Source of the DNA: Candidatus Saccharimonadota bacterium
Lineage (GTDB): Bacteria; Patescibacteriota; Saccharimonadia; Saccharimonadales; Saccharimonadaceae
Direction of reading: 5' to 3'
Assembly (NCBI GenBank): GCA_017404725.1
Contig: JAFRBS010000001.1
Span: 1-64,000, forward strand
DNA length: 64,000 nucleotides
A model generated the notes under the pieces. That model worked only from the letters and a program-made list of their open reading frames with translations, did not search any database and was not told where the DNA came from. Position 1 is the first letter of the stretch; each line of letters starts with the position of its first letter. Position numbers and translations under genes: made by a program. Below are positions 1 through 64,000 of the stretch, in pieces.

Positions 1-44
1 CCCCCCCCCGTGACGAATTTTTCTTTATTACCTTTACGGCTCAT
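1..44 (-). CDS. 5' end of an unidentified gene (partial)
   Basis: Only about 14 codons are visible. The ATG at 44 reads leftwards as MSRKGNKEKFVTG and then into a run of nine C at the window edge (Gly codons). A perfect Shine-Dalgarno AGGAGG lies at 49-54 with a 4-nt spacer. A promoter TTGACA-N17-TAGAAT sits upstream at 105-133, giving a leader of about 50 nt. The basic start followed by glycine is not enough to name a product. Confidence 0.5.
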   Translation of the reverse strand, partial: MSRKGNKEKFVTGG

Positions 45-104
45 CTTACCTCCTGCCATAACATAAAATTTAATAATACAGTCCTTAGACCTTCTATACC
101 CCCT

Positions 105-133
105 ATTCTACACTACCATAACCGCAATGTCAA
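105..133 (-). promoter_or_regulatory. sigma70-type promoter of the leftward gene
   Basis: Read on the minus strand: TTGACA at 133-128, a 17-nt spacer, and TAGAAT at 110-105. It serves the partial gene starting at 44. It is back to back with the smpB promoter, and both -35 boxes flank the 40-bp repeats. Confidence 0.6.
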
Positions 134-150
134 CCCTTTTTCACGCCAGA

Positions 151-223
151 AAAATTAGCATTCTATTGCCAATTTTTCCAAAAAACGACCAAAATTAGCA
201 TTCTATTGCAAATTTTTCCAAAG
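151..223. repeat. two 40-bp-spaced direct repeats with operator-like dyads
   Basis: A segment of about 33 bp at 151-183 recurs almost identically at 191-223. Each copy holds an imperfect dyad, TTAGCA-TTCTAT-TGCCAA at 155-172 and TTAGCA-TTCTAT-TGCAAA at 195-212, followed by an AATTTTTCC tract. They fill the space between the divergent -35 boxes, so a shared regulator site is plausible. The regulator is unknown, and the spacing does not fit the HrcA CIRCE element. Confidence 0.6.
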
Positions 224-252
224 TTGACGAAACCGTCGGTTTCGAATACAAT
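224..252 (+). promoter_or_regulatory. smpB-xth promoter
   Basis: TTGACG at 224-229, a 17-nt spacer and TACAAT at 247-252. The transcript would start near 259, about 17 nt before the smpB ATG. The leader is very short and has no Shine-Dalgarno sequence. Confidence 0.65.
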
Positions 253-275
253 AAGAATAAGTTAATTAAATAGCT

Positions 276-704
276 ATGAAATCCAAAAAAGCGCCAGATT
301 TAACGACGGTGAACCGCCGCGCGAGATACGATTACGAGCTCGGCGATGATCTTTCTGTCGGCATGAGCCTAAGCGGCCCCGAAGTCCGGAGCATCCGCGA
401 TAACCACGTCCAGCTAAAAGGCTCCTTCGTTACGATCCGAAACGGCGAACTCTGGCTAAATAACTTAACCCTTGGCTCCGAAACCGCGCGAAATATTAAG
501 CTCCTCGCGACAAAAAGCCAAATCGCCGAGTTAGAAAAGAAAAAACATCAAGAGGGTATAACTATCGTCCCGACGAAACTGCTCGGCGGCGGTCGCCATA
601 TTAAACTCATCATCGCGATCGGCAAAGGTAAAAAGAAATACGACAAGCGCCAGACTATTAAAGGCCGCGATTTAGACCGCGAAGAAAGACGAGGCCTAAA
701 ATGA
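276..704 (+). CDS. smpB: SsrA-binding protein SmpB
   Basis: SmpB binds tmRNA and delivers it to stalled ribosomes for trans-translation. The 142-residue product has the usual family pattern: NRRARYDYEL near the N-terminus, SGPEVRSIRDNHVQLKGSFV (about 33-52), then the beta-barrel, and the basic C-terminal tail KKKYDKRQTIKGRDLDREE that folds in the decoding centre. Length is a little under the typical 150-160. The ATG at 276 follows a canonical promoter by about 24 nt and has no Shine-Dalgarno. The stop codon overlaps the next ATG (ATGA), so it is translationally coupled to xth. No tmRNA gene was recognised in the window. Confidence 0.95.
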   Translation: MKSKKAPDLTTVNRRARYDYELGDDLSVGMSLSGPEVRSIRDNHVQLKGSFVTIRNGELWLNNLTLGSETARNIKLLATKSQIAELEKKKHQEGITIVPTKLLGGGRHIKLIIAIGKGKKKYDKRQTIKGRDLDREERRGLK

Positions 705-1513
705 GCACTAAAACCTACAAGATCTTCTCCTGGAACGTCAACGGCATCCGCGCCGTCCTAAAAAAAGGTTCGCTCGAAAAACTCCTCGAAGAAAAATCCC
801 CCGACATTCTCTGCCTCCAGGAAACTAAGGCGAAAAAAGACCAAATCGAAGCCAATTTTAAAGAATACGAGGAGCTTTGGAACTCCGCCGAGCGCCCCGG
901 CTATTCCGGGACCGCGATTTTTACTAAGAAGCATCCGACCCAAATCATCAACGGCTTTACCGAAGATCTAGAAATCGCCAAAAACTGGGACGAAGACGCC
1001 TACGGCACGCCTTTAAACGAGGGCCGCATTCTTACCGCCGAGTACGAAGAATTTTTCCTCGTGACCGTTTATACTCCAAACTCTAAACAAGATTTAAGCC
1101 GCCTGAAACTTCGCGAAAAACTTTGGGACCCGACCTTCTTAAAATTCCTAAAAGACTTAGAAAAGACCAAGTCAGTCGTCGTCTGCGGCGACTTTAACGC
1201 CGCCCATACCGAAATCGACCTCGCCCGCCCGAAACAAAACGAGAAAAACGCTGGCTATACGAAGGCAGAGCGGCAGGGAATTGAAAACTTAATAAAAGCC
1301 GGTTTTATCGACACTTTCCGCGAGCTCCATCCCGAAGAAAAACGCTATACTTGGTGGAGCCATTTTGGCCACGCCCGCGAGAACAATGTCGGCTGGCGTA
1401 TCGATTACTTCTTCATCAGCGAGTCGCTTAAAAAGAACTTAAAAGCCGCCGAAATCTACGAGTCTCAGACCGGCTCAGACCATTGCCCGATCAGCATAAC
1501 CCTGGAGTTTTAA
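701..1513 (+). CDS. xth: exodeoxyribonuclease III / AP endonuclease
   Basis: Endonuclease/exonuclease/phosphatase-fold enzyme of base-excision repair that cuts at abasic sites and trims 3' ends. Family motifs run in order: SWNVNGIRAV (about 10-19), ILCLQETKA (metal-binding Glu, about 37-45), TPNSKQDLSRL, VVCGDFNAAHTEIDLARP (about 155-172), and SDHCPI with the catalytic His near the C-terminus. The 270-residue length is standard. It starts in ATGA overlap with smpB and is followed 3 nt later by the next gene, so all three form one operon. The motif set fits ExoIII/ExoA better than other nucleases of the fold. Confidence 0.93.
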   Translation: MSTKTYKIFSWNVNGIRAVLKKGSLEKLLEEKSPDILCLQETKAKKDQIEANFKEYEELWNSAERPGYSGTAIFTKKHPTQIINGFTEDLEIAKNWDEDAYGTPLNEGRILTAEYEEFFLVTVYTPNSKQDLSRLKLREKLWDPTFLKFLKDLEKTKSVVVCGDFNAAHTEIDLARPKQNEKNAGYTKAERQGIENLIKAGFIDTFRELHPEEKRYTWWSHFGHARENNVGWRIDYFFISESLKKNLKAAEIYESQTGSDHCPISITLEF

Positions 1514-1516
1514 AAA

Positions 1517-2320
1517 ATGCCGTCCCCGACTTACTGGCAAAAACAAGAAAAACCGCTCTATAAAGATCTCGAATGGAATTTTCCTGAGCAGAAACAAAAT
1601 TCCATCAGCATTATCGGCGGAAACGCCCAAAGTTTTTCTACACCGATAAAGGTCGCTGAATATTTAAAAACCAATTTCCCGCTAAAAACCGTAAAAACCG
1701 TCCTTCCGGAAAGCTTAAAATCAAAATTCCCGCCCGCCGCGCTTGCCTCAGAAGACTTAAAATTCACAAAATCTACCCCCTCCGGCTCGTTCGACAAATC
1801 CGCCGAACTAACCTCCGCCGCCTCCGACTTTACCATGTTTGTCGGCGACCTCTCAAAAAATTCCACAACTACCGTCGCTATCGCCGACGCTGTCAAAGCA
1901 TCCGGGGAAACTCCAACCCTTTTAACCCGCGATACGATTGATCTGCTCCTCCCCGAAATGCCGAATTTGATCGAAAAAGAAAATCTCTTTATTATCGCCA
2001 GTCTTACTCAGCTCCAAAAACTTTTCCGCGCAGTTTATTACCCAAAAGTCTTGCTTCTTTCCGAACCGCTGCTCCCAATTATCGAAACTCTCCATAAATT
2101 TACTTTAAGCTATCCGAACCTAACTCTCCTAACTTTCCACGAAAGCCAAATTATCGTCGGAAATAACGGCGAAATTATTACCACGCCGCTCGAAAACACG
2201 AATTACTCCCCGATTTCTCTCTGGTCCGGCCCGCTCGCCGCTAATGTCGCCGCGATGAACCTCTGGAACCCAAAAAAGCCAAAAGAAGCTACCGCCGCCG
2301 CCATCTTATACACGAGCTAA
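1517..2320 (+). CDS. putative ribokinase-fold protein, NAD(P)HX dehydratase (NnrD)-like
   Basis: A 267-residue soluble protein, third gene of the smpB operon (3-nt gap). It has an early glycine turn IIGGNAQSFSTPIKVAEYL (about 31-50), alternating beta/alpha segments, LLTRDTIDLL (about 136-145) and, near the C-terminus, SGPLAANVAAMNL where YjeF-C/NnrD proteins carry a TGD-L-G substrate motif. That layout resembles a divergent ADP-dependent NAD(P)H-hydrate dehydratase. The canonical GTGD residues are not conserved, so the activity is uncertain and it may be a degenerate family member. The fold assignment is an inference from pattern only. Confidence 0.5.
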   Translation: MPSPTYWQKQEKPLYKDLEWNFPEQKQNSISIIGGNAQSFSTPIKVAEYLKTNFPLKTVKTVLPESLKSKFPPAALASEDLKFTKSTPSGSFDKSAELTSAASDFTMFVGDLSKNSTTTVAIADAVKASGETPTLLTRDTIDLLLPEMPNLIEKENLFIIASLTQLQKLFRAVYYPKVLLLSEPLLPIIETLHKFTLSYPNLTLLTFHESQIIVGNNGEIITTPLENTNYSPISLWSGPLAANVAAMNLWNPKKPKEATAAAILYTS

Positions 2321-2324
2321 ACGC

Positions 2325-3587
2325 CTATACGCTCGCGCGCCCCGCCGCCATCCTTTCGTACAACGAAATCAGTTTCTGGATCTGGGTCGACTGGAAAATC
2401 TCCCCGCGACAGAGTAGCATCTCTCGGCTCATCGCCGCGATCGACTCTGGATGATACGATACCCAGTCTAACTTTTTCGCCATTTCCGAAGGACTTTTGC
2501 CCGCCTTGACCGACCCCGCCCGCGGGACAACCTCGCGCATATCTGGATCAACAAAGAATACCGGCAACCCCGTCGCCTCCGCCTCGAGCAAAGTCAAGCC
2601 TTGCGTATCGAACCCGTACGACGTCATTACCGACATGTGTTGCGAAAGCATCTTTTCTAGAATTTTGTCATGCTCGACCGCGCCATAAAACTTCACTCTA
2701 TCCGAAAGTCCTTTTAATTCAACATACCGCTTTGCCGCCGCCAACGCATTTCCGTCCCCATAAATCGAAATCTTAACCGGCCGGCTCATCTTCCGTATCG
2801 CCTTCAGAAACGGCATAATCCGCTTCTCGTGCGAAACTCGACTATTCCAAATCAGCTTAAGTGGCTCGCCATCTTTCATCGACCGCAGTTCCGAAACGCC
2901 TCGCTCTTTCGCAATTTTATCAAACCGCGCAATCAGCTCGTCCGAAACCCCGTTCGAAACTACCATAACCGGCTTTTTTACGCCGTAATGTTTTAGCTTA
3001 TCTTCAAAATGTTTCGACGGCACTAAAACTTGGTCCGCAAAATTCGCTTGGTTTACCATCAAGGTCCACATTTTCGCCCGCGCAATCGTCGGCGCGAGAT
3101 GATTGTCCCTGCTAACTATCGTTTCGTGCGGAATATACCGACTATGTAGAAAATTCAAAACCGTCGCCGCGATCGTCTTGAACGGATGCGGCACGTTCAG
3201 CGCGATCGCCATATCTTCGCGCCCGTGCATCGTCTGGACCAGGGGTACGCCAAACGCCCGCGCAAGCCTCGCCCCCGCGATCGAACAACTCGCCTCATAA
3301 TGAACGTGGACAACATCAAATTGCGCAAAACTCGGAAACTTTTCCGTAATAAATTTCTCAACTTTCTTCGGCCCCCGCGAAGTCGGCGCGCCGTTAATCC
3401 TCAAAAACTTCATCGTCGGAACGGTTACGATCGACTTATCTTTCGGCTGTTTTGTCCCCGGACAGAATATCGTAACTTCGTAACCTATCCGCTCTAAAAT
3501 ATCTTTTTGGGCCTGAATCGAAGAGGGAATCCCGCCCGTAACGTCGAGAAAAACATCCGTAAAAACCGCGATCTTCAGCTTAGACAC
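2325..3587 (-). CDS. family 4 glycosyltransferase
   Basis: GT-B fold transferase of 420 residues, likely acting on a lipid or surface glycan at the inner membrane face. The N-terminal domain has the family start LKIAVFTDVFLDVTGGIPSS, with the GG acceptor loop, and HVHYEASCSIAGARLARAFG (about 95-114). The C-terminal domain shows WNSRVSHEKRIMPFLKAI (donor-binding Arg and Lys) and GLTLLEAEATGLP, which carries the glutamate that contacts the nucleotide sugar. The start codon is GTG at 3587, and the gene overlaps the end of the SDR gene by 8 nt, so the two are coupled. The substrate cannot be read from sequence; diglycosyl-lipid or mannosyl transferases are the nearest types. Confidence 0.85.
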   Translation of the reverse strand: MSKLKIAVFTDVFLDVTGGIPSSIQAQKDILERIGYEVTIFCPGTKQPKDKSIVTVPTMKFLRINGAPTSRGPKKVEKFITEKFPSFAQFDVVHVHYEASCSIAGARLARAFGVPLVQTMHGREDMAIALNVPHPFKTIAATVLNFLHSRYIPHETIVSRDNHLAPTIARAKMWTLMVNQANFADQVLVPSKHFEDKLKHYGVKKPVMVVSNGVSDELIARFDKIAKERGVSELRSMKDGEPLKLIWNSRVSHEKRIMPFLKAIRKMSRPVKISIYGDGNALAAAKRYVELKGLSDRVKFYGAVEHDKILEKMLSQHMSVMTSYGFDTQGLTLLEAEATGLPVFFVDPDMREVVPRAGSVKAGKSPSEMAKKLDWVSYHPESIAAMSREMLLCRGEIFQSTQIQKLISLYERMAAGRASV

Positions 3588-4344
3588 AAGTATAACCTCC
3601 GTCGACCGGCAAAATCACTCCCGTAACATAAGAGGCTTCGTCCGACGCCAAAAATACCGCCGCCGCGTCGAGCTCCCCCGGCTTTCCGTATCGTTCCATC
3701 GGGACGGTTCGCTTCGCAAATTCCTGAAACCGCGGCGTATCTAGAACTTCCGTCGTCAGCTCCGTGTAAAAATACCCTGGACAAATCGCGTTGCAGGTAA
3801 TCCCGTCCGTCGCAAGTTCCGCCGCAACCGCGCGCGTAAAGTTCACGACCGCGCCCTTCGACGCATGGTACGCAACTGTCGGAATTTCCGTGTTCCCGAC
3901 CAGCCCATACATCGACGCGATGTTAATAATTCGCCCTTTCCCGGCTTTTTTCATGATCTTCCCGAACGCCCGCGTCATCTTAAACACGCTCGTCTCGTCC
4001 GTCGCAATCGTAAAGTCCCATTCTTCGTCTGCCATCTCGAGCACACCCTTGTCTTTCGACGACCCCGCGCAGTTCAACAAAATATCAACCCGCCCAAATT
4101 CTTTTTCGACTTTCTTCGCCGCCGCGTCGATGCTCTCCGTCGAAGTTACGTCGCATTTAACCGGCAAAACCTTAACCTTCGGAAATTCGCCAGTAATTTC
4201 TTTCGCAAATTCTTCCAATCGCTCAAACCGTCGCGCTAAAATTGCTAAATTCGCCCCCTGACGCGCAAACGCCTTCGCCATTTGTTTCCCCAGTCCAGAA
4301 GAAGCTCCCGTCACTACCGCCACTTTATCTGATAAATCAAACAT
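3580..4344 (-). CDS. short-chain dehydrogenase/reductase (SDR)
   Basis: Classical NAD(P)-dependent SDR of 254 residues with all core motifs: cofactor loop TGASSGLG (12-19), NCAG (91-94), catalytic Ser144 in IINIAS, Tyr159 and Lys163 in YHASK, and the ICPG loop followed by a GGY C-terminus. The overall pattern is close to gluconate 5-dehydrogenase or 3-oxoacyl-ACP reductase type enzymes, and sequence alone does not separate them. A strong Shine-Dalgarno AAGGAGG precedes the ATG at 4344. It is the first gene of a two-gene unit with the GT4 transferase, which suggests a role in sugar or lipid modification. Confidence 0.87.
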   Translation of the reverse strand: MFDLSDKVAVVTGASSGLGKQMAKAFARQGANLAILARRFERLEEFAKEITGEFPKVKVLPVKCDVTSTESIDAAAKKVEKEFGRVDILLNCAGSSKDKGVLEMADEEWDFTIATDETSVFKMTRAFGKIMKKAGKGRIINIASMYGLVGNTEIPTVAYHASKGAVVNFTRAVAAELATDGITCNAICPGYFYTELTTEVLDTPRFQEFAKRTVPMERYGKPGELDAAAVFLASDEASYVTGVILPVDGGYTCV

Positions 4345-4369
4345 AACTTCCTCCTTCTTAAATTAGTCC

Positions 4370-4456
4370 TGGTGGGCGATGTGGGACTTGAACCCACACT
4401 CTCTTGCGAGAACCAGATTTTGAGTCTAGCGCGTCTACCAATTCCGCCAATCGCCC
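4370..4456 (-). tRNA. tRNA-Leu(CAA)
   Basis: Class II tRNA of 87 nt including an encoded CCA. Acceptor stem GGGCGAT/ATCGCCC, anticodon loop CTCAAAA with anticodon CAA, and a long variable arm as expected for leucine. An extended -10 TGTTATAAT (TATAAT at 4471-4466 on the minus strand) lies just upstream. Confidence 0.95.
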
Positions 4457-4482
4457 AACAACTATATTATAACACAGAAACT

Positions 4483-5730
4483 CTAATTTTTGCCGGTCAG
4501 CCAATTCCAAATTCGCTCAAAGAACGTTGGCTCATTTTTCGGCATCACTTCTTCCGAAGATGCGTCAGAAGAAGACGTAGACGACGTGCCCCCAAGGTCG
4601 CCCTCATCCAGCCCCGTCGCAGATTGTGTCGCCCCGCTCGGTGCCGGGTTAATCTGTTCCGCGAAAATTAGTAGCCGATAAGTCGAAACCCCGAGCGGCC
4701 AGCAAGTAATCAAAGTCAGCATCGGTTTATTTGTATTAAGTACTAGTGCGTTAACATCGGACGGATCAACCTCTTTCCGATCGACCATCTTATACGTATA
4801 GCGCGTCCCCTGATAATCAATATAAATCAGATCGCCATTTTCCAGCCGTTCAAGCCCCGAGAAGATAAACTTATACTGGTTCGAGCTATAAATATCGCCT
4901 GCCGAATGCCCCGAAATCGCCAGGTTTCCGATTTCGCCCGGCATTGCGCTCGCCCCTGGAACTGAGAACTGCGCGACCCCGTTATTCATCGCCGACATAA
5001 CCTCATCATTCGGAATTCCGAGATGAAGCGGCACGTCAATATTCAGTTTCGGGATCAGGAGTTTCGTCTCATTGCTTACCGCGACCGAAACCGTCGGATC
5101 GACCTCCGAAATCCCCGTGTCTTCTGTATTTCCCGGCGAAACGTACGCCATAATCGGCGCAAAAATCAGCCGGTTATACTGCATGAAAAGCAATACCAGG
5201 ATTAAAACTGCCCCCGCAATAATCGGAATTAACTTCTTGTTCAAGCGCTTTTTCTGCTGTTTCGCGGCGATCTGTCGTACTCGCGCGCGCAGGCCATCTT
5301 CGACGATCTGTTTCGGCTCTTCCGCCGCCCCGACCGTAACTGGCACGACGACCGCGTTCTCCGCATTCCGCGCCCTGTCCGAAGCGTTTCGCTCCTGGCG
5401 CATCTTCTCTTTCTCGACAAACGCCAGCGCCGCTTTCGCATAATATTCGCTGTAATATTTCTGATAATATTTTTGCCAAGCCGCGTGATATTTCTGCCAA
5501 TCCGTCGCGGTCATCGTGCCGGTCTGCTGTGCCTTCTGCTCAACCCGTGTCATCGCCTGCTTATAATTCACGGGGATGTGGCGAACAGCAGGCTGGACGG
5601 TGGGTGACGCCGCTTGGGACCCCGCCGTCCGTCCGCTACCATATGCCGCCATCACTTTCTTCCGCGCAATCTCTGCCGCGGTTTGCCTCTGTCTTTCAGC
5701 CGAACTTAGCCCACCTTTTTCAGAATCCAT
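4483..5730 (-). CDS. membrane-anchored sortase with long cytoplasmic N-terminus
   Basis: Transpeptidase that would attach surface proteins or polymerise pilins outside the membrane. The 415-residue protein has a cytoplasmic region of about 165 residues, a transmembrane helix (about 167-184) and an extracytoplasmic sortase domain with His275 (ISGHSAG), Cys343 (LITCWP) and Arg352 (STYR), a complete catalytic triad. The tail after 360 is Ser/Thr-rich. The cytoplasmic part has an unusual Tyr/Lys-rich stretch (about 81-97), and residues near 31-48 are encoded by a foldback repeat (5587-5637). A leaderless-type promoter TATAAT precedes the ATG. The class is uncertain (D or E-like). No LPxTG-type substrate was recognised nearby. 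Confidence 0.85.
   Translation of the reverse strand: MDSEKGGLSSAERQRQTAAEIARKKVMAAYGSGRTAGSQAASPTVQPAVRHIPVNYKQAMTRVEQKAQQTGTMTATDWQKYHAAWQKYYQKYYSEYYAKAALAFVEKEKMRQERNASDRARNAENAVVVPVTVGAAEEPKQIVEDGLRARVRQIAAKQQKKRLNKKLIPIIAGAVLILVLLFMQYNRLIFAPIMAYVSPGNTEDTGISEVDPTVSVAVSNETKLLIPKLNIDVPLHLGIPNDEVMSAMNNGVAQFSVPGASAMPGEIGNLAISGHSAGDIYSSNQYKFIFSGLERLENGDLIYIDYQGTRYTYKMVDRKEVDPSDVNALVLNTNKPMLTLITCWPLGVSTYRLLIFAEQINPAPSGATQSATGLDEGDLGGTSSTSSSDASSEEVMPKNEPTFFERIWNWLTGKN
5587..5637. repeat. foldback element E, TTGGGAC core, inside the sortase gene
   Basis: Stem GGACGGTGGGT (5595-5605) pairs with ACCCCGCCGTCC (5619-5630); a weaker outer extension (AGC-GG) reaches about 5587 and 5637. The loop GACGCCGCTTGGG holds the core CGCCGCTTGGGAC shared with the der and murG copies. 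It keeps the sortase frame open. Confidence 0.7.
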
Positions 5731-5744
5731 AAGCCTATTATACC

Positions 5745-7151
5745 CTAAATTTCCTCACGCATCAACTCCAGCGTCCCATTGACGTTCGAAGAAACGTAAT
5801 ACAGCCATTTATTATTCCGCGAAATCGTCGCCCCATACGCAGGCGCCGCCGAAAAAGCCAATCTCCGCTTATTCGTCCCATCAAAGTCCCGAAGATAAAG
5901 TTCGCCAGAGCCGTTCACGTCCGCGATTAGATAATCATCCGCGAAGGTAAAATTCTCGTTGTTCAGCGCGAAGGTAAATAATTCCTCCCGCTCCGCGTCA
6001 AACGTCAGAAGGGAATTGCTCGACCTCGCCGCAATAATCCGCCCCGAGGCTCGCCCCGAGAAGCCCACAGTCGAAAATCCCTCCGGAACTTCCCGCTCCA
6101 GGGCTACGCGCATATTGTCCAGCCCGCTCGTCGCCGTCGGAAAACTCCCCTGATAAACTACGAGTTTCCCATCCGCCAAAATTCCGATGTATTTCTCGCC
6201 CAAATATTCCGACAAAAACGTCTGCGCGCTACTACCCTCGATATTTTTCAGAAACACGCTCTTTCCGCCTTCCGGGTAAAATCCGACCGCCGTTTTTCCG
6301 ACCTCGTCTGTATAAGTATAAACCATGTTCGCCCCCTCGTTATAAAAATCCCCGACCGCCGTAAGCAGTACTTTCGAAACTTCCTTATCGACCAAAGAAA
6401 TCCGTCGAAGATTTCCATTTTCTAGTCCAAAAAGTTGATCCGCCGAGAGGGAGGCGAATTTTAATTTTGTGAAATTCATCCCAAATTCATTGTTTAAATC
6501 CATACTTTGCTCCGGTTTTCGAAGATTAATAAGTCTATACACTATTATATCACTATCTTTCCATTTTGTCAATACCTTCTCGCCATCCATGCTCCATTCC
6601 ATCCCCAGAAACTCCCCTGTAAGGTTCGAAATGTCTAATTTAACCGTTTCCGCCTCCTCACTGTCGATGTTTACTAGGTCCCAATTCGTGCTTCCTACCT
6701 CTTGGTACAGAACACTCTTTCTGTCCGGCGCTACCGAGAGAAATTTCAGTCCCTTATCGCTAAACTGCTTAACTGCTTTCTTCTCGCGATTCTGCTTAAA
6801 TAGCCGCGGATAATCCAGCTTATAGAGCCGCCCCGCTGTGATCTTAACCTGATTTTCCCAAAGTTCATACCCCTCTTTCGTCAGCCGAACTTTATGTTCC
6901 CCCTCAGAAAGCATCCGGCTCGTATTCGTCCGCAAAAACAGATCGGCCCCGTCTATCGTTACCGTCGCCCCTGTCGGCTGCGTCTCGATCTGCAAAAGTC
7001 CCGACTGGTCGAGCTCGCCATCATCATTAAATTTATACCCCATGGCGATAAACGACAAAAGCGTCACGATCCCCAGGACCGCCACGACGATTAATATGTC
7101 CGACAAAATTATTTTCCAAGTCTGGAGCCGCTTTTTGCGTTCTTTGTCCAT
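5745..7151 (-). CDS. membrane-anchored PEGA domain / beta-propeller protein
   Basis: 468 residues: a basic N-terminus, one transmembrane helix (about 15-38), a PEGA-type module reading QIETQPTGATVTIDGADL...EGEHKVRLTKEGYELWENQV (about 54-105), then a long beta-rich region with repeated strand patterns such as FLSVAPDRKSVLYQE and ISRNNKWLYYVSSNVNGTLEL, as in TolB/WD40-like propellers. Probably an extracytoplasmic envelope protein; function unknown. It lies 14 nt upstream of the sortase gene on the same strand. Each gene has its own TATAAT next to the ATG, so they may be transcribed separately. Confidence 0.75.
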   Translation of the reverse strand: MDKERKKRLQTWKIILSDILIVVAVLGIVTLLSFIAMGYKFNDDGELDQSGLLQIETQPTGATVTIDGADLFLRTNTSRMLSEGEHKVRLTKEGYELWENQVKITAGRLYKLDYPRLFKQNREKKAVKQFSDKGLKFLSVAPDRKSVLYQEVGSTNWDLVNIDSEEAETVKLDISNLTGEFLGMEWSMDGEKVLTKWKDSDIIVYRLINLRKPEQSMDLNNEFGMNFTKLKFASLSADQLFGLENGNLRRISLVDKEVSKVLLTAVGDFYNEGANMVYTYTDEVGKTAVGFYPEGGKSVFLKNIEGSSAQTFLSEYLGEKYIGILADGKLVVYQGSFPTATSGLDNMRVALEREVPEGFSTVGFSGRASGRIIAARSSNSLLTFDAEREELFTFALNNENFTFADDYLIADVNGSGELYLRDFDGTNKRRLAFSAAPAYGATISRNNKWLYYVSSNVNGTLELMREEI

Positions 7152-7253
7152 ATATATATTATATCAAAATCAAAAAAGAAAATGCGAAAATGCTATTGAT
7201 TTTTATTCCGCAAAAGGTTAAAATAAAAGTAAGCTAAATGAGTGAGGTAAAAA

Positions 7254-8087
7254 ATGGCTAAAATTACAGTTAACGTTTCAGGGAAACAAACGCCTGCTCC
7301 TGCCAGGCCGCGCCCTGCGACCAGTTCTGCTACCCATCGAACGCTCCAACCTTCTACTACGTTCTCTCGAAAATACGTCCGACGCCCGGACATCTCGCGC
7401 CCTGCGGCGCGGCCGGCCGCAGCCAAGGCTGCGCGTCCGGCTGGCGCCGTACGCCCAGCTAGCGCCGGGCGGCCGGCCGCGAAGTCTCCGGCTCTCTCCG
7501 CGAAAGAGGCGAAAGACAAAGCCGTAAAATCCGCCATGCGCTCCGTCGCGACGATGGAACGCGCCGATAAAGTCGCCGCCGCCGAGAAAGTCCCCGACGT
7601 AAAGACGAAAAAAATCAAGGGCAAGAAAAAAGTCCGCCGCGTCATTCTGGCTTTGGCCTGCTCCGCCGCGACCGTCGGCCTGCTCGCCTTCTTTATTAAC
7701 GCTAATATGCCAGACATCTCCGTCCGCGTCGCCGCGATCCAGACCGGAATCGAAGCCTCTTACCCGACTTACATCCCGCGCGGCTATTCCTTAAAGAGCG
7801 TAACTTCCGAAAAAAGCGGTCAGATCGTCATGCGCTTCGAAAACGACGAAGGGAAAAACTTCGCCCTCGAAGAAGCCAAATCGACCTGGGACTCGACCGC
7901 CCTGCTAAATAACTACGTCAAAGTCGAATTCTCCGGCGAATACACGACCCTCCGCGAACAGGGTATCACGATTTACGTTTACGGCTCCGAAGCCGCTTGG
8001 GTAAACGGCGGCATTTTCTATCATCTTTCCGCAAAAAGCGCTAACCTCTCGAAAGAACAAATCCGCAACCTCGTCGTATCATTATAA
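7254..8087 (+). CDS. single-pass membrane protein with DUF4367-like C-terminus
   Basis: 277 residues: an Ala/Pro/Arg-rich cytoplasmic region (1-125), a transmembrane helix (about 128-147), and an extracytoplasmic domain of about 120 residues with YPTYIPRGYSLKSV, VKVEFSGEYTTLREQGITIYVYGSEAAWVNGGIFYHLS and a final LSKEQIRNLVVSL, the pattern of the DUF4367 / anti-sigma accessory fold. Shine-Dalgarno GAGG precedes the ATG. Part of the low-complexity region (DNA 7406-7481) is a nested GC-rich inverted repeat (CGGCCGGCCG at both ends). No sigma factor gene is adjacent. Function unknown; a sensor or envelope role is a guess. Confidence 0.65.
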   Translation: MAKITVNVSGKQTPAPARPRPATSSATHRTLQPSTTFSRKYVRRPDISRPAARPAAAKAARPAGAVRPASAGRPAAKSPALSAKEAKDKAVKSAMRSVATMERADKVAAAEKVPDVKTKKIKGKKKVRRVILALACSAATVGLLAFFINANMPDISVRVAAIQTGIEASYPTYIPRGYSLKSVTSEKSGQIVMRFENDEGKNFALEEAKSTWDSTALLNNYVKVEFSGEYTTLREQGITIYVYGSEAAWVNGGIFYHLSAKSANLSKEQIRNLVVSL

Positions 8088-8104
8088 CGTGATATAATAG
8101 ATAT

Positions 8105-9580
8105 ATGATTAGAACACGTTTTGCGCCCAGCCCGACTGGTTATATCCATATCGGCAATGTTAGAAGCGCAATTTACCCTTATTTAATCGCTAAACAGGCT
8201 GGCGGCAAGTTCATTTTACGCATCGAAGATACGGACCGCGCGCGCTATGTTGACGGCGCGACCGATTTAATCATGGAAACGCTGCATTGGCTCGGGTTAG
8301 ACTGGGACGAAGGCGCCGGCATTGGTGGCCCGAACGAGCCTTATTATCAGTCCGAGCGCAAGGAAATCTATCACACTTGGGCTCGTAAGCTCGTTGAAAT
8401 CGGTCGCGCCTACGCCGACCCCACTCCTCCCGAAAAAGTCGACGAATACCGAAAAGCTGATAAGAACGCTAAAATCCCGTTTCTGTTCCGAAACCACCGC
8501 CCCGCCGAGGCCGACCTAAGCCCGGAAGAAACCATGAAACTCTGGGAAGCTGGCGCGCCCCTGCGCTTTAAAGCCGAGCCGAAAAATTATAGCTGGCACG
8601 ACGAAGTTATGGGCGACCTTTCTACCGGCCCGGAAGTTCTAGATGACATTATCTTGATCAAGAAAGACGGCCTGCCGACCTATAATTTTGCGCATATCGT
8701 CGACGATTTTGAGATGGAAGTTTCCCACATCGTCCGTGGCGTGGAATATCTGTCTTCCATGCCGAATTATCTCGCGATTTATGAAGCTCTAAATATTGAA
8801 CATCCGAAATTCGTTTCGCTCCCGCACGTCCTTGCGCCGCAAGGGAACAAGAAACTAAGCAAGCGCGACGGCGCGAAATCGGTTGTCGATTACCGCGACG
8901 ACGGCATTTTACCGGAGGCGATGCTAAATTATCTCGCCTGTCTTGGCTGGAACGATGGTACAGAACAAGAAATCTATACGATGTCTGAGTTACTTGAAAA
9001 ATTCTCCATCGACCGCATCCAAAATTCCGGCGCACGCTTTGATGAAACGAAATTACTATGGCAGAGCGGTATTTGGATCCGCAAGATTTTCGATGAGCAG
9101 GGTGTCGATGCGCTATACGCGAGGACAGAAGGTTTTTGGCCAGAATCCGCCATGAGCTATCCGGAAAAGTATCGGAAGAAGATTCTTTCTATCGTTTACG
9201 ACCGCCTGAAAGTCTTGTCTGATTTAAGAACTATGACCGACTATTTCTTCGAAACTCCAGAAATTGACCTAGAAATGTTAACTAGGAACAAATTCCTGAA
9301 AAAAATGTCCGAGCAGGAGCTTGCCGAGCTTCTTCGCATCGTTTCCGAAAGGCTTAGCGAAATTAAAGACTGGAACGAAGATGAGCTCCAAGCCGCCTTT
9401 AACGAACTATTAGAAAAAACCGCGAAAAAACCAGCAGAATTATTCAGCCTAGTTCGCATTTCTACTTCTTTCGCGCCATTTTCGCCCGCGCTCCATCTTA
9501 CCGCCGCCGTGCTCGGCCGCGAAAACTTCCTCTCGCGCCTAAACTCCGCCCGCTCCGCCCTCCTAAACGACGGGATGTAG
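8105..9580 (+). CDS. gltX: glutamyl-tRNA synthetase
   Basis: Class Ic aminoacyl-tRNA synthetase charging tRNA-Glu. Residues 3-30 carry RTRFAPSPTGYIHIGNVRSAIY with the HIGH-type signature HIGN. The active-site KMSKS equivalent is KLSKRDG in LPHVLAPQGNKKLSKRDGAKSV (about 240-262). The alpha-helical anticodon-binding domain fills the C-terminal third. Length 491 is typical. The ATG lies 6 nt after TATAAT (8093-8098) in TGATATAAT, so the mRNA should be leaderless. Whether it also charges tRNA-Gln cannot be decided here; no glnS or gatCAB is in the window. Confidence 0.96.
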   Translation: MIRTRFAPSPTGYIHIGNVRSAIYPYLIAKQAGGKFILRIEDTDRARYVDGATDLIMETLHWLGLDWDEGAGIGGPNEPYYQSERKEIYHTWARKLVEIGRAYADPTPPEKVDEYRKADKNAKIPFLFRNHRPAEADLSPEETMKLWEAGAPLRFKAEPKNYSWHDEVMGDLSTGPEVLDDIILIKKDGLPTYNFAHIVDDFEMEVSHIVRGVEYLSSMPNYLAIYEALNIEHPKFVSLPHVLAPQGNKKLSKRDGAKSVVDYRDDGILPEAMLNYLACLGWNDGTEQEIYTMSELLEKFSIDRIQNSGARFDETKLLWQSGIWIRKIFDEQGVDALYARTEGFWPESAMSYPEKYRKKILSIVYDRLKVLSDLRTMTDYFFETPEIDLEMLTRNKFLKKMSEQELAELLRIVSERLSEIKDWNEDELQAAFNELLEKTAKKPAELFSLVRISTSFAPFSPALHLTAAVLGRENFLSRLNSARSALLNDGM

Positions 9581-9612
9581 ACTAAACGTAAACGTTATGC
9601 TATAATAAACAT

Positions 9613-10929
9613 ATGACAAAAGAACCTGAAGAAGTATCTATTGAAGATCTTAAAAATGACGTGGCGAAAGGCATCAATCTCGAAACGATCGATACTAATT
9701 TGCCCGAAGAAAAAGAAAATTTATCTGGGACGATGAAAAAACAGCGCAAAAAGCGAAACCTAAAAAAGCGCACAAAAATCATCATTATCGTTGTCGTAGC
9801 GCTTCTCGCGATTGGCGGCGGAGTTCTCGCGTTCTTCCTCTTAAACCAAAAGCCTGCCGAAGTGGTCGAGGAGAAAGTTCCTGAGAAAGTCCCTGAGAAA
9901 TATTACAGCGTCTTAACCGGCGAGGAAATCGCCGACAAGAAATTGAACGAAAGCCCGACTTTCTGTATGCAAATTCCGAACGGTCTAGACGGCGCCCGTC
10001 CGCAAGTCGGCCTGAAAAAAGCCGGCGTGGTCTTCGAGGCCATCGCCGAGGCCGGAATTACCCGCTTCGCTGCCGTTTTCCAGAACGTTGAGGCTTCCGC
10101 GCTCGGTCCAATTCGCTCGCTCCGCCTCTATTATCTCGACTGGGACGTGCCGTTCGATTGTACAATTGTCCACGCCGGCGGCTCCGCCGAGGCTATCGCC
10201 GCCGCCCAGAGCTACCGCGACTTGAGCGAAAGCACGACCTACGAATGGCGCATCAGAAAGGGCTACGTCGCTCCGAATAACCTCTTTACTTCATCCGAAC
10301 TTTTGAATAAATTTAACGCCGACCATAATTTCGCGAACTCTGACGTAAAGGCTTTCGACCGCTTAAAACCAGACGAGGCTAAGAAGGCCGTCGAGGAAAA
10401 CGTTAAAGCCGCCGAGCCGCTGACCGAAGAGGAAAAAGCCGCCGCCGCGTCGGCCGATTCCTCCGAAAGCCCGCGCGAAGTTAAGCCGCTCGTCGAAAAA
10501 ATCAGCGTAAACTTCGGCCGCACCCCTGCGTTTAACACAATCTACGCCTACGATCGCGGCTCGAATACTTACCTCCGCTCTTATGGCGATGGCTCCGCGC
10601 ATATTTCCTATACCTGCGAACAGGGAATTAACGTCACTGCGCCGAAAAACGAATGTGGCGAACCGTCCCAGGTTTCGCCTAGCGCCGTCGCGGTCATGAT
10701 GGTCGACCAGTGGCTCGACACCGACCATTACCACCTCCGCACCCAGACCATCGGCACCGGTTCCGCCTACGTCTTCCAAAACGGCGAAGCGATCAAAGGC
10801 ACCTGGGAAAAATCCGCTCGCGAGTCCCAGATCATCTTTAAAGACGAAGACGGCAAAGAAATCTCCTTTGCCCCAGGCCAGCTCTGGATCGCTGCCGTCC
10901 CGAATTCCGGCGGCTCCGTCCAATACTAA
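9613..10929 (+). CDS. DUF3048 (YerB-like) membrane-anchored protein
   Basis: 438 residues with an acidic then Lys/Arg-rich cytoplasmic N-terminus, a transmembrane helix (about 53-76) and a large extracytoplasmic DUF3048 domain: YYSVLTGEEIADKKLNESP, MQIPNGLDGARPQVGLKKAGVVFEA, EAGITRFAAVFQNVEASALGPIRSLRLYYLD. An acidic Glu/Ala-rich linker lies around residues 255-292. The family (YerB in Bacillus) is of unknown biochemical function and is usually surface-exposed. The start is 6 nt after TGCTATAAT (TATAAT 9601-9606), so it is leaderless. It is probably monocistronic, with tRNA-Glu following. Confidence 0.85.
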   Translation: MTKEPEEVSIEDLKNDVAKGINLETIDTNLPEEKENLSGTMKKQRKKRNLKKRTKIIIIVVVALLAIGGGVLAFFLLNQKPAEVVEEKVPEKVPEKYYSVLTGEEIADKKLNESPTFCMQIPNGLDGARPQVGLKKAGVVFEAIAEAGITRFAAVFQNVEASALGPIRSLRLYYLDWDVPFDCTIVHAGGSAEAIAAAQSYRDLSESTTYEWRIRKGYVAPNNLFTSSELLNKFNADHNFANSDVKAFDRLKPDEAKKAVEENVKAAEPLTEEEKAAAASADSSESPREVKPLVEKISVNFGRTPAFNTIYAYDRGSNTYLRSYGDGSAHISYTCEQGINVTAPKNECGEPSQVSPSAVAVMMVDQWLDTDHYHLRTQTIGTGSAYVFQNGEAIKGTWEKSARESQIIFKDEDGKEISFAPGQLWIAAVPNSGGSVQY

Positions 10930-10984
10930 ACTCGCTCTCCTAGCACTAGACTTGCGCTCCATTTTATGCTAAAATAATCTTAAT

Positions 10985-11061
10985 GGCTCCTTCGTCTAGT
11001 GGTCCAGGACGTCTGGTTCTCATCCAGAAAATCGCGGGTTCGACTCCCGCAGGAGTCACCA
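10985..11061 (+). tRNA. tRNA-Glu(CTC)
   Basis: 77 nt with encoded CCA. Acceptor GGCTCCT/AGGAGTC with one G-U pair, anticodon loop TTCTCAT giving CTC, and T loop TTCGACT. A -10-like TAAAAT preceded by TGC lies upstream near 10970. Confidence 0.95.
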
Positions 11062-11076
11062 CGGTAGGAAGCGAGA

Positions 11077-11102
11077 CAAAAGAAAAGTTTACTTTTCTTT
11101 TG
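11077..11102 (+). terminator. hairpin downstream of tRNA-Glu
   Basis: CAAAAGAAAAG (11077-11087) pairs perfectly with CTTTTCTTTTG (11092-11102) around a TTTA loop. The stem is A/T-rich, with the U-rich arm itself on the 3' side. It is probably a 3' end or processing signal for the tRNA transcript; termination efficiency is uncertain. Confidence 0.45.
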
Positions 11103-11170
11103 CGAGCTGACGCCCCGTGAAAGACGCGCGAAGCGCGGCTACCAAAAACGAAAAAAGACAATTCATCATA

Positions 11171-12253
11171 ATGAAAAAGTCACTGCCCATAATCATTATT
11201 GCCTTGACCGCCGTCGCGATTTTTGTCGCCGGCTTTTTTATCGGCAAAAGTCAGAACAACCCCGCCGAAACGACCGCCTCGACCGAGACCGCCAAAACCG
11301 CTGAAACCGCCAAATCCGCCGAAGCTACCTCCGAAAATTCCGCCCCAGACGGCACTCCAGTTAAAGCCCACGGCAAACTCACCGTCGACGGCGCTACGCT
11401 TAAAGACCAAAACGGCGAAAAGTTCCAGCTCCGCGGCGTCAGCACCCACGGCCTCGCCTGGTTCCCGCAGTATGTAAACGCAGACGCCTTTAGAACCATG
11501 CGCGACAGTTGGGGCATAAACACCGTCCGCCTCGCCATGTATACCGACCCTTCCGCCGGCTACAGTGAATCTATCCACGAAAAGGTCAAAGAAGGCGTAA
11601 AATATGCAACCGACCTCGGCTTGTACGTGATCATCGACTGGCACATCTTAAGCGATTATAACCCGAACATGCATAAATCCGAAGCCTTAAAGTTCTTCCG
11701 CGAGATGGCCGGGCTTTATAAAGATAACCTAAGCGTCCTCTACGAAATCTGCAACGAGCCAAACGGCGACGCCGAATGGTCGCGCGACATTAAACCATAC
11801 GCCGAAGAGCTAATCAGCGCAATTCGCACCATCGACGACGACGCTATCATCTTGGTCGGCTCTTCAACTTGGTCCCAGGACATCGACAAAGTCGCCGAGA
11901 ACCCTCTAAGCGGCGTCTCGAACGTGATGTACACTGTCCACTTCTACGCCGCAACCCATAAAGACTGGCTAAGAAACAAAGTTTCCGCCGCTCTTGATAA
12001 GGGCATCCCGGTTTTTATCTCCGAATTCGGCATCTCCGACGCCTCCGGAAACGGCGCGCTCGATTATTCCGAGGCCGGCCAATGGCTCTCGCTCCTAAAC
12101 TCCCGCGGCGTCTCGTTTGTTATCTGGAACTTGTCCAACAAGAACGAAAGCTCCGCCCTCCTTACCCCTGAAAACAGCAAAACCTCCGGCTGGGCCCATA
12201 GCGACCTCTCGCCCCAGGGCCAATGGTTCGTCGACACCGCCATGAAATCTTAG
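11171..12253 (+). CDS. glycoside hydrolase family 5 enzyme, membrane-anchored
   Basis: TIM-barrel glycosidase of 360 residues, resembling GH5 subfamily 2 endoglucanases acting on beta-1,4-glucans. The start MKKSLPIIIIALTAVAIFVAGFF is a signal or anchor helix, followed by a Thr/Ala/Glu linker. The catalytic domain shows LRGVSTHGLAWFP, WGINTVRLAMYT, VIIDWHILSDYNP, the acid/base Glu in YEICNEPNG, HFYAATH, and the nucleophile Glu in VFISEFGISD. An upstream in-frame GTG at 11117 would add 18 residues before the signal helix; the ATG at 11171 is preferred because the hydrophobic start then fits a signal sequence. It is an unusual hydrolase for a minimal epibiont. Confidence 0.9.
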   Translation: MKKSLPIIIIALTAVAIFVAGFFIGKSQNNPAETTASTETAKTAETAKSAEATSENSAPDGTPVKAHGKLTVDGATLKDQNGEKFQLRGVSTHGLAWFPQYVNADAFRTMRDSWGINTVRLAMYTDPSAGYSESIHEKVKEGVKYATDLGLYVIIDWHILSDYNPNMHKSEALKFFREMAGLYKDNLSVLYEICNEPNGDAEWSRDIKPYAEELISAIRTIDDDAIILVGSSTWSQDIDKVAENPLSGVSNVMYTVHFYAATHKDWLRNKVSAALDKGIPVFISEFGISDASGNGALDYSEAGQWLSLLNSRGVSFVIWNLSNKNESSALLTPENSKTSGWAHSDLSPQGQWFVDTAMKS

Positions 12254-12255
12254 CC

Positions 12256-12284
12256 TTGACTTATTAGCTTAAGTATGATATAAT
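12256..12284 (+). promoter_or_regulatory. consensus promoter of the small gene at 12372
   Basis: TTGACT (12256-12261), 17-nt spacer ending in TATGA, TATAAT (12279-12284). The transcript should start near 12291 and carry a leader of about 80 nt. The promoter closely matches one at 34722-34750, including ATTAGC and TAAGTATGATA in the spacer. Confidence 0.75.
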
Positions 12285-12371
12285 AGAAGTAGTGAGGGCA
12301 TTTTTTATTGTCCTGCGCAACTATAAACAGGGGCGCAAGACTGGCCCCAGGCATTTTTTAGGAGGTGACAT

Positions 12372-12692
12372 ATGCCACAGCAAAGTAAAAAGATACCTAC
12401 GCTTATCGACTGGTATCTTACGGACCTCTCCGGCAACCCGATCGAGCGCGACACGTTCTTCCGCACAATTAAAAAACTCGGAAAAATGAGTAATCCCGAA
12501 TATAATTTCGGGTTGGTCGGAAAACGCTTCTTCGACGGAGATGAGCCGGAGGATGCGCCGGCAATTTACGCAAAATTGCTATCCATCGAGTGCCTCGGCA
12601 AAGGCGCGTACCGGATAGTAACAGAGCGTTGTCGCGAATATATCATCCATCGTGACAACATGGCGAGCCAAAAACGGCTTGCCGAATTATAA
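12372..12692 (+). CDS. small conserved-looking protein of unknown function
   Basis: 106 residues, charged and apparently soluble, with no motif I recognise (IDWYLTDLSGNPIERDTFFRTIKKLGKM near the N-terminus, ERCREYIIHRDNMASQKRLAEL at the end). It has an optimal Shine-Dalgarno AGGAGGTGACAT before the ATG, its own consensus promoter, a leader of about 80 nt and a dedicated terminator, so it is a real and probably well-expressed monocistronic gene. A longer overlapping reading frame from 12292 has no comparable signals and is left out. It shares its strong-SD, long-leader layout with the genes at 14356, 25451 and 38278. Confidence 0.75.
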   Translation: MPQQSKKIPTLIDWYLTDLSGNPIERDTFFRTIKKLGKMSNPEYNFGLVGKRFFDGDEPEDAPAIYAKLLSIECLGKGAYRIVTERCREYIIHRDNMASQKRLAEL

Positions 12693-12700
12693 ACCTTCTA

Positions 12701-12736
12701 GGGTCGCGAAACAATTCGCGGCCCTTTCTTTTTTCT
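12701..12736 (+). terminator. rho-independent terminator
   Basis: GGGTCGCGAA (12701-12710) pairs with TTCGCGGCCC (12715-12724), followed by TTTCTTTTTTC. It closes the gene ending at 12692 and separates it from der. Confidence 0.9.
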
Positions 12737-12760
12737 CTAAAAAATGTTATAATAGGCATC

Positions 12761-14251
12761 ATGAAAAGCTTACCGATTGTCGCCTTGATTGGCCAAACTA
12801 ACGCCGGAAAGTCTAGCCTCCTAAACCGCCTCGCGAGAAAAAACATCGCAATTGTGGCGCGAGAAGAGGGGACAACCCGCGACAACGTCGTCGCGGGAAT
12901 CGACGATCGGTTTTTATTGGTCGATACTGCCGGTTTGAAAAACCCCGAGGACGACTTCGAAGCCAGCATCCAGGACCAAATCACCGACGCGATCGAGTCC
13001 GCCGAAATCATCTTAGTTGCCGTCGATAGCACAAAATATTTCGATAATCATGACAAAAATATCGCCAAATCGGCTTTAAGATCTAAAAAACCAGTTTTCT
13101 TACTTTTAAACAAATCCGACAGAGGCGAAGCTTTGCCTGTCAATGATTTTCGCGCCCTCGGCATCCCCGAAGACCGCATCCTCCGCACCTCCGCCACGAC
13201 CGGCCAGGGAACCGCCGAGCTAAAATCTGAAGTTGAAAAAATTCTCGGAAATAAAGTCACAAAAGAAAAATCTAGCGACCTTAAAATCGCCTTAATCGGC
13301 CGCCCAAACGTCGGCAAATCCAGCCTGTTTAACGCCCTAGGCAAAAAACAGCAGGCCATCATCAGCAGTAGGCAAGGGACGACCCGCGACATCAACCGCG
13401 TAAACATCAGATATAACGGCAAAGATATCGAAATCTTAGACACCGCGGGCCTTAGAAAACCCGGAAAACGCGAAGTTGGCATCGAAAAATTCAGCGCAAT
13501 CAGAACTCTCGCCGCGATCGAGGAAGCCGACATCTGTGCCCTCCTCGTGGACTCAACCGAACCACATTCTAAGCTCGACCAATCTCTCGCCGGCCAAATC
13601 ATCGAAGCCGGCAAAGGCATCATCGTCGTCGTCACAAAAACCGATCTCCTGAAAGAACGCGAAGTTTTCGATATCTTTGAAAGTCATGCGCAGGCTGGCA
13701 AGCCGAGCCTAAGCGCCGAAACCCCTGTGGCGACCGCCCCTTGGGACGCGGAAGGCCAAAGGCCTACAGGGGTTTCGGACGCGGGCCGAAAAGATATTGA
13801 AACTTCGCGTTCTTCGGCAGACATTTTGCTTGACGGCCTCGAGCGCGATTTCAACTTCCTGCCTTTCGCCCCAGTCCTCCTAACCAGCTCCGAAACCGGA
13901 AAAAACGTGACGAAGCTTTTCGACCTCGCTGAGCAAATCGAAGAAGCCAGAAAACACGAAATCGCAACTTCCGACCTCAACAAAATCTTAAAAGACGCCA
14001 TCAGTTCACATCCGCCTGCCGGCCTAAAAAATACCCATCCGAAACCAAAGTACATCGTCCAAACCGACACGAACCCGCCCTGGTTCGTCATCCACGGCCA
14101 CGACCTCGGCCTGATGCACTGGTCCTATAAACGTTTCTTAGAGCGAAAAATCCGCGAATTTTACCCTTATATCGGCACGCCAATCTTCTTCTCGTTCAGA
14201 TCCGACAACCCAAAATCTGCCGACAAAAATCCCCCTAGAAAATCCCGCTAA
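12761..14251 (+). CDS. der: ribosome biogenesis GTPase Der, with foldback insertion
   Basis: Double-GTPase needed for 50S assembly. First G domain: GQTNAGKSS (11-19), DTAG (55-58), NKSD (117-120). Second G domain: GRPNVGKSS (180-188), DTAG (227-230), TKTD (292-295). The C-terminal KH-like domain ends with WFVIHGHDLGLMHWSYKRFLERKIREFYPYIGTPI. At 496 residues it is longer than usual because about 50 residues (roughly 303-352), from FDIFESHAQ to ETSRSSAD, interrupt the second G domain between the TKTD motif and FAPVLLTSS. That stretch is encoded by a nested inverted repeat. The frame is open, so the protein is probably functional. Leaderless: TATAAT at 12748-12753, ATG at 12761. Confidence 0.94.
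   Translation: MKSLPIVALIGQTNAGKSSLLNRLARKNIAIVAREEGTTRDNVVAGIDDRFLLVDTAGLKNPEDDFEASIQDQITDAIESAEIILVAVDSTKYFDNHDKNIAKSALRSKKPVFLLLNKSDRGEALPVNDFRALGIPEDRILRTSATTGQGTAELKSEVEKILGNKVTKEKSSDLKIALIGRPNVGKSSLFNALGKKQQAIISSRQGTTRDINRVNIRYNGKDIEILDTAGLRKPGKREVGIEKFSAIRTLAAIEEADICALLVDSTEPHSKLDQSLAGQIIEAGKGIIVVVTKTDLLKEREVFDIFESHAQAGKPSLSAETPVATAPWDAEGQRPTGVSDAGRKDIETSRSSADILLDGLERDFNFLPFAPVLLTSSETGKNVTKLFDLAEQIEEARKHEIATSDLNKILKDAISSHPPAGLKNTHPKPKYIVQTDTNPPWFVIHGHDLGLMHWSYKRFLERKIREFYPYIGTPIFFSFRSDNPKSADKNPPRKSR
13655..13812. repeat. foldback element A, TTGGGAC core, in frame inside der
   Basis: Inner stem CCGAAACCCCTGTGG (13716-13730) pairs with CTACAGGGGTTTCGG (13764-13778) around the core CGCCCCTTGGGACGCGGA (13735-13752). 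Outer arms 13655-13678 and 13790-13812 are inverted copies sharing GAACGCGAAGTTT and ATATCTTT. The 35-bp segment 13733-13767 matches the copy at 32891-32925 in 33 of 35 positions. Read in the der frame it encodes TAPWDAEGQRPTG. Confidence 0.85.
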
Positions 14252-14355
14252 AATATGTTATAATAAATGCCAAGTGGGTTCAAGAAACGTGAGAAGCGAA
14301 AAGAGCTCATTTTTGCAACTTAAAATACGTACCAAAAACACGAGGAGGTGTTAAA

Positions 14356-15925
14356 ATGTCAAATGTACGTCACCCAGACATTGTGCCTGCTTTGGACTGG
14401 CTAATCGGTGATCCAGACAATCTCATCTCGACAACTACTAACGTTGGCGGAAAGATGGAGTTTCTCTACATACCGATCCAGTACATCGACAAACTAGGCA
14501 AGTTTCATAACGAGCCTCGTCAGTCTACGCGCAAAGACTCGGCACATAAACTGCTCGGCATGATGGGCAATATGCTTGTCGCTAGTCAAACCGAACGCAA
14601 AGACAATAACATCACCCGTTTTTTCATTCGAAAAGACGGAACCCGTATCAATTTTTGCGATTGGCCAGGTATTTCTTCGGACAGCTCAACTAATACCGCC
14701 ATTGCGCTCGCTCAGCTCTTAAAAATGCAAAGCGAGTCCGAAAAAACGCATAACCAAGTCTCCATCATCACTGGAGACAATGCTACACTCGCCAAAGCCG
14801 CCGCCAAGGGAATCAACATCATGAAAATTGTTCCCGAAGTTTACACTGGGCGGCGCAAGGTCATACTCCCTGATGAGTATGTCAGCTCTTGGACTGGCAA
14901 AAGACAACGCATTACTCTAAGGGAATGGGGTGAGATTTTCCCGGACGAGCCGCCGCTAAACCCCCACGAATTCGTGGAAATGGAATACGCGGATACTGGT
15001 CAGCCGAACAACAACTTCAGCAATATCGGTCGTTTTGACGCCGATACCGGCGCCATCGTACATCTGGAAAATATCAAGCTTCATGCTCCCTACAACCAGA
15101 TTTCGCCTAGAACTCCGTTCCAAGCGATGTTTTTGGAAGCCCTGATGCTCCCGCCAGATGAAGCGCCAATCATTGTTGCCGACTGCGTTTTCGGTTCTGG
15201 AAAAACCTTCCTGACTGTTTTAGCCGGTCTTTACGGCACAAACTATCGAATGGGCGGTTTTTCCGCCGGCAAAGCGCTACGACCGGATATTCGTTACTCC
15301 TTCTGAAGGCGCTCTCGGAGATGATATTGGCTTTCTTCCTGGAGATCAAAACCAAAAGGTCATCCCTAAAGCTATGCCGATACTAGACAATATTTATGAA
15401 CTTTTGTCAATAATTCGGCCTCAGTCTATGGATGATTTGATGGGCCAGGTCGATGAAGAGCTAGCTTTAGTAAATGAGGAAAAACGCCAAAATGGCAAAA
15501 AGGGCCGCAAAAATAACAGTAGTAACAGCGCGAAAAAATACGGTAAAAATCTGTCCGGAAATCCTAGCATCAATAAGGAAATTGGCCAGATCATCGAATC
15601 TTATTTCGAATTCCAGCCGCTAATCAACATGTGCGGTCGCTCCATCTCGCGCTCATGTATCTCGTACGATGAAGCCCAAAATATCGAAATCTGGCAAATG
15701 CGCGAACTTGTTACGCGCTTGGCGCCCGGCAGCAAGATGTGTATCACCGGCGACACTTCCCAGATTACGAAACCACACCTCAGCGACGCTAGCAACGGCC
15801 TCTCTTGGATTGCCGTTCGCCTCGCCAGCAGCAGAACCGCGGTCGTACTCGTCGATAAGAACCAGGAATCCGTCGTCCGCCATTGGGCTTTACGCGAAAT
15901 CATGAATCTAATTGGTATGTATTGA
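14356..15925 (+). pseudogene. PIN-PhoH family ATPase, interrupted by a one-base frameshift
   Basis: The product would be a YlaK/PhoH2-like protein: a PIN-type domain (LDWLIGDPDNLIS; SIITGDNATLAKAAAKGI at about 134-151) fused to a PhoH ATPase with Walker A FGSGKT (about 279-284), then FVTPSEGALGDDIGFLPGD, YDEAQN and ITGDTSQI. The frame opened at 14356 stops at 15306, while the rest continues in the +1 frame to 15925. Removing one A from AAA at 15271-15273 restores GKRYDRIFVTPSEG. It may be a sequencing or assembly indel, a real lesion, or a programmed shift; no obvious slippery site is seen. It has an excellent Shine-Dalgarno (GAGGAGGTG), a promoter TGTTATAAT about 100 nt upstream, and a terminator. 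Confidence 0.85.
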
Positions 15926-15929
15926 GCTA

Positions 15930-15958
15930 AATCCCCCGTTCCGACGGGGGATTTTTCT
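15930..15958 (+). terminator. rho-independent terminator after the PhoH gene
   Basis: AATCCCCCGT (15930-15939) pairs with ACGGGGGATT (15944-15953) around TCCG, followed by TTTCTTTT. It is placed 5 nt after the PhoH stop. Confidence 0.93.
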
Positions 15959-15987
15959 TTTGCTACCCCTTATGTTATAATAGTCTC

Positions 15988-16509
15988 ATGAAGCTAATCA
16001 TCGGTTTTGGCAACCCCGGAAACGAGTATAACTTTACCCGCCATAATTTTGGCTTTCTCGCGCTCGATTTTTACGCCAAAATCAAGAGACTAGAATGGCA
16101 GAAAAACCCAAAATTCGACGCAATTTACCTAAAAAGCGGCGACAATATTTTCATTAAGCCCCAGACTTTCTATAACAACATCGGAAAATCCGTCCAAGCT
16201 TTCTCGCATTTCTATAAAATCCCCCCTGAAGATTGCCTGATTTTATGCGACGATTTTAATCTCGATTTTGGCACGATTCGTTTCCGCGAAAAAGGCTCCG
16301 CCGGCGGAAATAACGGCCTAAAATCCACGATCTCTGAGCTCGGCACGAACGAATTTCCGCGTCTCCGCCTCGGAACAGGGAACGAAAAACTCCGCAATAA
16401 GATCGGCGACTACGACTTCGTCCTCTCAAAATTCACCCCTGAAGAAAAGGAAAAACTCCCAGAAATTCTCCGCGAAATCTCCGAAAAACTCGGCGAACTT
16501 ATCTCTTGA
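15988..16509 (+). CDS. pth: peptidyl-tRNA hydrolase
   Basis: Releases peptide from peptidyl-tRNA dropped by ribosomes. Length 173. Motifs: LIIGFGNPGNEYNFTRHNFGF (about 3-23), with the conserved Asn of GNPG and the catalytic His of RHNFGF; FIKPQTFYNNIGKSV (about 53-67); ILCDDFNLDFGTIRFREKGSAGGNNGLKSTISELGTNEFPRLRLG (about 86-130), with the DD and GGNNGL signatures. The ATG lies 6 nt after TGTTATAAT (TATAAT 15976-15981), so the mRNA should be leaderless. Confidence 0.96.
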   Translation: MKLIIGFGNPGNEYNFTRHNFGFLALDFYAKIKRLEWQKNPKFDAIYLKSGDNIFIKPQTFYNNIGKSVQAFSHFYKIPPEDCLILCDDFNLDFGTIRFREKGSAGGNNGLKSTISELGTNEFPRLRLGTGNEKLRNKIGDYDFVLSKFTPEEKEKLPEILREISEKLGELIS

Positions 16510-16540
16510 TAAAAAACCCACGTCGTGATATAATGAAATC

Positions 16541-16606
16541 AATGAGACCGAGCCGAAAGGTGTCCGGATGGACGGTTTCCCCTAGGGGATAGGCGAGGTC
16601 CTTTTT
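16541..16606 (+). ncRNA. candidate small RNA of about 65 nt
   Basis: TGATATAAT (TATAAT 16529-16534) is followed not by a gene but by a compact structured segment: closing pairs GACC/GGTC (16546-16549 with 16597-16600), hairpin GTCC-GGAT-GGAC (16562-16573) and hairpin TCCCC-TA-GGGGA (16578-16589), then CTTTTTT. It ends where the convergent DUF3800 gene ends. It does not match the 4.5S SRP loop consensus. Identity unknown. Confidence 0.55.
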
Positions 16607-17202
16607 TATATCTCTAGAATTTCCTGAATTTTCTTAACTAGAAAATCTTGCAGAAAGCTATCGTCATTTTTGGCATACTTCCGATTCACAGCTCCGGCTA
16701 TAATGTCAGCGACTTGTAGCCCGTTTAAACTCGCCGAATTCCCATATTTTAAACTATTTATTTTATATCCAAAACCTCGAAATAAACTCTTTGCCTCCCG
16801 CCTAGCTCGCTTGCCCTTCTCGCCATCGACGACTACTCGCAAATCCTCCGCCGATATCAGTTGAAAAAGCAAGGCTAGAACTTGATTATAAACCGAAAAT
16901 CTAGGGCTGAAATTATACCCCTTCGTCTTATCTAAAACTACGCAATATACTTCCATTTCTATCGCTTTCAATTCCTCTATAATTCTTCGAATAACGGCCT
17001 TCTTTGTTTTTGAGAATTTAAATTCAAATTCACCCACCCTACCAAGCTCGCTCCTCAAAGCATCTATTTTTTCATCTAATATTCTAATATCATCAGCATT
17101 AAAAACTACTCCAACCATCACAAAAAATCTACTACCCGCCGCTGTCAAGCCCGGGTCGCCAGACTCATCTACAAATACAATTTTTGCTACTTTAGCATCC
17201 AT
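16606..17202 (-). CDS. DUF3800 domain protein
   Basis: 198 residues with the DUF3800 hallmark start IVFVDESGDPGLTAAGSRFFVMVGVVF (acidic DESGD), a central RVVVDGEKGKR, and the C-terminal LQVADIIAGAVNRKY. This family adopts an RNase H-like fold and is often found near mobile or defence genes; its activity is not established. The gene overlaps the end of dprA by 16 nt, downstream in the same operon, which may link it to DNA uptake. Its GC content is lower than that of the neighbours (many A/T-ending codons), a mild hint of recent acquisition. Confidence 0.8.
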   Translation of the reverse strand: MDAKVAKIVFVDESGDPGLTAAGSRFFVMVGVVFNADDIRILDEKIDALRSELGRVGEFEFKFSKTKKAVIRRIIEELKAIEMEVYCVVLDKTKGYNFSPRFSVYNQVLALLFQLISAEDLRVVVDGEKGKRARREAKSLFRGFGYKINSLKYGNSASLNGLQVADIIAGAVNRKYAKNDDSFLQDFLVKKIQEILEI

Positions 17203-18059
17203 CGGTTCATGCCTAGCCCCTTTACGATGTCGCGAATTTCCAGCATTGTAATTGCCTGATTAAACTCCGAAGCGGAAATGCCAAGTTTCGCAATTATTTC
17301 GTCTCCATCGCGAATTCCAGAGGAAATCGCCTCGACAATCCGTTTTTCCAGGGGCGAACCGCCAAAAAAGCTCCTTTGCCGCGGTTTTTTCGGCGGAAAA
17401 AACCGCTCTAGAATGTCCGCCGGCCGAAGATACGGCTCCGCACCTTTCTTAATCAGCTGGTTACACCCCGCCGAAGTTACGCGCGTAATGTCCGCCGGCG
17501 CTGCATAAAGCTCTCGCCCCTGTTCTAGCGCGTGAGAAGCGGTATTTAAAGAGCCCGAATGTTCCGCCGCCTCCGCGACCAAGACCGCGTCCGACAGCCC
17601 CGAAATCAGCCGATTTCGCGCCAAAAACCGCGCCCCGCCAGTTTCGCCATGCCCACCCCCAGTATCTCCCGGCCCATACTCCGAAATTATCGCCCCGCCC
17701 GCCTCCATAATCTCATGTGCCAGCCCAACGTGCCGACGGGGGTAAATCTGGTCAATCGGCGTACCTAAAATCGCAATTGTTACCCCGCCCGCATCCAGCG
17801 CACCCCTGTGCGCAATCGAATCTATGCCGCAAGCCAGCCCTGAAACGACGATCATTCCGGCCTTCGCACACTCATACGCCGCCCGATAGGCGACCTCCTC
17901 CCCATAACTAGTATTTTTCCGCGCCCCCACGATTGCAACTGTAAAAACACGTTTTTCCGGTATTTTTCCAGTATAATACAATATTTTAGGCTTAAGCGCA
18001 ATCGAACTTAACACCTCTGTATATTTGCCCTCTAGGGGTCGAATTTGATTGATTTTCAT
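17187..18059 (-). CDS. dprA: DNA-processing protein DprA (Smf)
   Basis: Loads RecA on incoming single-stranded DNA during natural transformation. Rossmann-fold core: FTVAIVGARKNTSYGEE, VVSGLACGIDSIAHRGAL, TIAILGTPIDQIYPRRH, ISEYGPG...FLARNRLISGLSDAVLVAEA and SGSLNTASHALEQGRELYAAP. The C-terminal DprA winged-helix is PLEKRIVEAISSGIRDGDEIIAKLGIS. I chose the ATG at 18059 (290 residues, MKINQIRPLEG); the longer frame reaching 18197 would run through the divergent ncRNA promoter. The loop GPGDTGGGHGETGG before FLARNR is longer than usual. Confidence 0.92.
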   Translation of the reverse strand: MKINQIRPLEGKYTEVLSSIALKPKILYYTGKIPEKRVFTVAIVGARKNTSYGEEVAYRAAYECAKAGMIVVSGLACGIDSIAHRGALDAGGVTIAILGTPIDQIYPRRHVGLAHEIMEAGGAIISEYGPGDTGGGHGETGGARFLARNRLISGLSDAVLVAEAAEHSGSLNTASHALEQGRELYAAPADITRVTSAGCNQLIKKGAEPYLRPADILERFFPPKKPRQRSFFGGSPLEKRIVEAISSGIRDGDEIIAKLGISASEFNQAITMLEIRDIVKGLGMNRWMLK

Positions 18060-18113
18060 AAAAAATGTGAAAAAAGTATTGACTTTTTTAAAACGAAGTG
18101 CTATAATAGAAAT

Positions 18114-18438
18114 AGTTAGGGGCATTACCCCTAAACCGCACCTAAATAAATCATAATTTCCTGGTACTATTGTACCAGAAAGTTGCATTGTTCTCAAGCC
18201 CTTTTCGGGATTAAAGTTTTTCTTACTGGCTTTAATCTTTTAAGTATTACCTCCACTTAGAAAGGGAACAGCTTGAGAGCATAGCAATCCCTCAAACGGG
18301 CGGGCCCCTGTGTTTGTGTGAGGTGGGTCGCGCTTCCGGGGGTTTCCCGGTATTCTTAAACTATAGAAGCGTTTGAGGGCCAAAAAGGCCACAGGACTTA
18401 GGTGATGCCCACCCTTACCTAACTCATGTGGCCTTTTT
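18114..18438 (+). ncRNA. structured non-coding RNA of about 325 nt, class unknown
   Basis: Promoter TTGACT (18079-18084), 17-nt spacer, TATAAT (18102-18107), and terminator hairpin ending in TTTTT at 18438. Internal helices: TTAGGGG/CCCCTAA (18116-18134), CTGGTAC/GTACCAG (18161-18178), a long helix 18183-18199 with 18271-18287 enclosing GATTAAAG/CTTTAATC (18209-18237), and CCCTCAAACG/CGTTTGAGGG (18289-18298 with 18370-18379). No protein frame is convincing. I found no tRNA-like ends (tmRNA) and no RNase P or SRP consensus. The next gene has its own promoter, so this is a separate transcript. Confidence 0.75.
18382..18438. terminator. bidirectional terminator hairpin
   Basis: AAAAAGGCCACA (18382-18393) pairs with TGTGGCCTTTTT (18427-18438), with inner TTAGGT/ACCTAA. 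Its symmetric A and T tracts could work on both strands. Confidence 0.85.
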
Positions 18439-18477
18439 GGTTGCCTAAAAATCAAAATCCTATGTTATAATAAGCTT

Positions 18478-19017
18478 ATGAATAAAACCATCAAAACCAT
18501 TCTTAGCATCGCCGTCGTCGGCGTTTTATTGTATTTTCTAGTTTGGCCATGGATCAACTCCGCGATCTCCTCCGCCTTCCATATCAAAGCCGCGACCGAA
18601 GGCTACCCTAGCCAATCTTATACCGCCGAATTCGGCAAAGACGAGCTAAATGTCACGATCGCCCATTATAATAACGTTGCGACCGACGAAAAAACCCCTG
18701 AATCGACCAAAGATTACAGCGTCAATCTCGACGAAGAGCTGTATAATAAGCTCGCCGCCGTCGCGCACAGCTTCCTCGGCGCTCATCTGTTCGCCCGCAA
18801 CCATAACGGCTACGCCTTCTTCTACGAAAGTACCGATATGTTTTTCAGCAACGACGAGAAGGAGGAGCTCCTAAGCTACGCCAAAATCCTCGCGAACATC
18901 TCTCGTGGCGACGAAAAATACGAAGGAAAGCGCCGCGAAACCTATAAAGACCACGGTCTAAAACAGCTAGATGAGTACATAAAGGAGCACGGAATCGAGG
19001 TCCCAGAAACAAAATAG
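18478..19017 (+). CDS. hypothetical membrane-anchored protein
   Basis: 179 residues: an N-terminal transmembrane helix (about 7-30) and an extracytoplasmic domain with SYTAEFGKDELNVTIAHYNN and a charged helical C-terminus (KRRETYKDHGLKQLDEYIKEHG). I do not recognise the family. The ATG lies 6 nt after TGTTATAAT (TATAAT 18466-18471), so it should be leaderless. It lies between the ncRNA terminator and topA. Confidence 0.65.
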   Translation: MNKTIKTILSIAVVGVLLYFLVWPWINSAISSAFHIKAATEGYPSQSYTAEFGKDELNVTIAHYNNVATDEKTPESTKDYSVNLDEELYNKLAAVAHSFLGAHLFARNHNGYAFFYESTDMFFSNDEKEELLSYAKILANISRGDEKYEGKRRETYKDHGLKQLDEYIKEHGIEVPETK

Positions 19018-19053
19018 CTTGCCAAATTAAAATTTTGTGTTAATATAAGAATT

Positions 19054-21369
19054 ATGCCGAAAAATTTAGTCATCGTCGAGTCACCAGCCAAGGCCAAAAC
19101 CATCGAGAAATATCTCGGGTCCGATTTTAAGGTCTTATCTTCAGTCGGGCATATTAGAAAGGACACAAAAGTCGACGTTGATAAAGATTTCGAGGTTACT
19201 TATGAGGTCGATCCAGAGCATTCTAAGGTTGTTTCTGAGCTAAAAAAGGCCGCGAAAGCCGCCGATACTGTCTGGCTCGCGACTGATGAAGACCGCGAGG
19301 GAGAAAGCATTTCTTGGCATCTTCTCGAGGTCCTGGAGCTGCCGAAAAATACGAACCGCATCACTTTCCACGAAATTACTGAATCTGCCCTAAAAGAGGC
19401 GATTAAAAACCCGCGCACCGTCGACATGGCGATGGTATCTTCTCAGCAGGCCCGCCAAACTCTCGATATGCTCGTCGGCTACGATTTATCAGGGGTCGTC
19501 AGACGTAAAGTCCCCGGCGCCATCTCTGCTGGTCGCGTCCAGAGCCCTGCTTTAAGGCTCATCGTCGAAAAAGAGCGCGAAATCGAGAATTTTACGCCGA
19601 AGACCTCCTATAAAGTTTCCGGAACTTTTAAAGATGCTAAAAATCACGAATTTGAGGCCGCGCTCGAGAAAACCGAGGAAATTGATACTGATAAAAAAGC
19701 TGAAAAACTGCTCGAAAGTTTTAAAGGCAAGAAATTTACTGTAACTGAGGTCAAAAAAGCCGACGGCGCGCGCGCGAACCCGGTTCCTCTGACTACCGCC
19801 GCGCTCCAAATCGAGGCGAACTCGAAACTCGGCTTCTCCTCTAGAACTACTATGTCCGCCGCCCAGAGCTTATACCAGGCCGGCTTGATTACTTACCACC
19901 GTACCGACAGCCTAAATCTCTCCAAGCAGGCCATCGGCCAAATTGCCCATTTTATTGAGGAAAAATACGGCAAAAACTACCTCCATATCCGTACTTTTAA
20001 GACTAAATCTGCCGGTGCGCAGGAAGCCCACGAGGCCATCCGCCCGACTAATGTCGCGGTGGAAATCGCTGGAAAAACTGACTACGAGAAGAAACTTTAT
20101 AAACTAATCCGCACGCGTACCCTGGCGACCCAGATGGAAAACGCCAAAGTCGCGAAGACGACCGTAACCCTGGCTCCAGGGAAGTTTATCGCCAAGGGTG
20201 AAATCGTGATCTTTGACGGCTTTTTGAAAGTTTACGGCAAATCTAAAGACCTGGAGCTCCCAGAGCTAAAAGAAGGAGATGAGGTAGATTATCAGGAGAT
20301 CGTCGCCCATCAGACTTTCTCGAAACCGCCTGCCCGCTATACTGAGGGTTCGCTAGTCAAAAAACTCGAGGAACTCGGCATCGGTCGCCCATCAACTTAC
20401 GCTACAATCATGACCGCCATCCAAACTCGCGGCTACGTCGTAAAGGGCGAATCCGACGGCGCCGAGCGCGAAGTCATTGAATACGCGTTGAGGACGGGTG
20501 ACGCCGCAGGACCCGTCCTCAGGCGCGTGATTAAAGAACGCGCCGGCGCCGACAAAGGCAAGCTCCTCCCGACCCCTGTTGGCGAACTCGTCTCCGACTT
20601 TTTAAACGAGAATTTTGATAAAATCGTTGACTACGGCTTCACTGCCGAAATCGAAACCGAACTTGATAAAATCGCCGAGAAAAAACTCGAGCGCGTAAAA
20701 ATGCTAAAAGACTTCTACGGCCCGTTCAAAAAACTGGTTAAAGGCTCCAGCGAAGCGAAACGTTATAATGGCGAAAACCCCCTTGGCAAAGACCCAAAAA
20801 CAGGGAAGAATATTTACGCCAAAATCGGCAAAAACGGCGGTTTTATTCAGCTTGGCAAAAACGAGAAAGAATCCGGCGAAAAACCGCGCTTCGTCCCACT
20901 CCCAGAGGGAAAAACCGTCAAAACCGTTACTTTAGAGGAGGCGTTAAGCCAGCTTGCGCTTCCAGAACTCCCCCGCAGCCTCGGCGAAGCCAAAGATGGT
21001 ACCGAAATTATCGCCGCGAACGGTCCTTTCGGCCCATATCTTAAAGCCGGCAAATTCAACATCCCGATGAAAGATAAAAACCCTTATAAAATCACTCTAA
21101 AAGAGGCCGAGGAGCTCTATGAAGCCAAAAAAGCCTCGATTCTCCAAGATTTCGACGATATTCAGGTCATAAATGGCGCTTACGGCCCGTACGTCAAGGG
21201 TCCAGGCCGCCGCAATTTCGTAAAAATCCCGAAAGAAATGGACCCGAAAAAATTGACAAAAGCGGAATGTGAGAAACTTTTAAGTGAGAAAAAATCTGGC
21301 CCGCGCCGTCGCAAACACTCTGTTGCTCGCAAAAAATCCGCCAAAAAATCCGCAAAAACTAAAAAATAA
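19054..21369 (+). CDS. topA: DNA topoisomerase I
   Basis: Type IA topoisomerase relaxing negative supercoils. 771 residues: Toprim domain with VESPAKAKTIEKYLG (8-22) and DEDREGE (78-84), the QQARQTLDMLVGY region, SAGRVQSPALRLI, and the active-site Tyr281 in GLITYHRTDSLNLS. Zinc fingers are absent. Instead there are two topoisomerase C-terminal repeats (IAANGPFGPYLKAGKFN and VINGAYGPYVKGPGRRNFVKIP) and a Lys-rich tail. Residues of about 468-500 (AEREVIEYALRTGDAAGPVLRRVIKERAGADK) are extra between RGYV and LLPTPVGELV and come from a foldback repeat. A short -10 (TTAATAT) precedes the ATG closely. Confidence 0.96.
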   Translation: MPKNLVIVESPAKAKTIEKYLGSDFKVLSSVGHIRKDTKVDVDKDFEVTYEVDPEHSKVVSELKKAAKAADTVWLATDEDREGESISWHLLEVLELPKNTNRITFHEITESALKEAIKNPRTVDMAMVSSQQARQTLDMLVGYDLSGVVRRKVPGAISAGRVQSPALRLIVEKEREIENFTPKTSYKVSGTFKDAKNHEFEAALEKTEEIDTDKKAEKLLESFKGKKFTVTEVKKADGARANPVPLTTAALQIEANSKLGFSSRTTMSAAQSLYQAGLITYHRTDSLNLSKQAIGQIAHFIEEKYGKNYLHIRTFKTKSAGAQEAHEAIRPTNVAVEIAGKTDYEKKLYKLIRTRTLATQMENAKVAKTTVTLAPGKFIAKGEIVIFDGFLKVYGKSKDLELPELKEGDEVDYQEIVAHQTFSKPPARYTEGSLVKKLEELGIGRPSTYATIMTAIQTRGYVVKGESDGAEREVIEYALRTGDAAGPVLRRVIKERAGADKGKLLPTPVGELVSDFLNENFDKIVDYGFTAEIETELDKIAEKKLERVKMLKDFYGPFKKLVKGSSEAKRYNGENPLGKDPKTGKNIYAKIGKNGGFIQLGKNEKESGEKPRFVPLPEGKTVKTVTLEEALSQLALPELPRSLGEAKDGTEIIAANGPFGPYLKAGKFNIPMKDKNPYKITLKEAEELYEAKKASILQDFDDIQVINGAYGPYVKGPGRRNFVKIPKEMDPKKLTKAECEKLLSEKKSGPRRRKHSVARKKSAKKSAKTKK
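20457..20551. repeat. foldback element F inside topA
   Basis: Perfect stem TGAGGACGGGT (20489-20499) / ACCCGTCCTCA (20511-20521) around the loop GACGCCGCAGG, which resembles the sortase copy (GACGCCGCTTGGG, also closed by GGGT/ACCC). Weaker inverted arms continue outwards: CGGCGCCGAGCGCG (20457-20470) against CGCGCCGGCGCCG (20539-20551). The topA frame stays open. Confidence 0.7.
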
Positions 21370-21458
21370 TACAAAATATTCTGTTGACAATGCCAAAAAT
21401 GTGGTACAATTATATATAGAAAGTCAATTTTGTCCAGTTGACATTAATATAAAAATAT

Positions 21459-21487
21459 GCTATTATAAAATAAACGTATATTATTAA
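21459..21487 (+). promoter_or_regulatory. promoter of the sigma-4/HARE-HTH gene
   Basis: A second TTGACA (just after GTCCAG, near 21437) is followed by a 17-nt spacer ending in TATGC and then TATTAT, with an A/T-rich initial region before the start codon. An additional TTGACA and TACAAT lie about 55 nt upstream with a short 15-nt spacer. Exact boundaries are approximate; the box extends toward the gene start. Confidence 0.45.
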
Positions 21488-21511
21488 CTGGGGTGGATGA
21501 AAGGAAAACAA

Positions 21512-22540
21512 GTGGATAAAAACGCGGCTATTTTGGAAAAAGCTATTACCGGAAGCCTAGATATCATCGAACAAGACCGTGAAAGAGAAATCATTTCCCG
21601 CCGCTTTGGTCTCTCTGGCAGGAGAGAAACCTTGGAACAGATCGGAGATATGCTCGCTATTACTAGGGAGCGCGTCCGCCAGCTAGAGAAGGCTATTCTT
21701 ATTCGCCTACATATCGGCTCAGAAGAGGGAACGATCGAAAACCTCGCTGCCGCCGAAAAATTGCTTGTCCGTAATTTAACTGAAATGGGGCGCGTCGCTC
21801 GCGTCTCTGACCTTGCCGACAAAATTTACGGCCGAAAAACGACCGAAGAAGAACGTTCAAGCGTCGCCTTTATCGGCAGTATCTCCTCCGTTCTGACCGT
21901 TGTCGAAGAAAATGACCATTATTACCATGGCATCGGCATCGCTGAATACGGCGACGCCCATGCGATTAAGGCTCGCGCCGACGAAATCGTCGCCATAATC
22001 AAAAAGCATAAACAGCCGATGACCCTAGACGAGCTTGACGAACAGCTAGATTATGAGCATCCTGCCCATATCGAAGCCATCGCGTCCATTTCTAAGGACC
22101 TCGCGACCTTAAACGGCCTCTGGGGCTTGATTAAATGGCCGGCTGTTAATCCGAAAAACATCCGCGACAAAATTTACGTTATCCTAGAAAGCAAAAAAGA
22201 ACCGATGCATTTTTCCGACATCGCCGAAGCGATTTCTGAGTCCGATTTTAAGCGGAAAAACGTCACTATCCAAGCGATCCATAACGAACTAATTAAAGAT
22301 TCCCGCTTCGTCTTGATCGGCCGCGGAATTTACGCGCTAGATAGTTGGGGCTATAAGAAGGGGACCGTCTCTGATATTATTGTAGAAATCATGAAAAAAG
22401 CGAAAAAACCGTTGACTCGCGAAGAAATCGTCAAAGAAGTTCTGCACGCAAGAAAAGTTAAAGAAACTACGATCCTCTTAAATCTCCAGAACAAAAAACT
22501 TTTTGTAAAAGTTGATAAAAACTCCTATACTCTTGCGTAA
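21512..22540 (+). CDS. sigma-70 region 4 fused to HARE-HTH winged helices (RpoE-delta-like)
   Basis: Likely transcription protein. The N-terminal part carries a sigma region 4 helix-turn-helix: DREREIISRRFGLSGRRETLEQIGDMLAITRERVRQLEKAIL. After a linker come two HARE-HTH modules (about 200-270 and 285-342), with KEPMHFSDIAEAISE...RFVLIGRGIYALDSWGYKKGT and KKPLTREEIVKEVLHARKVKETTILLNLQNKKLFVKVDKNSYTL. No sigma regions 2 or 3 are present, so it is not a full sigma factor. Start is either ATG at 21497 or GTG at 21512; I favour GTG because AAGGAAAACAA places a Shine-Dalgarno in front of it. It may act like the delta subunit of Gram-positive RNA polymerase. Confidence 0.8.
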   Translation: MDKNAAILEKAITGSLDIIEQDREREIISRRFGLSGRRETLEQIGDMLAITRERVRQLEKAILIRLHIGSEEGTIENLAAAEKLLVRNLTEMGRVARVSDLADKIYGRKTTEEERSSVAFIGSISSVLTVVEENDHYYHGIGIAEYGDAHAIKARADEIVAIIKKHKQPMTLDELDEQLDYEHPAHIEAIASISKDLATLNGLWGLIKWPAVNPKNIRDKIYVILESKKEPMHFSDIAEAISESDFKRKNVTIQAIHNELIKDSRFVLIGRGIYALDSWGYKKGTVSDIIVEIMKKAKKPLTREEIVKEVLHARKVKETTILLNLQNKKLFVKVDKNSYTLA

Positions 22541-22560
22541 AATAATGATATAATATAGGT

Positions 22561-25347
22561 ATGTTAGCGAACATTCTTCACTTCATTTTAATGCCGATTG
22601 TGTGGGTGCCGATTGTTGCGCTTTTAGTCTTTTTTACTTACCGAAATTATAAGAAGTTGAACCGCTTGAAGGTCCTAAACGTCGATTCTGTGCTTTTAAT
22701 GCTCGAAATCCCGAGGACGAACGACAAAAAGGAACTTGCCGCGGAACAGTTATTTGCCAGTCTCCATGGTATTTTACGCGATCGCGACGAGCTAAAGAAC
22801 TCTGGCGGTGTCCAAGAACATCTTAGCTTCGAAATCGTCTCGACCGGCGGCCAGATCCGCTTTTTCGTCTGGGTACCGAAAGTGCTCCAGAGCTTTGTCG
22901 AGGGCCAGATCTACGCCCAATATCCTTCGGTCCAGATCTATAAAATGAAAGAAGACTACGCGAAGAGCCATAAACCGCATTCTGTTGTCTATACCTCTGA
23001 AATCGTGCTTTCCGAAAACGAAGTTCTGCCGATCAAAACTTTCGAGAACTTCGAGGTCGATCCGCTCGCCGGCATTACTGGAACCCTAGCGAAATTAAAC
23101 CCTGATAATTCCGAGGAACTTTGGATCCAGATTTTAACTCGTCCGATCCCTGACGACTGGCATAAGTCTACGACCGACAAATGGGTTAAAAAAGTCAAAT
23201 CCGGCCAAAAATCTTTCCGTTTCCTCGGCATTGATTGGGCTTGGCTAGTCGAAGCCCTGGGCGCCTTTGCTAAGCCGCCCGAAGGTGGCGCCGAAAACCC
23301 GGTCGAAGTAAAGCTTTCCGACCGCGCAAAAACTCAGGTTGAAGAAGCCGAGAAAAAGGCTACGAAATTAGGCTACGAAGTAAAAATCCGCCTGGCTTAC
23401 CTCGGTAACGACCAGACCGACGCGAAATTAAATATGCAAGCCCTCGTCGGGACCTTTAAACAGTACAACTCGACGAATTTAAACGGTTTTAAGAGCGTAG
23501 GCAGCACTTTCGACCATAGCGCCATCGAAGCCTATAAAATGCGCCAGTTTACCGGCCGCGGCTTCATCCTTAACATCTCCGAGCTCGCCTCCGTTTATCA
23601 TCTCCCGCACACTTCGGTCGAGACCCCGAACATCGTCTGGGCGACCTCTAAAACCGCTGAGCCGCCTGCCCAGCTCCCGCTGATTACCGGAAACCCCGAG
23701 AACGATAAGGAAATTTCCGCTTTCGGCTTGACTAATTTTCGCGGTATTAACCATCAGTTCGGTATGCTCCGCCGCGACCGTTCGCGCCACGTTTACATCA
23801 TCGGCCAGACCGGGGCAGGGAAGAGCGGCATGCTTGAACTCTTTGCCCTCTCTGATATTTTCTATAATCAGGGCTACTGCATCATCGACCCACATGGCGA
23901 TTTCGCGATTAATAACCTCCGTTTCATTCCGAAGAACCGTATTAAAGACGTCGTTTATTTCAACCCTTCCGACAGGGAATATCCGATCGCCTTTAACCCG
24001 CTCGAACTTTCCGACCCGTCTAGGAAGCCTAACGTCGCCTCTGAAGTTATCGGCGTCTTAAAGCGTATGTTCGGCGATTCTTGGGGTCCGCGTCTCGAAC
24101 ATATCTTACGTTATACTCTGCTCGCGCTTCTCGATCGTCCAGAGACGACCCTGCTCGATATTTCCCGCCTTCTGACCGATAAAGAATTTAGAAAAGAAAC
24201 TCTGGAATACTGTAAGGATGTAACCGTTCTCCAGTTCTGGAAACACGAATTCGGCCAATGGAACGAAAAACAGGTCAACGAGTCTATCGCCCCTGTTCTA
24301 AATAAGGTCGGTGCCTTTACCGCGAATCCGATTATTAGGAATATTATCGGCCAGCCGAAGTCTTCGTTCGATGTCAGAAAGATTATGGACGAGGGCAAGA
24401 TTCTCGTAGTTAACCTCTCGAAAGGCTTAATCGGCGAAGATAACGCCGGTATTCTCGGTTCTTTCTTCGTCACTAAGGTCCAGCTCGCCGCGATGAGCCG
24501 CTCGGACATTCCAGAAATCGCCGATCGCCGTCCGTTTTACCTCTATGTTGACGAGTTCCAGAACTTCGCGACCGACAGTTTCGCGACCATTCTCTCTGAG
24601 GCTCGTAAATATGGCCTAAATCTAACCGTCGCTAACCAGTACATTTCCCAGATGACCGACACCGTCCGCGACGCCGTCTTCGGCAACGTCGGCACGACGA
24701 TTTCCTTCCGTGTTTCTGCTGACGATGCTCCGATCCTCGCTAAACAGTTTGAGCCGACCTTCGAGGCCGCCGATCTCTTACAAATGAACAACCGCAACTT
24801 CGTTATCTCGATGATTATTGGCGGCGAAAAAGTCCCGGCCTTCTCTGCTACGACCCTAAGTATCCCGCAGACCCCTGGGGACAATACCTCTGAGATTATT
24901 AAACACTCTCGCGAAAACTATTCCCGCCCGCGCGAAGAGGTCGAAAAGGAGATTAAAGAAACGATCGAACAGTCCGAAAAATATAAAAAAGAGCTGGCCG
25001 ATTCTGGCCGCCAAGATGACAGTAAGCTAATGATGGGCGATCTCGCAACGGGGAGTTATAGCCATAAAAACGAAAAAAAGACGCCTATAAAAAAACCATC
25101 GTTCGCTTACCGGCCAACCCCGCAAGCCGACTTTAAGAAGCTGAAACTCTCCCCTAACGCCGCTGAGCATAAAGAGGACCGTCCAGGACTAAAAGACTTA
25201 GGCAAACTTGTCGCCGAGAAAGCCCCTGCCGAGAAGACCCCTGCCGAAAAAACGCCCGGAAAGGCTCCTGAGCGCCCACACAAGCAGGGAAATAAGCATA
25301 AACCGCATTACCGCCCTAATAAAAAACCTATTGCCAAAAAACCTTAA
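22561..25347 (+). CDS. VirD4/HerA-like type IV secretion ATPase
   Basis: 928-residue membrane-anchored ATPase. One transmembrane segment (about 5-28), a region of about 380 residues of unknown fold, then Walker A GQTGAGKSG (about 415-423), DPHGDF, a domain of the TraG/VirD4 coupling-protein type with FYLYVDEFQNFATDSFATILSEARKYGLNLTVANQYISQM (Walker B and sensor; about 660-700), and VPAFSATTLSIPQ. The C-terminus is Lys/Pro-rich with EKAPAEKTPAEKTP repeats. Members of this type are common in CPR genomes, where partner conjugation genes are often missing, as here. Leaderless: TATAAT at 22549-22554. Role in DNA transfer or type IV pilus-like machinery is an inference. Confidence 0.85.
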   Translation: MLANILHFILMPIVWVPIVALLVFFTYRNYKKLNRLKVLNVDSVLLMLEIPRTNDKKELAAEQLFASLHGILRDRDELKNSGGVQEHLSFEIVSTGGQIRFFVWVPKVLQSFVEGQIYAQYPSVQIYKMKEDYAKSHKPHSVVYTSEIVLSENEVLPIKTFENFEVDPLAGITGTLAKLNPDNSEELWIQILTRPIPDDWHKSTTDKWVKKVKSGQKSFRFLGIDWAWLVEALGAFAKPPEGGAENPVEVKLSDRAKTQVEEAEKKATKLGYEVKIRLAYLGNDQTDAKLNMQALVGTFKQYNSTNLNGFKSVGSTFDHSAIEAYKMRQFTGRGFILNISELASVYHLPHTSVETPNIVWATSKTAEPPAQLPLITGNPENDKEISAFGLTNFRGINHQFGMLRRDRSRHVYIIGQTGAGKSGMLELFALSDIFYNQGYCIIDPHGDFAINNLRFIPKNRIKDVVYFNPSDREYPIAFNPLELSDPSRKPNVASEVIGVLKRMFGDSWGPRLEHILRYTLLALLDRPETTLLDISRLLTDKEFRKETLEYCKDVTVLQFWKHEFGQWNEKQVNESIAPVLNKVGAFTANPIIRNIIGQPKSSFDVRKIMDEGKILVVNLSKGLIGEDNAGILGSFFVTKVQLAAMSRSDIPEIADRRPFYLYVDEFQNFATDSFATILSEARKYGLNLTVANQYISQMTDTVRDAVFGNVGTTISFRVSADDAPILAKQFEPTFEAADLLQMNNRNFVISMIIGGEKVPAFSATTLSIPQTPGDNTSEIIKHSRENYSRPREEVEKEIKETIEQSEKYKKELADSGRQDDSKLMMGDLATGSYSHKNEKKTPIKKPSFAYRPTPQADFKKLKLSPNAAEHKEDRPGLKDLGKLVAEKAPAEKTPAEKTPGKAPERPHKQGNKHKPHYRPNKKPIAKKP

Positions 25348-25450
25348 GCGTGTTATAATGAGCTTAGAGTTTAAGGTCATAGAATATAAAAACTCAACAA
25401 CTAGCACCTCATAAGATATGCTGAGGCCATAACCTAAAGGAGGTGATCGT

Positions 25451-25717
25451 ATGGCTCTTAAAGCAAATCGAATATTTACCCTATCGGAACGACGTGAGCT
25501 TAGACGATGTATCGTTGATCGCCTACACGAGGAATGCAAGGTCCCCAAGGAAAGCTTCGGCTTTCTTAAATACTGGTGCGACCACGCGATTCAGGATCTC
25601 GAGCTTCGCCGCATTGAAAACGACGAAATTAACTTCGAAATCTGGGTAAAAAGTATCGTCCCCCGATTTAACGCTGACTATTTCACATACTGCAGTTGCG
25701 GATTGTTGGCTGGGTAA
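25451..25717 (+). CDS. small SD-led protein of unknown function
   Basis: 88 residues, charged and Cys-containing (KYWCDHAIQDLELRRIENDE; final YFTYCSCGLLAG). Family not recognised. Gene structure is clear: promoter TGTTATAAT (25354-25359), leader of about 85 nt able to form a CCTCA/TGAGG hairpin, perfect Shine-Dalgarno AAAGGAGGTGATCGT before the ATG, and a terminator 12 nt after the stop. An overlapping frame from 25443 has no such signals. Confidence 0.7.
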   Translation: MALKANRIFTLSERRELRRCIVDRLHEECKVPKESFGFLKYWCDHAIQDLELRRIENDEINFEIWVKSIVPRFNADYFTYCSCGLLAG

Positions 25718-25728
25718 AGCATAAAAAT

Positions 25729-25755
25729 GGCAGGGAAGAATTACCCTGCCTTTTT
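25729..25755 (+). terminator. rho-independent terminator
   Basis: GGCAGGG (25729-25735) pairs with CCCTGCC (25744-25750), followed by TTTTT. Confidence 0.92.
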
Positions 25756-25918
25756 ATTGGTCTTGCTTCCCCACCCCTGTTAATGCCTCAATTTACCCCT
25801 GTAAAGGTCGCAAATTAACCAAAAAACCGCACAAACCAGCGGATCCAGGCCAAAAACTAGGGAAACATCCAAAAGAGAATTAAAGACTTCAAAAAACAGG
25901 GATAGATCGACAAGAACC

Positions 25919-26006
25919 GGCGCGCAGTGGACGATACGACAATCGACTTTCGCACACAATCTTAATGTCGCACAATGTATATTTTACGACATTAAGCCTG
26001 CGCGCC
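25919..26006. repeat. nested inverted repeats in the gene-free stretch 25756-26483
   Basis: GGCGCGCAG (25919-25927) is the perfect inverse of CTGCGCGCC (25998-26006). Inside lies a second perfect pair, CTTAATGTCG (25961-25970) with CGACATTAAG (25987-25996). The rest of 25756-26107 shows no gene, promoter or further structure that I can support. Confidence 0.65.
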
Positions 26007-26107
26007 GCCGCCGATTCGTTAATCATCTAACCATAAGCATTTCCAGCCCGGCCCAGCATAATGCCAGCTATGGCCATGTTTTTATTGTGTTTAATGTATT
26101 TACATAT

Positions 26108-26294
26108 AGCCAAATAACAGGCAGACGACGGTTTTTATCATCGGCATAATGAGATTTAGACCAGATTTGAGAGCGTAGATTTTACCAACGGATCAACCGC
26201 GAAAAACGCCAGTTTTTCCAGTTTAGACGTTGTGAAATCTACAAGCTCTCAAGTCCGCCGATGATAAAAATCCTTGTCTGCCTGTTATTTGGCT
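26108..26294. repeat. 187-bp foldback with 38-bp near-perfect terminal inverted repeats
   Basis: Arms 26108-26145 and 26257-26294 match inversely apart from about 4 positions (they begin AGCCAAATAACAGGCAGAC). The pairing continues inwards, TTTGAGAGC/GCTCTCAA then AGATTT/AAATCT and CAACG/CGTTG, leaving a short loop. No frame is open. The inner segment ACAAGCTCTCAAGTCCG (26241-26257) recurs at 32852-32868. It may be a MITE-like element or a long hairpin RNA. After it, TTATCCACA (DnaA-box-like, minus strand, near 26297) stands alone, and 26310-26483 holds nothing recognisable. Confidence 0.75.
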
Positions 26295-26483
26295 TATTTG
26301 TGGATAAATTTTTAAATTTGACTTTTTCCCGCTTTTATTCCCTACTTTTACTTTTCCCTGTTTCCCGACCTACCAAGCCGCCAAATCCCATAAAATAAAC
26401 CTCCAAAAAAATCGTTTCTTTCCCTACCCCGAACAAAAACCGAACAAATTCCGCACCCTTAACGGGGGTCGCACCCCTGTTAT

Positions 26484-27185
26484 TTACCACCTTATTTCCG
26501 AAAGTCCGTGCCCGCGAAGAAACTCGTTCGCCCCTGAAAATGGCTTACTCCCGAAAAATCCAGCGTGCGCCGAAAGCGGCGAAGGGTGCGCACTCTCCAA
26601 AATCAAATGTTTAGAGCTGTCTATCAGTGGCTTTTTAGACCGCGCATCGCGCCCCCACAAAATAAACACTATATGATCGCGAGTGTCGTTCAGGTATCGC
26701 ACTGCCGCCTCGGTAAAAGTCTCCCAACCATGTCCCCGATGAGAACCGGCACGGTGTGATTCAACGGTCAGGACATTATTCAGAAGTAGTACCCCCTGCT
26801 CTTGCCAAGCGCTCAAATCCCCCGCCCCGGCACAAATACTCGGCGAGCCGAGATCATCCTCGATCTCCTTATAAATATTCAGAAGTGACGGCGGAATTTC
26901 CGCATCCTTAGGCACCGAAAACGCCAGCCCCATCGCCGCACCCGGCGTGTGATATGGATCCTGCCCCAAAATTACGACAGAAACTTTATCCAGGTCCGTC
27001 GAAAACGCCCGAAAAACATAACTTTTCGGCGGATAAATCTTCTTCGTATTATATTCAGCCTTCAAAAATTCTGAAAGATTCTTAAAATACGGCTTTTCAA
27101 ACTCCGAGTTTAAAAACGGCTTCCAGCTCTCGTGAATCGGCGATTTTTTCGCGACGCCAGTATCGGCATGAACACTAGTTCCCAT
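26484..27185 (-). CDS. ung: uracil-DNA glycosylase
   Basis: Family 1 UDG removing uracil from DNA. 233 residues with all motifs: water-activating loop VVILGQDPYHTPGAAMGLAFSVP (about 70-92), LLLNNVLTVESHRAGSH (with Asn for uracil recognition), and the minor-groove loop HPSPLSAHAGFFGSKPFSGAN near the C-terminus. It is the last gene of a minus-strand run (raiA, secA, M16 peptidase, ung); its start lies 1 nt after the stop of the peptidase gene, so it is coupled. A shorter start downstream is possible, since the first 15 residues are not conserved in type. Confidence 0.95.
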   Translation of the reverse strand: MGTSVHADTGVAKKSPIHESWKPFLNSEFEKPYFKNLSEFLKAEYNTKKIYPPKSYVFRAFSTDLDKVSVVILGQDPYHTPGAAMGLAFSVPKDAEIPPSLLNIYKEIEDDLGSPSICAGAGDLSAWQEQGVLLLNNVLTVESHRAGSHRGHGWETFTEAAVRYLNDTRDHIVFILWGRDARSKKPLIDSSKHLILESAHPSPLSAHAGFFGSKPFSGANEFLRGHGLSEIRW

Positions 27186-27186
27186 C

Positions 27187-28458
27187 CTAAACCCTTAGCC
27201 TTTCGGCCATATCTAAAATCAGCTGCCTCTCGCAGGAGCCAACCGCGACGAACCCATGAATCCCCGAACTCGCGAACTCGCACGCAAGCTTAACGATCGC
27301 CTCTTTATCAACCGCCTTAATTCCCTCCGGAACTCGCGCATAATCCTCAATATCGTCAGACAAGAAATAATTCTCGGAATAATAATCCGAAATCTGGCCA
27401 ACCGTCTGCGCACCCATCTGATAACGCCCGAGCGCATAAGATTTCGCCGCCTCGATGTCTTTATCAGAAATATCACCCTTTAAGACCCTGGTCAGCTCTT
27501 TCTGGATCAGGTCGAAAAGAGCGCCAGCATTATCTTCGTTTACTTCGCCATCAAAATCCCAGGAAGCATTTTTCGCAGAATTCGAAGTCGCGCTACACAT
27601 CCCGTAAACCAGTCCCCGCTTTCTCGCCTGCCCAAAAATCCGGCTGCTCATCGTCCCGTTTAAGATATGGTTCAGACAGTCCATCGTGCGAATCTCGCCG
27701 GTCGAGAGACGGCGCGGAATAACAAAACAAAACCCGAAAGTAATATTGCTCGCGTCTTTTCTACGAATCAAAACCGGGTCGGAAGTATGGAGCTCATCTT
27801 CAGGAATATCGAAACGCTCGCCAGGTTTTAGATCCCACTCCTCGAGCATTTTAATAATCTGACGTTTTCGCGGTTTTACCTGGCCAGTAATTACGAAGCG
27901 CATATTTTCCGCGGTATGGGTACGGCGATAATGTTCGCGAATATCTTTTACCTCAATATTTGGTACCGTCGCGAGGCGTTCACGCAGATTCGGCACATCT
28001 TCGCCGATAGACTTCTGGAGCCGCGGCCAAAGCAACCTAGTATAATCGTTCATGTACGAGGTCAACTCCGCGCGCACATTCCCCTTTTCGCTCTTTAATT
28101 CCTCTTCATTAAACCGCGGTGAAGTAATCGCAACGCGTTTTAAATCCATAATCCGATCCCATTCGAAGTCCGCACACTCCGTTTCGTAACAAACGTCAAA
28201 ATCCGAAGTCCAAGCGTTATGATAAGCCCCATTTTTCGTAAAATCAGTTTCGTAAGCCTGCTCATCTTTATATTTCGAGTTTGCCCCGAAACTTAAATGT
28301 TCAACAACGTGAGCGATCTCGTGTAGTTCCGGCTTTTTCGCGAAACGCATTCCAGCCCGAAACTCAACTTTCGTGTTCATCACGCTAGCTCCGGGAACAT
28401 CGATAAGCAACCCACGCGCTCCGTTTTTTAGCTTGACTTCCTCGATACTGTGTTTCAT
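27187..28458 (-). CDS. M16 family zinc metallopeptidase
   Basis: Insulinase/processing-peptidase type protein of 423 residues. The inverted zinc motif HxxEH is present as HVVEH in HEIAHVVEHLSFG (about 45-57), with the downstream acidic zinc ligand region NGAYHNAWTSDFDVCYET...FNEEELKSEKGNVRAEL. The second domain has NHILNGTMSSRIFGQARKRGLVYGM, typical of PqqL/YmxG/albF-like members. It is placed between secA and ung on the same strand. A role in degrading signal peptides or small peptides is plausible given secA next door, but not shown. Confidence 0.88.
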   Translation of the reverse strand: MKHSIEEVKLKNGARGLLIDVPGASVMNTKVEFRAGMRFAKKPELHEIAHVVEHLSFGANSKYKDEQAYETDFTKNGAYHNAWTSDFDVCYETECADFEWDRIMDLKRVAITSPRFNEEELKSEKGNVRAELTSYMNDYTRLLWPRLQKSIGEDVPNLRERLATVPNIEVKDIREHYRRTHTAENMRFVITGQVKPRKRQIIKMLEEWDLKPGERFDIPEDELHTSDPVLIRRKDASNITFGFCFVIPRRLSTGEIRTMDCLNHILNGTMSSRIFGQARKRGLVYGMCSATSNSAKNASWDFDGEVNEDNAGALFDLIQKELTRVLKGDISDKDIEAAKSYALGRYQMGAQTVGQISDYYSENYFLSDDIEDYARVPEGIKAVDKEAIVKLACEFASSGIHGFVAVGSCERQLILDMAERLRV

Positions 28459-28473
28459 TTGCTAAGTGTAGCG

Positions 28474-31185
28474 TTATTTGCGACCTTTCTTCCTGGTCGC
28501 TTTCTTCTTTTTCGCCGTCGCCTTCTTTTTCGCGACAGATTTCTTCGAAGAGCCAGATTTCTTCGCCGAAGTCGCCCGTTTCGTGGCTCCCCCCGCCGAT
28601 TTTTTAAACTCATCGTCCAAATTCTTCTCGCCAGCAGAAACTTCGTTTACGCCCTTTTCGGTCGCCGAATCCGCCATCTTCGTCAACTCGGAATCATACT
28701 CTTCCCCATCCGTTATGTCGGTCGCAGCAGCTTCTTGCGGAGTGACATGGAGTAAGATCTTCAAGACTTCCTCGCGCAAAGTCTTCTGGAGCCCGTCGAA
28801 GAGCTTCTGGGACTCGCTACGATATTCAACGAGCGGATCTCTCTGGCCAACACTACGCCAGTGAATTCCCTCGCGCAGGTGCTGCATATTTTCGAGATGT
28901 TGCATCCAGAGCGTATCGAGAACTTTAAGGTAGACCTCGCGCTCGATTTTACGCATAATATCTTCGGAAAATTCGTCCTCTTTCTTCGAATAAGCTTCAG
29001 AAATCGCGGTCAGAGCGAGTTTACTTCGATCCTTTTCTTTTCGCATCAAACCGATCGTCTCGACTAAATCATCATCAAAATCGAAAACCGCAGTAAAATC
29101 TTTCTTGAAGTTCTTATTTACGCGCGAGCTAAACTGCGTCAAATCATCCGCCGCCGCTTTCATCAAGCGCTCGATCTCGCCTTTAATGTTCTCACCGTCG
29201 AGAATCTTACGGCGCATACCGTAAACCACTTTACGGTGGCGGTTAATCACGTTATCGTACTGGACGACATTTTTACGGGAATCAAAGTTAAAGCCCTCGA
29301 TTCGCTTCTGCGCGCTCTCCAAAGTCTTCGAAACGGACTTCGTCTGGATCGGCATAGTATCGTCGACTCCAAGCCGCGACATCAGCATCGCGATTCTCTC
29401 CCCCTGGAAAATCCGCATCAAATCGTCTTCGCAAGAAACGAAGAACTGAGTCGTGCCAGGATCGCCTTGACGACCGCCACGCCCACGCAACTGGTTATCA
29501 ACCCGCCGAGAATCGTGGCGCTCCGAGCCGATCACGACTAAACCGCCAAGTTTCTTAACTTCATCAGTCAACTTAATATCGGTACCGCGCCCTGCCATGT
29601 TCGTCGCGAGCGTAACCGCGCCCTTAACGCCGGCCTTCTCAATAATCGCCGCTTCGTGCTCGTTGTTTTTCGCGTTTAGGATCTGGTATTTAATCTTCGC
29701 CTTGTCTAGATATTTCGCTAGAAGCTCGTTTTTCACGATCGAAGCCGAACCGATCAGGACCGGCTGGCCCTTCTCATGGTATTTCTTCACTTCCTCGACA
29801 ATCGCCTTCATCTTACCGTCTTCGGTGCGATAAATCAAATCGTCTTTATCGACACGCTGAATCGGACGGTTAGGCGGAATCTGGATTACGTCGAGCGCAT
29901 AAATCTGTTGGAACTCCTCGGCTTCGGTAAAGGCAGTACCGGTCATGCCGGAAAGTTTCTTATAGAGGCGGAAATAGTTCTGGAACGAAATCGTTGCGAG
30001 CGTCATGCTCTCCTGCTTGACCTGAACGCCTTCTTTCGCCTCGATCGCCTGGTGTAGACCCTCATTATAGCGGCGACCCTGCATTAAGCGACCAGTATTT
30101 TCGTCGACGATAATCACTTCGCCGGAATTCGTGACAACGTAATCCTTATCGCGCTTAAAGACAACTTGCGCGCGCAGAGCCTGGTCCATATGATAAACTA
30201 AGCGCGTATGCTCGACCGAATATAAATTGTCGATTTTCAGGAGTTTCTGAACCTTGTCCACGCCAGCGTCGGTCAGAGTAACTGAGCGATGTTTCTCATC
30301 CTGGACATAATCGTCCGGCCCAAGTTTCGCGGCAATCTTCGCAAACTGGTAATAACTTTCCGGATTATCGCCGGCCGGCGCAGAAATAATCAACGGCGTC
30401 CTCGCTTCATCGATCAAAATCGAGTCGACCTCATCGACGATCGCAAAGTTCAATTTTCTTTGGCGCAAGAATTTCGCCTCAGAGACCATGTTGTCGCGCA
30501 GGTAGTCAAAGCCAAATTCGTTGTTTGTACCATAAGTTACATCGGCGGCGTAAGCCTCTTTCCGAGAGCATGGCTTAAGATGACGAAAACGCTCGTCTTC
30601 GTGCTCTTCGTTAATGTAATCCTTATCATAAATAAACGACGCCTGGTTAATAATCACCGCTACGGAAAGCCCGAGAAAATCGTAAACCGGCCCGTTCCAG
30701 CCAGCGTCGCGCTGTGCCAGATAATCGTTTACAGTTACGACATGCACCCCTTCGCCAGAAAGCGCGTTAAGATACGCCGGAAGCAGCGCAACCAGGGTTT
30801 TACCTTCGCCAGTCTTCATTTCCGCAACATTTCCCTCGTGGAGCGCGATACCGCCGACCATCTGGACGTCGTAGTGGCGCATTTTCAGGACGCGCTTCGT
30901 CGCCTCGCGAACCAGAGCGAACGCATCCGGCAAAATATTCTCTAGGGCCGCGTCTATCTTTGCGTCGTCTTTCGGCAACTTGCCCTTTAGAACGTTTGTT
31001 TGCTCGGCGAGTTCCTTCTTCGACATGGCTTCATACTTTGGCTCGAGTTTGTTAATCTCGAGTACGCGCTTATAAATTTTCTTCAGAGTTTTCTTTTGCG
31101 CATCGCCGAAAATCCCCTGGAGGAATTTCTCGGTCGCAGTCTTATCAGCAAGTTTATCAGAAGGGGCTTTTTCTTTTTTCGGCAT
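28474..31185 (-). CDS. secA: preprotein translocase ATPase SecA
   Basis: Motor of Sec-dependent export. 903 residues: NBD1 with MKTGEGKTLVALLPAYLNALSGEGVHVVTVNDYLAQRDA (about 107-145), YGTNNEFGFDYLRDNM, VDEVDSILIDEARTPLIISAP, the preprotein cross-linking domain, then NBD2 with ATNMAGRGTDIKL, GSERHDSRRVDNQLRGRGGRQGDPG, and the scaffold/wing (TLWMQHLENMQHLREGIHWRSVGQRDPLVEYRSE). The C-terminus lacks the Cys-rich zinc motif and ends in a Lys-rich tail (KKATAKKKKATRKKGRK), perhaps for lipid or ribosome contact. Shine-Dalgarno GAGG before the ATG; 2 nt after raiA, so co-transcribed with it. Confidence 0.97.
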   Translation of the reverse strand: MPKKEKAPSDKLADKTATEKFLQGIFGDAQKKTLKKIYKRVLEINKLEPKYEAMSKKELAEQTNVLKGKLPKDDAKIDAALENILPDAFALVREATKRVLKMRHYDVQMVGGIALHEGNVAEMKTGEGKTLVALLPAYLNALSGEGVHVVTVNDYLAQRDAGWNGPVYDFLGLSVAVIINQASFIYDKDYINEEHEDERFRHLKPCSRKEAYAADVTYGTNNEFGFDYLRDNMVSEAKFLRQRKLNFAIVDEVDSILIDEARTPLIISAPAGDNPESYYQFAKIAAKLGPDDYVQDEKHRSVTLTDAGVDKVQKLLKIDNLYSVEHTRLVYHMDQALRAQVVFKRDKDYVVTNSGEVIIVDENTGRLMQGRRYNEGLHQAIEAKEGVQVKQESMTLATISFQNYFRLYKKLSGMTGTAFTEAEEFQQIYALDVIQIPPNRPIQRVDKDDLIYRTEDGKMKAIVEEVKKYHEKGQPVLIGSASIVKNELLAKYLDKAKIKYQILNAKNNEHEAAIIEKAGVKGAVTLATNMAGRGTDIKLTDEVKKLGGLVVIGSERHDSRRVDNQLRGRGGRQGDPGTTQFFVSCEDDLMRIFQGERIAMLMSRLGVDDTMPIQTKSVSKTLESAQKRIEGFNFDSRKNVVQYDNVINRHRKVVYGMRRKILDGENIKGEIERLMKAAADDLTQFSSRVNKNFKKDFTAVFDFDDDLVETIGLMRKEKDRSKLALTAISEAYSKKEDEFSEDIMRKIEREVYLKVLDTLWMQHLENMQHLREGIHWRSVGQRDPLVEYRSESQKLFDGLQKTLREEVLKILLHVTPQEAAATDITDGEEYDSELTKMADSATEKGVNEVSAGEKNLDDEFKKSAGGATKRATSAKKSGSSKKSVAKKKATAKKKKATRKKGRK

Positions 31186-31187
31186 AA

Positions 31188-31547
31188 TTAACCTCGCTTA
31201 AATAGTTTCTTAATCGGATGTTTTCGAAGATGCGGAGTCGTCTCTAGCTTAAATCGACGAATCTGACCCATTAGTTTCGCTTCAATAATATCAACGCCAG
31301 CAAAAACGTTCGACGATTCATCTTTCGCGGCAATAACCTTCCCGCCCGTAATCTCCATCGCCGCAGAAATCTCGTACTTATTTCCATGCGTCTTATCGAT
31401 CTCGGTAACCACGATTTTCGCGATCACGTCCTTCTTGTACCCCTTAGGCAAATAACGGTCTAACTTCCCGATGCGTTTAATCGCGTATTTGCGAAAACTA
31501 TCTGTCGGCTTATATTTGTTGCCACTAATCTCAATTTTTTCAATCAT
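31188..31547 (-). CDS. raiA: ribosome hibernation promoting factor (short form)
   Basis: Binds the 30S subunit in starvation and blocks mRNA and tRNA sites. 119 residues matching the RaiA/HPF N-terminal domain: IEKIEISGNKYKPTDSFRKYAIKRIGKLDRYLP, AKIVVTEIDKTHGNKYEISAAMEITGGKVIAAKDESSNVFAGVDIIEAKLMGQIRRFKL. The C-terminal dimerisation domain of long HPF is missing. It is the first gene of the raiA-secA unit, with promoter TGATATAAT, a leader of under 20 nt and Shine-Dalgarno AAAGGAG before the ATG. The raiA-secA neighbourhood is common in bacteria. Confidence 0.9.
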   Translation of the reverse strand: MIEKIEISGNKYKPTDSFRKYAIKRIGKLDRYLPKGYKKDVIAKIVVTEIDKTHGNKYEISAAMEITGGKVIAAKDESSNVFAGVDIIEAKLMGQIRRFKLETTPHLRKHPIKKLFKRG

Positions 31548-31581
31548 AAAACTCCTTTGTACCTATTATATCATAAAAAGG

Positions 31582-32826
31582 CTAGATTTCAGCCTGATTA
31601 TTAAGATATGGACGAAGAACTTTCGGAACTTGCAATTTTCCACCCTCTTTTGCAAAATTCTCTATCAGAACCATCAGCATCCTAGCGAACGGAATCGCCG
31701 TACCATTCAGAGTATGTACCGTCTCGACCATGCCATCTTTTCTCCGGACGCGGATATTAAGAGAGCGCGCCTGGAAATCGGTACAGTTTGAACAAGAGGT
31801 AATCTCGCGATATTTCTTATCAAGCGGCGACCAGAATTCAATATCGTATTTCTTCGCCGCTGGCGCCCCAAGATCACCCGCCGCCACATTGATAATATGG
31901 TAAGGAATTTCTAGCTCTTGCAGCATTTCCTCCTCGATACCGAGCAGTTTCTCATGAATCTCTTTAGATTGTTCCGGTAGACAGAACGCATACATCTCTA
32001 GCTTGTTAAACTGGTGGACGCGGAATAGGCCGCGCGTGAATTTGCCGTAAGTCCCGGCCTCTTTCCTAAAACAGGCGGAATAACCGGCGTAAAGCAGCGG
32101 CAATTCGTCCTCGTTTAGAATTTCGTTCGCGTGATAACCAGTAATCGGCATCTCAGCAGTCGCGATCATCGCTAGGTCCTCGCCATCGATAAAGTACTCA
32201 TCAGACTGCTCCGAAGATTTTGGCGCAAAGCCCGTCCCCTCGAGAACCTTCGAAGACACCATATAAGGGACAGTCATATATTTTAGGCCATGCTCAGTCA
32301 CTTTCTTGATGCCGTATTGCAGGAGCGCATTTTCAAGCAGCGCCAGCTCATTTTTCAGATAATAAAACTTCGAGCCGGCGACTTTCGCCCCGCGTTCAAA
32401 GTCAACCCAATCGCGCGCTTCGCAGTAATCAAGATGATCGACCCCAGTTTCATGTTTCTCCCCCCAAACTTTAATTTCCTTCGAGCATTCTTCCCCGCCC
32501 AGCGGCACATCTTCAAAAATCACGTTCGGCACGGTCTTTAATTCCCCGTTCAGGCGTTCCTCGGCGTCCGACAAGGTTTTCTCAAGCTCCGACAATTCAG
32601 ATTTCAGCTTCTTTCCCTGTTCGATCAGTTCCGGCGCCGGCTTGCCATTTTTCATCTTCGCGGCAATCGCATTTCGCTCCGTCCGCAGAGCCTCAACTTT
32701 CTTCAGCAGTTCCTTCCGCTCATCATCCAGCTCTAAAACTGCGTCGAGATCAGTCTTATACCCCTTCTCTTTCGTCGAGTGTTTTACTAATTCAAGATTA
32801 TTTCTAATAAAATTAATATCTAGCAT
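31582..32826 (-). CDS. serS: seryl-tRNA synthetase
   Basis: Class II synthetase of 414 residues. N-terminal tRNA-binding coiled coil (about 25-100; LLKKVEALRTERNAIAAKMKNGKPAPELIEQGKKLKSELSELEKTLSDAEERL). Motif 2 lies in YSACFRKEAGTYGKFTRGLFRVHQFNKLEMYAFC and motif 3 in NGTAIPFARMLMVLIENF. ASNC-type zinc ligands are absent, as in standard bacterial SerRS. Leaderless: TGATATAAT ends about 8 nt before the ATG at 32826. Confidence 0.96.
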   Translation of the reverse strand: MLDINFIRNNLELVKHSTKEKGYKTDLDAVLELDDERKELLKKVEALRTERNAIAAKMKNGKPAPELIEQGKKLKSELSELEKTLSDAEERLNGELKTVPNVIFEDVPLGGEECSKEIKVWGEKHETGVDHLDYCEARDWVDFERGAKVAGSKFYYLKNELALLENALLQYGIKKVTEHGLKYMTVPYMVSSKVLEGTGFAPKSSEQSDEYFIDGEDLAMIATAEMPITGYHANEILNEDELPLLYAGYSACFRKEAGTYGKFTRGLFRVHQFNKLEMYAFCLPEQSKEIHEKLLGIEEEMLQELEIPYHIINVAAGDLGAPAAKKYDIEFWSPLDKKYREITSCSNCTDFQARSLNIRVRRKDGMVETVHTLNGTAIPFARMLMVLIENFAKEGGKLQVPKVLRPYLNNQAEI

Positions 32827-32851
32827 ACATCTATTATATCATATCAAAAAT

Positions 32852-32925
32852 ACAAGCTCTCAAGTCCGTTTCGGAAAAGTAGTTCAGCCTACCGCTCCTT
32901 GGGACGCGGAAGGCCGAAGGCCTAC
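32852..32925. repeat. foldback element B, TTGGGAC core, abutting the DUF2207 stop codon
   Basis: The 35-bp segment 32891-32925 is 33/35 identical to the der copy (13733-13767) and contains the small hairpin AGGCC-GA-AGGCCT. The DUF2207 stop codon (32924-32922, minus) lies inside its right end. The adjoining 32852-32868 carries the 17-mer ACAAGCTCTCAAGTCCG shared with the large foldback near 26.2 kb. Confidence 0.75.
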
Positions 32926-34772
32926 CAGCCGCCGCCTCCGCCGCCGCCGGAGAACCCCCCTCCCCCGCCACCAGACGACGAGCTAGAATACGAAGTTGAA
33001 GAGGCGATCGTAGTCGAAAGTGAATGGTTAATCGAGTTAAACGCAGAAATCGTAATGATGCTATGCCCATAGTACCAGCCTGGCTGATACGCTGGATCCA
33101 TCTGGTAATACCGATTCAAAGTCCCCATCCAAGAATCCTCAAGCCCGAACAGACAAGCATAAGGCAAAAGCTTCTCGTAAAGTTTAACGATTCCCTTGTC
33201 ATCTTTCGGCGCACCCTTGACCGACTGGAGGAATTTCAAGCGGTCTTTCTCAGCCATCTTAATGTAAAGCTTTAGCCCCTCGAGATAATTGTCCGCGTCG
33301 AGCCCCTTCTCGGTATAAGTAGAATATTTACTCGAACGAGCAGCGAATACACAGGTAATAACTATCGTCGCAAGCACTAAGGCGACAAGATACGGAATTA
33401 AGAAGGCGCTCCCGACCAGATCGCCAGCAAAAGCGCCCATCTCGCCCAGTATTACGGCGCCGAAGCTGAGGATCGCCGGCGCAAAACAGGCGCAGAGAGC
33501 GATGACGATTGCGACAGCCACCGTCGCGGCCGAAGAAGTTTTTGAGGTGTTTTTCGTTAGGAAGCCCTTTTCGACGAGGCGGTCGCCACTAGACGAAGCA
33601 TAAAGCCGAGTAAGCGACTGGAGATGAGAAGACGCGGTATGTTTTTTGACCGCAATTTCCATACCGTCTTTTACCGCCGTGCCGCCATTTAAAATTTCCA
33701 GCACGTATTTCTGGGCAGGCGTCAGACCAGCGACGTTGTTGACGATGACGATCCAGGTATCTTTTTTCAGCGTCTTCGTCGGCTCGGCCTGTTTCAAGGT
33801 CACTTTCCCAGCGATCGCCATCTCGAGCAGCGTCGCGACATAAGACGGCTTCGTGGTCTTAATCGCGACCTTAGCGGCCTCGGCGACGGTCAGGTCCTTC
33901 ATCGGCTGGTACTGCGGAGTAAGGAAGAGATTCTTGCGGTAAAGATATTTCGCTTTTGCTTTCTTTAACCAATAGCGGTACGTGCCAAAAATCGCGAAGA
34001 AAGCGCCTATGCTTAAGATAACCGCAAGTATAACCAATAGATAGTTATATTCATGCACGACAACAAAAGTCTCCGGCGCAAATTGGGCGACAAAGGTCAG
34101 ATTCTCCCCCGCGGCGAGGTTAGTAGTCGAGAAAGTCAGCTCCATATCAGATTTTTTGACCATCTCACAACGGTCTTGACCCTTCGCGCCATGATAGCCG
34201 ACATAACACCAGGTTTCCGATTTTAGAGCCGCCTTTACGCTGTTATCGAGATGGAGCGTCGCGGTCAAGCGCTCAAATCTCTGGCTCCAGCCCGTCCCGT
34301 TCGTGTCCCAATAAAGTTCCTGAAAATCAGAAAAATCCGTGATGACATTCTTAAATTCATACTCTAGAATATACGTCTGCGTTCCGTGAACATATTCGTT
34401 CTCATTCCCGAGATAAATCGCGAAACACCCGTTTTCCCGCTCAGTTTTCGCGATATTTTCCGGCTGACCATTTCGCGAAACCTTTAGACTGTCCAGATTT
34501 TTCAAAGTGACATTTTTCCCGCCCTGGTTTGTATATGGAATATACCGCGTAATGCCGTGGTTCTGGTTCGTGCTCGGAAATTCCGCGGTCAAAGTTTCCT
34601 TGACCTTCAACGTGCTTACCCCCTCGGTATCTTTCCCGAGCGTGTAATCGAATTTTGCGTCAGAAAAGTAAAAACTATTAGCATTCCCAGCCGCATTAAC
34701 AGGGGCGACCAGCGCAAAAACTTGACAAATTAGCGTAAGTATGATACAATAGAAAGATATAGCCTTTTTCAT
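32922..34772 (-). CDS. DUF2207 membrane protein with Gly-rich tail
   Basis: 616 residues: signal peptide (MKKAISFYCIILTLICQVFALVAPVNAAG), an extracytoplasmic DUF2207 domain with DYTLGKDTEGVSTLKVKETLTAEFPSTN..GITRYIPYTNQ and ELYWDTNGTGWSQRFERLTATLHLD, then a transmembrane helix (about 235-257), a cytoplasmic winged-helix-like part, two more helices (about 410-465) and a C-terminus of Ser and Gly ending GGGFSGGGGGGGW, typical of this family. Function unknown; envelope-associated. Leaderless: TGATACAAT just before the ATG. The stop codon overlaps a repeat element. Confidence 0.85.
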   Translation of the reverse strand: MKKAISFYCIILTLICQVFALVAPVNAAGNANSFYFSDAKFDYTLGKDTEGVSTLKVKETLTAEFPSTNQNHGITRYIPYTNQGGKNVTLKNLDSLKVSRNGQPENIAKTERENGCFAIYLGNENEYVHGTQTYILEYEFKNVITDFSDFQELYWDTNGTGWSQRFERLTATLHLDNSVKAALKSETWCYVGYHGAKGQDRCEMVKKSDMELTFSTTNLAAGENLTFVAQFAPETFVVVHEYNYLLVILAVILSIGAFFAIFGTYRYWLKKAKAKYLYRKNLFLTPQYQPMKDLTVAEAAKVAIKTTKPSYVATLLEMAIAGKVTLKQAEPTKTLKKDTWIVIVNNVAGLTPAQKYVLEILNGGTAVKDGMEIAVKKHTASSHLQSLTRLYASSSGDRLVEKGFLTKNTSKTSSAATVAVAIVIALCACFAPAILSFGAVILGEMGAFAGDLVGSAFLIPYLVALVLATIVITCVFAARSSKYSTYTEKGLDADNYLEGLKLYIKMAEKDRLKFLQSVKGAPKDDKGIVKLYEKLLPYACLFGLEDSWMGTLNRYYQMDPAYQPGWYYGHSIITISAFNSINHSLSTTIASSTSYSSSSSGGGGGGFSGGGGGGGW

Positions 34773-34791
34773 ACTTCTATTGTATCATATC
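34722..34791. promoter_or_regulatory. inverted promoter pair at the start of the DUF2207 gene
   Basis: TATGATACAATAGAA (34740-34754) is repeated inverted and perfect as TTCTATTGTATCATA (34777-34791). Rightwards, TTGACA (34722-34727), N17, TACAAT forms a full consensus promoter antisense to the signal-peptide codons. Leftwards the second arm gives TGATACAAT for the DUF2207 gene itself. The inner hairpin would fall at the start of the antisense RNA. Confidence 0.6.
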
Positions 34792-35682
34792 TATCGCTTC
34801 TTTTAATGCATTATTGGATTTCTGGAGCTTAATTCCCTCCTCCTCGGAGAGTTTTATTCCTAAACGACGAACAATCCCGTTCCGCCCGACGATCGCTGGA
34901 AAACCGTTATAAACGCCAGAAAAATCGTCATAAGACGAAACCGGCAGAACGCGCCGCTCGTCGTCTAAGATGCAGTTAATCAGCTTCGTAACGCAGGCGC
35001 CGATACCATAATAAGTCGCGCCTTTTTTCTCAATGATCTTGTACGCCTCAGTACGCGCAAAATCCTCGATTTCCTCTCGCGCCGGCTGATCGATCAGCTC
35101 AACTAAAGGCTTCCCGCCGATGTTAGAAGAGGACCAAAGCGTAAATTCCGTGTCGCCATGTTCGCCAACCTGAAAAGCATGAACCGACTTCGGATGAACG
35201 CCGAGGCGCTCAGCAATGCGATAACGCAGACGCGCTGTATCGAGAATCGTGCCGGAACCGATGACCTGCTCGTGCGGCAAGCCAGAATAACGCCAAGTCA
35301 GATAAGTCATCACGTCCATCGGGTTTGAAACGACGATAAAAATACCGTCAAACCCGCTGTCCATAATCTGACCAATCATATCTTTAAAAATCGCGGCGTT
35401 CTTCTTTAGAAGGTCCATCCGCGTTTCGCCCGGCTTCTGCGGCGCACCAGCGGTAATGACGATGATGTCGCAGTCAGAAGCCTCGGCATAATCGCCGGCT
35501 TTAATCTTCATATAAGACGGCGAAACCGCGAGCGTATCGCGCAGATCCATCGCCTCGCCCTCGGCGTCCTCCATGTTGATATCGGTTAATACTAGTTCGT
35601 TTACATCGGTGCGCTGATTGACCAAACAGTAACCGACGCTCGCGCCCACATTGCCGGTACCAACGATCATAACTTTTGCCAT
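34777..35682 (-). CDS. ldh: L-lactate dehydrogenase
   Basis: NAD-dependent reduction of pyruvate to lactate, the likely fermentation end step. 301 residues: VMIVGTGNVGASVGYCLV (dinucleotide loop, 4-21), TAGAPQKPGETRMDLL with Gln at the substrate-specificity position expected for lactate rather than malate dehydrogenase, VSNPMDVMTYL, GSGTILDTARLRYRIAERLGV and the catalytic GEHGDTEF. Leaderless: TGCTATAAT ends 6 nt before the ATG. The 3' end runs into the promoter region of the DUF2207 gene. Confidence 0.93.
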   Translation of the reverse strand: MAKVMIVGTGNVGASVGYCLVNQRTDVNELVLTDINMEDAEGEAMDLRDTLAVSPSYMKIKAGDYAEASDCDIIVITAGAPQKPGETRMDLLKKNAAIFKDMIGQIMDSGFDGIFIVVSNPMDVMTYLTWRYSGLPHEQVIGSGTILDTARLRYRIAERLGVHPKSVHAFQVGEHGDTEFTLWSSSNIGGKPLVELIDQPAREEIEDFARTEAYKIIEKKGATYYGIGACVTKLINCILDDERRVLPVSSYDDFSGVYNGFPAIVGRNGIVRRLGIKLSEEEGIKLQKSNNALKEAIDMIQ

Positions 35683-35703
35683 AGTTACATTATAGCATAA
35701 GTA

Positions 35704-36642
35704 TTAAATTTTCGAGAGACGCGCGTAGCGAATTTCTTCGGCCCCAGAACGAATATCGATGTCGACTTCTGCGCGAACAAACGGATCGAAACGCTCAGGC
35801 GTAACTTTTTTGGGCTTTTTATCAGGCCTCTTAAACCGCTTTTGCCCCTTAAACTTAGCAAAACTAGCGCAAAGCTCCTTATTCTTAGACTTCTTGATCA
35901 GAGAAATAACGTCTTGTTCGGTCAGGTGATAAAGCGCTTTTTCGGTCAACTCGCCCTCCTCGACCAGAGTTTCGATGCTTGATTTCATAAAGTCCTCCGT
36001 AAACTTCGCCTTCTCGTCGCGAGCCTTTAAAGAGGTCTTGGCGACAATTCTGCTAAAATCCTCAGCGACCTTTAAGTCTCTAAAAGCCAGCTCCTTCGTC
36101 CCGGATTTTTTCAGCTCTAAATTGCCGTAAAATCGTTCAATTTGCTCATGCGACAAATTCGCGGCGGTAAAATAGCGCTCGATTTTAGGCGCTTCCGGCA
36201 AAATATTCGTTAATTTTCTCGGCTCAAGTTCAGACTTTATCAGAAGTTTCGAGATTTTTTCCGCATTTTTAAGCGCCTCATCTAACCCCAGGCGCGGAAG
36301 ATCCAAATTAAAAACCGGAGTAGCAATATTCTCGAGCAAAGCAGCGATTGTGCTAGGCTTATCTTTCGTAAAATTCCAGATGATCAGCGCCGAAGCGACT
36401 GCATGTCGAAGCATATCTGGAGATTTTACTAGGTAAAGCGCGGTGTAATTTCGACTACTCGTAATGAACTTCAGCCGTTTCATTTCCGGTGTAGCGATAT
36501 ATTTGTCGAGCCAGTCCGGCCAATCTTTACAGAGAATACGTAGGTACCTCTGGTCCGCCTTTTTTAGCGTTTTAAAATAAGCGGAATTTGGCGTGATGAT
36601 TTTTTCGTATTGGCTGATTTTTCTTCGCGATAAACCAGCCAT
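35704..36642 (-). CDS. degenerate HD-domain-like protein
   Basis: 312 residues, soluble. The region RNYTALYLVKSPDMLRHAVASALIIWNFTKDKPSTIAALLENIATPVFNLDLPRLGLDEALKNAEKI (about 63-130) follows the order of an HD phosphohydrolase (helix-H, then AALLHD) but the HD pair reads EN, so metal binding is probably lost. The C-terminal third is Lys-rich and ends DPFVRAEVDIDIRSGAEEIRYARLSKI. It is 4 nt downstream of lysS on the same strand, so likely in one operon. Could be a regulatory or nucleotide-sensing remnant; a guess. Confidence 0.55.
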   Translation of the reverse strand: MAGLSRRKISQYEKIITPNSAYFKTLKKADQRYLRILCKDWPDWLDKYIATPEMKRLKFITSSRNYTALYLVKSPDMLRHAVASALIIWNFTKDKPSTIAALLENIATPVFNLDLPRLGLDEALKNAEKISKLLIKSELEPRKLTNILPEAPKIERYFTAANLSHEQIERFYGNLELKKSGTKELAFRDLKVAEDFSRIVAKTSLKARDEKAKFTEDFMKSSIETLVEEGELTEKALYHLTEQDVISLIKKSKNKELCASFAKFKGQKRFKRPDKKPKKVTPERFDPFVRAEVDIDIRSGAEEIRYARLSKI

Positions 36643-36646
36643 TTTT

Positions 36647-38182
36647 CTAACTTTCCTTTTCGCGGGACTTAATCAGCGGGAACGGCACGCCTTCGCGCCC
36701 AGAAACTCCCTCGAGTAACCAGAAATTTCGCTCAGAATTACCCCAGCCACAAGCCGGCGGCATACCATATTCAAGCATCTCGACAAAATCGGTGTCTAAC
36801 ATCTGCGCTTCAGCATCACCAGCGTCGCGCAGGGCCTGCTGCTCCTCGAAGCGTTTCAACTGGTCTTCCGGATCATTTAGCTCAGAATAGCCGTTCCCCA
36901 TTTCGGTTCCGGCGATAATCGGATGGAAACGTTGGGTAACCTCCGGATTTTCCGGGACAACTTTCGCGAGCGGACTTAGAGCCAGCGGCTCTTCAACCAG
37001 CCAGTATGGACCGGCAGAAGTCTTTCTGATCAGCTTCCAGATATGGTCCAACAGCCGCGCGTCGGAAGCAGTTTCTAAAGTATGCTCCAGAGTTTTTCTC
37101 GCCGCCTTATCATTTCGGTCTTCCGATTTCTCGAAATCATCCCGTAAAATCTGCTCCAGCTGTTTGCGGTCCGGATTAAAGACGTCGACATTATACTTTT
37201 CTTTTAGAAGATCAGCATATTTAATCCGCGGCCAAGGTTTTCCGTCGTTATCTAGGTCAATCTCAAATCCGCCGACATTAAACTTTAGAGTTCCCCAAGT
37301 TTCCTTCGCGACATATTTGATCATCTCCTCGTAAAGATTCATGCCGTCTTCATAATCTTCGTAAGCGGCGTAAGATTCAAACGCAATATGCTCCGGCAGA
37401 TGCTCGTCATCAACGCCCTCGTTTCTAAAGCGCGGACCGATGTCGTAAACTTTCTCAAAGCCGGCGCCGAGCAAACGCTTTAAGGGTAGTTCATGAGAAA
37501 TGCGAAGATAAAAATCTTCGTCGAGCGCGTCCATATGCGTCGTAAACGGGTTTGCGTCGGCGCCGCCCGTGGTGTGCTCCAAAACAGGGGTATTAATCTC
37601 GATAAACCCGTGCGCGTTCATGAAATCGCGCGTCGTCTGCCAGAATTTCGAGCGACGAACCATCCGTTCGCGCACTTCAAGATTAACGTTCATGTCAACA
37701 TAACGCCGGCGAAAACGCTCTTCCTTATTCGTAAAGCCATCGCGACCCGGAAGCGGCCGGAGAGATTTCGTCAAAAGTCGAATATTATCGGTAAAAACGG
37801 AAATTTCGCCGGTCTGCGACTTATCAACCATCCCCCTCGCCTCAACAAAATCACCAGTATCCAGCAATTTAAGGTCGGAGATGGAAAAAACGGAGACAGT
37901 GTCGCTGGCGGCAGGACCCGTTTTTCCACCATCTTTCATAAACAACTGGACCTCGCCGGTATAGTCGCGAATTTTAACAAACGCCAGTTTCCCGAAACTC
38001 CGAATCGTCGTAATCCGCCCCGCAACAACGACCTCGCGCCCCTGAAACTCATCAAACTTATCTAAAATATCGCCAATAAAAGTGTCGCGAAAAGAATGCG
38101 ACGGATACGGGTCGATTCCCCGCCTCTTAATTTCCTCAAGTTTCTTAATCCGCTCATCGCGATAATCAGCTAGTGTTACCAT
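36647..38182 (-). CDS. lysS: lysyl-tRNA synthetase (class II)
   Basis: 511 residues from the ATG at 38182 (MVTLADYRDERIKKLEEIKRRGIDPYP). N-terminal OB fold (VVVAGRITTIRSFGKLAFVKIRDYTGEVQLF), motif 1 FIEINTPVLEHTTGGADANPF, motif 2 FEKVYDIGPRFRNEGVDDEHLPEHIAFESYAAYEDYEDGMNL, and a motif 3 region near the end (EMLEYGMPPACGWGNSER). A longer frame reaching 38260 runs through a terminator hairpin and the promoter TGGTATAAT, so it is rejected. The start lies about 7 nt after TATAAT: leaderless. Confidence 0.95.
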   Translation of the reverse strand: MVTLADYRDERIKKLEEIKRRGIDPYPSHSFRDTFIGDILDKFDEFQGREVVVAGRITTIRSFGKLAFVKIRDYTGEVQLFMKDGGKTGPAASDTVSVFSISDLKLLDTGDFVEARGMVDKSQTGEISVFTDNIRLLTKSLRPLPGRDGFTNKEERFRRRYVDMNVNLEVRERMVRRSKFWQTTRDFMNAHGFIEINTPVLEHTTGGADANPFTTHMDALDEDFYLRISHELPLKRLLGAGFEKVYDIGPRFRNEGVDDEHLPEHIAFESYAAYEDYEDGMNLYEEMIKYVAKETWGTLKFNVGGFEIDLDNDGKPWPRIKYADLLKEKYNVDVFNPDRKQLEQILRDDFEKSEDRNDKAARKTLEHTLETASDARLLDHIWKLIRKTSAGPYWLVEEPLALSPLAKVVPENPEVTQRFHPIIAGTEMGNGYSELNDPEDQLKRFEEQQALRDAGDAEAQMLDTDFVEMLEYGMPPACGWGNSERNFWLLEGVSGREGVPFPLIKSREKES

Positions 38183-38198
38183 AGGATAATTATACCAT

Positions 38199-38226
38199 AA
38201 AAAGCGCCCACTTGAAAAGTGGGCGC
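38199..38226 (-). terminator. terminator of the pseudo-receiver gene
   Basis: GCGCCCACTT (38204-38213) pairs with AAGTGGGCGC (38217-38226). On the minus strand it is followed by TTTTT, directly before the lysS promoter. Confidence 0.92.
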
Positions 38227-38277
38227 AACATCGAGAGGAGCTGAAACAAAATTTAGGCACGTGGCCACAGGCCTAAT

Positions 38278-38658
38278 TTATAAATATTGCTTAATTCGCT
38301 CCTCAAGCGAGTCAAACGGCACCGGCATAACTAGCGGCGTCCCAGATAGATCCGGATCATGCGCCAGCTCCGTCGCGCACATCGAGCAGACGACCGCCTT
38401 GATCTGGCAGTTCTTCACGAAGCGGAGTAGCTCCTCGCCGTTTTTCTCGACCACGCGATTGGCGATGCTGGTCGGGAATTCCCAGCCCATGATGACCAGG
38501 TCGACATCGTCGTGATCAACAATGTACGCCTTAGCATCGTCCAAATTGTCTGTTAAATAACAGTCCCCCAGGACGTCAATCTTCTGGGCGATGTCCTTTA
38601 GGACAATCTGTCGAGTTGTGTCGTCTTCGACGACCAAAATTCTCTTGTATCCTCCCAT
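38278..38658 (-). CDS. stand-alone receiver-like protein lacking the phospho-acceptor Asp
   Basis: 126 residues with a CheY-like pattern: KRILVVEDDTTRQIVLKDIAQ (acidic pair Asp12-Asp13), DDVDLVIMGWEFP where the Asp normally phosphorylated is Gly58, and later AVVCSMCATELA (Ser/Thr switch region) and PLVMPVPFDSLEERIKQYL where the conserved Lys would lie. Phosphorylation by the usual route is therefore unlikely, and it would be a pseudo-receiver. No histidine kinase is nearby. Promoter TGGTATAAT (38736-38731), leader of about 65 nt, and an optimal AAGGAGGTGATAAA Shine-Dalgarno. Confidence 0.75.
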   Translation of the reverse strand: MGGYKRILVVEDDTTRQIVLKDIAQKIDVLGDCYLTDNLDDAKAYIVDHDDVDLVIMGWEFPTSIANRVVEKNGEELLRFVKNCQIKAVVCSMCATELAHDPDLSGTPLVMPVPFDSLEERIKQYL

Positions 38659-38785
38659 TTTATCACCTCCTTCTAGGTTTTCGGGATAATACGTTTCTAA
38701 TAAGGTACAAAAAAATGCCTACCTCTCCTAATTATACCACACTTTGCCAAAAAATGCAAGCCGCTCACGAGCTATAAACCGCCCG

Positions 38786-39370
38786 CTATTTATAATACGC
38801 CTTCCCCTCTACGCGCACGTCCACATACCCCGGCTCGACCCCTGGCGACGCCGCAATATACCGAATCATCCGATCGGCATCCTCCGCCGAAACCCCCGCT
38901 CCCCGGTCGACGTTCATCTTAATATAATACTGAATTCCGTCGATATAGACATCAACTTCTCGTCGCTTCCCCGCCGGCACTGCCACGCGCGTAACGGTAT
39001 AGCCCAGCTCAGCCAGGTCTTTCTCGACCCGCGCGATAAACTCTTTTACTCGGTTCGTAATCCCCGCGCCCGACTCGTCGATTACCTCTGCCGAAATTGT
39101 CAAATCCTCCGCCGACGCCGAAGAACCGCCAGTCCCCCCGCCGCTCTCCATTAAACTCCTTACCCCAATAACTACTAATACCCCGATGACCATCAGCCCT
39201 ATAACAAAAATCAGAATCGAAACCGTCTGGCGATTTTTCGCCTTCTCCCGCGCCGCAATCCTCTCCGACGACGACTCCAGCTTCTCGCGCTCCTCCGCGA
39301 TCGTCCGCCCGACGCCGTAAACGCCAGAGCTTGCCTCTTCTTCAGCCGCTCGCCGCCTCTTAGTCCTCAT
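38786..39370 (-). CDS. FtsQ/DivIB-like single-pass membrane protein
   Basis: 194 residues: a charged cytoplasmic N-terminus, a transmembrane helix (about 49-71), a Gly/Ser linker, and an extracytoplasmic domain of about 110 residues ending RYIAASPGVEPGYVDVRVEGKAYYK, which resembles the yIDlRv.g.vyvk end of FtsQ/DivIB. It is the last gene of the dcw cluster, where ftsQ usually lies, and overlaps murG by 11 nt. It is shorter than FtsQ and I see no clear POTRA domain, so the assignment rests on position and the C-terminal motif. Confidence 0.55.
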   Translation of the reverse strand: MRTKRRRAAEEEASSGVYGVGRTIAEEREKLESSSERIAAREKAKNRQTVSILIFVIGLMVIGVLVVIGVRSLMESGGGTGGSSASAEDLTISAEVIDESGAGITNRVKEFIARVEKDLAELGYTVTRVAVPAGKRREVDVYIDGIQYYIKMNVDRGAGVSAEDADRMIRYIAASPGVEPGYVDVRVEGKAYYK

Positions 39371-40691
39371 CCGCGCCCACCTTTAAAACCAACTCTGCCA
39401 ACTCCTCTGCCGCCTTCGGCGCAGAGACCGCCTCGTGCAGATTATGCGCCAAAGTTTCCCGAACTTTTGGACTGCGGACTAATTTCTGTGTCAGCTCCAG
39501 TAAAAGTCCCGGCTGGTTCATCATCCGCTCGTCCCCAATCATCGCGCAAGCCTCCATCGAAACTAACCTCTCTGCATTTTTAACCTGATGCGAGCCCGGA
39601 AGTCGCTCGAACGGAACCAGAATGACCGCTTTCTCTAGCCCCGCCAGCTCCGCAATCGTCGTTGCCCCTGCGCGCGAAATTACCACGTCCGCCGCGCCGA
39701 GCAGCTCGTTCATCGCCGAATTAAACGACCACATCCGAAAATCCGACTGCAGCTTTGCCTTTTCCCAATCTTCATATTTTTTAAGATCGACCATATCTTC
39801 ATAATGTTTCCGCCCGGCGACTAGCCCCACGCTCGTGAATTTCAGCATCTCCGGCAAAATCTCCCGCATTGCGTTATTCATGTTTTCCGACCCCTGGCTC
39901 CCGCCTGTCATCACGACCAGCGGCCGCTCCGGATCAAACCCAAACGTCTTCTTTAAGCTCGCCTGCTTCTGCGGGCTTACCTTTCGAAACTCCGGCGCGA
40001 TGGGTATCCCCACGAACACCCGATTAGACGAAGGTTTTGAAGGTTTTTCCGAAGGGCCTAAGACTTGGCCGCTCGCCCCTTGGGACGCGGATAGCGGCCC
40101 GGAGCGGCCCGAGGAAAAATCCTTCAAACCTTCGTCTTCATCAGGTACTCCTAGGGCTACCCATCGCGCCTTTTTCATCAACAGCCGGTTCGCTAAGCCA
40201 GGCACCGCATCGCTCTCATGCACAACATACGGAATCTTCAAAAATCTCGCAACCAGCCCAACCGGCAACCCGACGAACCCGCCTTTTAGAAAAATCACAT
40301 CTGGACGCCTAGACGCCGGCAGCATCCTAAAGAAACTCTGGATTATGCCCGCGATAAACCCAAAAAATCCAGAGATATTTCCCCAAACAATATCTTTAAA
40401 GAAAATGTCTAGTCGCCGAAGATAATCTTTAAAACTCCACCCCGCATACCGATGGAACTTCCCCGAAGCGACCTTCCGGACCCGAATATACTGCTTCTTC
40501 CCCGAAAGCCGCGATTCCTCGCCCCAGGAAACCCCAATTTCTGTTGTAATTTTTACAACATTTTTATAGTACTTCCGATCAGTCCAGAACTCGACCCTGG
40601 TTCTTGGTTTCTTTTCTAAAATCTCACGCACTACGGCGACGGCTGGCGTGATGTGTCCGCCCGACCCCCCGCCGACTACTAATACTTTCAT
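39360..40691 (-). CDS. murG: MurG, lipid II-forming GlcNAc transferase, with foldback insertion
   Basis: GT28 enzyme adding GlcNAc to lipid I at the inner membrane face. 443 residues: VLVVGGGSGGHITPAVAVVREI (3-24; GGTGGH type loop), VIFLKGGFVGLPVGLVARFLKIPYVVHESDAVPGLANRLL, then domain 2 with LVVMTGGSQGSENMNNAMREILPEM, DVVISRAGATTIAELAGLEKAVILVPFERLPGSHQVKNA. Residues of about 186-222, between WVALGVPDEDEG and NRVFVGIPI, are extra and encoded by a foldback repeat. It overlaps ftsW by 68 nt and the ftsQ-like gene by 11 nt. Confidence 0.95.
   Translation of the reverse strand: MKVLVVGGGSGGHITPAVAVVREILEKKPRTRVEFWTDRKYYKNVVKITTEIGVSWGEESRLSGKKQYIRVRKVASGKFHRYAGWSFKDYLRRLDIFFKDIVWGNISGFFGFIAGIIQSFFRMLPASRRPDVIFLKGGFVGLPVGLVARFLKIPYVVHESDAVPGLANRLLMKKARWVALGVPDEDEGLKDFSSGRSGPLSASQGASGQVLGPSEKPSKPSSNRVFVGIPIAPEFRKVSPQKQASLKKTFGFDPERPLVVMTGGSQGSENMNNAMREILPEMLKFTSVGLVAGRKHYEDMVDLKKYEDWEKAKLQSDFRMWSFNSAMNELLGAADVVISRAGATTIAELAGLEKAVILVPFERLPGSHQVKNAERLVSMEACAMIGDERMMNQPGLLLELTQKLVRSPKVRETLAHNLHEAVSAPKAAEELAELVLKVGADED
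40027..40136. repeat. foldback element C, TTGGGAC core, inside murG
   Basis: Outer arms 40027-40050 and 40113-40136 are inverse (GACGAAGGTTT...TTTTTCC type, one indel). Nested inside are GGGCC/GGCCC and GGCCGCT (40067-40073) / AGCGGCC (40093-40099), with the core CGCCCCTTGGGACGCGGA (40074-40091) as the loop. The same 18-bp core occurs in der, there in the sense frame; here the core is antisense to murG. Confidence 0.85.
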
Positions 40692-41823
40692 TTCTTACCT
40701 CTCTTCCAGTATAACACGAAAGTTGGGTCGACAGCCCCAAACCATACGAAATAAAGATCATGCTCGTCCCGCCATAAGATAGAAGCGGCAAAGTTATCCC
40801 AGTCAGCGGAATTAAGCCCGTCATCGCCGCGATATTAACCACCACGTGCGCCGCTACCCAAGCAAACACTCCGATTACGATTAAGCTCTGCTCCCCCGGC
40901 AACCCGCCAGAAATCTTTAGAAGCTGCAGGAGTAAAATCGTAAAACAAGCGATGACGATTAAAAGCCCAACAAACCCAAAAGTCTCCCCCATGACCGCAA
41001 ACACCGAGTCATTAATCGACTCCGGCAGATACCCCGTCGCCTGAACGCTATTCCCTACTCCGACGCCAAAAATCCCGCCCGTCCCGATCGCCATCATCGC
41101 GTTGTCGATATGATAGGACGAGCTCGCATCCCCGTCGCCCGAAAACGTCATCAGCCTCTCTAGACGGTGCGGCGAAACGAGAATCGAAAGAACTCCAAAT
41201 CCCGCAATCACCGCCAAAACGACTACGAAATTCCTCAGTTTTACTCCAGAAACTAAAAGCATCGCGATAATAATCGCAATGATACAGACCCCCGTCCCGA
41301 GATCTTTCTGCGCAATAATCACGAAAAACAGTGAAATCGCCGAGACGATCGCAAACGGAATAAAGAAATCGCGAGTCTCGAACGTCCCCGCCTCTTTATG
41401 TTGCGAAATCAGTTGCGCCAGATATAAAATCAGCGCCAGTTTTAAAAATTCCGCCGGCTGAATACTAAACGTCCCGAGGTTAATCCACCGACACGCCCCT
41501 AGCTGACAAGATGCTAAAGACGACCCCGCTACCGAAAGTAGCATTAAAAGCCCACAGGTAAGAAACGCTAAAAGTATTAAAACTTTCGACAATTTCCTAA
41601 GTTTCGCATACGGAAATTTAAACGCCAAAATAAACGCCCCGACCGAAAGCCCGACCGAAATTAGCTGGTGAATAAAGAAGAAATTCTGGTTATAATCCGT
41701 CCCGTACGCCGAATTCATGAAATTCGCTCTCTGAGACCCAATCGCATAAATCACGACCAGCCCCACTCCGAGCAGTAAAAACGTTAAAGCGCCGATAACT
41801 CGATTACTGCGGTGTTTACGCAT
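40624..41823 (-). CDS. ftsW: FtsW, septal peptidoglycan glycosyltransferase
   Basis: SEDS-family polymerase of lipid II. 399 residues with about ten transmembrane helices and the family motifs GACRWINLGTFSIQPAEFLKLALILYLAQL (about 111-140), AQKDLGTGVCIIAIIIAMLLVSG (catalytic Asp), and the C-terminal GLIPLTGITLPLLSYGGTSMIFISYGLGL. Paired with the class B PBP encoded by ftsI in the same cluster. It overlaps mraY by 8 nt and murG by 68 nt, so expression is tightly coupled. Confidence 0.95.
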   Translation of the reverse strand: MRKHRSNRVIGALTFLLLGVGLVVIYAIGSQRANFMNSAYGTDYNQNFFFIHQLISVGLSVGAFILAFKFPYAKLRKLSKVLILLAFLTCGLLMLLSVAGSSLASCQLGACRWINLGTFSIQPAEFLKLALILYLAQLISQHKEAGTFETRDFFIPFAIVSAISLFFVIIAQKDLGTGVCIIAIIIAMLLVSGVKLRNFVVVLAVIAGFGVLSILVSPHRLERLMTFSGDGDASSSYHIDNAMMAIGTGGIFGVGVGNSVQATGYLPESINDSVFAVMGETFGFVGLLIVIACFTILLLQLLKISGGLPGEQSLIVIGVFAWVAAHVVVNIAAMTGLIPLTGITLPLLSYGGTSMIFISYGLGLSTQLSCYTGREVRNESISSRRGVGRTHHASRRRSA

Positions 41824-42853
41824 TATAAATTATGCCCCCTGCGGCGGCCATAAATACGCCCACCAAAGCTAAAATCCCGGCTATAACCCAAAAACGCATC
41901 ACGATTTTCGCCTCTCCCCAGCCTTTCGCTTCGAGATGATGATGAATCGGCGCCGAAACGAACAACTTGCGCTTAAACACCTTTTTCCAGATCATCTGGA
42001 GCAGCGACGAGCCTGCCTCGACGACGAACAACCCGCCGATAATCGGGAGCAAGAACAGCGAATTCGTCATCATCGCCACGACCCCCAGCCCCGCACCGAG
42101 CGCGAACGAACCGACGTCTCCCATCATAAACCGCGCCGGCGGGACGTTGAACCAAACGTACGAGAGTAGCCACCCCGCGACCGTAAAACAAAATCCCGCG
42201 AGCATCCAGTTTTGCTGAAACAGCGCAATTACCCCGAACGCCCCGTAAGCGATCAGACAAAGCCCCCCGGCGAGCCCGTCTAGCCCGTCCGAAATATTTA
42301 CCGCGTTCGAAGTCGCGACGACCACAAACGCAAAAAACGCAATCATCAGCCATTCCGGAAGCTGAAGCGGACCAATATACGGAATCTCGATTGAGTTCCA
42401 GCCAAGTTTAATCGCAAAATACCAGCCAAGCAGGACCCCAACCGCCGTAATCATCGCGAATTTAACCGGCGCCCGAAGCCCCGCCGCGCCATGCCCATCG
42501 CCAAACACGTTAATTAAATCGTCCGCCAGCCCGACCAGCGACCCCCCGAGAAACCCGTAAAGAGGCAGCCAAGTCTGCCCTCTGTCCCAGTTACAAACAT
42601 ACGTTACGACCGTAACTGTCACGACCCCAACAATCCCCGCCATCGTCGGAAACGCCCGCTTAAACTTGTGCGCGTGGAGCTTCGTCATAACCGGCAGCGC
42701 TTTCCCGTCTACCGCCGTTTTCTTCTGTTTCTTCCACCATTTATACTTATACGCAAAATGCGTATAGACCGGAGTAAGAAACATTGCGAGAAGAAACCCG
42801 CCTAAAGCTAGGATTAATCCGTAAAACATTTCTCCTGAAAACGATTGTAACAT
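41816..42853 (-). CDS. mraY: phospho-N-acetylmuramoyl-pentapeptide transferase
   Basis: Makes lipid I from UDP-MurNAc-pentapeptide and undecaprenyl phosphate. 345 residues, polytopic. Motifs: PTMAGIVGVVTVTVV (early GGxxxx-type loop), GLADDLINVFGDGHGAAGLRAPVKF (DD motif), NAVNISDGLDGLAGGL (NxxNxxDGxDGL), and FMMGDVGSFALGAGLG plus IHHHLEAKGWGEAKIV (HHHxE). The start ATG overlaps the ftsI stop. Standard dcw position between ftsI and ftsW; murD and murF are not between them. Confidence 0.96.
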   Translation of the reverse strand: MLQSFSGEMFYGLILALGGFLLAMFLTPVYTHFAYKYKWWKKQKKTAVDGKALPVMTKLHAHKFKRAFPTMAGIVGVVTVTVVTYVCNWDRGQTWLPLYGFLGGSLVGLADDLINVFGDGHGAAGLRAPVKFAMITAVGVLLGWYFAIKLGWNSIEIPYIGPLQLPEWLMIAFFAFVVVATSNAVNISDGLDGLAGGLCLIAYGAFGVIALFQQNWMLAGFCFTVAGWLLSYVWFNVPPARFMMGDVGSFALGAGLGVVAMMTNSLFLLPIIGGLFVVEAGSSLLQMIWKKVFKRKLFVSAPIHHHLEAKGWGEAKIVMRFWVIAGILALVGVFMAAAGGIIYNA

Positions 42854-44577
42854 TATTGCTCCTTCGGTTTTATTTTTAGATGATCGATTACCGTATCAGA
42901 TAATAAATTGAATAGTGGCAAGGCATCCGCCGTACCTTCAAGCGTTTGCCCCCCTTCCCATATTTTAACCATTATTACGTATTCTGGCAACTCCCCATCA
43001 CGCCCGCCGAACCCAACATAGCTACCCGTCGTCTCGTCAAAAGTATAAGCTCCATCTTTAATTCCCTGCGCCGTCCCCGTTTTTCCGCCGATATAATAGC
43101 CCGGTTTATCAATGCCATAAAGCCGCTGCAGCCCTCTCGTCCCCCAGATCATCGCCCGCATCGTCTCCGAAGTCTTTTCCGTGACCGTCCGCCGAACCGA
43201 CTTTTTCTCCTCCGCCTTCACGAATTTCCCATCCTTCATTTCCCCGGCGATAATCGTCGGCGCATAATACTCTCCCCCGTTAATCAGCGAAGAAAACGCC
43301 GCCGCGACCTGTAGCGGCGTCAGGTTAATGTTCTGCCCGAAGGTCATGTTCGCATACCGCGAGTTAAGCCCATACCCCTTATTCGGCTCCTGAATTAAGC
43401 CGGTCGATTCCGAAAGCTCAAATCCCGTCGCCTGACCTAGCCCAAAATGATTATAGTAATAATCAAACAGTTTCTCGCGCCCAGTTTTCGTGATTTCCGA
43501 CTTCGACCCCCCGAGCAGCATCAGCGCCGTCATCGACCCCGTGTTCAGCGAATAATTTAGCGCTGTCTGCATCGAAATCACCCCGAGCTGCCCCGAATGT
43601 GCATTTTTAATCGGCCACCCATCGACCGTAATTTCCCCCGTATTATTATATGTCGTCTCCGGCGTCATTACCCCTTCCTCGACCGCCGCCGCGAACGTGA
43701 ACGTCTTACAAATCGACGCTGGCTCATACGCCACATCAACGATCTGGTTTAAAAACAGATTCCCGTCTTTAACTTCCGCATATTTCTCCGGCTCATAATT
43801 CGGAATCGTCGCCATGGTCAGAACTTTCCCATTTCTCGGGTCCATAACTACCGCGCTCGCATGATTCGCCTTCGAGGTCGAAAGATACTCCGCCAGCTTT
43901 TTCTCAACTTTCCTCTGCAGGGTCCGATCGATAGTTAGAACTACATTTTTCCCGTCTTCCGCCGGAATTCGTACATTATCGTCCCCGATCGAGAGCGCCA
44001 CGTTATTTACGTCTGTAATCGTTTTAAGAAGTCCATTTTTTCCGCCAAGCTGGTCATTTAACGACCCCTCGACGCCATACTGACCTTTTCCTTCCGCATT
44101 AACAAAACCGAGAAGTCCACTCGCCATCTCTCCTTCCGGATAAACTCGCGAATTTCCCTCCTGATAATACACGCCCGCTAACTTTTTCTCTTTTAGCTTC
44201 TTAACTTGTTCTCTCTCCACATTTCTCGCGACGACATAATATCTTCTCGTCTTATCTTTAAACACGTCTTCCCATTTTGCAACGACTTTATCGCCCGCAA
44301 TCTCCGAAATCGCTCGCTCAGTCTTCTCCTCGTTCGCCACTTTCGGATCAACAATCACCATCCAGCCCGCCTTATTCAAAACTACCGGGACCGGCTCATC
44401 CCCTTCCATCATGTAAATCTCCCCCCGCTTCGCGATAATCGTATTCTGGGAGGTATGTTCCGCCTCTGCCCTCGCGACCCATTCGTCATGCTGAAAAATC
44501 TGAATCACAAAAAGCCTAACCGCGATAATCCCCACGGCGATCAACAATCCGTATCTTAACAGTTTAATACGGCTCAT
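42853..44577 (-). CDS. ftsI: class B penicillin-binding protein (FtsI)
   Basis: Septal transpeptidase. 574 residues: a transmembrane anchor (about 7-24), the PBP dimerisation domain, and the transpeptidase domain with active-site SICK in YEPASICKTFTFAAAVEEG (about 285-303), SLN in NYSLNTGS, and KTG in YYIGGKTGTAQGIKDG near the C-terminus. No PASTA domains. The ATG at 44577 is preceded by TGATATAAT with the leaderless spacing, so ftsI can be transcribed from its own promoter within the dcw run. Confidence 0.94.
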   Translation of the reverse strand: MSRIKLLRYGLLIAVGIIAVRLFVIQIFQHDEWVARAEAEHTSQNTIIAKRGEIYMMEGDEPVPVVLNKAGWMVIVDPKVANEEKTERAISEIAGDKVVAKWEDVFKDKTRRYYVVARNVEREQVKKLKEKKLAGVYYQEGNSRVYPEGEMASGLLGFVNAEGKGQYGVEGSLNDQLGGKNGLLKTITDVNNVALSIGDDNVRIPAEDGKNVVLTIDRTLQRKVEKKLAEYLSTSKANHASAVVMDPRNGKVLTMATIPNYEPEKYAEVKDGNLFLNQIVDVAYEPASICKTFTFAAAVEEGVMTPETTYNNTGEITVDGWPIKNAHSGQLGVISMQTALNYSLNTGSMTALMLLGGSKSEITKTGREKLFDYYYNHFGLGQATGFELSESTGLIQEPNKGYGLNSRYANMTFGQNINLTPLQVAAAFSSLINGGEYYAPTIIAGEMKDGKFVKAEEKKSVRRTVTEKTSETMRAMIWGTRGLQRLYGIDKPGYYIGGKTGTAQGIKDGAYTFDETTGSYVGFGGRDGELPEYVIMVKIWEGGQTLEGTADALPLFNLLSDTVIDHLKIKPKEQ

Positions 44578-44592
44578 ACTTATATTATATCA

Positions 44593-44937
44593 CTATTCAC
44601 TAGCATAACCAGATACCTGGCCATCTTCCATATTCGCGGCGACCTGCGAAGTTTCTGCCGCTGCTACCGAGGTCAGTCGCGCTTTTTCTACCGCCAGGTC
44701 TTCTTTCTGCGCGGTCAGTTCCGAAATCTCATTGTCCATCCCCGAAAGTTCATAATCATACGAAGTCGCTTTCGCGCCTTGCGTTAAATAAATCAATCCA
44801 ACTACTAAAAGGAGCATCGCCAAAATCGCCGAAAGAGATAACGTACCGAGCGATCCGCCGGTGTGGCGCACCATATTGCGGTTCCGCGACCAAGATGTCT
44901 GCGTAGAGCTGCGTCGTGATACGTACTCGTTTCTCAT
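44593..44937 (-). CDS. FtsL-like division protein
   Basis: 114 residues: a basic cytoplasmic N-terminus (RRSSTQTSWSRNRN), one transmembrane helix (about 33-51) and a short coiled-coil segment (MDNEISELTAQKEDLAVEKARLTSVAA), the layout of FtsL. Position directly upstream of ftsI and downstream of rsmH agrees. Sequence conservation in this family is weak, so the name rests on topology and location. A modest Shine-Dalgarno (AAAGGAC) lies about 10 nt before the ATG. Confidence 0.7.
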   Translation of the reverse strand: MRNEYVSRRSSTQTSWSRNRNMVRHTGGSLGTLSLSAILAMLLLVVGLIYLTQGAKATSYDYELSGMDNEISELTAQKEDLAVEKARLTSVAAAETSQVAANMEDGQVSGYASE

Positions 44938-44997
44938 TTTGCGTTTTGTCCTTTCTTTTTTATTTTTATTTTTCCTGTTTTCCTCTTTATTTGATCT

Positions 44998-45195
44998 AGG
45001 TCCGGGGCAGAGCCATAAGTGCCCCGGAGAAGGTCATATAATGTTTGGAAAACACTCCGGTTTACTCTAAAACCGAATTATTGGTGGAGGTTTCCCTCCA
45101 TGGCGCCTTTTATTGGCGAGTGGACTTGACCGCCGTAGAAGGCGAGCGACAAGGACGAACTTGTTTGGACTTGTCCGAGCCGCCGCCCGGCGGAC
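44998..45195 (-). other. heavily structured spacer between rsmH and the ftsL-like gene
   Basis: The 385-bp gap between rsmH and the ftsL-like gene folds into several hairpins: CCGGGGCA/TGCCCCGG (near 45001-45026), CGGTTT/AAACCG (near 45057-45074), GGAGG/CCTCC (near 45086-45102), and a GC-rich foldback (CCGCCG/CGGCGG, GCGACAAG/CTTGTC, about 45130-45195). No conserved gene is visible apart from a 21-codon frame. Probably an RNA leader or a repeat insertion; unknown. Confidence 0.5.
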
Positions 45196-45230
45196 AAAGT
45201 TCATTTTAGATCCTATCTAAAATGAACTTT
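45196..45230. repeat. perfect 16-bp hairpin
   Basis: AAAGTTCATTTTAGAT (45196-45211) and its exact inverse (45215-45230) flank a 3-nt loop. It contains the stop codon of the 21-codon frame and has no T-tract after it on the minus strand, so it is not a standard terminator. Confidence 0.8.
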
Positions 45231-45278
45231 GATCTGTTGTGCGCGAGACTTGTTCGCGACGATGATTTGGCGTGGCAT
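45213..45278 (-). CDS. possible 21-residue peptide
   Basis: Minus-strand frame MPRQIIVANKSRAQQIKVHFR with a Shine-Dalgarno GGAG 8 nt before the ATG. Its last codons and stop lie in the perfect hairpin at 45196-45230, as in leader peptides or in a gene cut short by a hairpin insertion. Short enough to be chance; the ribosome-binding site is the main support. Confidence 0.35.
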   Translation of the reverse strand: MPRQIIVANKSRAQQIKVHFR

Positions 45279-45322
45279 ATTTTGCACTCCTTTATTTTAA
45301 TTTTTTTATTTTTATCAAACCG

Positions 45323-46207
45323 CTAGCGTTTTACCGCCACTCGCAGTTTTGCGCTGCGAGCTCGCGGGTTGATAACTAACTCCGTTTCCTCCGCCGTGAT
45401 CGGGCTCTTCGTGACCAGTTTAAGTTCCGACTCTTCTCCAAGACTCGAAGCCTCTTTAAAATAATTTTTGACTAACCGATCTTCTAGACTGTGAAAGGTG
45501 ATGATCCCTACCCTTCCGCCAGGTTTTAACGCCTTCGAAAGTAGCGGCAGAGTTCTCTCGATTTGCCCGAGTTCGTCGTTTACCACGATGCGTATCGCCT
45601 GAAACGCTCTTGTCGCCGGATGAATCCGCGAATGTCTTGCGTTCCCTGCTATCGCCTGTGCTAGCTCCGTCGTCGTCTGAAACGGACGGTTCATGACGAT
45701 TTCTCGCGCGACCTTTCTCGAAAACCCAGGGCTCATCTCGCCGTATTTCTCAAAGATCTCGATTAAATCTTTGAGGCTCCATTTGTTCACTATGTCCGCC
45801 GCCGTAAGTTCCTGTTTCCTATCCATGCGCATATCTAGCGGACCCTCCTTAGAAAATGAAAATCCTCGATCTTCTAGGTCTAGTTGCGGAGAGGACACTC
45901 CAAAATCCGCGAGTATCATATCGTAAGTCTTTCCACACTCGATAACGAGCGACATAGCGTTATAAAAATCCCTATGGATTATCTCTGGTCCTTCATCCTT
46001 ATGGTTCGGATACTTCGCTTCCAGAAACTTTATCGCATATTCGTCGCGATCTACTAAGGTCGCGTTTTTATAATTCTGTGTCACCGCCAAAATCTCACTT
46101 GCATGCCCCGCATACCCCGCCGTCAGATCCAAATATGAATCCCCTGGCTTCGGCTTTAGGCCTGCAATGACTTCCGACAATAATACTGGATTATGTAATG
46201 CCTTCAT
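45323..46207 (-). CDS. rsmH: 16S rRNA (cytosine-1402-N4)-methyltransferase
   Basis: SAM-dependent methylation of C1402 in the decoding centre. 294 residues: HNPVLLSEVIAGLKPKPGDSYLDLTAGYAGHASEIL (5-40; DLTxGxGGH motif I), VDRDEYAI, DMILADFGVSSPQLDLEDRGFSFSKEGPLDMRMD (about 100-133), ARHSRIHPATRAFQAIRIVVNDEL, and GGRVGIITFHSLEDRLVKNYF. It begins the dcw cluster; mraZ, its usual upstream neighbour, is absent. Leaderless: TATAAT lies 9-14 nt before the ATG at 46207 and overlaps the divergent ncRNA promoter. Confidence 0.96.
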   Translation of the reverse strand: MKALHNPVLLSEVIAGLKPKPGDSYLDLTAGYAGHASEILAVTQNYKNATLVDRDEYAIKFLEAKYPNHKDEGPEIIHRDFYNAMSLVIECGKTYDMILADFGVSSPQLDLEDRGFSFSKEGPLDMRMDRKQELTAADIVNKWSLKDLIEIFEKYGEMSPGFSRKVAREIVMNRPFQTTTELAQAIAGNARHSRIHPATRAFQAIRIVVNDELGQIERTLPLLSKALKPGGRVGIITFHSLEDRLVKNYFKEASSLGEESELKLVTKSPITAEETELVINPRARSAKLRVAVKR

Positions 46208-46227
46208 TGTGTATTATTATACACTAA

Positions 46228-46480
46228 GTTTGAGATTACCCAACTAGAAACTTTAGCGTGTTTATTTTCGTTTGATGTTTATTTAATTCATACATCTTAA
46301 GTTTTGCTACGATCTGCTCGGGGCAAGCCCGGACTCATATCCTAGCAGTTGAGAGCTTAATATGTATAGTTAGAATTAGAGTTAATTGGGAGGTGTTTTC
46401 GAAAATGTGCCAACGGTTTTGGTTACGCGTACCATAAACGCGCGCCAAAACTCCTAGTTGGCTAATCTCAAACCTTTTTT
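46228..46480 (+). ncRNA. rod-shaped non-coding RNA of about 250 nt
   Basis: A closing helix GTTTGAGATTACCCAACTAG (46228-46247) pairs with 46454-46473 in 19 of 20 positions and is followed by CTTTTTT. A -10 (TATTAT, 46212-46220) sits just before it. Inside: ATACATCTTAAG (46290-46301) with CTTAATATGTAT (46356-46367), CTGCT/AGCAG (46314-46318, 46344-46348), CGGG/CCCG tip (46319-46331), and a side hairpin GTTTTGG...CCAAAAC (46416-46451). A rod with a large internal bubble and one hairpin on its 3' strand recalls 6S RNA, but length and sequence do not prove it. The stretch 46481-46699 holds only a minus-strand promoter-like TTGCTT-N17-TATACT. Confidence 0.7.
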
Positions 46481-46699
46481 AATGTACTCTTTGTAGATGT
46501 TTGTTTTGGTTTTCATCCACTAACCTCAGTATAGACTATTTTTCGAAAAAAAGCAATACCTTTTTTCAAGTATTTTTTAAGCTTTTATTCTCGACTTTTT
46601 CCACATTTTTGCATCATTTTTCGAGCCAAAACAGGGGTAGACGCCGTCCGATCGGTCCAAAAACCGAACACTTTTTTGGAGGTTGTGGATTACTTTTTC

Positions 46700-48619
46700 T
46701 TAAAAATATGTCATAATATCATTTGACATATCGTAAGGATTATACCCTAATTCGACTAAAAACCTCGACGGCTCGTTATAACTCCGGCTACCGAAGGAGA
46801 ACCGTGACCTCGCGTAAGTCATAATCAGAAGCTCCCTCGCCCTGGTCATCCCGACGTACGCTAGCCTTCGCTCTTCTTCGACATCCCTGTCGTCCTCTAG
46901 CGCGCGACTGCTCGGAAATAGCCCTTCTTCCATCCCGACCAGGAAAACTACCGAAAATTCTAGCCCTTTTGCTGCGTGAAGCGTCATTAAGGTTACTGAG
47001 TTTTTTCCCGTTTCCTCGTCCGCCGACGACATCAGCGCCGCATCCGCGAGAAAGTCCGCCAAATTTTCATACGGCACAGCATTGTTAGCCAGAACCGACA
47101 AGTTTTCGATTCGCTCTTCCCCGCTCGGCGTCCCATCCGCTAAAAGCTCAGAAAAATTAAAATATTTGATCGCCGCTTTTACGATCTCCGCCGGCGCCTG
47201 CTCGCTCGTCCGATATTTGTTAAGGAAGTTTACTAATCTATCGTACGAAATCTTGGCTTTACCAGAGAGCGGCAGCCCCGCGAGGATCTTCGTAATCGAA
47301 GCCGCACCGATTCCGGACAAAACATTTTTACAGACCCGCTCTAAAGAAATCGTGTCGTTCGGGCTGACTAAAAGTTTTAATATCGCGAGCGCATCTTTGA
47401 CTTCCTTGCGATCATAAAACCTGACCCCGCCGACGATCTTATACGGGATGCGCGCCGCGATGAACGCTTTCTCGAAAGCATACGACTGCGCATTAGTTCG
47501 GTATAAAACCGCAAAATCCGCATATCCGCGGCGCGGCGCGCCCTTGCCATACGACGTCTTCGCCATCTCCATCGAAATCCGATTCGCGACGTAGTTCGCC
47601 TCCATCGTCTCGTCGTTCAGCGCCTCGATCTCTACCGGCTCCCCATCACCATCTTCAGTATAAAGCGTCTTCTCTGTCCGCGCCTTGTTCTGCTCAATAA
47701 TCTTCTGCGACGCTTTTAGAATATTCCCTGTACTCCGGTAATTTTGCTCCAGTTTTATTACCTTCGCCCCTGGAAAATCCTTCTCGAAGTTTAAGATATT
47801 CGTAAAATCTGCCCCCCGCCAAGAATAAATCGACTGCCAATCGTCCCCGACGACGCAAATATTCCGCTCGGGAGAAACGAGCATCTTAACTAGCTGATAC
47901 TGAACCCTGTTCGTGTCCTGGTACTCATCAATTAAAATATGCTGGAATTTCTCTTGCCATTTCTTCCGAACGTCCGCGTTCTTCCGAAAAAGCCTGACCG
48001 TCCGAAGGAGTAGATCGTCAAAATCCAGCGCGTCCGCTCGTTCCTTTTCTTCCTCATATCTTCTATAAATCTTCGCGATCTGCCGCTGGTTCGGGTAATA
48101 CGCCTCGTTCGCATAATCGCTCGGCGAAACTCCGTCATTTTTACTCTTCGAAATCGCCGCCTGAACTGATTTCGGCTTTAAATTCTTCGGATCGATTCCC
48201 TCGTCCTTCATAATCCGCTTAATTAAAGCGACCTGGTCATCCGTGTCATAAATCACGAAGTTAGGAGAAAGCCCTGCGGCCAGATGTTCAATATGTAAAA
48301 TCTTTACGCAAATCCCGTGAAAAGTCCCCATATACGGCATAAAATCGCGCGGCGCATCCTCCTGATTAGCCGCCAAAATCGCTTCGCCCTCGACTAGTCG
48401 CCAGAGCCGTCGCCGCATCTCTCCCGCCGCCTTATTCGTAAAAGTCACCGCGAGAATCTTCGAGGCTGGAACGCCATGCTGCAATAAATTCGCAATTCGA
48501 TGGGTCAAAGTCTTCGTCTTCCCCGAGCCTGCGCCCGCCAAAATCAGAAGCGGACCCGATAAAGTCTCGACCGCCTCTTTTTGCGCCGGGTTTAACCCTT
48601 TAAAAACTCCACTTTCCAC
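46700..48619 (-). CDS. UvrD/PcrA-type DNA helicase
   Basis: Superfamily 1A 3'-5' helicase of 639 residues. Motifs in order: LNPAQKEAVETLSGPLLILAGAGSGKTKTLTHRIANLL (Q motif and Walker A), TFTNKAAGEMRRRL (Ia), ILIDEYQDTNRVQY (Walker B, DEYQD), VVGDDWQSIYSWRGADFTNIL (III), LEQNYRSTGNILKAS (IV), VTLMTLHAAKGLEFSVVFLVGMEEGLFPSSRA (V), EEERRLAYVGMTRARELLIM (VI). Slightly shorter than E. coli UvrD at the C-terminus. Start is GTG at 48619, placed a few nt after TGGTAAAAT, again a leaderless layout. PcrA versus UvrD cannot be separated here. Confidence 0.95.
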   Translation of the reverse strand: MESGVFKGLNPAQKEAVETLSGPLLILAGAGSGKTKTLTHRIANLLQHGVPASKILAVTFTNKAAGEMRRRLWRLVEGEAILAANQEDAPRDFMPYMGTFHGICVKILHIEHLAAGLSPNFVIYDTDDQVALIKRIMKDEGIDPKNLKPKSVQAAISKSKNDGVSPSDYANEAYYPNQRQIAKIYRRYEEEKERADALDFDDLLLRTVRLFRKNADVRKKWQEKFQHILIDEYQDTNRVQYQLVKMLVSPERNICVVGDDWQSIYSWRGADFTNILNFEKDFPGAKVIKLEQNYRSTGNILKASQKIIEQNKARTEKTLYTEDGDGEPVEIEALNDETMEANYVANRISMEMAKTSYGKGAPRRGYADFAVLYRTNAQSYAFEKAFIAARIPYKIVGGVRFYDRKEVKDALAILKLLVSPNDTISLERVCKNVLSGIGAASITKILAGLPLSGKAKISYDRLVNFLNKYRTSEQAPAEIVKAAIKYFNFSELLADGTPSGEERIENLSVLANNAVPYENLADFLADAALMSSADEETGKNSVTLMTLHAAKGLEFSVVFLVGMEEGLFPSSRALEDDRDVEEERRLAYVGMTRARELLIMTYARSRFSFGSRSYNEPSRFLVELGYNPYDMSNDIMTYF

Positions 48620-48645
48620 TCTTCTATTTTACCACAAAACTCGGT

Positions 48646-50190
48646 CTAAATCTCGCCAAGTGGCGAAATGTCCGCGCCAAGATGCCTGAGTCTCGCGGCA
48701 AAGTTCTGATACCCGCGATTAATCGAATAGGTATTTCGAAGAATCGAAGTCCCCGGCGCCGCTAGCATCGCTAAAAGCACCACGACCGCTGGCCTAAGCG
48801 CCGGCGGCGAGACCAGCTCTGCCGGCCGCCAATTCGTCGGCCCCTCGACATAAACCCGGTGCGCGTCGAGAAGCTCGACTTTTGCGTTCAGTTTCGCGAG
48901 ATCCGTCGTATAGACCGCCCGGTTCTCGAACACCCAGTCGTGAATCAAAGTCCGCCCCCGCGCCGACGCCGCAATTACCGAGAAAAACGGCAAGTTATCG
49001 ATATTAAGCCCCGGAAACGGCATCGGATGAATCTTGTCCGCCGGCGCGACTAAATCCGACTTCTTAACCGTCAGGTCGACTAGCCTCGTCCGCTCGTTCG
49101 CCGACAGATATTCGGAAGACCGCTCAATTCGCGCATCCATACTCTTTAAGACCTCGAGCTCGATCTCCAAAAATTCCAGCGGCGCTCGTGAAATTTTAAT
49201 TTCCGAATGTGTCACGAGCGCCGCCGCGATAAACGACATCGCTTCGATCGGGTCCTCGGACGGATAATATTCGACATCTTTATCGATTTTCGAAACTCCC
49301 GTAATCGTCAGGGTCGTTGTCCCGACCCCCTCGATTTTAACGCCCAGCTTCTCTAAAAAGAAACAAACATCCTGGACCATATAATTCGGCGACGCCCCGA
49401 CGATCGTCGTTTTCCCTGGGTATACCGCCGCCGCCATCAAAACGTTCTCTGTAACCGTGTCACCCCGCTCGATCAAAACAATTCTCTGGTCCGGATGCCC
49501 CTTTACTTTCTTAACTCTCGCTTCATAAAACCCCGGGTTAGTCACCGCATCAACCGATAAACCAAAACTTCCGAGCGCCCGAAGATGTGGCTCGATCGTC
49601 CTTACCCCGAGAGAACAGCCCCCCGCATACGGCAGAGTAAATTCCGAAAACTTATGCAAAAGCGGCCCCATGAGCATAATCACCGACCGCGTCCGCCGCG
49701 CCGCGGAGATATTCATGTCTTTTAATTTTAATTCGCGTGGTGGTATAATTTCGAGGTCTCTTTTCCGATTCGTCCAGCGACATTTTACCCCAATAGATTC
49801 CAAAACCTCAATAATCCGAAATACTTCCTCAATCCTCGCCAAACGATGCAAAATTGTCTTTCCGGAGTTCAAAAGCGAAGCGCATAAAAGCCCAACCGCC
49901 GCATTTTTCGAAGTATTCGTCGTAATTTCGCCCGAAAGTTCGATTCCGCCGTTTACGCGCAACCCCTGAGAATGTTCGGTATTAACAGAGAGAATCGGAC
50001 TTCCGAAATAAGCCGAAAACTTTTTGACCATCTCGAGCGTAATGTTCTGTTCGCCCTTCTCGATTCTATGAATCGCCGACTGCGAAGTCCCGATTTCTTT
50101 CGCCAGTTCCGCTTGAGTCAAAGATTTATCCATCCGCATCGCCGCGATAACCGCGCCGATTTCCTGATTATACGTCCTCTCTTTCTTCAT
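48646..50190 (-). CDS. murA: HTH-MurA fusion: XRE-type domain plus UDP-GlcNAc enolpyruvyl transferase
   Basis: 514 residues. The first 66 form an XRE/lambda-repressor helix-turn-helix (IGAVIAAMRMDKSLTQAELAKEIGTSQSAIHRIEKGEQNITLEMVKKFSAYF). The rest is a full MurA/EPSP-synthase fold: LRVNGGIELSGEITTNTSKNAAVGLLCASLL with the catalytic-type Lys95, and PYAGGCSLGVRTIEPHLRALGSFG, whose Cys192 corresponds to the PEP-binding Cys of MurA. It catalyses the first step of peptidoglycan synthesis; the fused DNA-binding domain suggests autoregulation or a moonlighting regulator. Some active-site neighbours are altered (RTIEPH for RPVDLH). Promoter TGATATAAT lies close to the ATG. Confidence 0.88.
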   Translation of the reverse strand: MKKERTYNQEIGAVIAAMRMDKSLTQAELAKEIGTSQSAIHRIEKGEQNITLEMVKKFSAYFGSPILSVNTEHSQGLRVNGGIELSGEITTNTSKNAAVGLLCASLLNSGKTILHRLARIEEVFRIIEVLESIGVKCRWTNRKRDLEIIPPRELKLKDMNISAARRTRSVIMLMGPLLHKFSEFTLPYAGGCSLGVRTIEPHLRALGSFGLSVDAVTNPGFYEARVKKVKGHPDQRIVLIERGDTVTENVLMAAAVYPGKTTIVGASPNYMVQDVCFFLEKLGVKIEGVGTTTLTITGVSKIDKDVEYYPSEDPIEAMSFIAAALVTHSEIKISRAPLEFLEIELEVLKSMDARIERSSEYLSANERTRLVDLTVKKSDLVAPADKIHPMPFPGLNIDNLPFFSVIAASARGRTLIHDWVFENRAVYTTDLAKLNAKVELLDAHRVYVEGPTNWRPAELVSPPALRPAVVVLLAMLAAPGTSILRNTYSINRGYQNFAARLRHLGADISPLGEI

Positions 50191-50241
50191 ATAAAAATTA
50201 TATCACAGGATGAATAATTTGTACATAGAAAAACAAGCGCT

Positions 50242-51081
50242 TTATTCGCCACAAACCACGTTATTCGCGTGGATCCAGCCTTCGAGCGTCCCGCCGTCGA
50301 GCTGCTCCCCTTCCGCCGAAACAACTTTCATCATTCCCCCGTTATTAATAAAGGTTTCAATCGGATCGGTAATCATGTATTCCTGGTCTTTCGCCCCAAA
50401 ATCATTTTCGTGAACGTACTTCACAATTTCCCGCTGTAAATCCGGCGAAAGCACATATTTCCCGACACTCGCCAAGTTCGTCGGAGCCTCCTCCGGCGCC
50501 GGTTTCTCTACGATTCCCGTTAAATAATCCGTACTATTCTTCGAAAGTGCCGCAAATTTAGAAATTTCCGGCCCGTCGATCGTCAAACCTAAAATCGCCG
50601 AATCAGACGACTCGCCAACCCCTTCTAGAAGTAGCTCCGCCGCCGATTTTCCCCCAGGGTTCCAGATCAAATCGTCTCCCATAAATACAATAACCGGTTC
50701 ATTAATGTTATATTCCTCAACCACCATCGCGACCGGCACCGCCGTCCCATATTTCCCCGACGGATCCTGAACCGTATAATGAATCTTTACGTTGTCCGGC
50801 AAGGTCTTCGCAAGCTCCAGCCGGTCCATCTTCCCCCGCTCGATCAGATATTTGTTCAGTGCGACGTTATCTCGGTAATATTCGCGAACCTGACAAGGCT
50901 CCGTGTTCGAAACGACCATATATATATCAGTAATCCCGGCTTTGATTAACTCTTGCACTGAATAATCGACGAGCGGTCGGTTCCCAACTGGCAACATCGA
51001 TTTTTCGATAATCTTCGTAATCGGCAGCCTGCGAGTTCCCCATCCCGCGACTGGAATAATCGCTTTAGTGATGTTTCTCAT
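50242..51081 (-). CDS. galU: UTP-glucose-1-phosphate uridylyltransferase
   Basis: Makes UDP-glucose for surface polysaccharides and glycolipids. 279 residues: ITKAIIPVAGWGTRRLPITKIIEKSMLPVGNRPLVDYSVQELIKAGI (4-50; nucleotidyl-binding loop and the Lys of the E-K-S-M-LP motif), YTVQDPSGKYGTAVPVAMV, VFMGDDLIWNPGG (metal site), GIVEKPAPEEAPTNLASVGKYVL. The typical bacterial loop GxGTRFLPxTK reads GWGTRRLPITK. It overlaps the ZIP gene by 17 nt. UDP-glucose could feed the GT4 and GT2 transferases of this window. Confidence 0.92.
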   Translation of the reverse strand: MRNITKAIIPVAGWGTRRLPITKIIEKSMLPVGNRPLVDYSVQELIKAGITDIYMVVSNTEPCQVREYYRDNVALNKYLIERGKMDRLELAKTLPDNVKIHYTVQDPSGKYGTAVPVAMVVEEYNINEPVIVFMGDDLIWNPGGKSAAELLLEGVGESSDSAILGLTIDGPEISKFAALSKNSTDYLTGIVEKPAPEEAPTNLASVGKYVLSPDLQREIVKYVHENDFGAKDQEYMITDPIETFINNGGMMKVVSAEGEQLDGGTLEGWIHANNVVCGE

Positions 51082-51772
51082 GACGTTTTACTCCTTTCTT
51101 TTCTAATAAACTCTGGACAAGCGAAATAATCTCCCCGAGCGCAATATACAGGAAAAATCCCGCAACAAACGAAAGTAGAGTCGGCAGCGCCGGCAAAAGT
51201 TTATCTCCGATAAAATACGCCAAAATCGCAAAAGGAGTCAAAATCAGCGCTGATAAAATCTGCAAAAGGGCGATTTTCTTTCGCGGCATCTCCGAGCGAA
51301 TCATAATCGAAAAATCGCCAATTTCCTGCGGAATTTCGTGCGCCGCCGTCGCAACCGACGAGATAATTCCCGTCCCCATCCCCGAAGCAAACGAAGTCCC
51401 GATCACGATCCCGTCGATCGCCGTATGGATGCTATCGACGATCAGCATCGCCGTGGCTTGTTTCTTGTTCTTAAGAACCTTCTCGTCATCGCCATGACGA
51501 TGAAAATGCCCCGCTAAGGCCGAAATTAGTTCACAAATCCCGATCCCGAGCGAAACATATAAAACTACTTGCCAAAGCTGAAGATCTCCATCTTCGAAAA
51601 CTTCCGGCAAAATATCTCCAAAAACCGCATATAATAATACGATCGTTGCAAAAACCATGGAAATTTTCTGAAAAGTCTTCGCCGCTTTCGAGCCAGAAAG
51701 CAGAGCAAACCCCCCAGCAAGCGAAATCACCGACGTAACAACCGTTACGCCTAGAATAGTTAATATTTCCAT
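51065..51772 (-). CDS. ZIP family metal transporter
   Basis: 235 residues with about seven transmembrane helices. Metal-site motifs: HTAIDGIVIGTSFA (helix 4, HxxxDG) and HEIPQEIGDFSIMI (helix 5, HExPxExGD). A His-rich loop HFHRHGDDEKVLKNKK lies before helix 4, and the C-terminus is KRHEKHH. Probably imports Zn2+, Fe2+ or Mn2+; the metal cannot be read from sequence. Sits between gpmI and galU; the manganese-dependent GpmI next door makes Mn2+ an interesting but unproven option. Confidence 0.88.
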   Translation of the reverse strand: MEILTILGVTVVTSVISLAGGFALLSGSKAAKTFQKISMVFATIVLLYAVFGDILPEVFEDGDLQLWQVVLYVSLGIGICELISALAGHFHRHGDDEKVLKNKKQATAMLIVDSIHTAIDGIVIGTSFASGMGTGIISSVATAAHEIPQEIGDFSIMIRSEMPRKKIALLQILSALILTPFAILAYFIGDKLLPALPTLLSFVAGFFLYIALGEIISLVQSLLEKKGVKRHEKHH

Positions 51773-51786
51773 AGCCCTATTTTACT

Positions 51787-53367
51787 CTATTCTTTTACAG
51801 AAATCAACGATTCGTTCCATTCTTCCGGAAGCTCGGACAGGCCCAGAAGATTTGCTATCGTCGCCGCAATGTTCGAAAGTCCGGCCTGCGGAACATTTAA
51901 AGCTTCGTACCGCTCACGGTTTCTCGTATTGTCGTAGATAATAAACGGCACTGGGTTTGAAGTATGCGCCGTCTTCGGCTTTTCGTTTTCGTCGACTAAC
52001 TCTTCCGCATTTCCGTGGTCCGCCGTAATAACTAAAACTCCGCCGAGCGCATCGACTTCGCGTGCAATCCGCGCGAGCTGAATATCAATTGCCTCGATCG
52101 CCGTAATAGTCGGCTCAAGTTCAGCAAAATGTCCAACCATATCTCCGCCGGCAAAGTTAAGTCTGACGAAATCATAATCCTTCATCGACTTGAGTACTGC
52201 ATCCGCCGTTTCTGCCGACTTCATCCACGGCCGCGTATCAAACGGTTGCGTGTCCGAAGGAATTTCAATCTGTTCCTCGCCCTTAAACTTCTCATAGCTA
52301 TTACCGTTAAAGTAATAAGTAATATGTCCGAATTTGACCGTCTCCGCGACTGCGAGCTGTTTTAGTCCATTAAGGCTCAAAAATTCCGAGAGCGTGTTCG
52401 AAATCGTAACCGGCTCAACTAGCCGATGTTCCGGCACGTGCGTATCTGAATTATATTCGGTCATCCCGACGAAGTAAACATCCGGTCTATGCCCACGATC
52501 AAAGTACGGGAAATCATTGTAGGTAAAGGCTTGCGCAATTTCAATCACCCGGTCCGCGCGAAAATCGAAATAAATCATCGCGTCGCCATCTTTAACTTTC
52601 CCGACCGGCTTGCCATTTTCTACGATGACAAACGGCGGAATGTACTGATCCTGAATACTCGGATCGCCCGTCCGGAAAGTACTAATCGCCTCTGGGACCG
52701 ACGAGAACTGGTACGGCGCTTCGCCATGGACCATCGCGTCCCATCCCGCCTTAACTACTCCCCAGTCGTTCTCATACCGATCGGCCACGAAAATCATCCG
52801 TCCGCCGCCCGACGCGAATCGATAGTCCGGGTGGTCTGCGAACTGGTTAAATAGCGCTTCGACCGCCGAAACGTACTGGTCCGCCGACTGTGGCGGTGTG
52901 TCGCGCCCGTCGAGAACCGCATGAATGCGAATTTTCTTTACGCCTTCCATATGCGCTTTATCGATCATTTTCTCGAGATGATAAATCGAGCTATGGACAT
53001 TCCCGTTCGATAAAATACCCGCGAAATGCAGCGTCCCGCCAGCTTTCGCCCGCTTAATCGCTTCTTGCCAGGCTTCCGATTCATAAATCTGGCCAGTCTC
53101 GAACTCTTCCTGAATTTGCGCAACACCCTGTTTAATAATCTGACCGCTGCCGATCGCGTTATGCCCGACTTCCGAATTTCCCATGTCGTTCGGCAAAACC
53201 CCGACCGCCGTACCCGAAGCTAAAAGCGCCAGCGTTGGATAATTACTAACCGCCATATTCAAAAATTCCGTATGCGCCTGCTTTACCGCATTTCCCGAAA
53301 GTTCGTTCCTTAATCCTACGCCGTCTAATACTGCTAATACGACCGGACCTTCATAATCTAATTTCAT
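51787..53367 (-). CDS. gpmI: cofactor-independent phosphoglycerate mutase
   Basis: Interconverts 3- and 2-phosphoglycerate, using Mn2+. 526 residues from the ATG at 53367, chosen because AGGAG lies 5 nt before it; an in-frame GTG two codons earlier would overlap the Shine-Dalgarno. Motifs: VVLAVLDGVGL (metal Asp), DMGNSEVGHNAIGSG (catalytic Ser), HAVLDGRDTPPQSADQYV, FDFRADRVIEIAQAF, VRLNFAGGDMVGHFAELEPT, and VITADHGNAEELVDENEKPKTAHTSNPVPFI. A glycolytic companion of pgi just upstream. Confidence 0.94.
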   Translation of the reverse strand: MKLDYEGPVVLAVLDGVGLRNELSGNAVKQAHTEFLNMAVSNYPTLALLASGTAVGVLPNDMGNSEVGHNAIGSGQIIKQGVAQIQEEFETGQIYESEAWQEAIKRAKAGGTLHFAGILSNGNVHSSIYHLEKMIDKAHMEGVKKIRIHAVLDGRDTPPQSADQYVSAVEALFNQFADHPDYRFASGGGRMIFVADRYENDWGVVKAGWDAMVHGEAPYQFSSVPEAISTFRTGDPSIQDQYIPPFVIVENGKPVGKVKDGDAMIYFDFRADRVIEIAQAFTYNDFPYFDRGHRPDVYFVGMTEYNSDTHVPEHRLVEPVTISNTLSEFLSLNGLKQLAVAETVKFGHITYYFNGNSYEKFKGEEQIEIPSDTQPFDTRPWMKSAETADAVLKSMKDYDFVRLNFAGGDMVGHFAELEPTITAIEAIDIQLARIAREVDALGGVLVITADHGNAEELVDENEKPKTAHTSNPVPFIIYDNTRNRERYEALNVPQAGLSNIAATIANLLGLSELPEEWNESLISVKE

Positions 53368-53403
53368 TCCCACTCCTTTTAGTGTGCTTATGTTTATATT
53401 ATA

Positions 53404-54618
53404 TCACGGTTTTCCTAAAAGCGAGAACATATTTTTCTTATATGATTCTACTCCCGGCTGGTCGAACGGATTAACGCCCTGCATCGTCGCCGAAACTGCG
53501 CAAGCCACTTCAAAAATATAAATTAAAGCGCCGAGATTTTTCGCCGAAAGCTCCGGAATTATGAACTCAAAAACCGGAATTCCGCCCGCTCGATGTGCAT
53601 CGACAGTCGCCTCCAGGGCTTTTTCTTGGATATAATCCAGCGATTTTCCTTCGAGATAGCCCAGCCCATCAATATCAGAAGACGTCTTCGGCACTTTAAC
53701 CTTATCGGACAGCTCAGCGATTCTCATAAACGTCTCGAAAATATTTCGCCGCCCATCTTGCATATACTGGCCAAGCGAATGTAGATCCGTCGAATAAACT
53801 ACGGACGCCGGGAAAATTCCTTGCCCGCCTTTCCCTTCCGATTCGCCGAAAAGCTGTTTCCACCATTCCGAAAAAGTCTGGAGCCGCGGCTCGAACGTCG
53901 CCAAAATTTCCGTATCGAACCCATGTTTCGCTAAAGTCGTGCGATACGTCGCGTAAAGAAACGCCATCTCTAAATCAGTAGACTGTCCCGAGGCCCCAGC
54001 GATCAAATCCTCGATCGAAATCCCCGCGACCGCGATCGGCAAAAGTCCGACCGGCGTAAGGACCGAATACCTGCCGCCGACATTGTCCGGAACGATAAAC
54101 CGCGTATAATTATTAGCGACCGCCTCGTCGTGCAAAGCGCCAGAATTCCCATCCGTCGTCGCATAAATCCGCTTATGCGCCTCGGAAGAACCATACTTTT
54201 CAATCAACTTTTCCTTAAAAATCCGAAACGCTACCGCCGGCTCCGTCGTCGTCCCCGACTTCGAGATTACGTTGACCGAAAAATCCTTATCGCCGATTTC
54301 CGCAAGTACCTTAGACAAAGCAAAACTATTAAGCGAATTTCCCGCATATAAAATTTTCGTTCGAGACGGTGTATAAGCCCCCTCTAATGCATCGATTACT
54401 GCTTTATGCCCGAGATACGATCCCCCGATCCCGATACAAACCAAAAAATCCGAATCCGAATTAATCTTCTTCGCGGCCCGCTTAATTTCTTCTAGATCAG
54501 TCTCTTTCGTCGGAACTTCGAGCCATCCGGCCATTTCGTCGCGCTGAACTTTTAAGAACGCTTCAGACGCCGCGTCGAGATTAATGTTCCCCCCGTTTTC
54601 CGTCCTAAATTCAATCAT
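53404..54618 (-). CDS. pgi: glucose-6-phosphate isomerase
   Basis: 404 residues from the ATG at 54618 (MIEFRTENGGNINLDAA), selected for the Shine-Dalgarno GGAGGAGG directly in front; the longer frame to 54684 runs into tRNA-Leu. Family signatures: FLVCIGIGGSYLGHKAVIDAL (about 56-76), VISKSGTTTEPAVAFRIF (sugar-phosphate loop), NVGGRYSVLTPVGLLPIAVAG, and GKGGQGIFPASVVYSTDLHSLGQYMQDG with the catalytic Glu and His region. Shorter than E. coli Pgi, like the Thermotoga/Firmicutes type. The smaller size and loops fit a standard phosphoglucose isomerase. Confidence 0.93.
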   Translation of the reverse strand: MIEFRTENGGNINLDAASEAFLKVQRDEMAGWLEVPTKETDLEEIKRAAKKINSDSDFLVCIGIGGSYLGHKAVIDALEGAYTPSRTKILYAGNSLNSFALSKVLAEIGDKDFSVNVISKSGTTTEPAVAFRIFKEKLIEKYGSSEAHKRIYATTDGNSGALHDEAVANNYTRFIVPDNVGGRYSVLTPVGLLPIAVAGISIEDLIAGASGQSTDLEMAFLYATYRTTLAKHGFDTEILATFEPRLQTFSEWWKQLFGESEGKGGQGIFPASVVYSTDLHSLGQYMQDGRRNIFETFMRIAELSDKVKVPKTSSDIDGLGYLEGKSLDYIQEKALEATVDAHRAGGIPVFEFIIPELSAKNLGALIYIFEVACAVSATMQGVNPFDQPGVESYKKNMFSLLGKP

Positions 54619-54640
54619 AAACCTCCTCCATAATAAAACG

Positions 54641-54727
54641 TGGTGCCCGGAACAGGACTTGAACCTGCACAGTATTGCTACCACTAGTACCTGAAACTAG
54701 CGCGTCTACCAATTCCGCCATCCGGGC
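54641..54727 (-). tRNA. tRNA-Leu(CAG)
   Basis: 87 nt with encoded CCA. Acceptor GCCCGGA paired with TCCGGGC; anticodon stem CTAGT/ACTAG with loop TTCAGGT giving CAG; long class II variable arm. An extended -10 TGATATAAT lies upstream on the minus strand, facing the promoter of the gene at 54762. Confidence 0.95.
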
Positions 54728-54761
54728 CTATATATATTATATCATATGGTATAATTATTAT

Positions 54762-55373
54762 ATGGACGAGATCGCAAAACTAATTCTCTACTTTACGGTT
54801 TTCTCTATTATCGGTTACGTCTGGGAAATTATCTTTTGCGCCATTTGTTACAAAAAAGTTACCGGCCGCGGCTTTCTTTTCGGCCCGTATTGTCCAGTTT
54901 ACGGTTTCGGTGGTCTTTTAATTATGCTGATCGGCCATTTTACGAGCAGTAATCTCGCGCTGACTTTTTTCACCATCGTCGCCGCTTGTACGCTTATGGA
55001 ATATCTGACCAGTTTAATCCTCGAAAAAGCTTTCCATATTAAATGGTGGGATTATTCCGACATCGAAAAACTAAATTTCCATGGCCGCATCGGTCTGACC
55101 AGCTCCCTCGCTTTCGGCGTCGTCGGCTGTCTTTTTATTTACCAGGTCCAGCCCGCACTCGAAAGCCTGATCAATTTCCTTCCGGAGGTTCTTCGCTTAA
55201 TTCTCGCCGCTATATTATTCCTCGTCTTTGTCGTCGACACAACTTTCTCGATTTACGCCGCTACGAAAGCCAAATCCATGGACAACAAAATCGAAGGCCA
55301 AAAAGACCAGACCGCAAAAGCAAAAAAGAACTGCAAAAAAGCCGTTAAGGGGCTTTTACGACCTTCTTCGTAA
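54762..55373 (+). CDS. putative ABC-transporter permease-like membrane protein (CmpB/DUF type)
   Basis: 203 residues, about five transmembrane helices. The motif GRGFLFGPYCPVYGFGGLLIMLIG (about 39-62) is the hallmark of the family annotated as putative ABC transporter permease (ABC_trans_CmpB); LEKAFHIKWWDYSDIEKLNFHGRIGLTSSLAFGVVGCLFIY also fits. No ATPase partner is adjacent, so the transport role is unproven. The start ATG at 54762 follows TGGTATAAT by 6 nt (leaderless); the longer upstream frame lies in the tRNA. The 3' end overlaps the convergent GT2 gene by 29 nt. Confidence 0.8.
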   Translation: MDEIAKLILYFTVFSIIGYVWEIIFCAICYKKVTGRGFLFGPYCPVYGFGGLLIMLIGHFTSSNLALTFFTIVAACTLMEYLTSLILEKAFHIKWWDYSDIEKLNFHGRIGLTSSLAFGVVGCLFIYQVQPALESLINFLPEVLRLILAAILFLVFVVDTTFSIYAATKAKSMDNKIEGQKDQTAKAKKNCKKAVKGLLRPSS

Positions 55374-56997
55374 CGTCAAACTTCTCCATATATCGGCCGA
55401 GCATTAGCCGCGTTTGCGCATAAAACGCCGCCGCGCTCTGATATAAAATCGCCACGATCGGCATTAAAATCCATTGTAGAACCATAAAGACTGTTTTTCC
55501 TTTACGATATTTCGCCGGCCGTTTCGGCAACATTTTCAGAGAAAGCAGGATTGTGATAAAAAGCCCAATCGCCGCGAAAGTCTGGATGATCGAAACCGTC
55601 CCCGGCAAATTATACGTTACGACGTCCCGAGACTGAAAATTTAAAAGCAGCGGCACCCAGCCCCCGAACGCCACCATCGGACTCATCGCCGCCAGCGTTA
55701 CATGGCCGTCTAAAAGTCGCATAAATTTGAAAAACAACGGCAAAAACGGCATTTTCCGCCGCTTTTTATCGAACAATCTTACCCCAACATACGCCACATC
55801 GCTCGCCCCATAGTCCCAGCGTCGAAGCTGAATAAACTGCGCCTTTAGCGTGTCGAAAAAATTATCGCCGATTACCGCGTCCTGATAAATCGGGACTTTA
55901 ATCGAAAGTACGTCATATTTCCCGCGGAAGAAAAACAAACTCCGCCAGAATTGATGTCCGTCTTCGACGATCGTACGCTTCGACCAGTAGTCCATCTCGA
56001 TCAGCGCGTCGAGCGGCTGCGAATGCGACGCAAAGTTTCGAAGCACGTGCGGCCGCATCGTATTAATTACGTTAAAAAACGAATTCGAAACCGCAATAAT
56101 CCGCATCGGCGCCGGCGCATCCCAAATATTGTTCATAAAAAGCGAAACCGGCTGGAACGCCATCCGCCGCCTCTCCTCATGAACGACGTATTCATACGCC
56201 ACATAATCCAAATATTTTTCGCTCATCCGATTATCAGAATCCAGCGAAGTCACAATCACGTTCTCCGTCGAAATCCGCCGCTTTCTTAAATATTCCGTCA
56301 GCGCCTCCCCCGCGTAGCAAAGATTCGGCCCCTTCCCCTTTATTTCGCCAGGCAGTCCGTCCGGATGTTTGACCGGAATAAAATCATAAAAATCATCCTT
56401 AAACCTGCGCCTTAATTCTTCCGCTTGTTTCTCCATTATTTCCCCGCCCCGCTCTTCATACCCAAACACAAAAATCACTCGCTTGCTATCGAACGTGTTA
56501 TCGCGCACTGCCTCGACCGTCGGGACCAAAGTTTCCATCCCTTCGTTATACGCGACCATGATTACCGCATGATAAATCCGCTTCGGATCCGGAAATTCTT
56601 TCGGCATCGCGACCATCGCCCTCAGATTCTCGACGTGTTCATCGAACCCAAACGCCGAAGAATCTTCCTCGCGTAATTTCTCAAAATTCTCATGCGGATT
56701 AGAAAGTTGCGAAAAACGATTATGCCAGTCAACTTTCATCGCCCTTTTTACGACTTTATACCCCTGGAGCGTCCTAACCGCTACCCCTACCGCCTTAACT
56801 AGCGTTATCGTGATAATAATTAGAATATAAATCGAGCCTAAGGTCGGCGAAATTAAAGACAGGATGAACAGCAGCGCGATCATCCCATAGCTAAGCACCC
56901 CCGGCAGAATCTCTAAAAACCGATATTTTTTCGAACGTTTGCCGAGCGGCAGTTCGATGTCGTTCGGATCTTTCGTCCTGACGCTTCCGTCCGCCAT
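55345..56997 (-). CDS. membrane family 2 glycosyltransferase (processive-type)
   Basis: 550 residues. Two N-terminal transmembrane helices (about 32-75), a cytoplasmic GT-A domain with HAVIMVAYNEGMETLVPTVEAV (nucleotide site), SLDSDNRMSEKYLDYV (DxD), IVEDGHQFWRSLFF (catalytic ED) and FIQLRRWDYG (QxxRW), then four or so C-terminal helices. This motif set belongs to cellulose/hyaluronan synthase-like polymerases, so it may make or export a surface polysaccharide. Donor and product cannot be read. Its start directly follows the stop of the small membrane gene upstream (TAAATG). Confidence 0.87.
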   Translation of the reverse strand: MADGSVRTKDPNDIELPLGKRSKKYRFLEILPGVLSYGMIALLFILSLISPTLGSIYILIIITITLVKAVGVAVRTLQGYKVVKRAMKVDWHNRFSQLSNPHENFEKLREEDSSAFGFDEHVENLRAMVAMPKEFPDPKRIYHAVIMVAYNEGMETLVPTVEAVRDNTFDSKRVIFVFGYEERGGEIMEKQAEELRRRFKDDFYDFIPVKHPDGLPGEIKGKGPNLCYAGEALTEYLRKRRISTENVIVTSLDSDNRMSEKYLDYVAYEYVVHEERRRMAFQPVSLFMNNIWDAPAPMRIIAVSNSFFNVINTMRPHVLRNFASHSQPLDALIEMDYWSKRTIVEDGHQFWRSLFFFRGKYDVLSIKVPIYQDAVIGDNFFDTLKAQFIQLRRWDYGASDVAYVGVRLFDKKRRKMPFLPLFFKFMRLLDGHVTLAAMSPMVAFGGWVPLLLNFQSRDVVTYNLPGTVSIIQTFAAIGLFITILLSLKMLPKRPAKYRKGKTVFMVLQWILMPIVAILYQSAAAFYAQTRLMLGRYMEKFDVTKKVVKAP

Positions 56998-57381
56998 TTA
57001 ACCCTCCGCAATTAACCTCGCTAGTGTCACAATTGCTAGAAGCGTTAAGATCGCGCTCATGGTTACGAATACCCGCGCCATACTTTCCCCGCGCCGTTTA
57101 TAAAGTTTAATCGCAACCAAATTATGAAACACGCCGAGAATAATCGCCAAAATTGGAAACGCCAGCATATTTATCCAGCTACCGTCCTGGTATCCTCCCG
57201 CCGATTTCGCTTCCTCGATCGAAACGCTGTCGTAACTTCCGATGTCCGAGTACCCCGTCTTTACGACCGACGAAGACGGCGAAAGCGTTACGATCCCGAA
57301 AATAAACAGCCCAAGCGCCAAAATCGCCAGGACCAACATCCGGTAAAATAACCCCTTATGTTCCTTATAAATCTCTTTCAT
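56998..57381 (-). CDS. small hypothetical membrane protein
   Basis: 127 residues with three predicted transmembrane helices (about 13-33, 69-92, 103-123) and a 35-residue extracytoplasmic loop rich in Ser/Tyr. Family not recognised. It precedes the GT2 gene with no gap, so it may assist that synthase. Its promoter TGATATAAT (57399-57394) is back to back with that of the gene at 57420. Confidence 0.6.
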   Translation of the reverse strand: MKEIYKEHKGLFYRMLVLAILALGLFIFGIVTLSPSSSVVKTGYSDIGSYDSVSIEEAKSAGGYQDGSWINMLAFPILAIILGVFHNLVAIKLYKRRGESMARVFVTMSAILTLLAIVTLARLIAEG

Positions 57382-57419
57382 ATTAACATATCTATTATAT
57401 CATATGCTATAATAAAAGT

Positions 57420-57899
57420 ATGTTTATTTTTAACTGCTTAATTGTTTTTCTTATCTCTATGTTCCCTCTTGTCGAGCTGCGCGGCGCGATTCCGATCGGC
57501 GTCGGCCTCGGACTTCCCGAAGTTTTAACCTTAATCATCGCCATTTTTGGCAATCTCCTCCCCGTTCCGTTTATTTATCTTTTCGCCCGCCGCTTCTTAA
57601 ACTGGGGCGCGAAACAAAAAATAAAACCGCTCCGTAAATTCTGTAATTTCTGCCTGAAAAAAGGCGAAAAAGCCGGAAAAAAGCTCCAAGATTCGACCGG
57701 CGAAAGCCTTTATTTCGGCCTGTTTCTCTTCGTCGGCATCCCTATTCCTGGAACCGGCGCCTGGACCGGTACCCTCGCCGCCAGCCTGCTCGACTTAAAC
57801 TTTAAAAAGAGCATCATCGCCGTTATGGCCGGTGTCCTCTTGGCTGGCTTGATTATGTTGCTTATTTCGCTCGGATTATTTAACATTATTTTCGCCTAG
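57420..57899 (+). CDS. small multidrug export-type membrane protein (COG2426)
   Basis: 159 residues, about four transmembrane helices, with the family pattern LVELRGAIPIGVGLGLP (about 18-34) and LFLFVGIPIPGTGAWTGTLAASLLDL (about 101-126). The name small multi-drug export protein is historical and the function is not established. The start is 6 nt after TGCTATAAT (57408-57413), a leaderless layout. It is divergent from the gene at 57381; only 8 bp separate the two -10 boxes. Confidence 0.85.
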   Translation: MFIFNCLIVFLISMFPLVELRGAIPIGVGLGLPEVLTLIIAIFGNLLPVPFIYLFARRFLNWGAKQKIKPLRKFCNFCLKKGEKAGKKLQDSTGESLYFGLFLFVGIPIPGTGAWTGTLAASLLDLNFKKSIIAVMAGVLLAGLIMLLISLGLFNIIFA

Positions 57900-57931
57900 T
57901 TTTTCGCTCAGTTATGATATAATAAATATAT

Positions 57932-58007
57932 GCCGATGTAGCTCAGTTGGTAGAGCAGCTCATTCGTAACGAGCAGGTCACAGGTTCGATCCCTGCCATC
58001 GGCTCCA
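57932..58007 (+). tRNA. tRNA-Thr(CGT)
   Basis: 76 nt with encoded CCA. Acceptor GCCGATG/CATCGGC; anticodon loop TTCGTAA giving CGT; T loop TTCGATC. The last anticodon-stem pair is an A-C mismatch. Promoter TGATATAAT lies about 13 nt upstream. Confidence 0.93.
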
Positions 58008-58050
58008 TATATATTGCTAAAAAACCAAATTTGCGATATAATCAAAGTAT

Positions 58051-58127
58051 GGATTCGTAGCTCAGTTGGTTAGAGCGCTGCCCTGTCACGGCAGAGGTCG
58101 CGAGTTCGAGTCTCGTCGGATCCGCCA
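58051..58127 (+). tRNA. tRNA-Asp(GTC)
   Basis: 77 nt with encoded CCA. Acceptor GGATTCG/CGGATCC; anticodon stem CTGCC/GGCAG with loop CTGTCAC giving GTC. TATAAT lies about 10 nt upstream. Its last bases CGGATCCGCCA are part of a 14-bp direct repeat that brackets a foldback element. Confidence 0.95.
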
Positions 58128-58196
58128 TATTGAACGCCTTCGGCGTTCAATCCGTCGGCTCCGGAACGTCCCAAGGGGTAAACGGATCCGCCATAT
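58117..58196. repeat. foldback element D between tRNA-Asp and tRNA-Gly, with 14-bp direct repeats
   Basis: CGGATCCGCCATAT occurs at 58117-58130 (tRNA-Asp 3' end plus ATAT) and again at 58183-58196. Between them lie a hairpin TGAACGCC/GGCGTTCA (58132-58149) and an arm pair ATCCGT/ACGGAT that encloses CGTCCCAAGGGG, the reverse complement of the TTGGGAC core. The direct repeats look like a target-site duplication or an att-like repeat at a tRNA 3' end. Confidence 0.75.
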
Positions 58197-58201
58197 CGTA
58201 C

Positions 58202-58276
58202 GCGGGTATCGTATAACGGTTATTATGTATCCTTCCCAAGGATGAGATCGGCGTCCGACTCGCCGTACCCGCACCA
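58202..58276 (+). tRNA. tRNA-Gly(CCC)
   Basis: 75 nt with encoded CCA. Acceptor GCGGGTA/TACCCGC; anticodon loop TTCCCAA giving CCC. The T loop reads TCCGACT instead of the usual TTCRANT, so position 55 (normally pseudouridine) is C, and the D arm is irregular. It follows the foldback element with no clear promoter of its own, so it may be co-transcribed with tRNA-Asp. Confidence 0.85.
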
Positions 58277-58279
58277 TAA

Positions 58280-58305
58280 AGAGCCCCCCTCTAGGCTCTA
58301 TTTTT
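58280..58305. terminator. terminator after the tRNA group
   Basis: AGAGCC (58280-58285) pairs with GGCTCT (58294-58299), followed by ATTTTT. It overlaps the 3' end of the convergent foldase gene. Confidence 0.8.
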
Positions 58306-59299
58306 GTTCGTCAAAAACCTTCGGAATATCTATATATTCTTTAACTTTTCCGTCTTTGCGAATCTGCGAAATCTCAGAATTAAGCGACGTAAACGGTACT
58401 TTTATCGAAACGTAACTTACTTCCTTATCATTTTTCTCGACCAGCTTGACGAAATAATATCCGTCCCCGCTATTCGAGACGAACCGCTCCGAAATCGCGC
58501 CCTTCTCCATCGACGCCGCTTTTTCTGCGCGCCCGCCATCGACGTTTAATATGCTGACCATCTGCCCCGTTTGCTCGAGGACGATTTTATCTCCTAGCTC
58601 TTCTTGGGCCCGCTCGAAGCTCCCGTTCTCGGCCAGCAGCTTCTCGACTTTCGTGGCCGTCTCCTCGGCCTCGACGTCCATCGCTTGCGCCACTTTCATT
58701 TTCAAAAGGTTAAGATAAAGCAGTCGCCGATATTCGCTCTCATCCATCCCAAAATTATCGGACAAAACTTTCAAGAAACTGTCTTTACTCCGATCCGTTC
58801 CCCCAGCGGTCCGATGTTCATCAAACGCTTCGTTAACTTCCGCATCCGAAACCGAAACTCCCATTTCGCGCGCAAATTTTATCGCAACCGCAAAATCTTC
58901 TGCCGAATTTAAGGCTCCGCGCTTATAATAGTCCTTCATTCCCTCGAAATCCGCCAGGCTCCCCGCCGAACCTTGCCGCTCGACCGGCGTAATCGAACTC
59001 CGATAGATCATCAAATAATCCGAATATCTAACTTTCTCGCCATCAATTTCCGCAACCGGCACCGGCACAACCCTGGTCAGCCGATAAAGTACGTCCCCCG
59101 TGTCCTGCATTTTATAAAGTAGCGCCCAGCCCGTCACGCCGGCGACGATAACCGCCAAAACCGCGATCACCACGGTAATAAGTACCAAGCGATGTTTCGC
59201 GTGCTGCATCGGATAACGGAATTTCTTGCCTTTAGATAGGACTTCCTTCCGGCGCTCGTCTAGCTTCTCTTTTTCGGTCTGATTCTTTTCTTTAACCAT
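58298..59299 (-). CDS. membrane-anchored SurA/PrsA-like foldase
   Basis: 333 residues from the ATG at 59299, which has AAGGA in front and an 8-nt overlap with the upstream gene; an ATG at 59317 is the alternative. Layout: Lys-rich cytoplasmic start, transmembrane helix (about 42-66), a SurA_N-type domain (VPVAEIDGEKVRYSDYLMIYRSS...VSVSDAEVNEAFDEHR, DESEYRRLLYLNLLKMKVAQAMD) and a C-terminal parvulin-like segment (MEKGAISERFVSNSGDGYYFVKLVEKND). It probably helps exported proteins fold outside the membrane. The peptidyl-prolyl isomerase residues are not clearly complete, so it may be a chaperone only. Confidence 0.78.
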   Translation of the reverse strand: MVKEKNQTEKEKLDERRKEVLSKGKKFRYPMQHAKHRLVLITVVIAVLAVIVAGVTGWALLYKMQDTGDVLYRLTRVVPVPVAEIDGEKVRYSDYLMIYRSSITPVERQGSAGSLADFEGMKDYYKRGALNSAEDFAVAIKFAREMGVSVSDAEVNEAFDEHRTAGGTDRSKDSFLKVLSDNFGMDESEYRRLLYLNLLKMKVAQAMDVEAEETATKVEKLLAENGSFERAQEELGDKIVLEQTGQMVSILNVDGGRAEKAASMEKGAISERFVSNSGDGYYFVKLVEKNDKEVSYVSIKVPFTSLNSEISQIRKDGKVKEYIDIPKVFDEQK

Positions 59300-59777
59300 T
59301 ACTTTCCTTCTCGGCATTTTGTAATTTATTTAGCACCTTCTTCGGTTTCGGCACCATCGTAATTATCAAATCCCCCACGCCGGTCTGTATTTTAATTGTA
59401 CCATATCCAAAGATTCCTGCCAAAAGTCCAGGGACGCTCATCGAAATACTCTGAATCTTGTCCATTCCAAGGTCGATAACAGTTTTCTTGAACAGTCCTC
59501 GCTGCGAAATCTGCCGAATTCGCTCGTTCGTCACGATATAAATCGAAAAATACCAGAGAATATATGCATAAACCGCCCCGAAAATCCCGAAAATAAAAAC
59601 GCCGAGAAAAATCCAAAACATCCGAACGTCCCCCGGCCACATCACCATCGGCAAAATCCCCAGCCCCGTCATGATAATCAAAAAAATCAATCCCCTCTTC
59701 GCGGTCAAAATATGTCGCCGGAAAATAAACAGCACTTTTTCCCCTTCTCTCTGCCCATCGAATGTCATTTCACTCAT
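59292..59777 (-). CDS. bacterial PH domain (bPH2) membrane protein
   Basis: 161 residues: a short N-terminal strand region with EKVLFIFRRHILTAKRG, two transmembrane helices (about 29-47 and 53-76), then a bPH2 domain with YIVTNERIRQISQRGLFKKTVIDLGMDKIQSISMSVPGLLAGIFGYGTIKIQTG, typical of YdbS/YdbT-like proteins. Function unknown, probably membrane-associated. Leaderless-type promoter TGATATAAT lies about 15 nt before the ATG; it is divergent from ndk. Confidence 0.82.
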   Translation of the reverse strand: MSEMTFDGQREGEKVLFIFRRHILTAKRGLIFLIIMTGLGILPMVMWPGDVRMFWIFLGVFIFGIFGAVYAYILWYFSIYIVTNERIRQISQRGLFKKTVIDLGMDKIQSISMSVPGLLAGIFGYGTIKIQTGVGDLIITMVPKPKKVLNKLQNAEKESNG

Positions 59778-59834
59778 GCTATATATATTATATCATCTAA
59801 TGTGTTATAATGGGTAAAAGAACTAAGGAGAATT

Positions 59835-60350
59835 ATGGGAAAAGAAACGGACTTAATCCAAAGAAGTTTAGTAGTTTGTAAGCCGGACGCAGTACAGCGC
59901 GGCTTGGTCGGCGAGATCGTTCATCGCTTCGAGCGCGTCGGCTTGAAAATTGTCGGCATGAAAATGGTTATGCCTGATGAGAAACAATACGAAGCACATT
60001 ATAACGACATCGGCGAACTCGCGAAGCGCGCCGGCGAAGAGATTTTTCGCTATAATCTCGACTATATGATGACCGGTCCGGTTATCGCGATGTGTCTCGA
60101 AGGCGTCGAAGCTGTGCCGCTGGTCCGAAAAATCGTCGGCTCGACTTCTCCGCAGGAAGCGGACATGGGTACGATTCGCGGCGACTATGCGCATATGAGC
60201 TTCGGTTATTCGAACGCGAAGAAAAAAGGCGTGCCTAATCTTGTACACGCGTCTGGCTCGCCAGCAGAAGCGAAAAAAGAAGTCGCGCTCTGGTTCTCAG
60301 ACGACGAGCTTTATGATTACTCAGACTTGAACGAGAAATATACACGCTAA
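59835..60350 (+). CDS. ndk: nucleoside diphosphate kinase
   Basis: Balances NTP pools by a phospho-His relay. 171 residues: RSLVVCKPDAVQRGLVGEIVHRFERVGLKIVGMKMV (N-terminal core with KPDAV), PVIAMCLEGVEAVPLVRKIVGSTSPQEADMGTIRGDYA, and the active-site His in NLVHASGSPAEAKKEVALWF. It has about 20-30 residues more than E. coli Ndk (insert around residues 58-80), as in archaeal/eukaryote-like longer forms. Promoter TGTTATAAT, a short leader and a Shine-Dalgarno AAGGAG before the ATG. Confidence 0.95.
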   Translation: MGKETDLIQRSLVVCKPDAVQRGLVGEIVHRFERVGLKIVGMKMVMPDEKQYEAHYNDIGELAKRAGEEIFRYNLDYMMTGPVIAMCLEGVEAVPLVRKIVGSTSPQEADMGTIRGDYAHMSFGYSNAKKKGVPNLVHASGSPAEAKKEVALWFSDDELYDYSDLNEKYTR

Positions 60351-60370
60351 AGTGATATAATAATAGTAGT

Positions 60371-60446
60371 GGCCCGGTAGCTCAATGGATAGAGCAACTC
60401 CGTCCTAAGGAGAAGGTTGTGCGTTCGACTCGCACCCGGGTCACCA
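60371..60446 (+). tRNA. tRNA-Arg(CCT)
   Basis: 76 nt with encoded CCA. Acceptor GGCCCGG/CCGGGTC with one G-U pair; anticodon loop GTCCTAA giving CCT; T loop TTCGACT. Promoter TGATATAAT (TATAAT 60356-60361) just upstream. Confidence 0.93.
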
Positions 60447-60469
60447 TAATACTATATTATTATATACTT

Positions 60470-61432
60470 ATGCCAGAACAAAAAACTTACATTATCGATC
60501 TGATCCAAGACTTCCTCGAACATCTCGAGATTGAACTCGGCCGTTCGTTAAATACGGTCCGAAATTATGAACTATATTTAAATCGCTTTTATGAAATCGC
60601 CGGGACCGACCTGGACCACGAAATGTATCCCGAAGACATCGACCAAGAAATGCTTCGAAAATTCCGCCTGAGACTAAACCGCCTCGAAGATACCCATGGC
60701 AAACGTCTAACTGCCCAGACCCAAGCGTATTATTTAATCGCCCTGCGCGGTTTTTTGAAATATCTCGCGAAGAGAAACATTAATTCCCTCGATCCGGTCC
60801 TGGTCGATTTGCCGAGGACCCATCGCCCCGAAGTAAATTTTCTCCAGCTCGACGAAGTAAAGCGCCTCGTCGACGCCATCGAAGATCCAGTAAACGAAGC
60901 CGACGAAGAAACCCGTCTCCGCGACCGCGCTATCGTCGAACTTTTGTTCTCTGGCGGCCTGCGCGTTTCCGAACTTTGTAATTTAAATAAAGCCGACATT
61001 AATCTCGAGCGCCGCGAATTTATGGTCCGCGGAAAAGGTAGTAAGGACCGCCCAGTTTTCATAACCGAGTCCGCCGCCGATCATATTAAAGATTACCTCG
61101 CCATCCGCCGAGACAATCTCCCCGCGCTGTTTTTAAACAACTCAAAAAACCCCGGCGCTCCCGACCAAACCGGCAATTACCGCCGCCTAACCTCTCGCTC
61201 AATCCAGCGCATCATCGAGAAATATACTAAACTCGCCGGCATTACTAAGCATGTCACTCCGCATACCCTGCGCCATTCATTCGCGACCGACCTCTTAATC
61301 AACGGCGCCGACATCCGCTCCGTCCAATCGCTCCTCGGCCACTCGAACATTTCTACGACCCAAATCTATACCCACGTCACCGATTCCCACCTCCGCGAAA
61401 TCCACGAAAAATTCCACTCCGACACCGACTAG
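60470..61432 (+). CDS. tyrosine recombinase (XerC/XerD-like)
   Basis: Site-specific recombinase, likely resolving chromosome dimers. 320 residues from the ATG at 60470; the longer frame starts inside tRNA-Arg. N-terminal SAM-like core-binding domain (about 7-105), catalytic domain with Arg165 (SGGLRVSEL), Lys189 (RGKGSKDR), His265 and Arg268 (HTLRHSFATDLL), His291 (LLGHSNISTTQ) and the nucleophile Tyr300 (IYTHV). A complete active site. Its place between a tRNA and the DGR would also suit an integrase, but size and spacing match housekeeping Xer proteins better. Confidence 0.88.
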   Translation: MPEQKTYIIDLIQDFLEHLEIELGRSLNTVRNYELYLNRFYEIAGTDLDHEMYPEDIDQEMLRKFRLRLNRLEDTHGKRLTAQTQAYYLIALRGFLKYLAKRNINSLDPVLVDLPRTHRPEVNFLQLDEVKRLVDAIEDPVNEADEETRLRDRAIVELLFSGGLRVSELCNLNKADINLERREFMVRGKGSKDRPVFITESAADHIKDYLAIRRDNLPALFLNNSKNPGAPDQTGNYRRLTSRSIQRIIEKYTKLAGITKHVTPHTLRHSFATDLLINGADIRSVQSLLGHSNISTTQIYTHVTDSHLREIHEKFHSDTD

Positions 61433-61453
61433 ACATCTAAAATTAACCACTAG

Positions 61454-61462
61454 TGTTATAAT
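61454..61462 (+). promoter_or_regulatory. extended -10 promoter of the DGR template RNA
   Basis: TGTTATAAT at 61454-61462, 22 nt after the xer stop, reading rightwards into the gene-free segment that ends in the template repeat. Transcription would start near 61469. Confidence 0.6.
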
Positions 61463-61837
61463 ATACCTGCGGGCGCGTAAATTTTTACAGGGCAAAAGAC
61501 ACGCAAGGCAAAGCGCCAAAAACGCAAAAGCGCTAAAAGCGCAAAAACGCCGAAGCCGGTAACTTATACCCCCTTTAAAAAATGAAGCCTGTAGAGGAGA
61601 TTACTGAGATTCGCTTATCGACGCGCAGAAGCGTGCGTGAGCCAAACCTGCTCAAGTCGTCAGCAGGGCCCTCCGCCTTCGAGAAGCCGGAGTTCAGCCA
61701 AGAAATCTCTGAAATTCCGTTTACTCAGTTGTGTTTAGACTGAGGGCTAGTGTCCCTGGAGTGGTCTAGCTGTACGTGTATCATAAGTCCAGTAGGTCGC
61801 GGACGGGTTTCTACCCGGTCGCTGTCCCCTTGCGGCG

Positions 61838-62031
61838 CGTATTATACCGGCTACCGCAACGGCGGCTCGGTCAACAACCCGTCAGACAACGCGAACTACT
61901 GGTCGTCTACGGCGAATTCCGAGGTGAACGCGTACAACTTGAACTTCAACTCCGATGGCAACTTCAACCCTCAGAACAACAACAACAAGTACAACGGATT
62001 TGCCGTACGCTGCGTAGCCGCGTCGTCCTAG
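61838..62031 (+). repeat. DGR template repeat (TR), AAC-rich
   Basis: In the coding sense this reads YYTGYRNGGSVNNPSDNANY, then WSSTANSEVNAYNLNFNSDG and NFNPQNNNNKYNGFAVRCVA, the C-terminal C-type-lectin/FISUMP-like motif common in DGR targets. It has 16 AAC codons and one AAT at the positions that vary in such targets; an unmutated AAC set marks a template rather than a variable repeat. The N-terminal body of a target protein is missing here. The matching variable repeat is not elsewhere in the window. Confidence 0.82.
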
Positions 62032-62065
62032 GCGTCGCCCTACGCGTTATTATCGGCTCTCCCCT

Positions 62066-62091
62066 CGCGCCGCGCGTTCTTGCGCGGCGCG
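62066..62091 (+). terminator. GC hairpin after the template repeat
   Basis: CGCGCCGCGC (from 62066) pairs with GCGCGGCGCG (to 62091) around a TTCTT loop, followed after about 10 nt by TTATTTTT. It could end the template RNA; DGR variable regions in other systems also carry a hairpin just downstream of the repeat. Confidence 0.6.
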
Positions 62092-62171
62092 TAGTGGGTT
62101 ATTTTTCCCCCATGCACTGTCCTCTACAGCGATTTACGCGCCCGCGCCGCATCAAGCAAAACACACAAGCA

Positions 62172-63401
62172 TCAAGCCGCATCAACCGCAACGTCCCAAT
62201 ACCTCCGCATCTTCTCCCGCAACTTCCGCGTATTATAATGACAAGAAAGCCCAATATACGCAATGACCGATTCCATGTCGCGATACCCCATCCCGGTCTC
62301 GACCGCCGCTTCCCAAAAACTGCGGCGAAAGCGCTTCGCTAGGACCGCGTGCGTCGGGTAAATCACAATCCCTAAGAATTTCACACCCTTATGAACCTCA
62401 GTCGTCGCTGTTTTTGTTGGGTGAATTTTCAGCCCCAGCCCTGCCAAAAATTCCACAATCTTCGGCTTGTCCGCAAGCGCCCGCTCAAGCTCCTCTTCGG
62501 TTACGATAATCACAAAATCATCAACATACCGCCCGTACCGTTTCCAGCCCAGCTCGTGCGTAATAAACCAGTCGAGCTTCGAGAGGTACAAATTCGACAA
62601 AAGCTGCGAAGTTAAGTTCCCGATCACGATTCCTTTCCCTGGCGGCTGGCAGTCCATCCGCTTCCCGCGCGGAACTTTGTCCCAGTCCGAGGCCTTCCCT
62701 CGCCGAATCACTCCTTCCGTCGGGTCGTCAAAAATCACTTCTTTCCATAGCGATAACAAAAGGTCATATTTCCAGTTATACTCATAATCCGGAAATTGGC
62801 GCCGTAGAGCCTCTTTAACGGCCTTGAAAAGCTTACGCCTATCTAGACTCATAAAATACGAGGAAATGTCAAATTGGAGTGCATACGCCTTTCTCCGGCC
62901 ATTTTTCGACGCGGACTTAATGAACTTCTGGATCCGCTTAACGCCATAAAGCGTCCCCTTCCCTTTCCGACAGGAGTACGAATCGTTAATGAACCATCTG
63001 TCCCAAATCGCCGCCGATTGGCGATACAGAAAATGGTGAATTACCCGATCTCGAAACGGCGCGGCGTAAATTTCCCTAATTACCGGCTTGAAATTCACGA
63101 ACGCAATCCCCCGCGAAGGCTTATACTTCCCCGTCGCGACCGACTCGCGCAGACCGGTCAAATTCTCCCGCTCTAACATCTCAAATTCCTGCTCATCTTC
63201 GGTCCCCCGCTTGTTTTTCCGCGCATCAAGATACGCCAGCCAAAGTTCATTATCAAGAAACCGCTCAAACGCCGAAAGCTGGTCTAGGTCAACTTCCGTC
63301 ATCTCCCCCATAATCTTATGTACCTTGAAAAACCGCTCGTTCGCCGCCTTAATTACTTCTTCCGGCGAAATTTCCCCGCTTTTTACTCTAGATTTTAACA
63401 T
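62172..63401 (-). CDS. DGR reverse transcriptase
   Basis: Copies the template RNA with adenine-specific errors to diversify a target gene. 409 residues with RT motifs in order: FKPVIREIYAAPFRDRVIHHFL (about 104-125), SYSCRKGKGTLYGV (141-154), LQFDISSYFMSLD (catalytic Asp178), GKGIVIGNLTSQLLSNLYLSKLD, in which IGNLTSQ (260-266) replaces the QGxxxSP of group II intron enzymes and is diagnostic for DGRs, the active site YVDD (292-295), and VKFLGIVIYP. No maturase or endonuclease domain. It overlaps the avd-like gene by 14 nt and points towards the template repeat. Confidence 0.95.
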   Translation of the reverse strand: MLKSRVKSGEISPEEVIKAANERFFKVHKIMGEMTEVDLDQLSAFERFLDNELWLAYLDARKNKRGTEDEQEFEMLERENLTGLRESVATGKYKPSRGIAFVNFKPVIREIYAAPFRDRVIHHFLYRQSAAIWDRWFINDSYSCRKGKGTLYGVKRIQKFIKSASKNGRRKAYALQFDISSYFMSLDRRKLFKAVKEALRRQFPDYEYNWKYDLLLSLWKEVIFDDPTEGVIRRGKASDWDKVPRGKRMDCQPPGKGIVIGNLTSQLLSNLYLSKLDWFITHELGWKRYGRYVDDFVIIVTEEELERALADKPKIVEFLAGLGLKIHPTKTATTEVHKGVKFLGIVIYPTHAVLAKRFRRSFWEAAVETGMGYRDMESVIAYIGLSCHYNTRKLREKMRRYWDVAVDAA

Positions 63402-63984
63402 TTAAAGCCTTCCCTTCTAGAACCTCTAATTTATGTTCTAACCTTCTTACTGTATCATAATCTATCGTCTGCTCGTTGACCAGAATCATCAAACTCGTCC
63501 GAATATGATGAATGCTCTCTAGCGCAAACGCTTTATATTTCATCGGCTTCAGGCCTTCCCAGCCGTTCGCCATCTTTACGTACTCGCGGACTAGCACCCC
63601 CGCCGTCTCCAGCATATCGTCCCCGACGAGCTTCCGCTCGCTCGGATCACATTTCCGCCCGATTTGCAGAACTATCCTCTCGACGTCTTTCATCGCCGTA
63701 AAATACGCCGGCCAGACCTTATCCGGCACGATTTTTTCGTTCAGATTTTCCCATTTTTGCTCCTCTTTTTCCTTCAGTTTGTCGATCGCTTCGCGCGGAA
63801 CAATCCTCGTCAACTTATATTCGTAGAGCCCATCTTTTTTGTACGACCGCCGTATGCCAAAAATTTCCAGATTCGCCTCGAACGCCTTCAGATTTTTGAT
63901 CACGACGACTTTCGCCCGCGTGAATTCGTCCAGGCCGTAGATTTTATCTTTGTCGGTGTGAATTTTTGGTGGTCGTTTTTTCAA
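63388..63984 (-). CDS. Avd-like DGR accessory protein (possibly incomplete at the 5' end)
   Basis: 198 residues from a TTG at 63984; the frame stays open to the window edge, so the true start may lie outside. The C-terminal 110 residues are helical and follow the four-helix-bundle pattern of Avd (accessory variability determinant): YFTAMKDVERIVLQIGRKCDPSERKLVGDDMLETAGVLVREYVKMANG, FALESIHHIRTSLMILVNEQTIDYDTVRRLEHKLEVLEGKA. Avd is a pentameric basic protein that binds the RT and template RNA. The gene directly precedes and overlaps the RT gene, the standard position. The N-terminal 80 residues are Lys-rich and longer than in BPP-1 Avd. Confidence 0.8.
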   Translation of the reverse strand: MKKRPPKIHTDKDKIYGLDEFTRAKVVVIKNLKAFEANLEIFGIRRSYKKDGLYEYKLTRIVPREAIDKLKEKEEQKWENLNEKIVPDKVWPAYFTAMKDVERIVLQIGRKCDPSERKLVGDDMLETAGVLVREYVKMANGWEGLKPMKYKAFALESIHHIRTSLMILVNEQTIDYDTVRRLEHKLEVLEGKALNVKI

Positions 63985-64000
63985 CTTTACGCAAAGGTGG

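Follow-up and report, generated by a model that had tools for sequence, protein, structure and literature searches.

The diversity-generating retroelement (DGR) of Bordetella phage BPP-1 consists of the reverse transcriptase (RT) bRT, Avd, a template repeat (TR), a variable repeat (VR) and the target Mtd. The TR, in sense orientation, is flanked by avd and brt, and the complex is recruited by a structured spacer that follows the TR on its 3' side (PMC12875486). Many orientations of DGR cassettes are known (PMC6642488), among them the 'inverted' DGRs of Shewanella, Vibrio and Photobacterium, which form group 4 of Schillinger et al. 2012 (PMC3521204). DGRs of CPR bacteria are known as well (clade 2 of Roux et al. 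2021; PMC8144416), and so are CPR genomes with multiple DGRs (Paul et al. 2017, as cited in PMC10907252).

We analysed a stretch of 64,000 nucleotides (hereafter the window), which corresponds to positions 1-64000 of a contig of 64,665 (C24), together with the rest of the genome (738,871 bases, 32 contigs); this MAG is fragmented and the VRs sit at contig ends. A preliminary description had recognized a DGR of CPR origin here, rightly on both counts: the DGR-type RT with IGNLTSQ and YVDD, the overlapping Avd-like gene and the AAC-rich TR were all found where it had placed them (Table 1). As judged by sequence comparison, the locus comprises an RT, an Avd-type accessory protein, a TR that is conserved in antisense orientation and at least five or six VRs with A-specific differences. 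The reading that we favour, and hold to be very probable, is a multi-target DGR of a Saccharibacterium in which a template RNA, apparently paired at its ends, is copied in an error-prone manner into FISUMP targets.

Table 1. Coordinates of the features of the DGR (window positions, unless preceded by a contig name)
Feature	Position	Strand	Basis or remark
Extended -10 promoter-like element TGtTATAAT of template RNA	61454-61462	+	Sequence; most relatives have a similar element in this position
Template RNA (proposed) with leader, TR and closing arms; about 680 nt	61468-62146	+	MFE z
P1 5' arm TGCGGGCGCGTAAATT (closing stem), at predicted transcription start	61468-61483	+	Pairs with 62131-62146
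P2 5' arm CTGTAGAGGA, in leader	61589-61598	+	Pairs with 62120-62129
TR	61841-62024; homology to cis target on to about 62114	+	AAC-rich; genome matches
GC-rich hairpin 3' of TR	62066-62091	+	Present 3' of cis VR too
P2 3' arm, at end of TR/VR homology	62120-62129	+	Pairs with 61589-61598
P1 3' arm	62131-62146	+	Pairs with 61468-61483
DGR RT, 409 aa	62172-63401	-	IGNLTSQ and YVDD; profile matches
Accessory gene, 256 aa (N-terminal region and Avd-like C-terminal domain)	63388-64000, on to C24:64158	-	Overlaps RT start; cut by window
Cis target gene	C24:64327-64665	-	Truncated 5' by contig; VR C24:64318-64517
VR, cis	C24:64318-64517	-	TR search of genome; nearest VR, 318 bp past window edge
VR	C14:9741-9924	-	TR search of genome
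VR	C19:1887-2070	+	TR search of genome
VR	C11:196-379	+	TR search of genome
VR	C20:3924-4107	-	TR search of genome
VR, cut by contig	C8:9574-9692	+	TR search of genome

The reverse transcriptase and its accessory protein

The RT matches Pfam RVT_1 (E = 8.6e-14) and the PHROG reverse transcriptase profile (3.6e-84). Its best PDB sequence match is 8ub7 (E = 5e-28), an entry named only 'Reverse transcriptase' which we take to be the Bordetella DGR RT. IGNLTSQ and YVDD are conserved in the RT alignment and correspond to the xxxSQ and YxDD motifs by which DGR-type RTs are recognized. The window RT is not of the retron type: it scored 42 bits against retron_St85, where the cut-off is 235, and its best matches were DGR-type RTs. 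A tyrosine recombinase gene (60419-61432, + strand; Pfam Phage_integrase, 2.7e-46) is located directly upstream of the template RNA.

In the clade of loci with an antisense TR (see below), the accessory frame mostly codes for ~250-400 aa, as against a protein of ~115-125 aa in sense loci. A profile of 65 antisense-clade accessory proteins matched the short (class B) Avd with E-values down to 7e-12 in a small database of five, the best match covering profile positions 165-261; one class B Avd in turn matched Pfam bAvd (3.3e-12). It is through this profile link to bAvd-type proteins that the C-terminal part of the accessory protein is identified as an Avd homologue, with an added N-terminal region. 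The window protein had no direct match in Pfam, the family had no convincing match in PDB or Pfam, and an NCBIfam search of the family returned Avd in 3/35 (best 0.0036). When the part of the protein inside the window was modelled with AlphaFold from the single sequence, the model (pLDDT 56) had a helical C-terminus, and a structure comparison of this low-pLDDT model listed generic helical bundles only, Avd not being among them. The N-terminal region is conserved in the family (WYK..G.SA); for this region hhalign suggests, as no more than a weak lead, a relation to MutS domain I (P = 0.0013, probability 19%).

An antisense template repeat conserved among relatives

The presence of the TR on the strand opposite the RT, which is the more unusual feature of the locus, had passed without comment in the preliminary description. 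TR/VR pairs near the RTs of relatives were typed by comparing each locus with itself and by noting which base differs between the copies; in class A and class B loci, 1479 of 1566 TR/VR mismatches are at A. The TR was found 3' of the RT and on the opposite strand in 66 loci, nearly all of them saccharibacterial, where the VR is either upstream of the RT on the RT strand (54/66) or beyond the TR on the TR strand (12/66), and nine further antisense loci were obtained from named contigs. A sense TR 5' of the RT occurs in four family members, ten loci deviate and 21 were untypable; among viral relatives, the sense 5' arrangement is present in 62 of the 65 that could be typed. The antisense loci group together in the RT tree as a single clade adjoining the sense loci, the exception being a few members within it that deviate or could not be typed. 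On named contigs this clade belongs mainly to Candidatus Saccharibacteria, many from animal gut and rumen, and its genus is probably Nanosyncoccus or near. By these comparisons, the antisense-TR architecture is conserved in a whole Saccharibacteria lineage. Individual arrangements also occur: the TR is sense and yet 3' of the RT in L140, L228 and L247, and TR and VR seem to have exchanged places in L079. DGR searches confined to the RT strand (DiGReF; PMC3521204) miss DGRs of the antisense-TR type.

Predicted pairing between the leader and the end of the template repeat

The extended -10 element may function as the promoter of the template RNA, judging from its sequence; a sigma-70 scan found no full -35/-10 site for this RNA, and -10 elements are only modestly enriched relative to the opposite strand. 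A search of Rfam with the template RNA gave no match. In the window the predicted stems amount to 14-16 bp (P1) and 10 bp (P2), and the MFE z-scores of the RNA are −6.2 and −7.2 (two computations).

For 65 antisense loci the best -10 element was chosen automatically, blind to the stems, and the stems were then scored. P1 scored 19.2 versus 15.0 for windows slid along the same locus (P = 9e-12), P1 stems scoring at least 20 were obtained with 22/65 cognate versus 45/650 non-cognate partners (P = 5e-9), and P2 scored 20.7 versus 17.4 with non-cognate leaders (P = 3e-11; P ≤ 0.05 in 20/65 loci), the P-values treating the loci as independent though they are related by descent and the helix tests having been refined after the first 15 loci. 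In a scan of the pairing along the TR, the maximum of P2 (z = 6.5) coincided with the end of TR/VR homology and that of P1 (z = 5.1) followed immediately; no P2 was seen in VR copies with their own upstream sequence. The nine further loci gave P < 0.1 for P2 in seven cases and for P1 in five. In many loci P1 or P2 is individually below significance; both recur, though the arm sequences differ between most loci. Among 25 loci preselected for strong P1, the mean z-score for stability was −3.7 for the whole RNA, −1.3 for the leader and −0.35 for the TR alone.

Clustering of P1 arms at the predicted start was discarded as independent evidence because it reflects mostly local base composition (54% versus 41% with non-cognate partners), and pairing of the leader with the TR body was barely above chance. 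The leaders of L069, L075 and L076 share sequence (CTACTGTTCCATC...AAGG.... and GGAAAGGCAAAG), which could serve to seed an RNA family model.

Alternatively, recombination might have inverted the TR of an ordinary DGR, with copying then relying on read-through transcription and no dedicated role for the pairing of the leader. The modest -10 signal agrees with such a view, and inverted DGRs are known and have been read as a one-time inversion (PMC3521204). We nevertheless consider it unlikely: the antisense position is kept in the 66 + 9 loci of a deep clade, and P1 and P2 are significant with divergent sequences and peak at the TR end, P2 being absent at the VR copies. As to the specificity of the signal, the same pairing test applied to 56 canonical viral DGRs revealed a weaker and broader leader-to-3'-flank signal (z about 3-4). 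Bracketing of the TR is therefore probably a general property of DGRs, sharper in the antisense clade and not unique to it. No description of the antisense-TR clade or of P1/P2 was found in the literature searched, several key papers being outside that search.

Variable repeats and target genes

The absence of a VR from the window, already noticed in the preliminary description, stands: the close TR matches on C24 are the TR itself and the cis VR past the edge. Its notion of a DGR 'without its target gene' turned out to be an artefact of the window edge, since the target adjoins. The target had been expected either beyond the right edge or elsewhere in the genome, and both expectations were borne out: six VRs matching the TR exist in the same genome, one in cis just past the edge and five on other contigs, so that the DGR would act in trans too. 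Second copies with A-specific differences, for which a search had been suggested, were indeed found: over TR positions 61841-62020, 117 of 124 TR/VR differences are at template A (291 A sites and 728 other sites compared, with 7 differences at the latter; Fisher P = 5e-63). There is thus, as in DGRs, a TR near the RT and near-identical VRs in protein genes, differing at TR adenines.

The cis target, the accessory gene and the RT are all on the same strand. Homology between the cis VR and the TR extends over ~274 bp and takes in the stop codon and the GC hairpin; four of the five trans VRs end near 62024 and the fifth is cut by its contig. The VRs end FISUMP/Fib_succ_major domains and are found at the 3' end of the target genes, which answers, at the level of sequence matches, the earlier question of which proteins are diversified: those with such C-terminal domains. 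FISUMP has a C-type-lectin fold. The C19 target scored above the Pfam cut-off for FISUMP/Fib_succ_major; the cis target fragment (E = 1.1e-7) is yet below the NCBIfam cut-off. The C19 target, the only complete one, is probably surface-anchored because it possesses a hydrophobic N-terminal segment (sequence read by eye).

The number of targets is six, with a safe minimum of five, since C8 carries an upstream half that could belong to the locus of another target. The location of the VRs at contig ends might also suggest strain variants of a single target gene split by the assembly. This is highly improbable: the 3' half of the VR is present on five separate contigs (C24, C14, C11, C20 and C19), a whole target gene is in place on C19, and only the C8 half could join another sequence. 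Further FISUMP domains without TR match were observed on C17, C19 (3136-3687 and 4594-4890), C30 and C32; some, cut at contig ends, may be upstream halves of VR targets and others look like untargeted paralogues. Least credible of all is a decayed, inactive DGR with old VR differences, for although the C20 VR has six non-A differences, the RT and accessory frames are intact, the A substitutions differ from one to another of the six VRs with hardly any other change, and the architecture has been maintained over a deep clade.

Other DGRs in the genome and the genus

Two more complete DGRs were found on C23 and C10 (RTs 49% and 46% identical), each with an adjoining + strand TR, an accessory gene and a VR target; their mismatches are at A sites in 25/25 and 17/19 cases. 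Each VR matches its own TR over the full length and the other TRs only in short conserved pieces, which indicates private TRs. Such an RT is present in 94 of 174 genomes of the genus, with up to four in some genomes. The occurrence of three independent DGRs in a 0.74-Mb genome, from a group living attached to other bacteria, suggests that surface diversification matters to this lifestyle. MutS domain I has no match in the genome of the window, and 14 of 59 sampled genomes of the phylum have one; a lack of MutS could help mutated cDNA to survive.

Proposed mechanism

In the multi-target DGR that we favour, the TR would be transcribed independently from its own promoter, giving a template RNA some 680 nt long. 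Two helices would form with the 5' leader of this RNA, P2 involving the TR 3' end and P1 the sequence immediately beyond, so that the template is looped out and the TR 3' end, where cDNA is expected to start, is held at the leader; the leader would then replace the BPP-1 3' spacer as the main structured part. Copying by the RT-accessory complex would introduce errors at the A positions of the TR, and replacement of VRs in neighbouring and distant FISUMP genes by the mutated cDNA would diversify their lectin-like C-termini. A more specific proposal, which we put forward tentatively, is that of a DGR lineage with an independent, antisense, end-paired template RNA, in which the part of a 3' spacer is taken by the 5' leader: the latter would hold the template at its 3' end (P2) and supply the RT priming site, a retron-like topology that arose within the DGR family along with an enlarged Avd. 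The question of how DGR RNA initiates could be addressed by comparison, because the antisense clade offers numerous template RNAs whose helices near the presumed cDNA start are divergent.

Comparison with known systems

The window DGR resembles that of BPP-1 in its RT with SQ and Y.DD motifs, its Avd-type partner, its TR/VR pair differing at template A and the position of the VR at the 3' end of a C-type-lectin-type gene; the GC-rich hairpin is also similar to the stem-loop after the BPP-1 VR. Unlike in BPP-1, the TR is antisense and 3' of the RT; its 3' flank is short and its leader measures about 180-430 nt. Handa et al. reportedly described pairing of the RNA flanking the TR in BPP-1, which may anticipate P2. 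Retrons have an msr-msd RNA with a1/a2 inverted repeats, i.e. a structured 5' part, a template and a closing stem between the RNA ends. The likeness to this organization is one of analogy only, as the RT here is of the DGR type and TR/VR pairs are present.

The group 4 inverted DGRs share with the present locus an RT and a TR on opposite strands. In group 4, however, TR, VR and target are on one strand and the RT alone is flipped (PMC3521204), whereas here target, accessory gene and RT are on one strand and the TR alone is opposite (54/66 loci); with its cis target on the RT strand, the window DGR falls outside that group. It agrees with the CPR DGRs, as far as the parts of the sources consulted describe them, in its candidate-phyla host and in the several independent DGRs per genome; the same parts (PMC10907252 and PMC8144416) contained no mention of TR strand, bracket pairing or an extended Avd.
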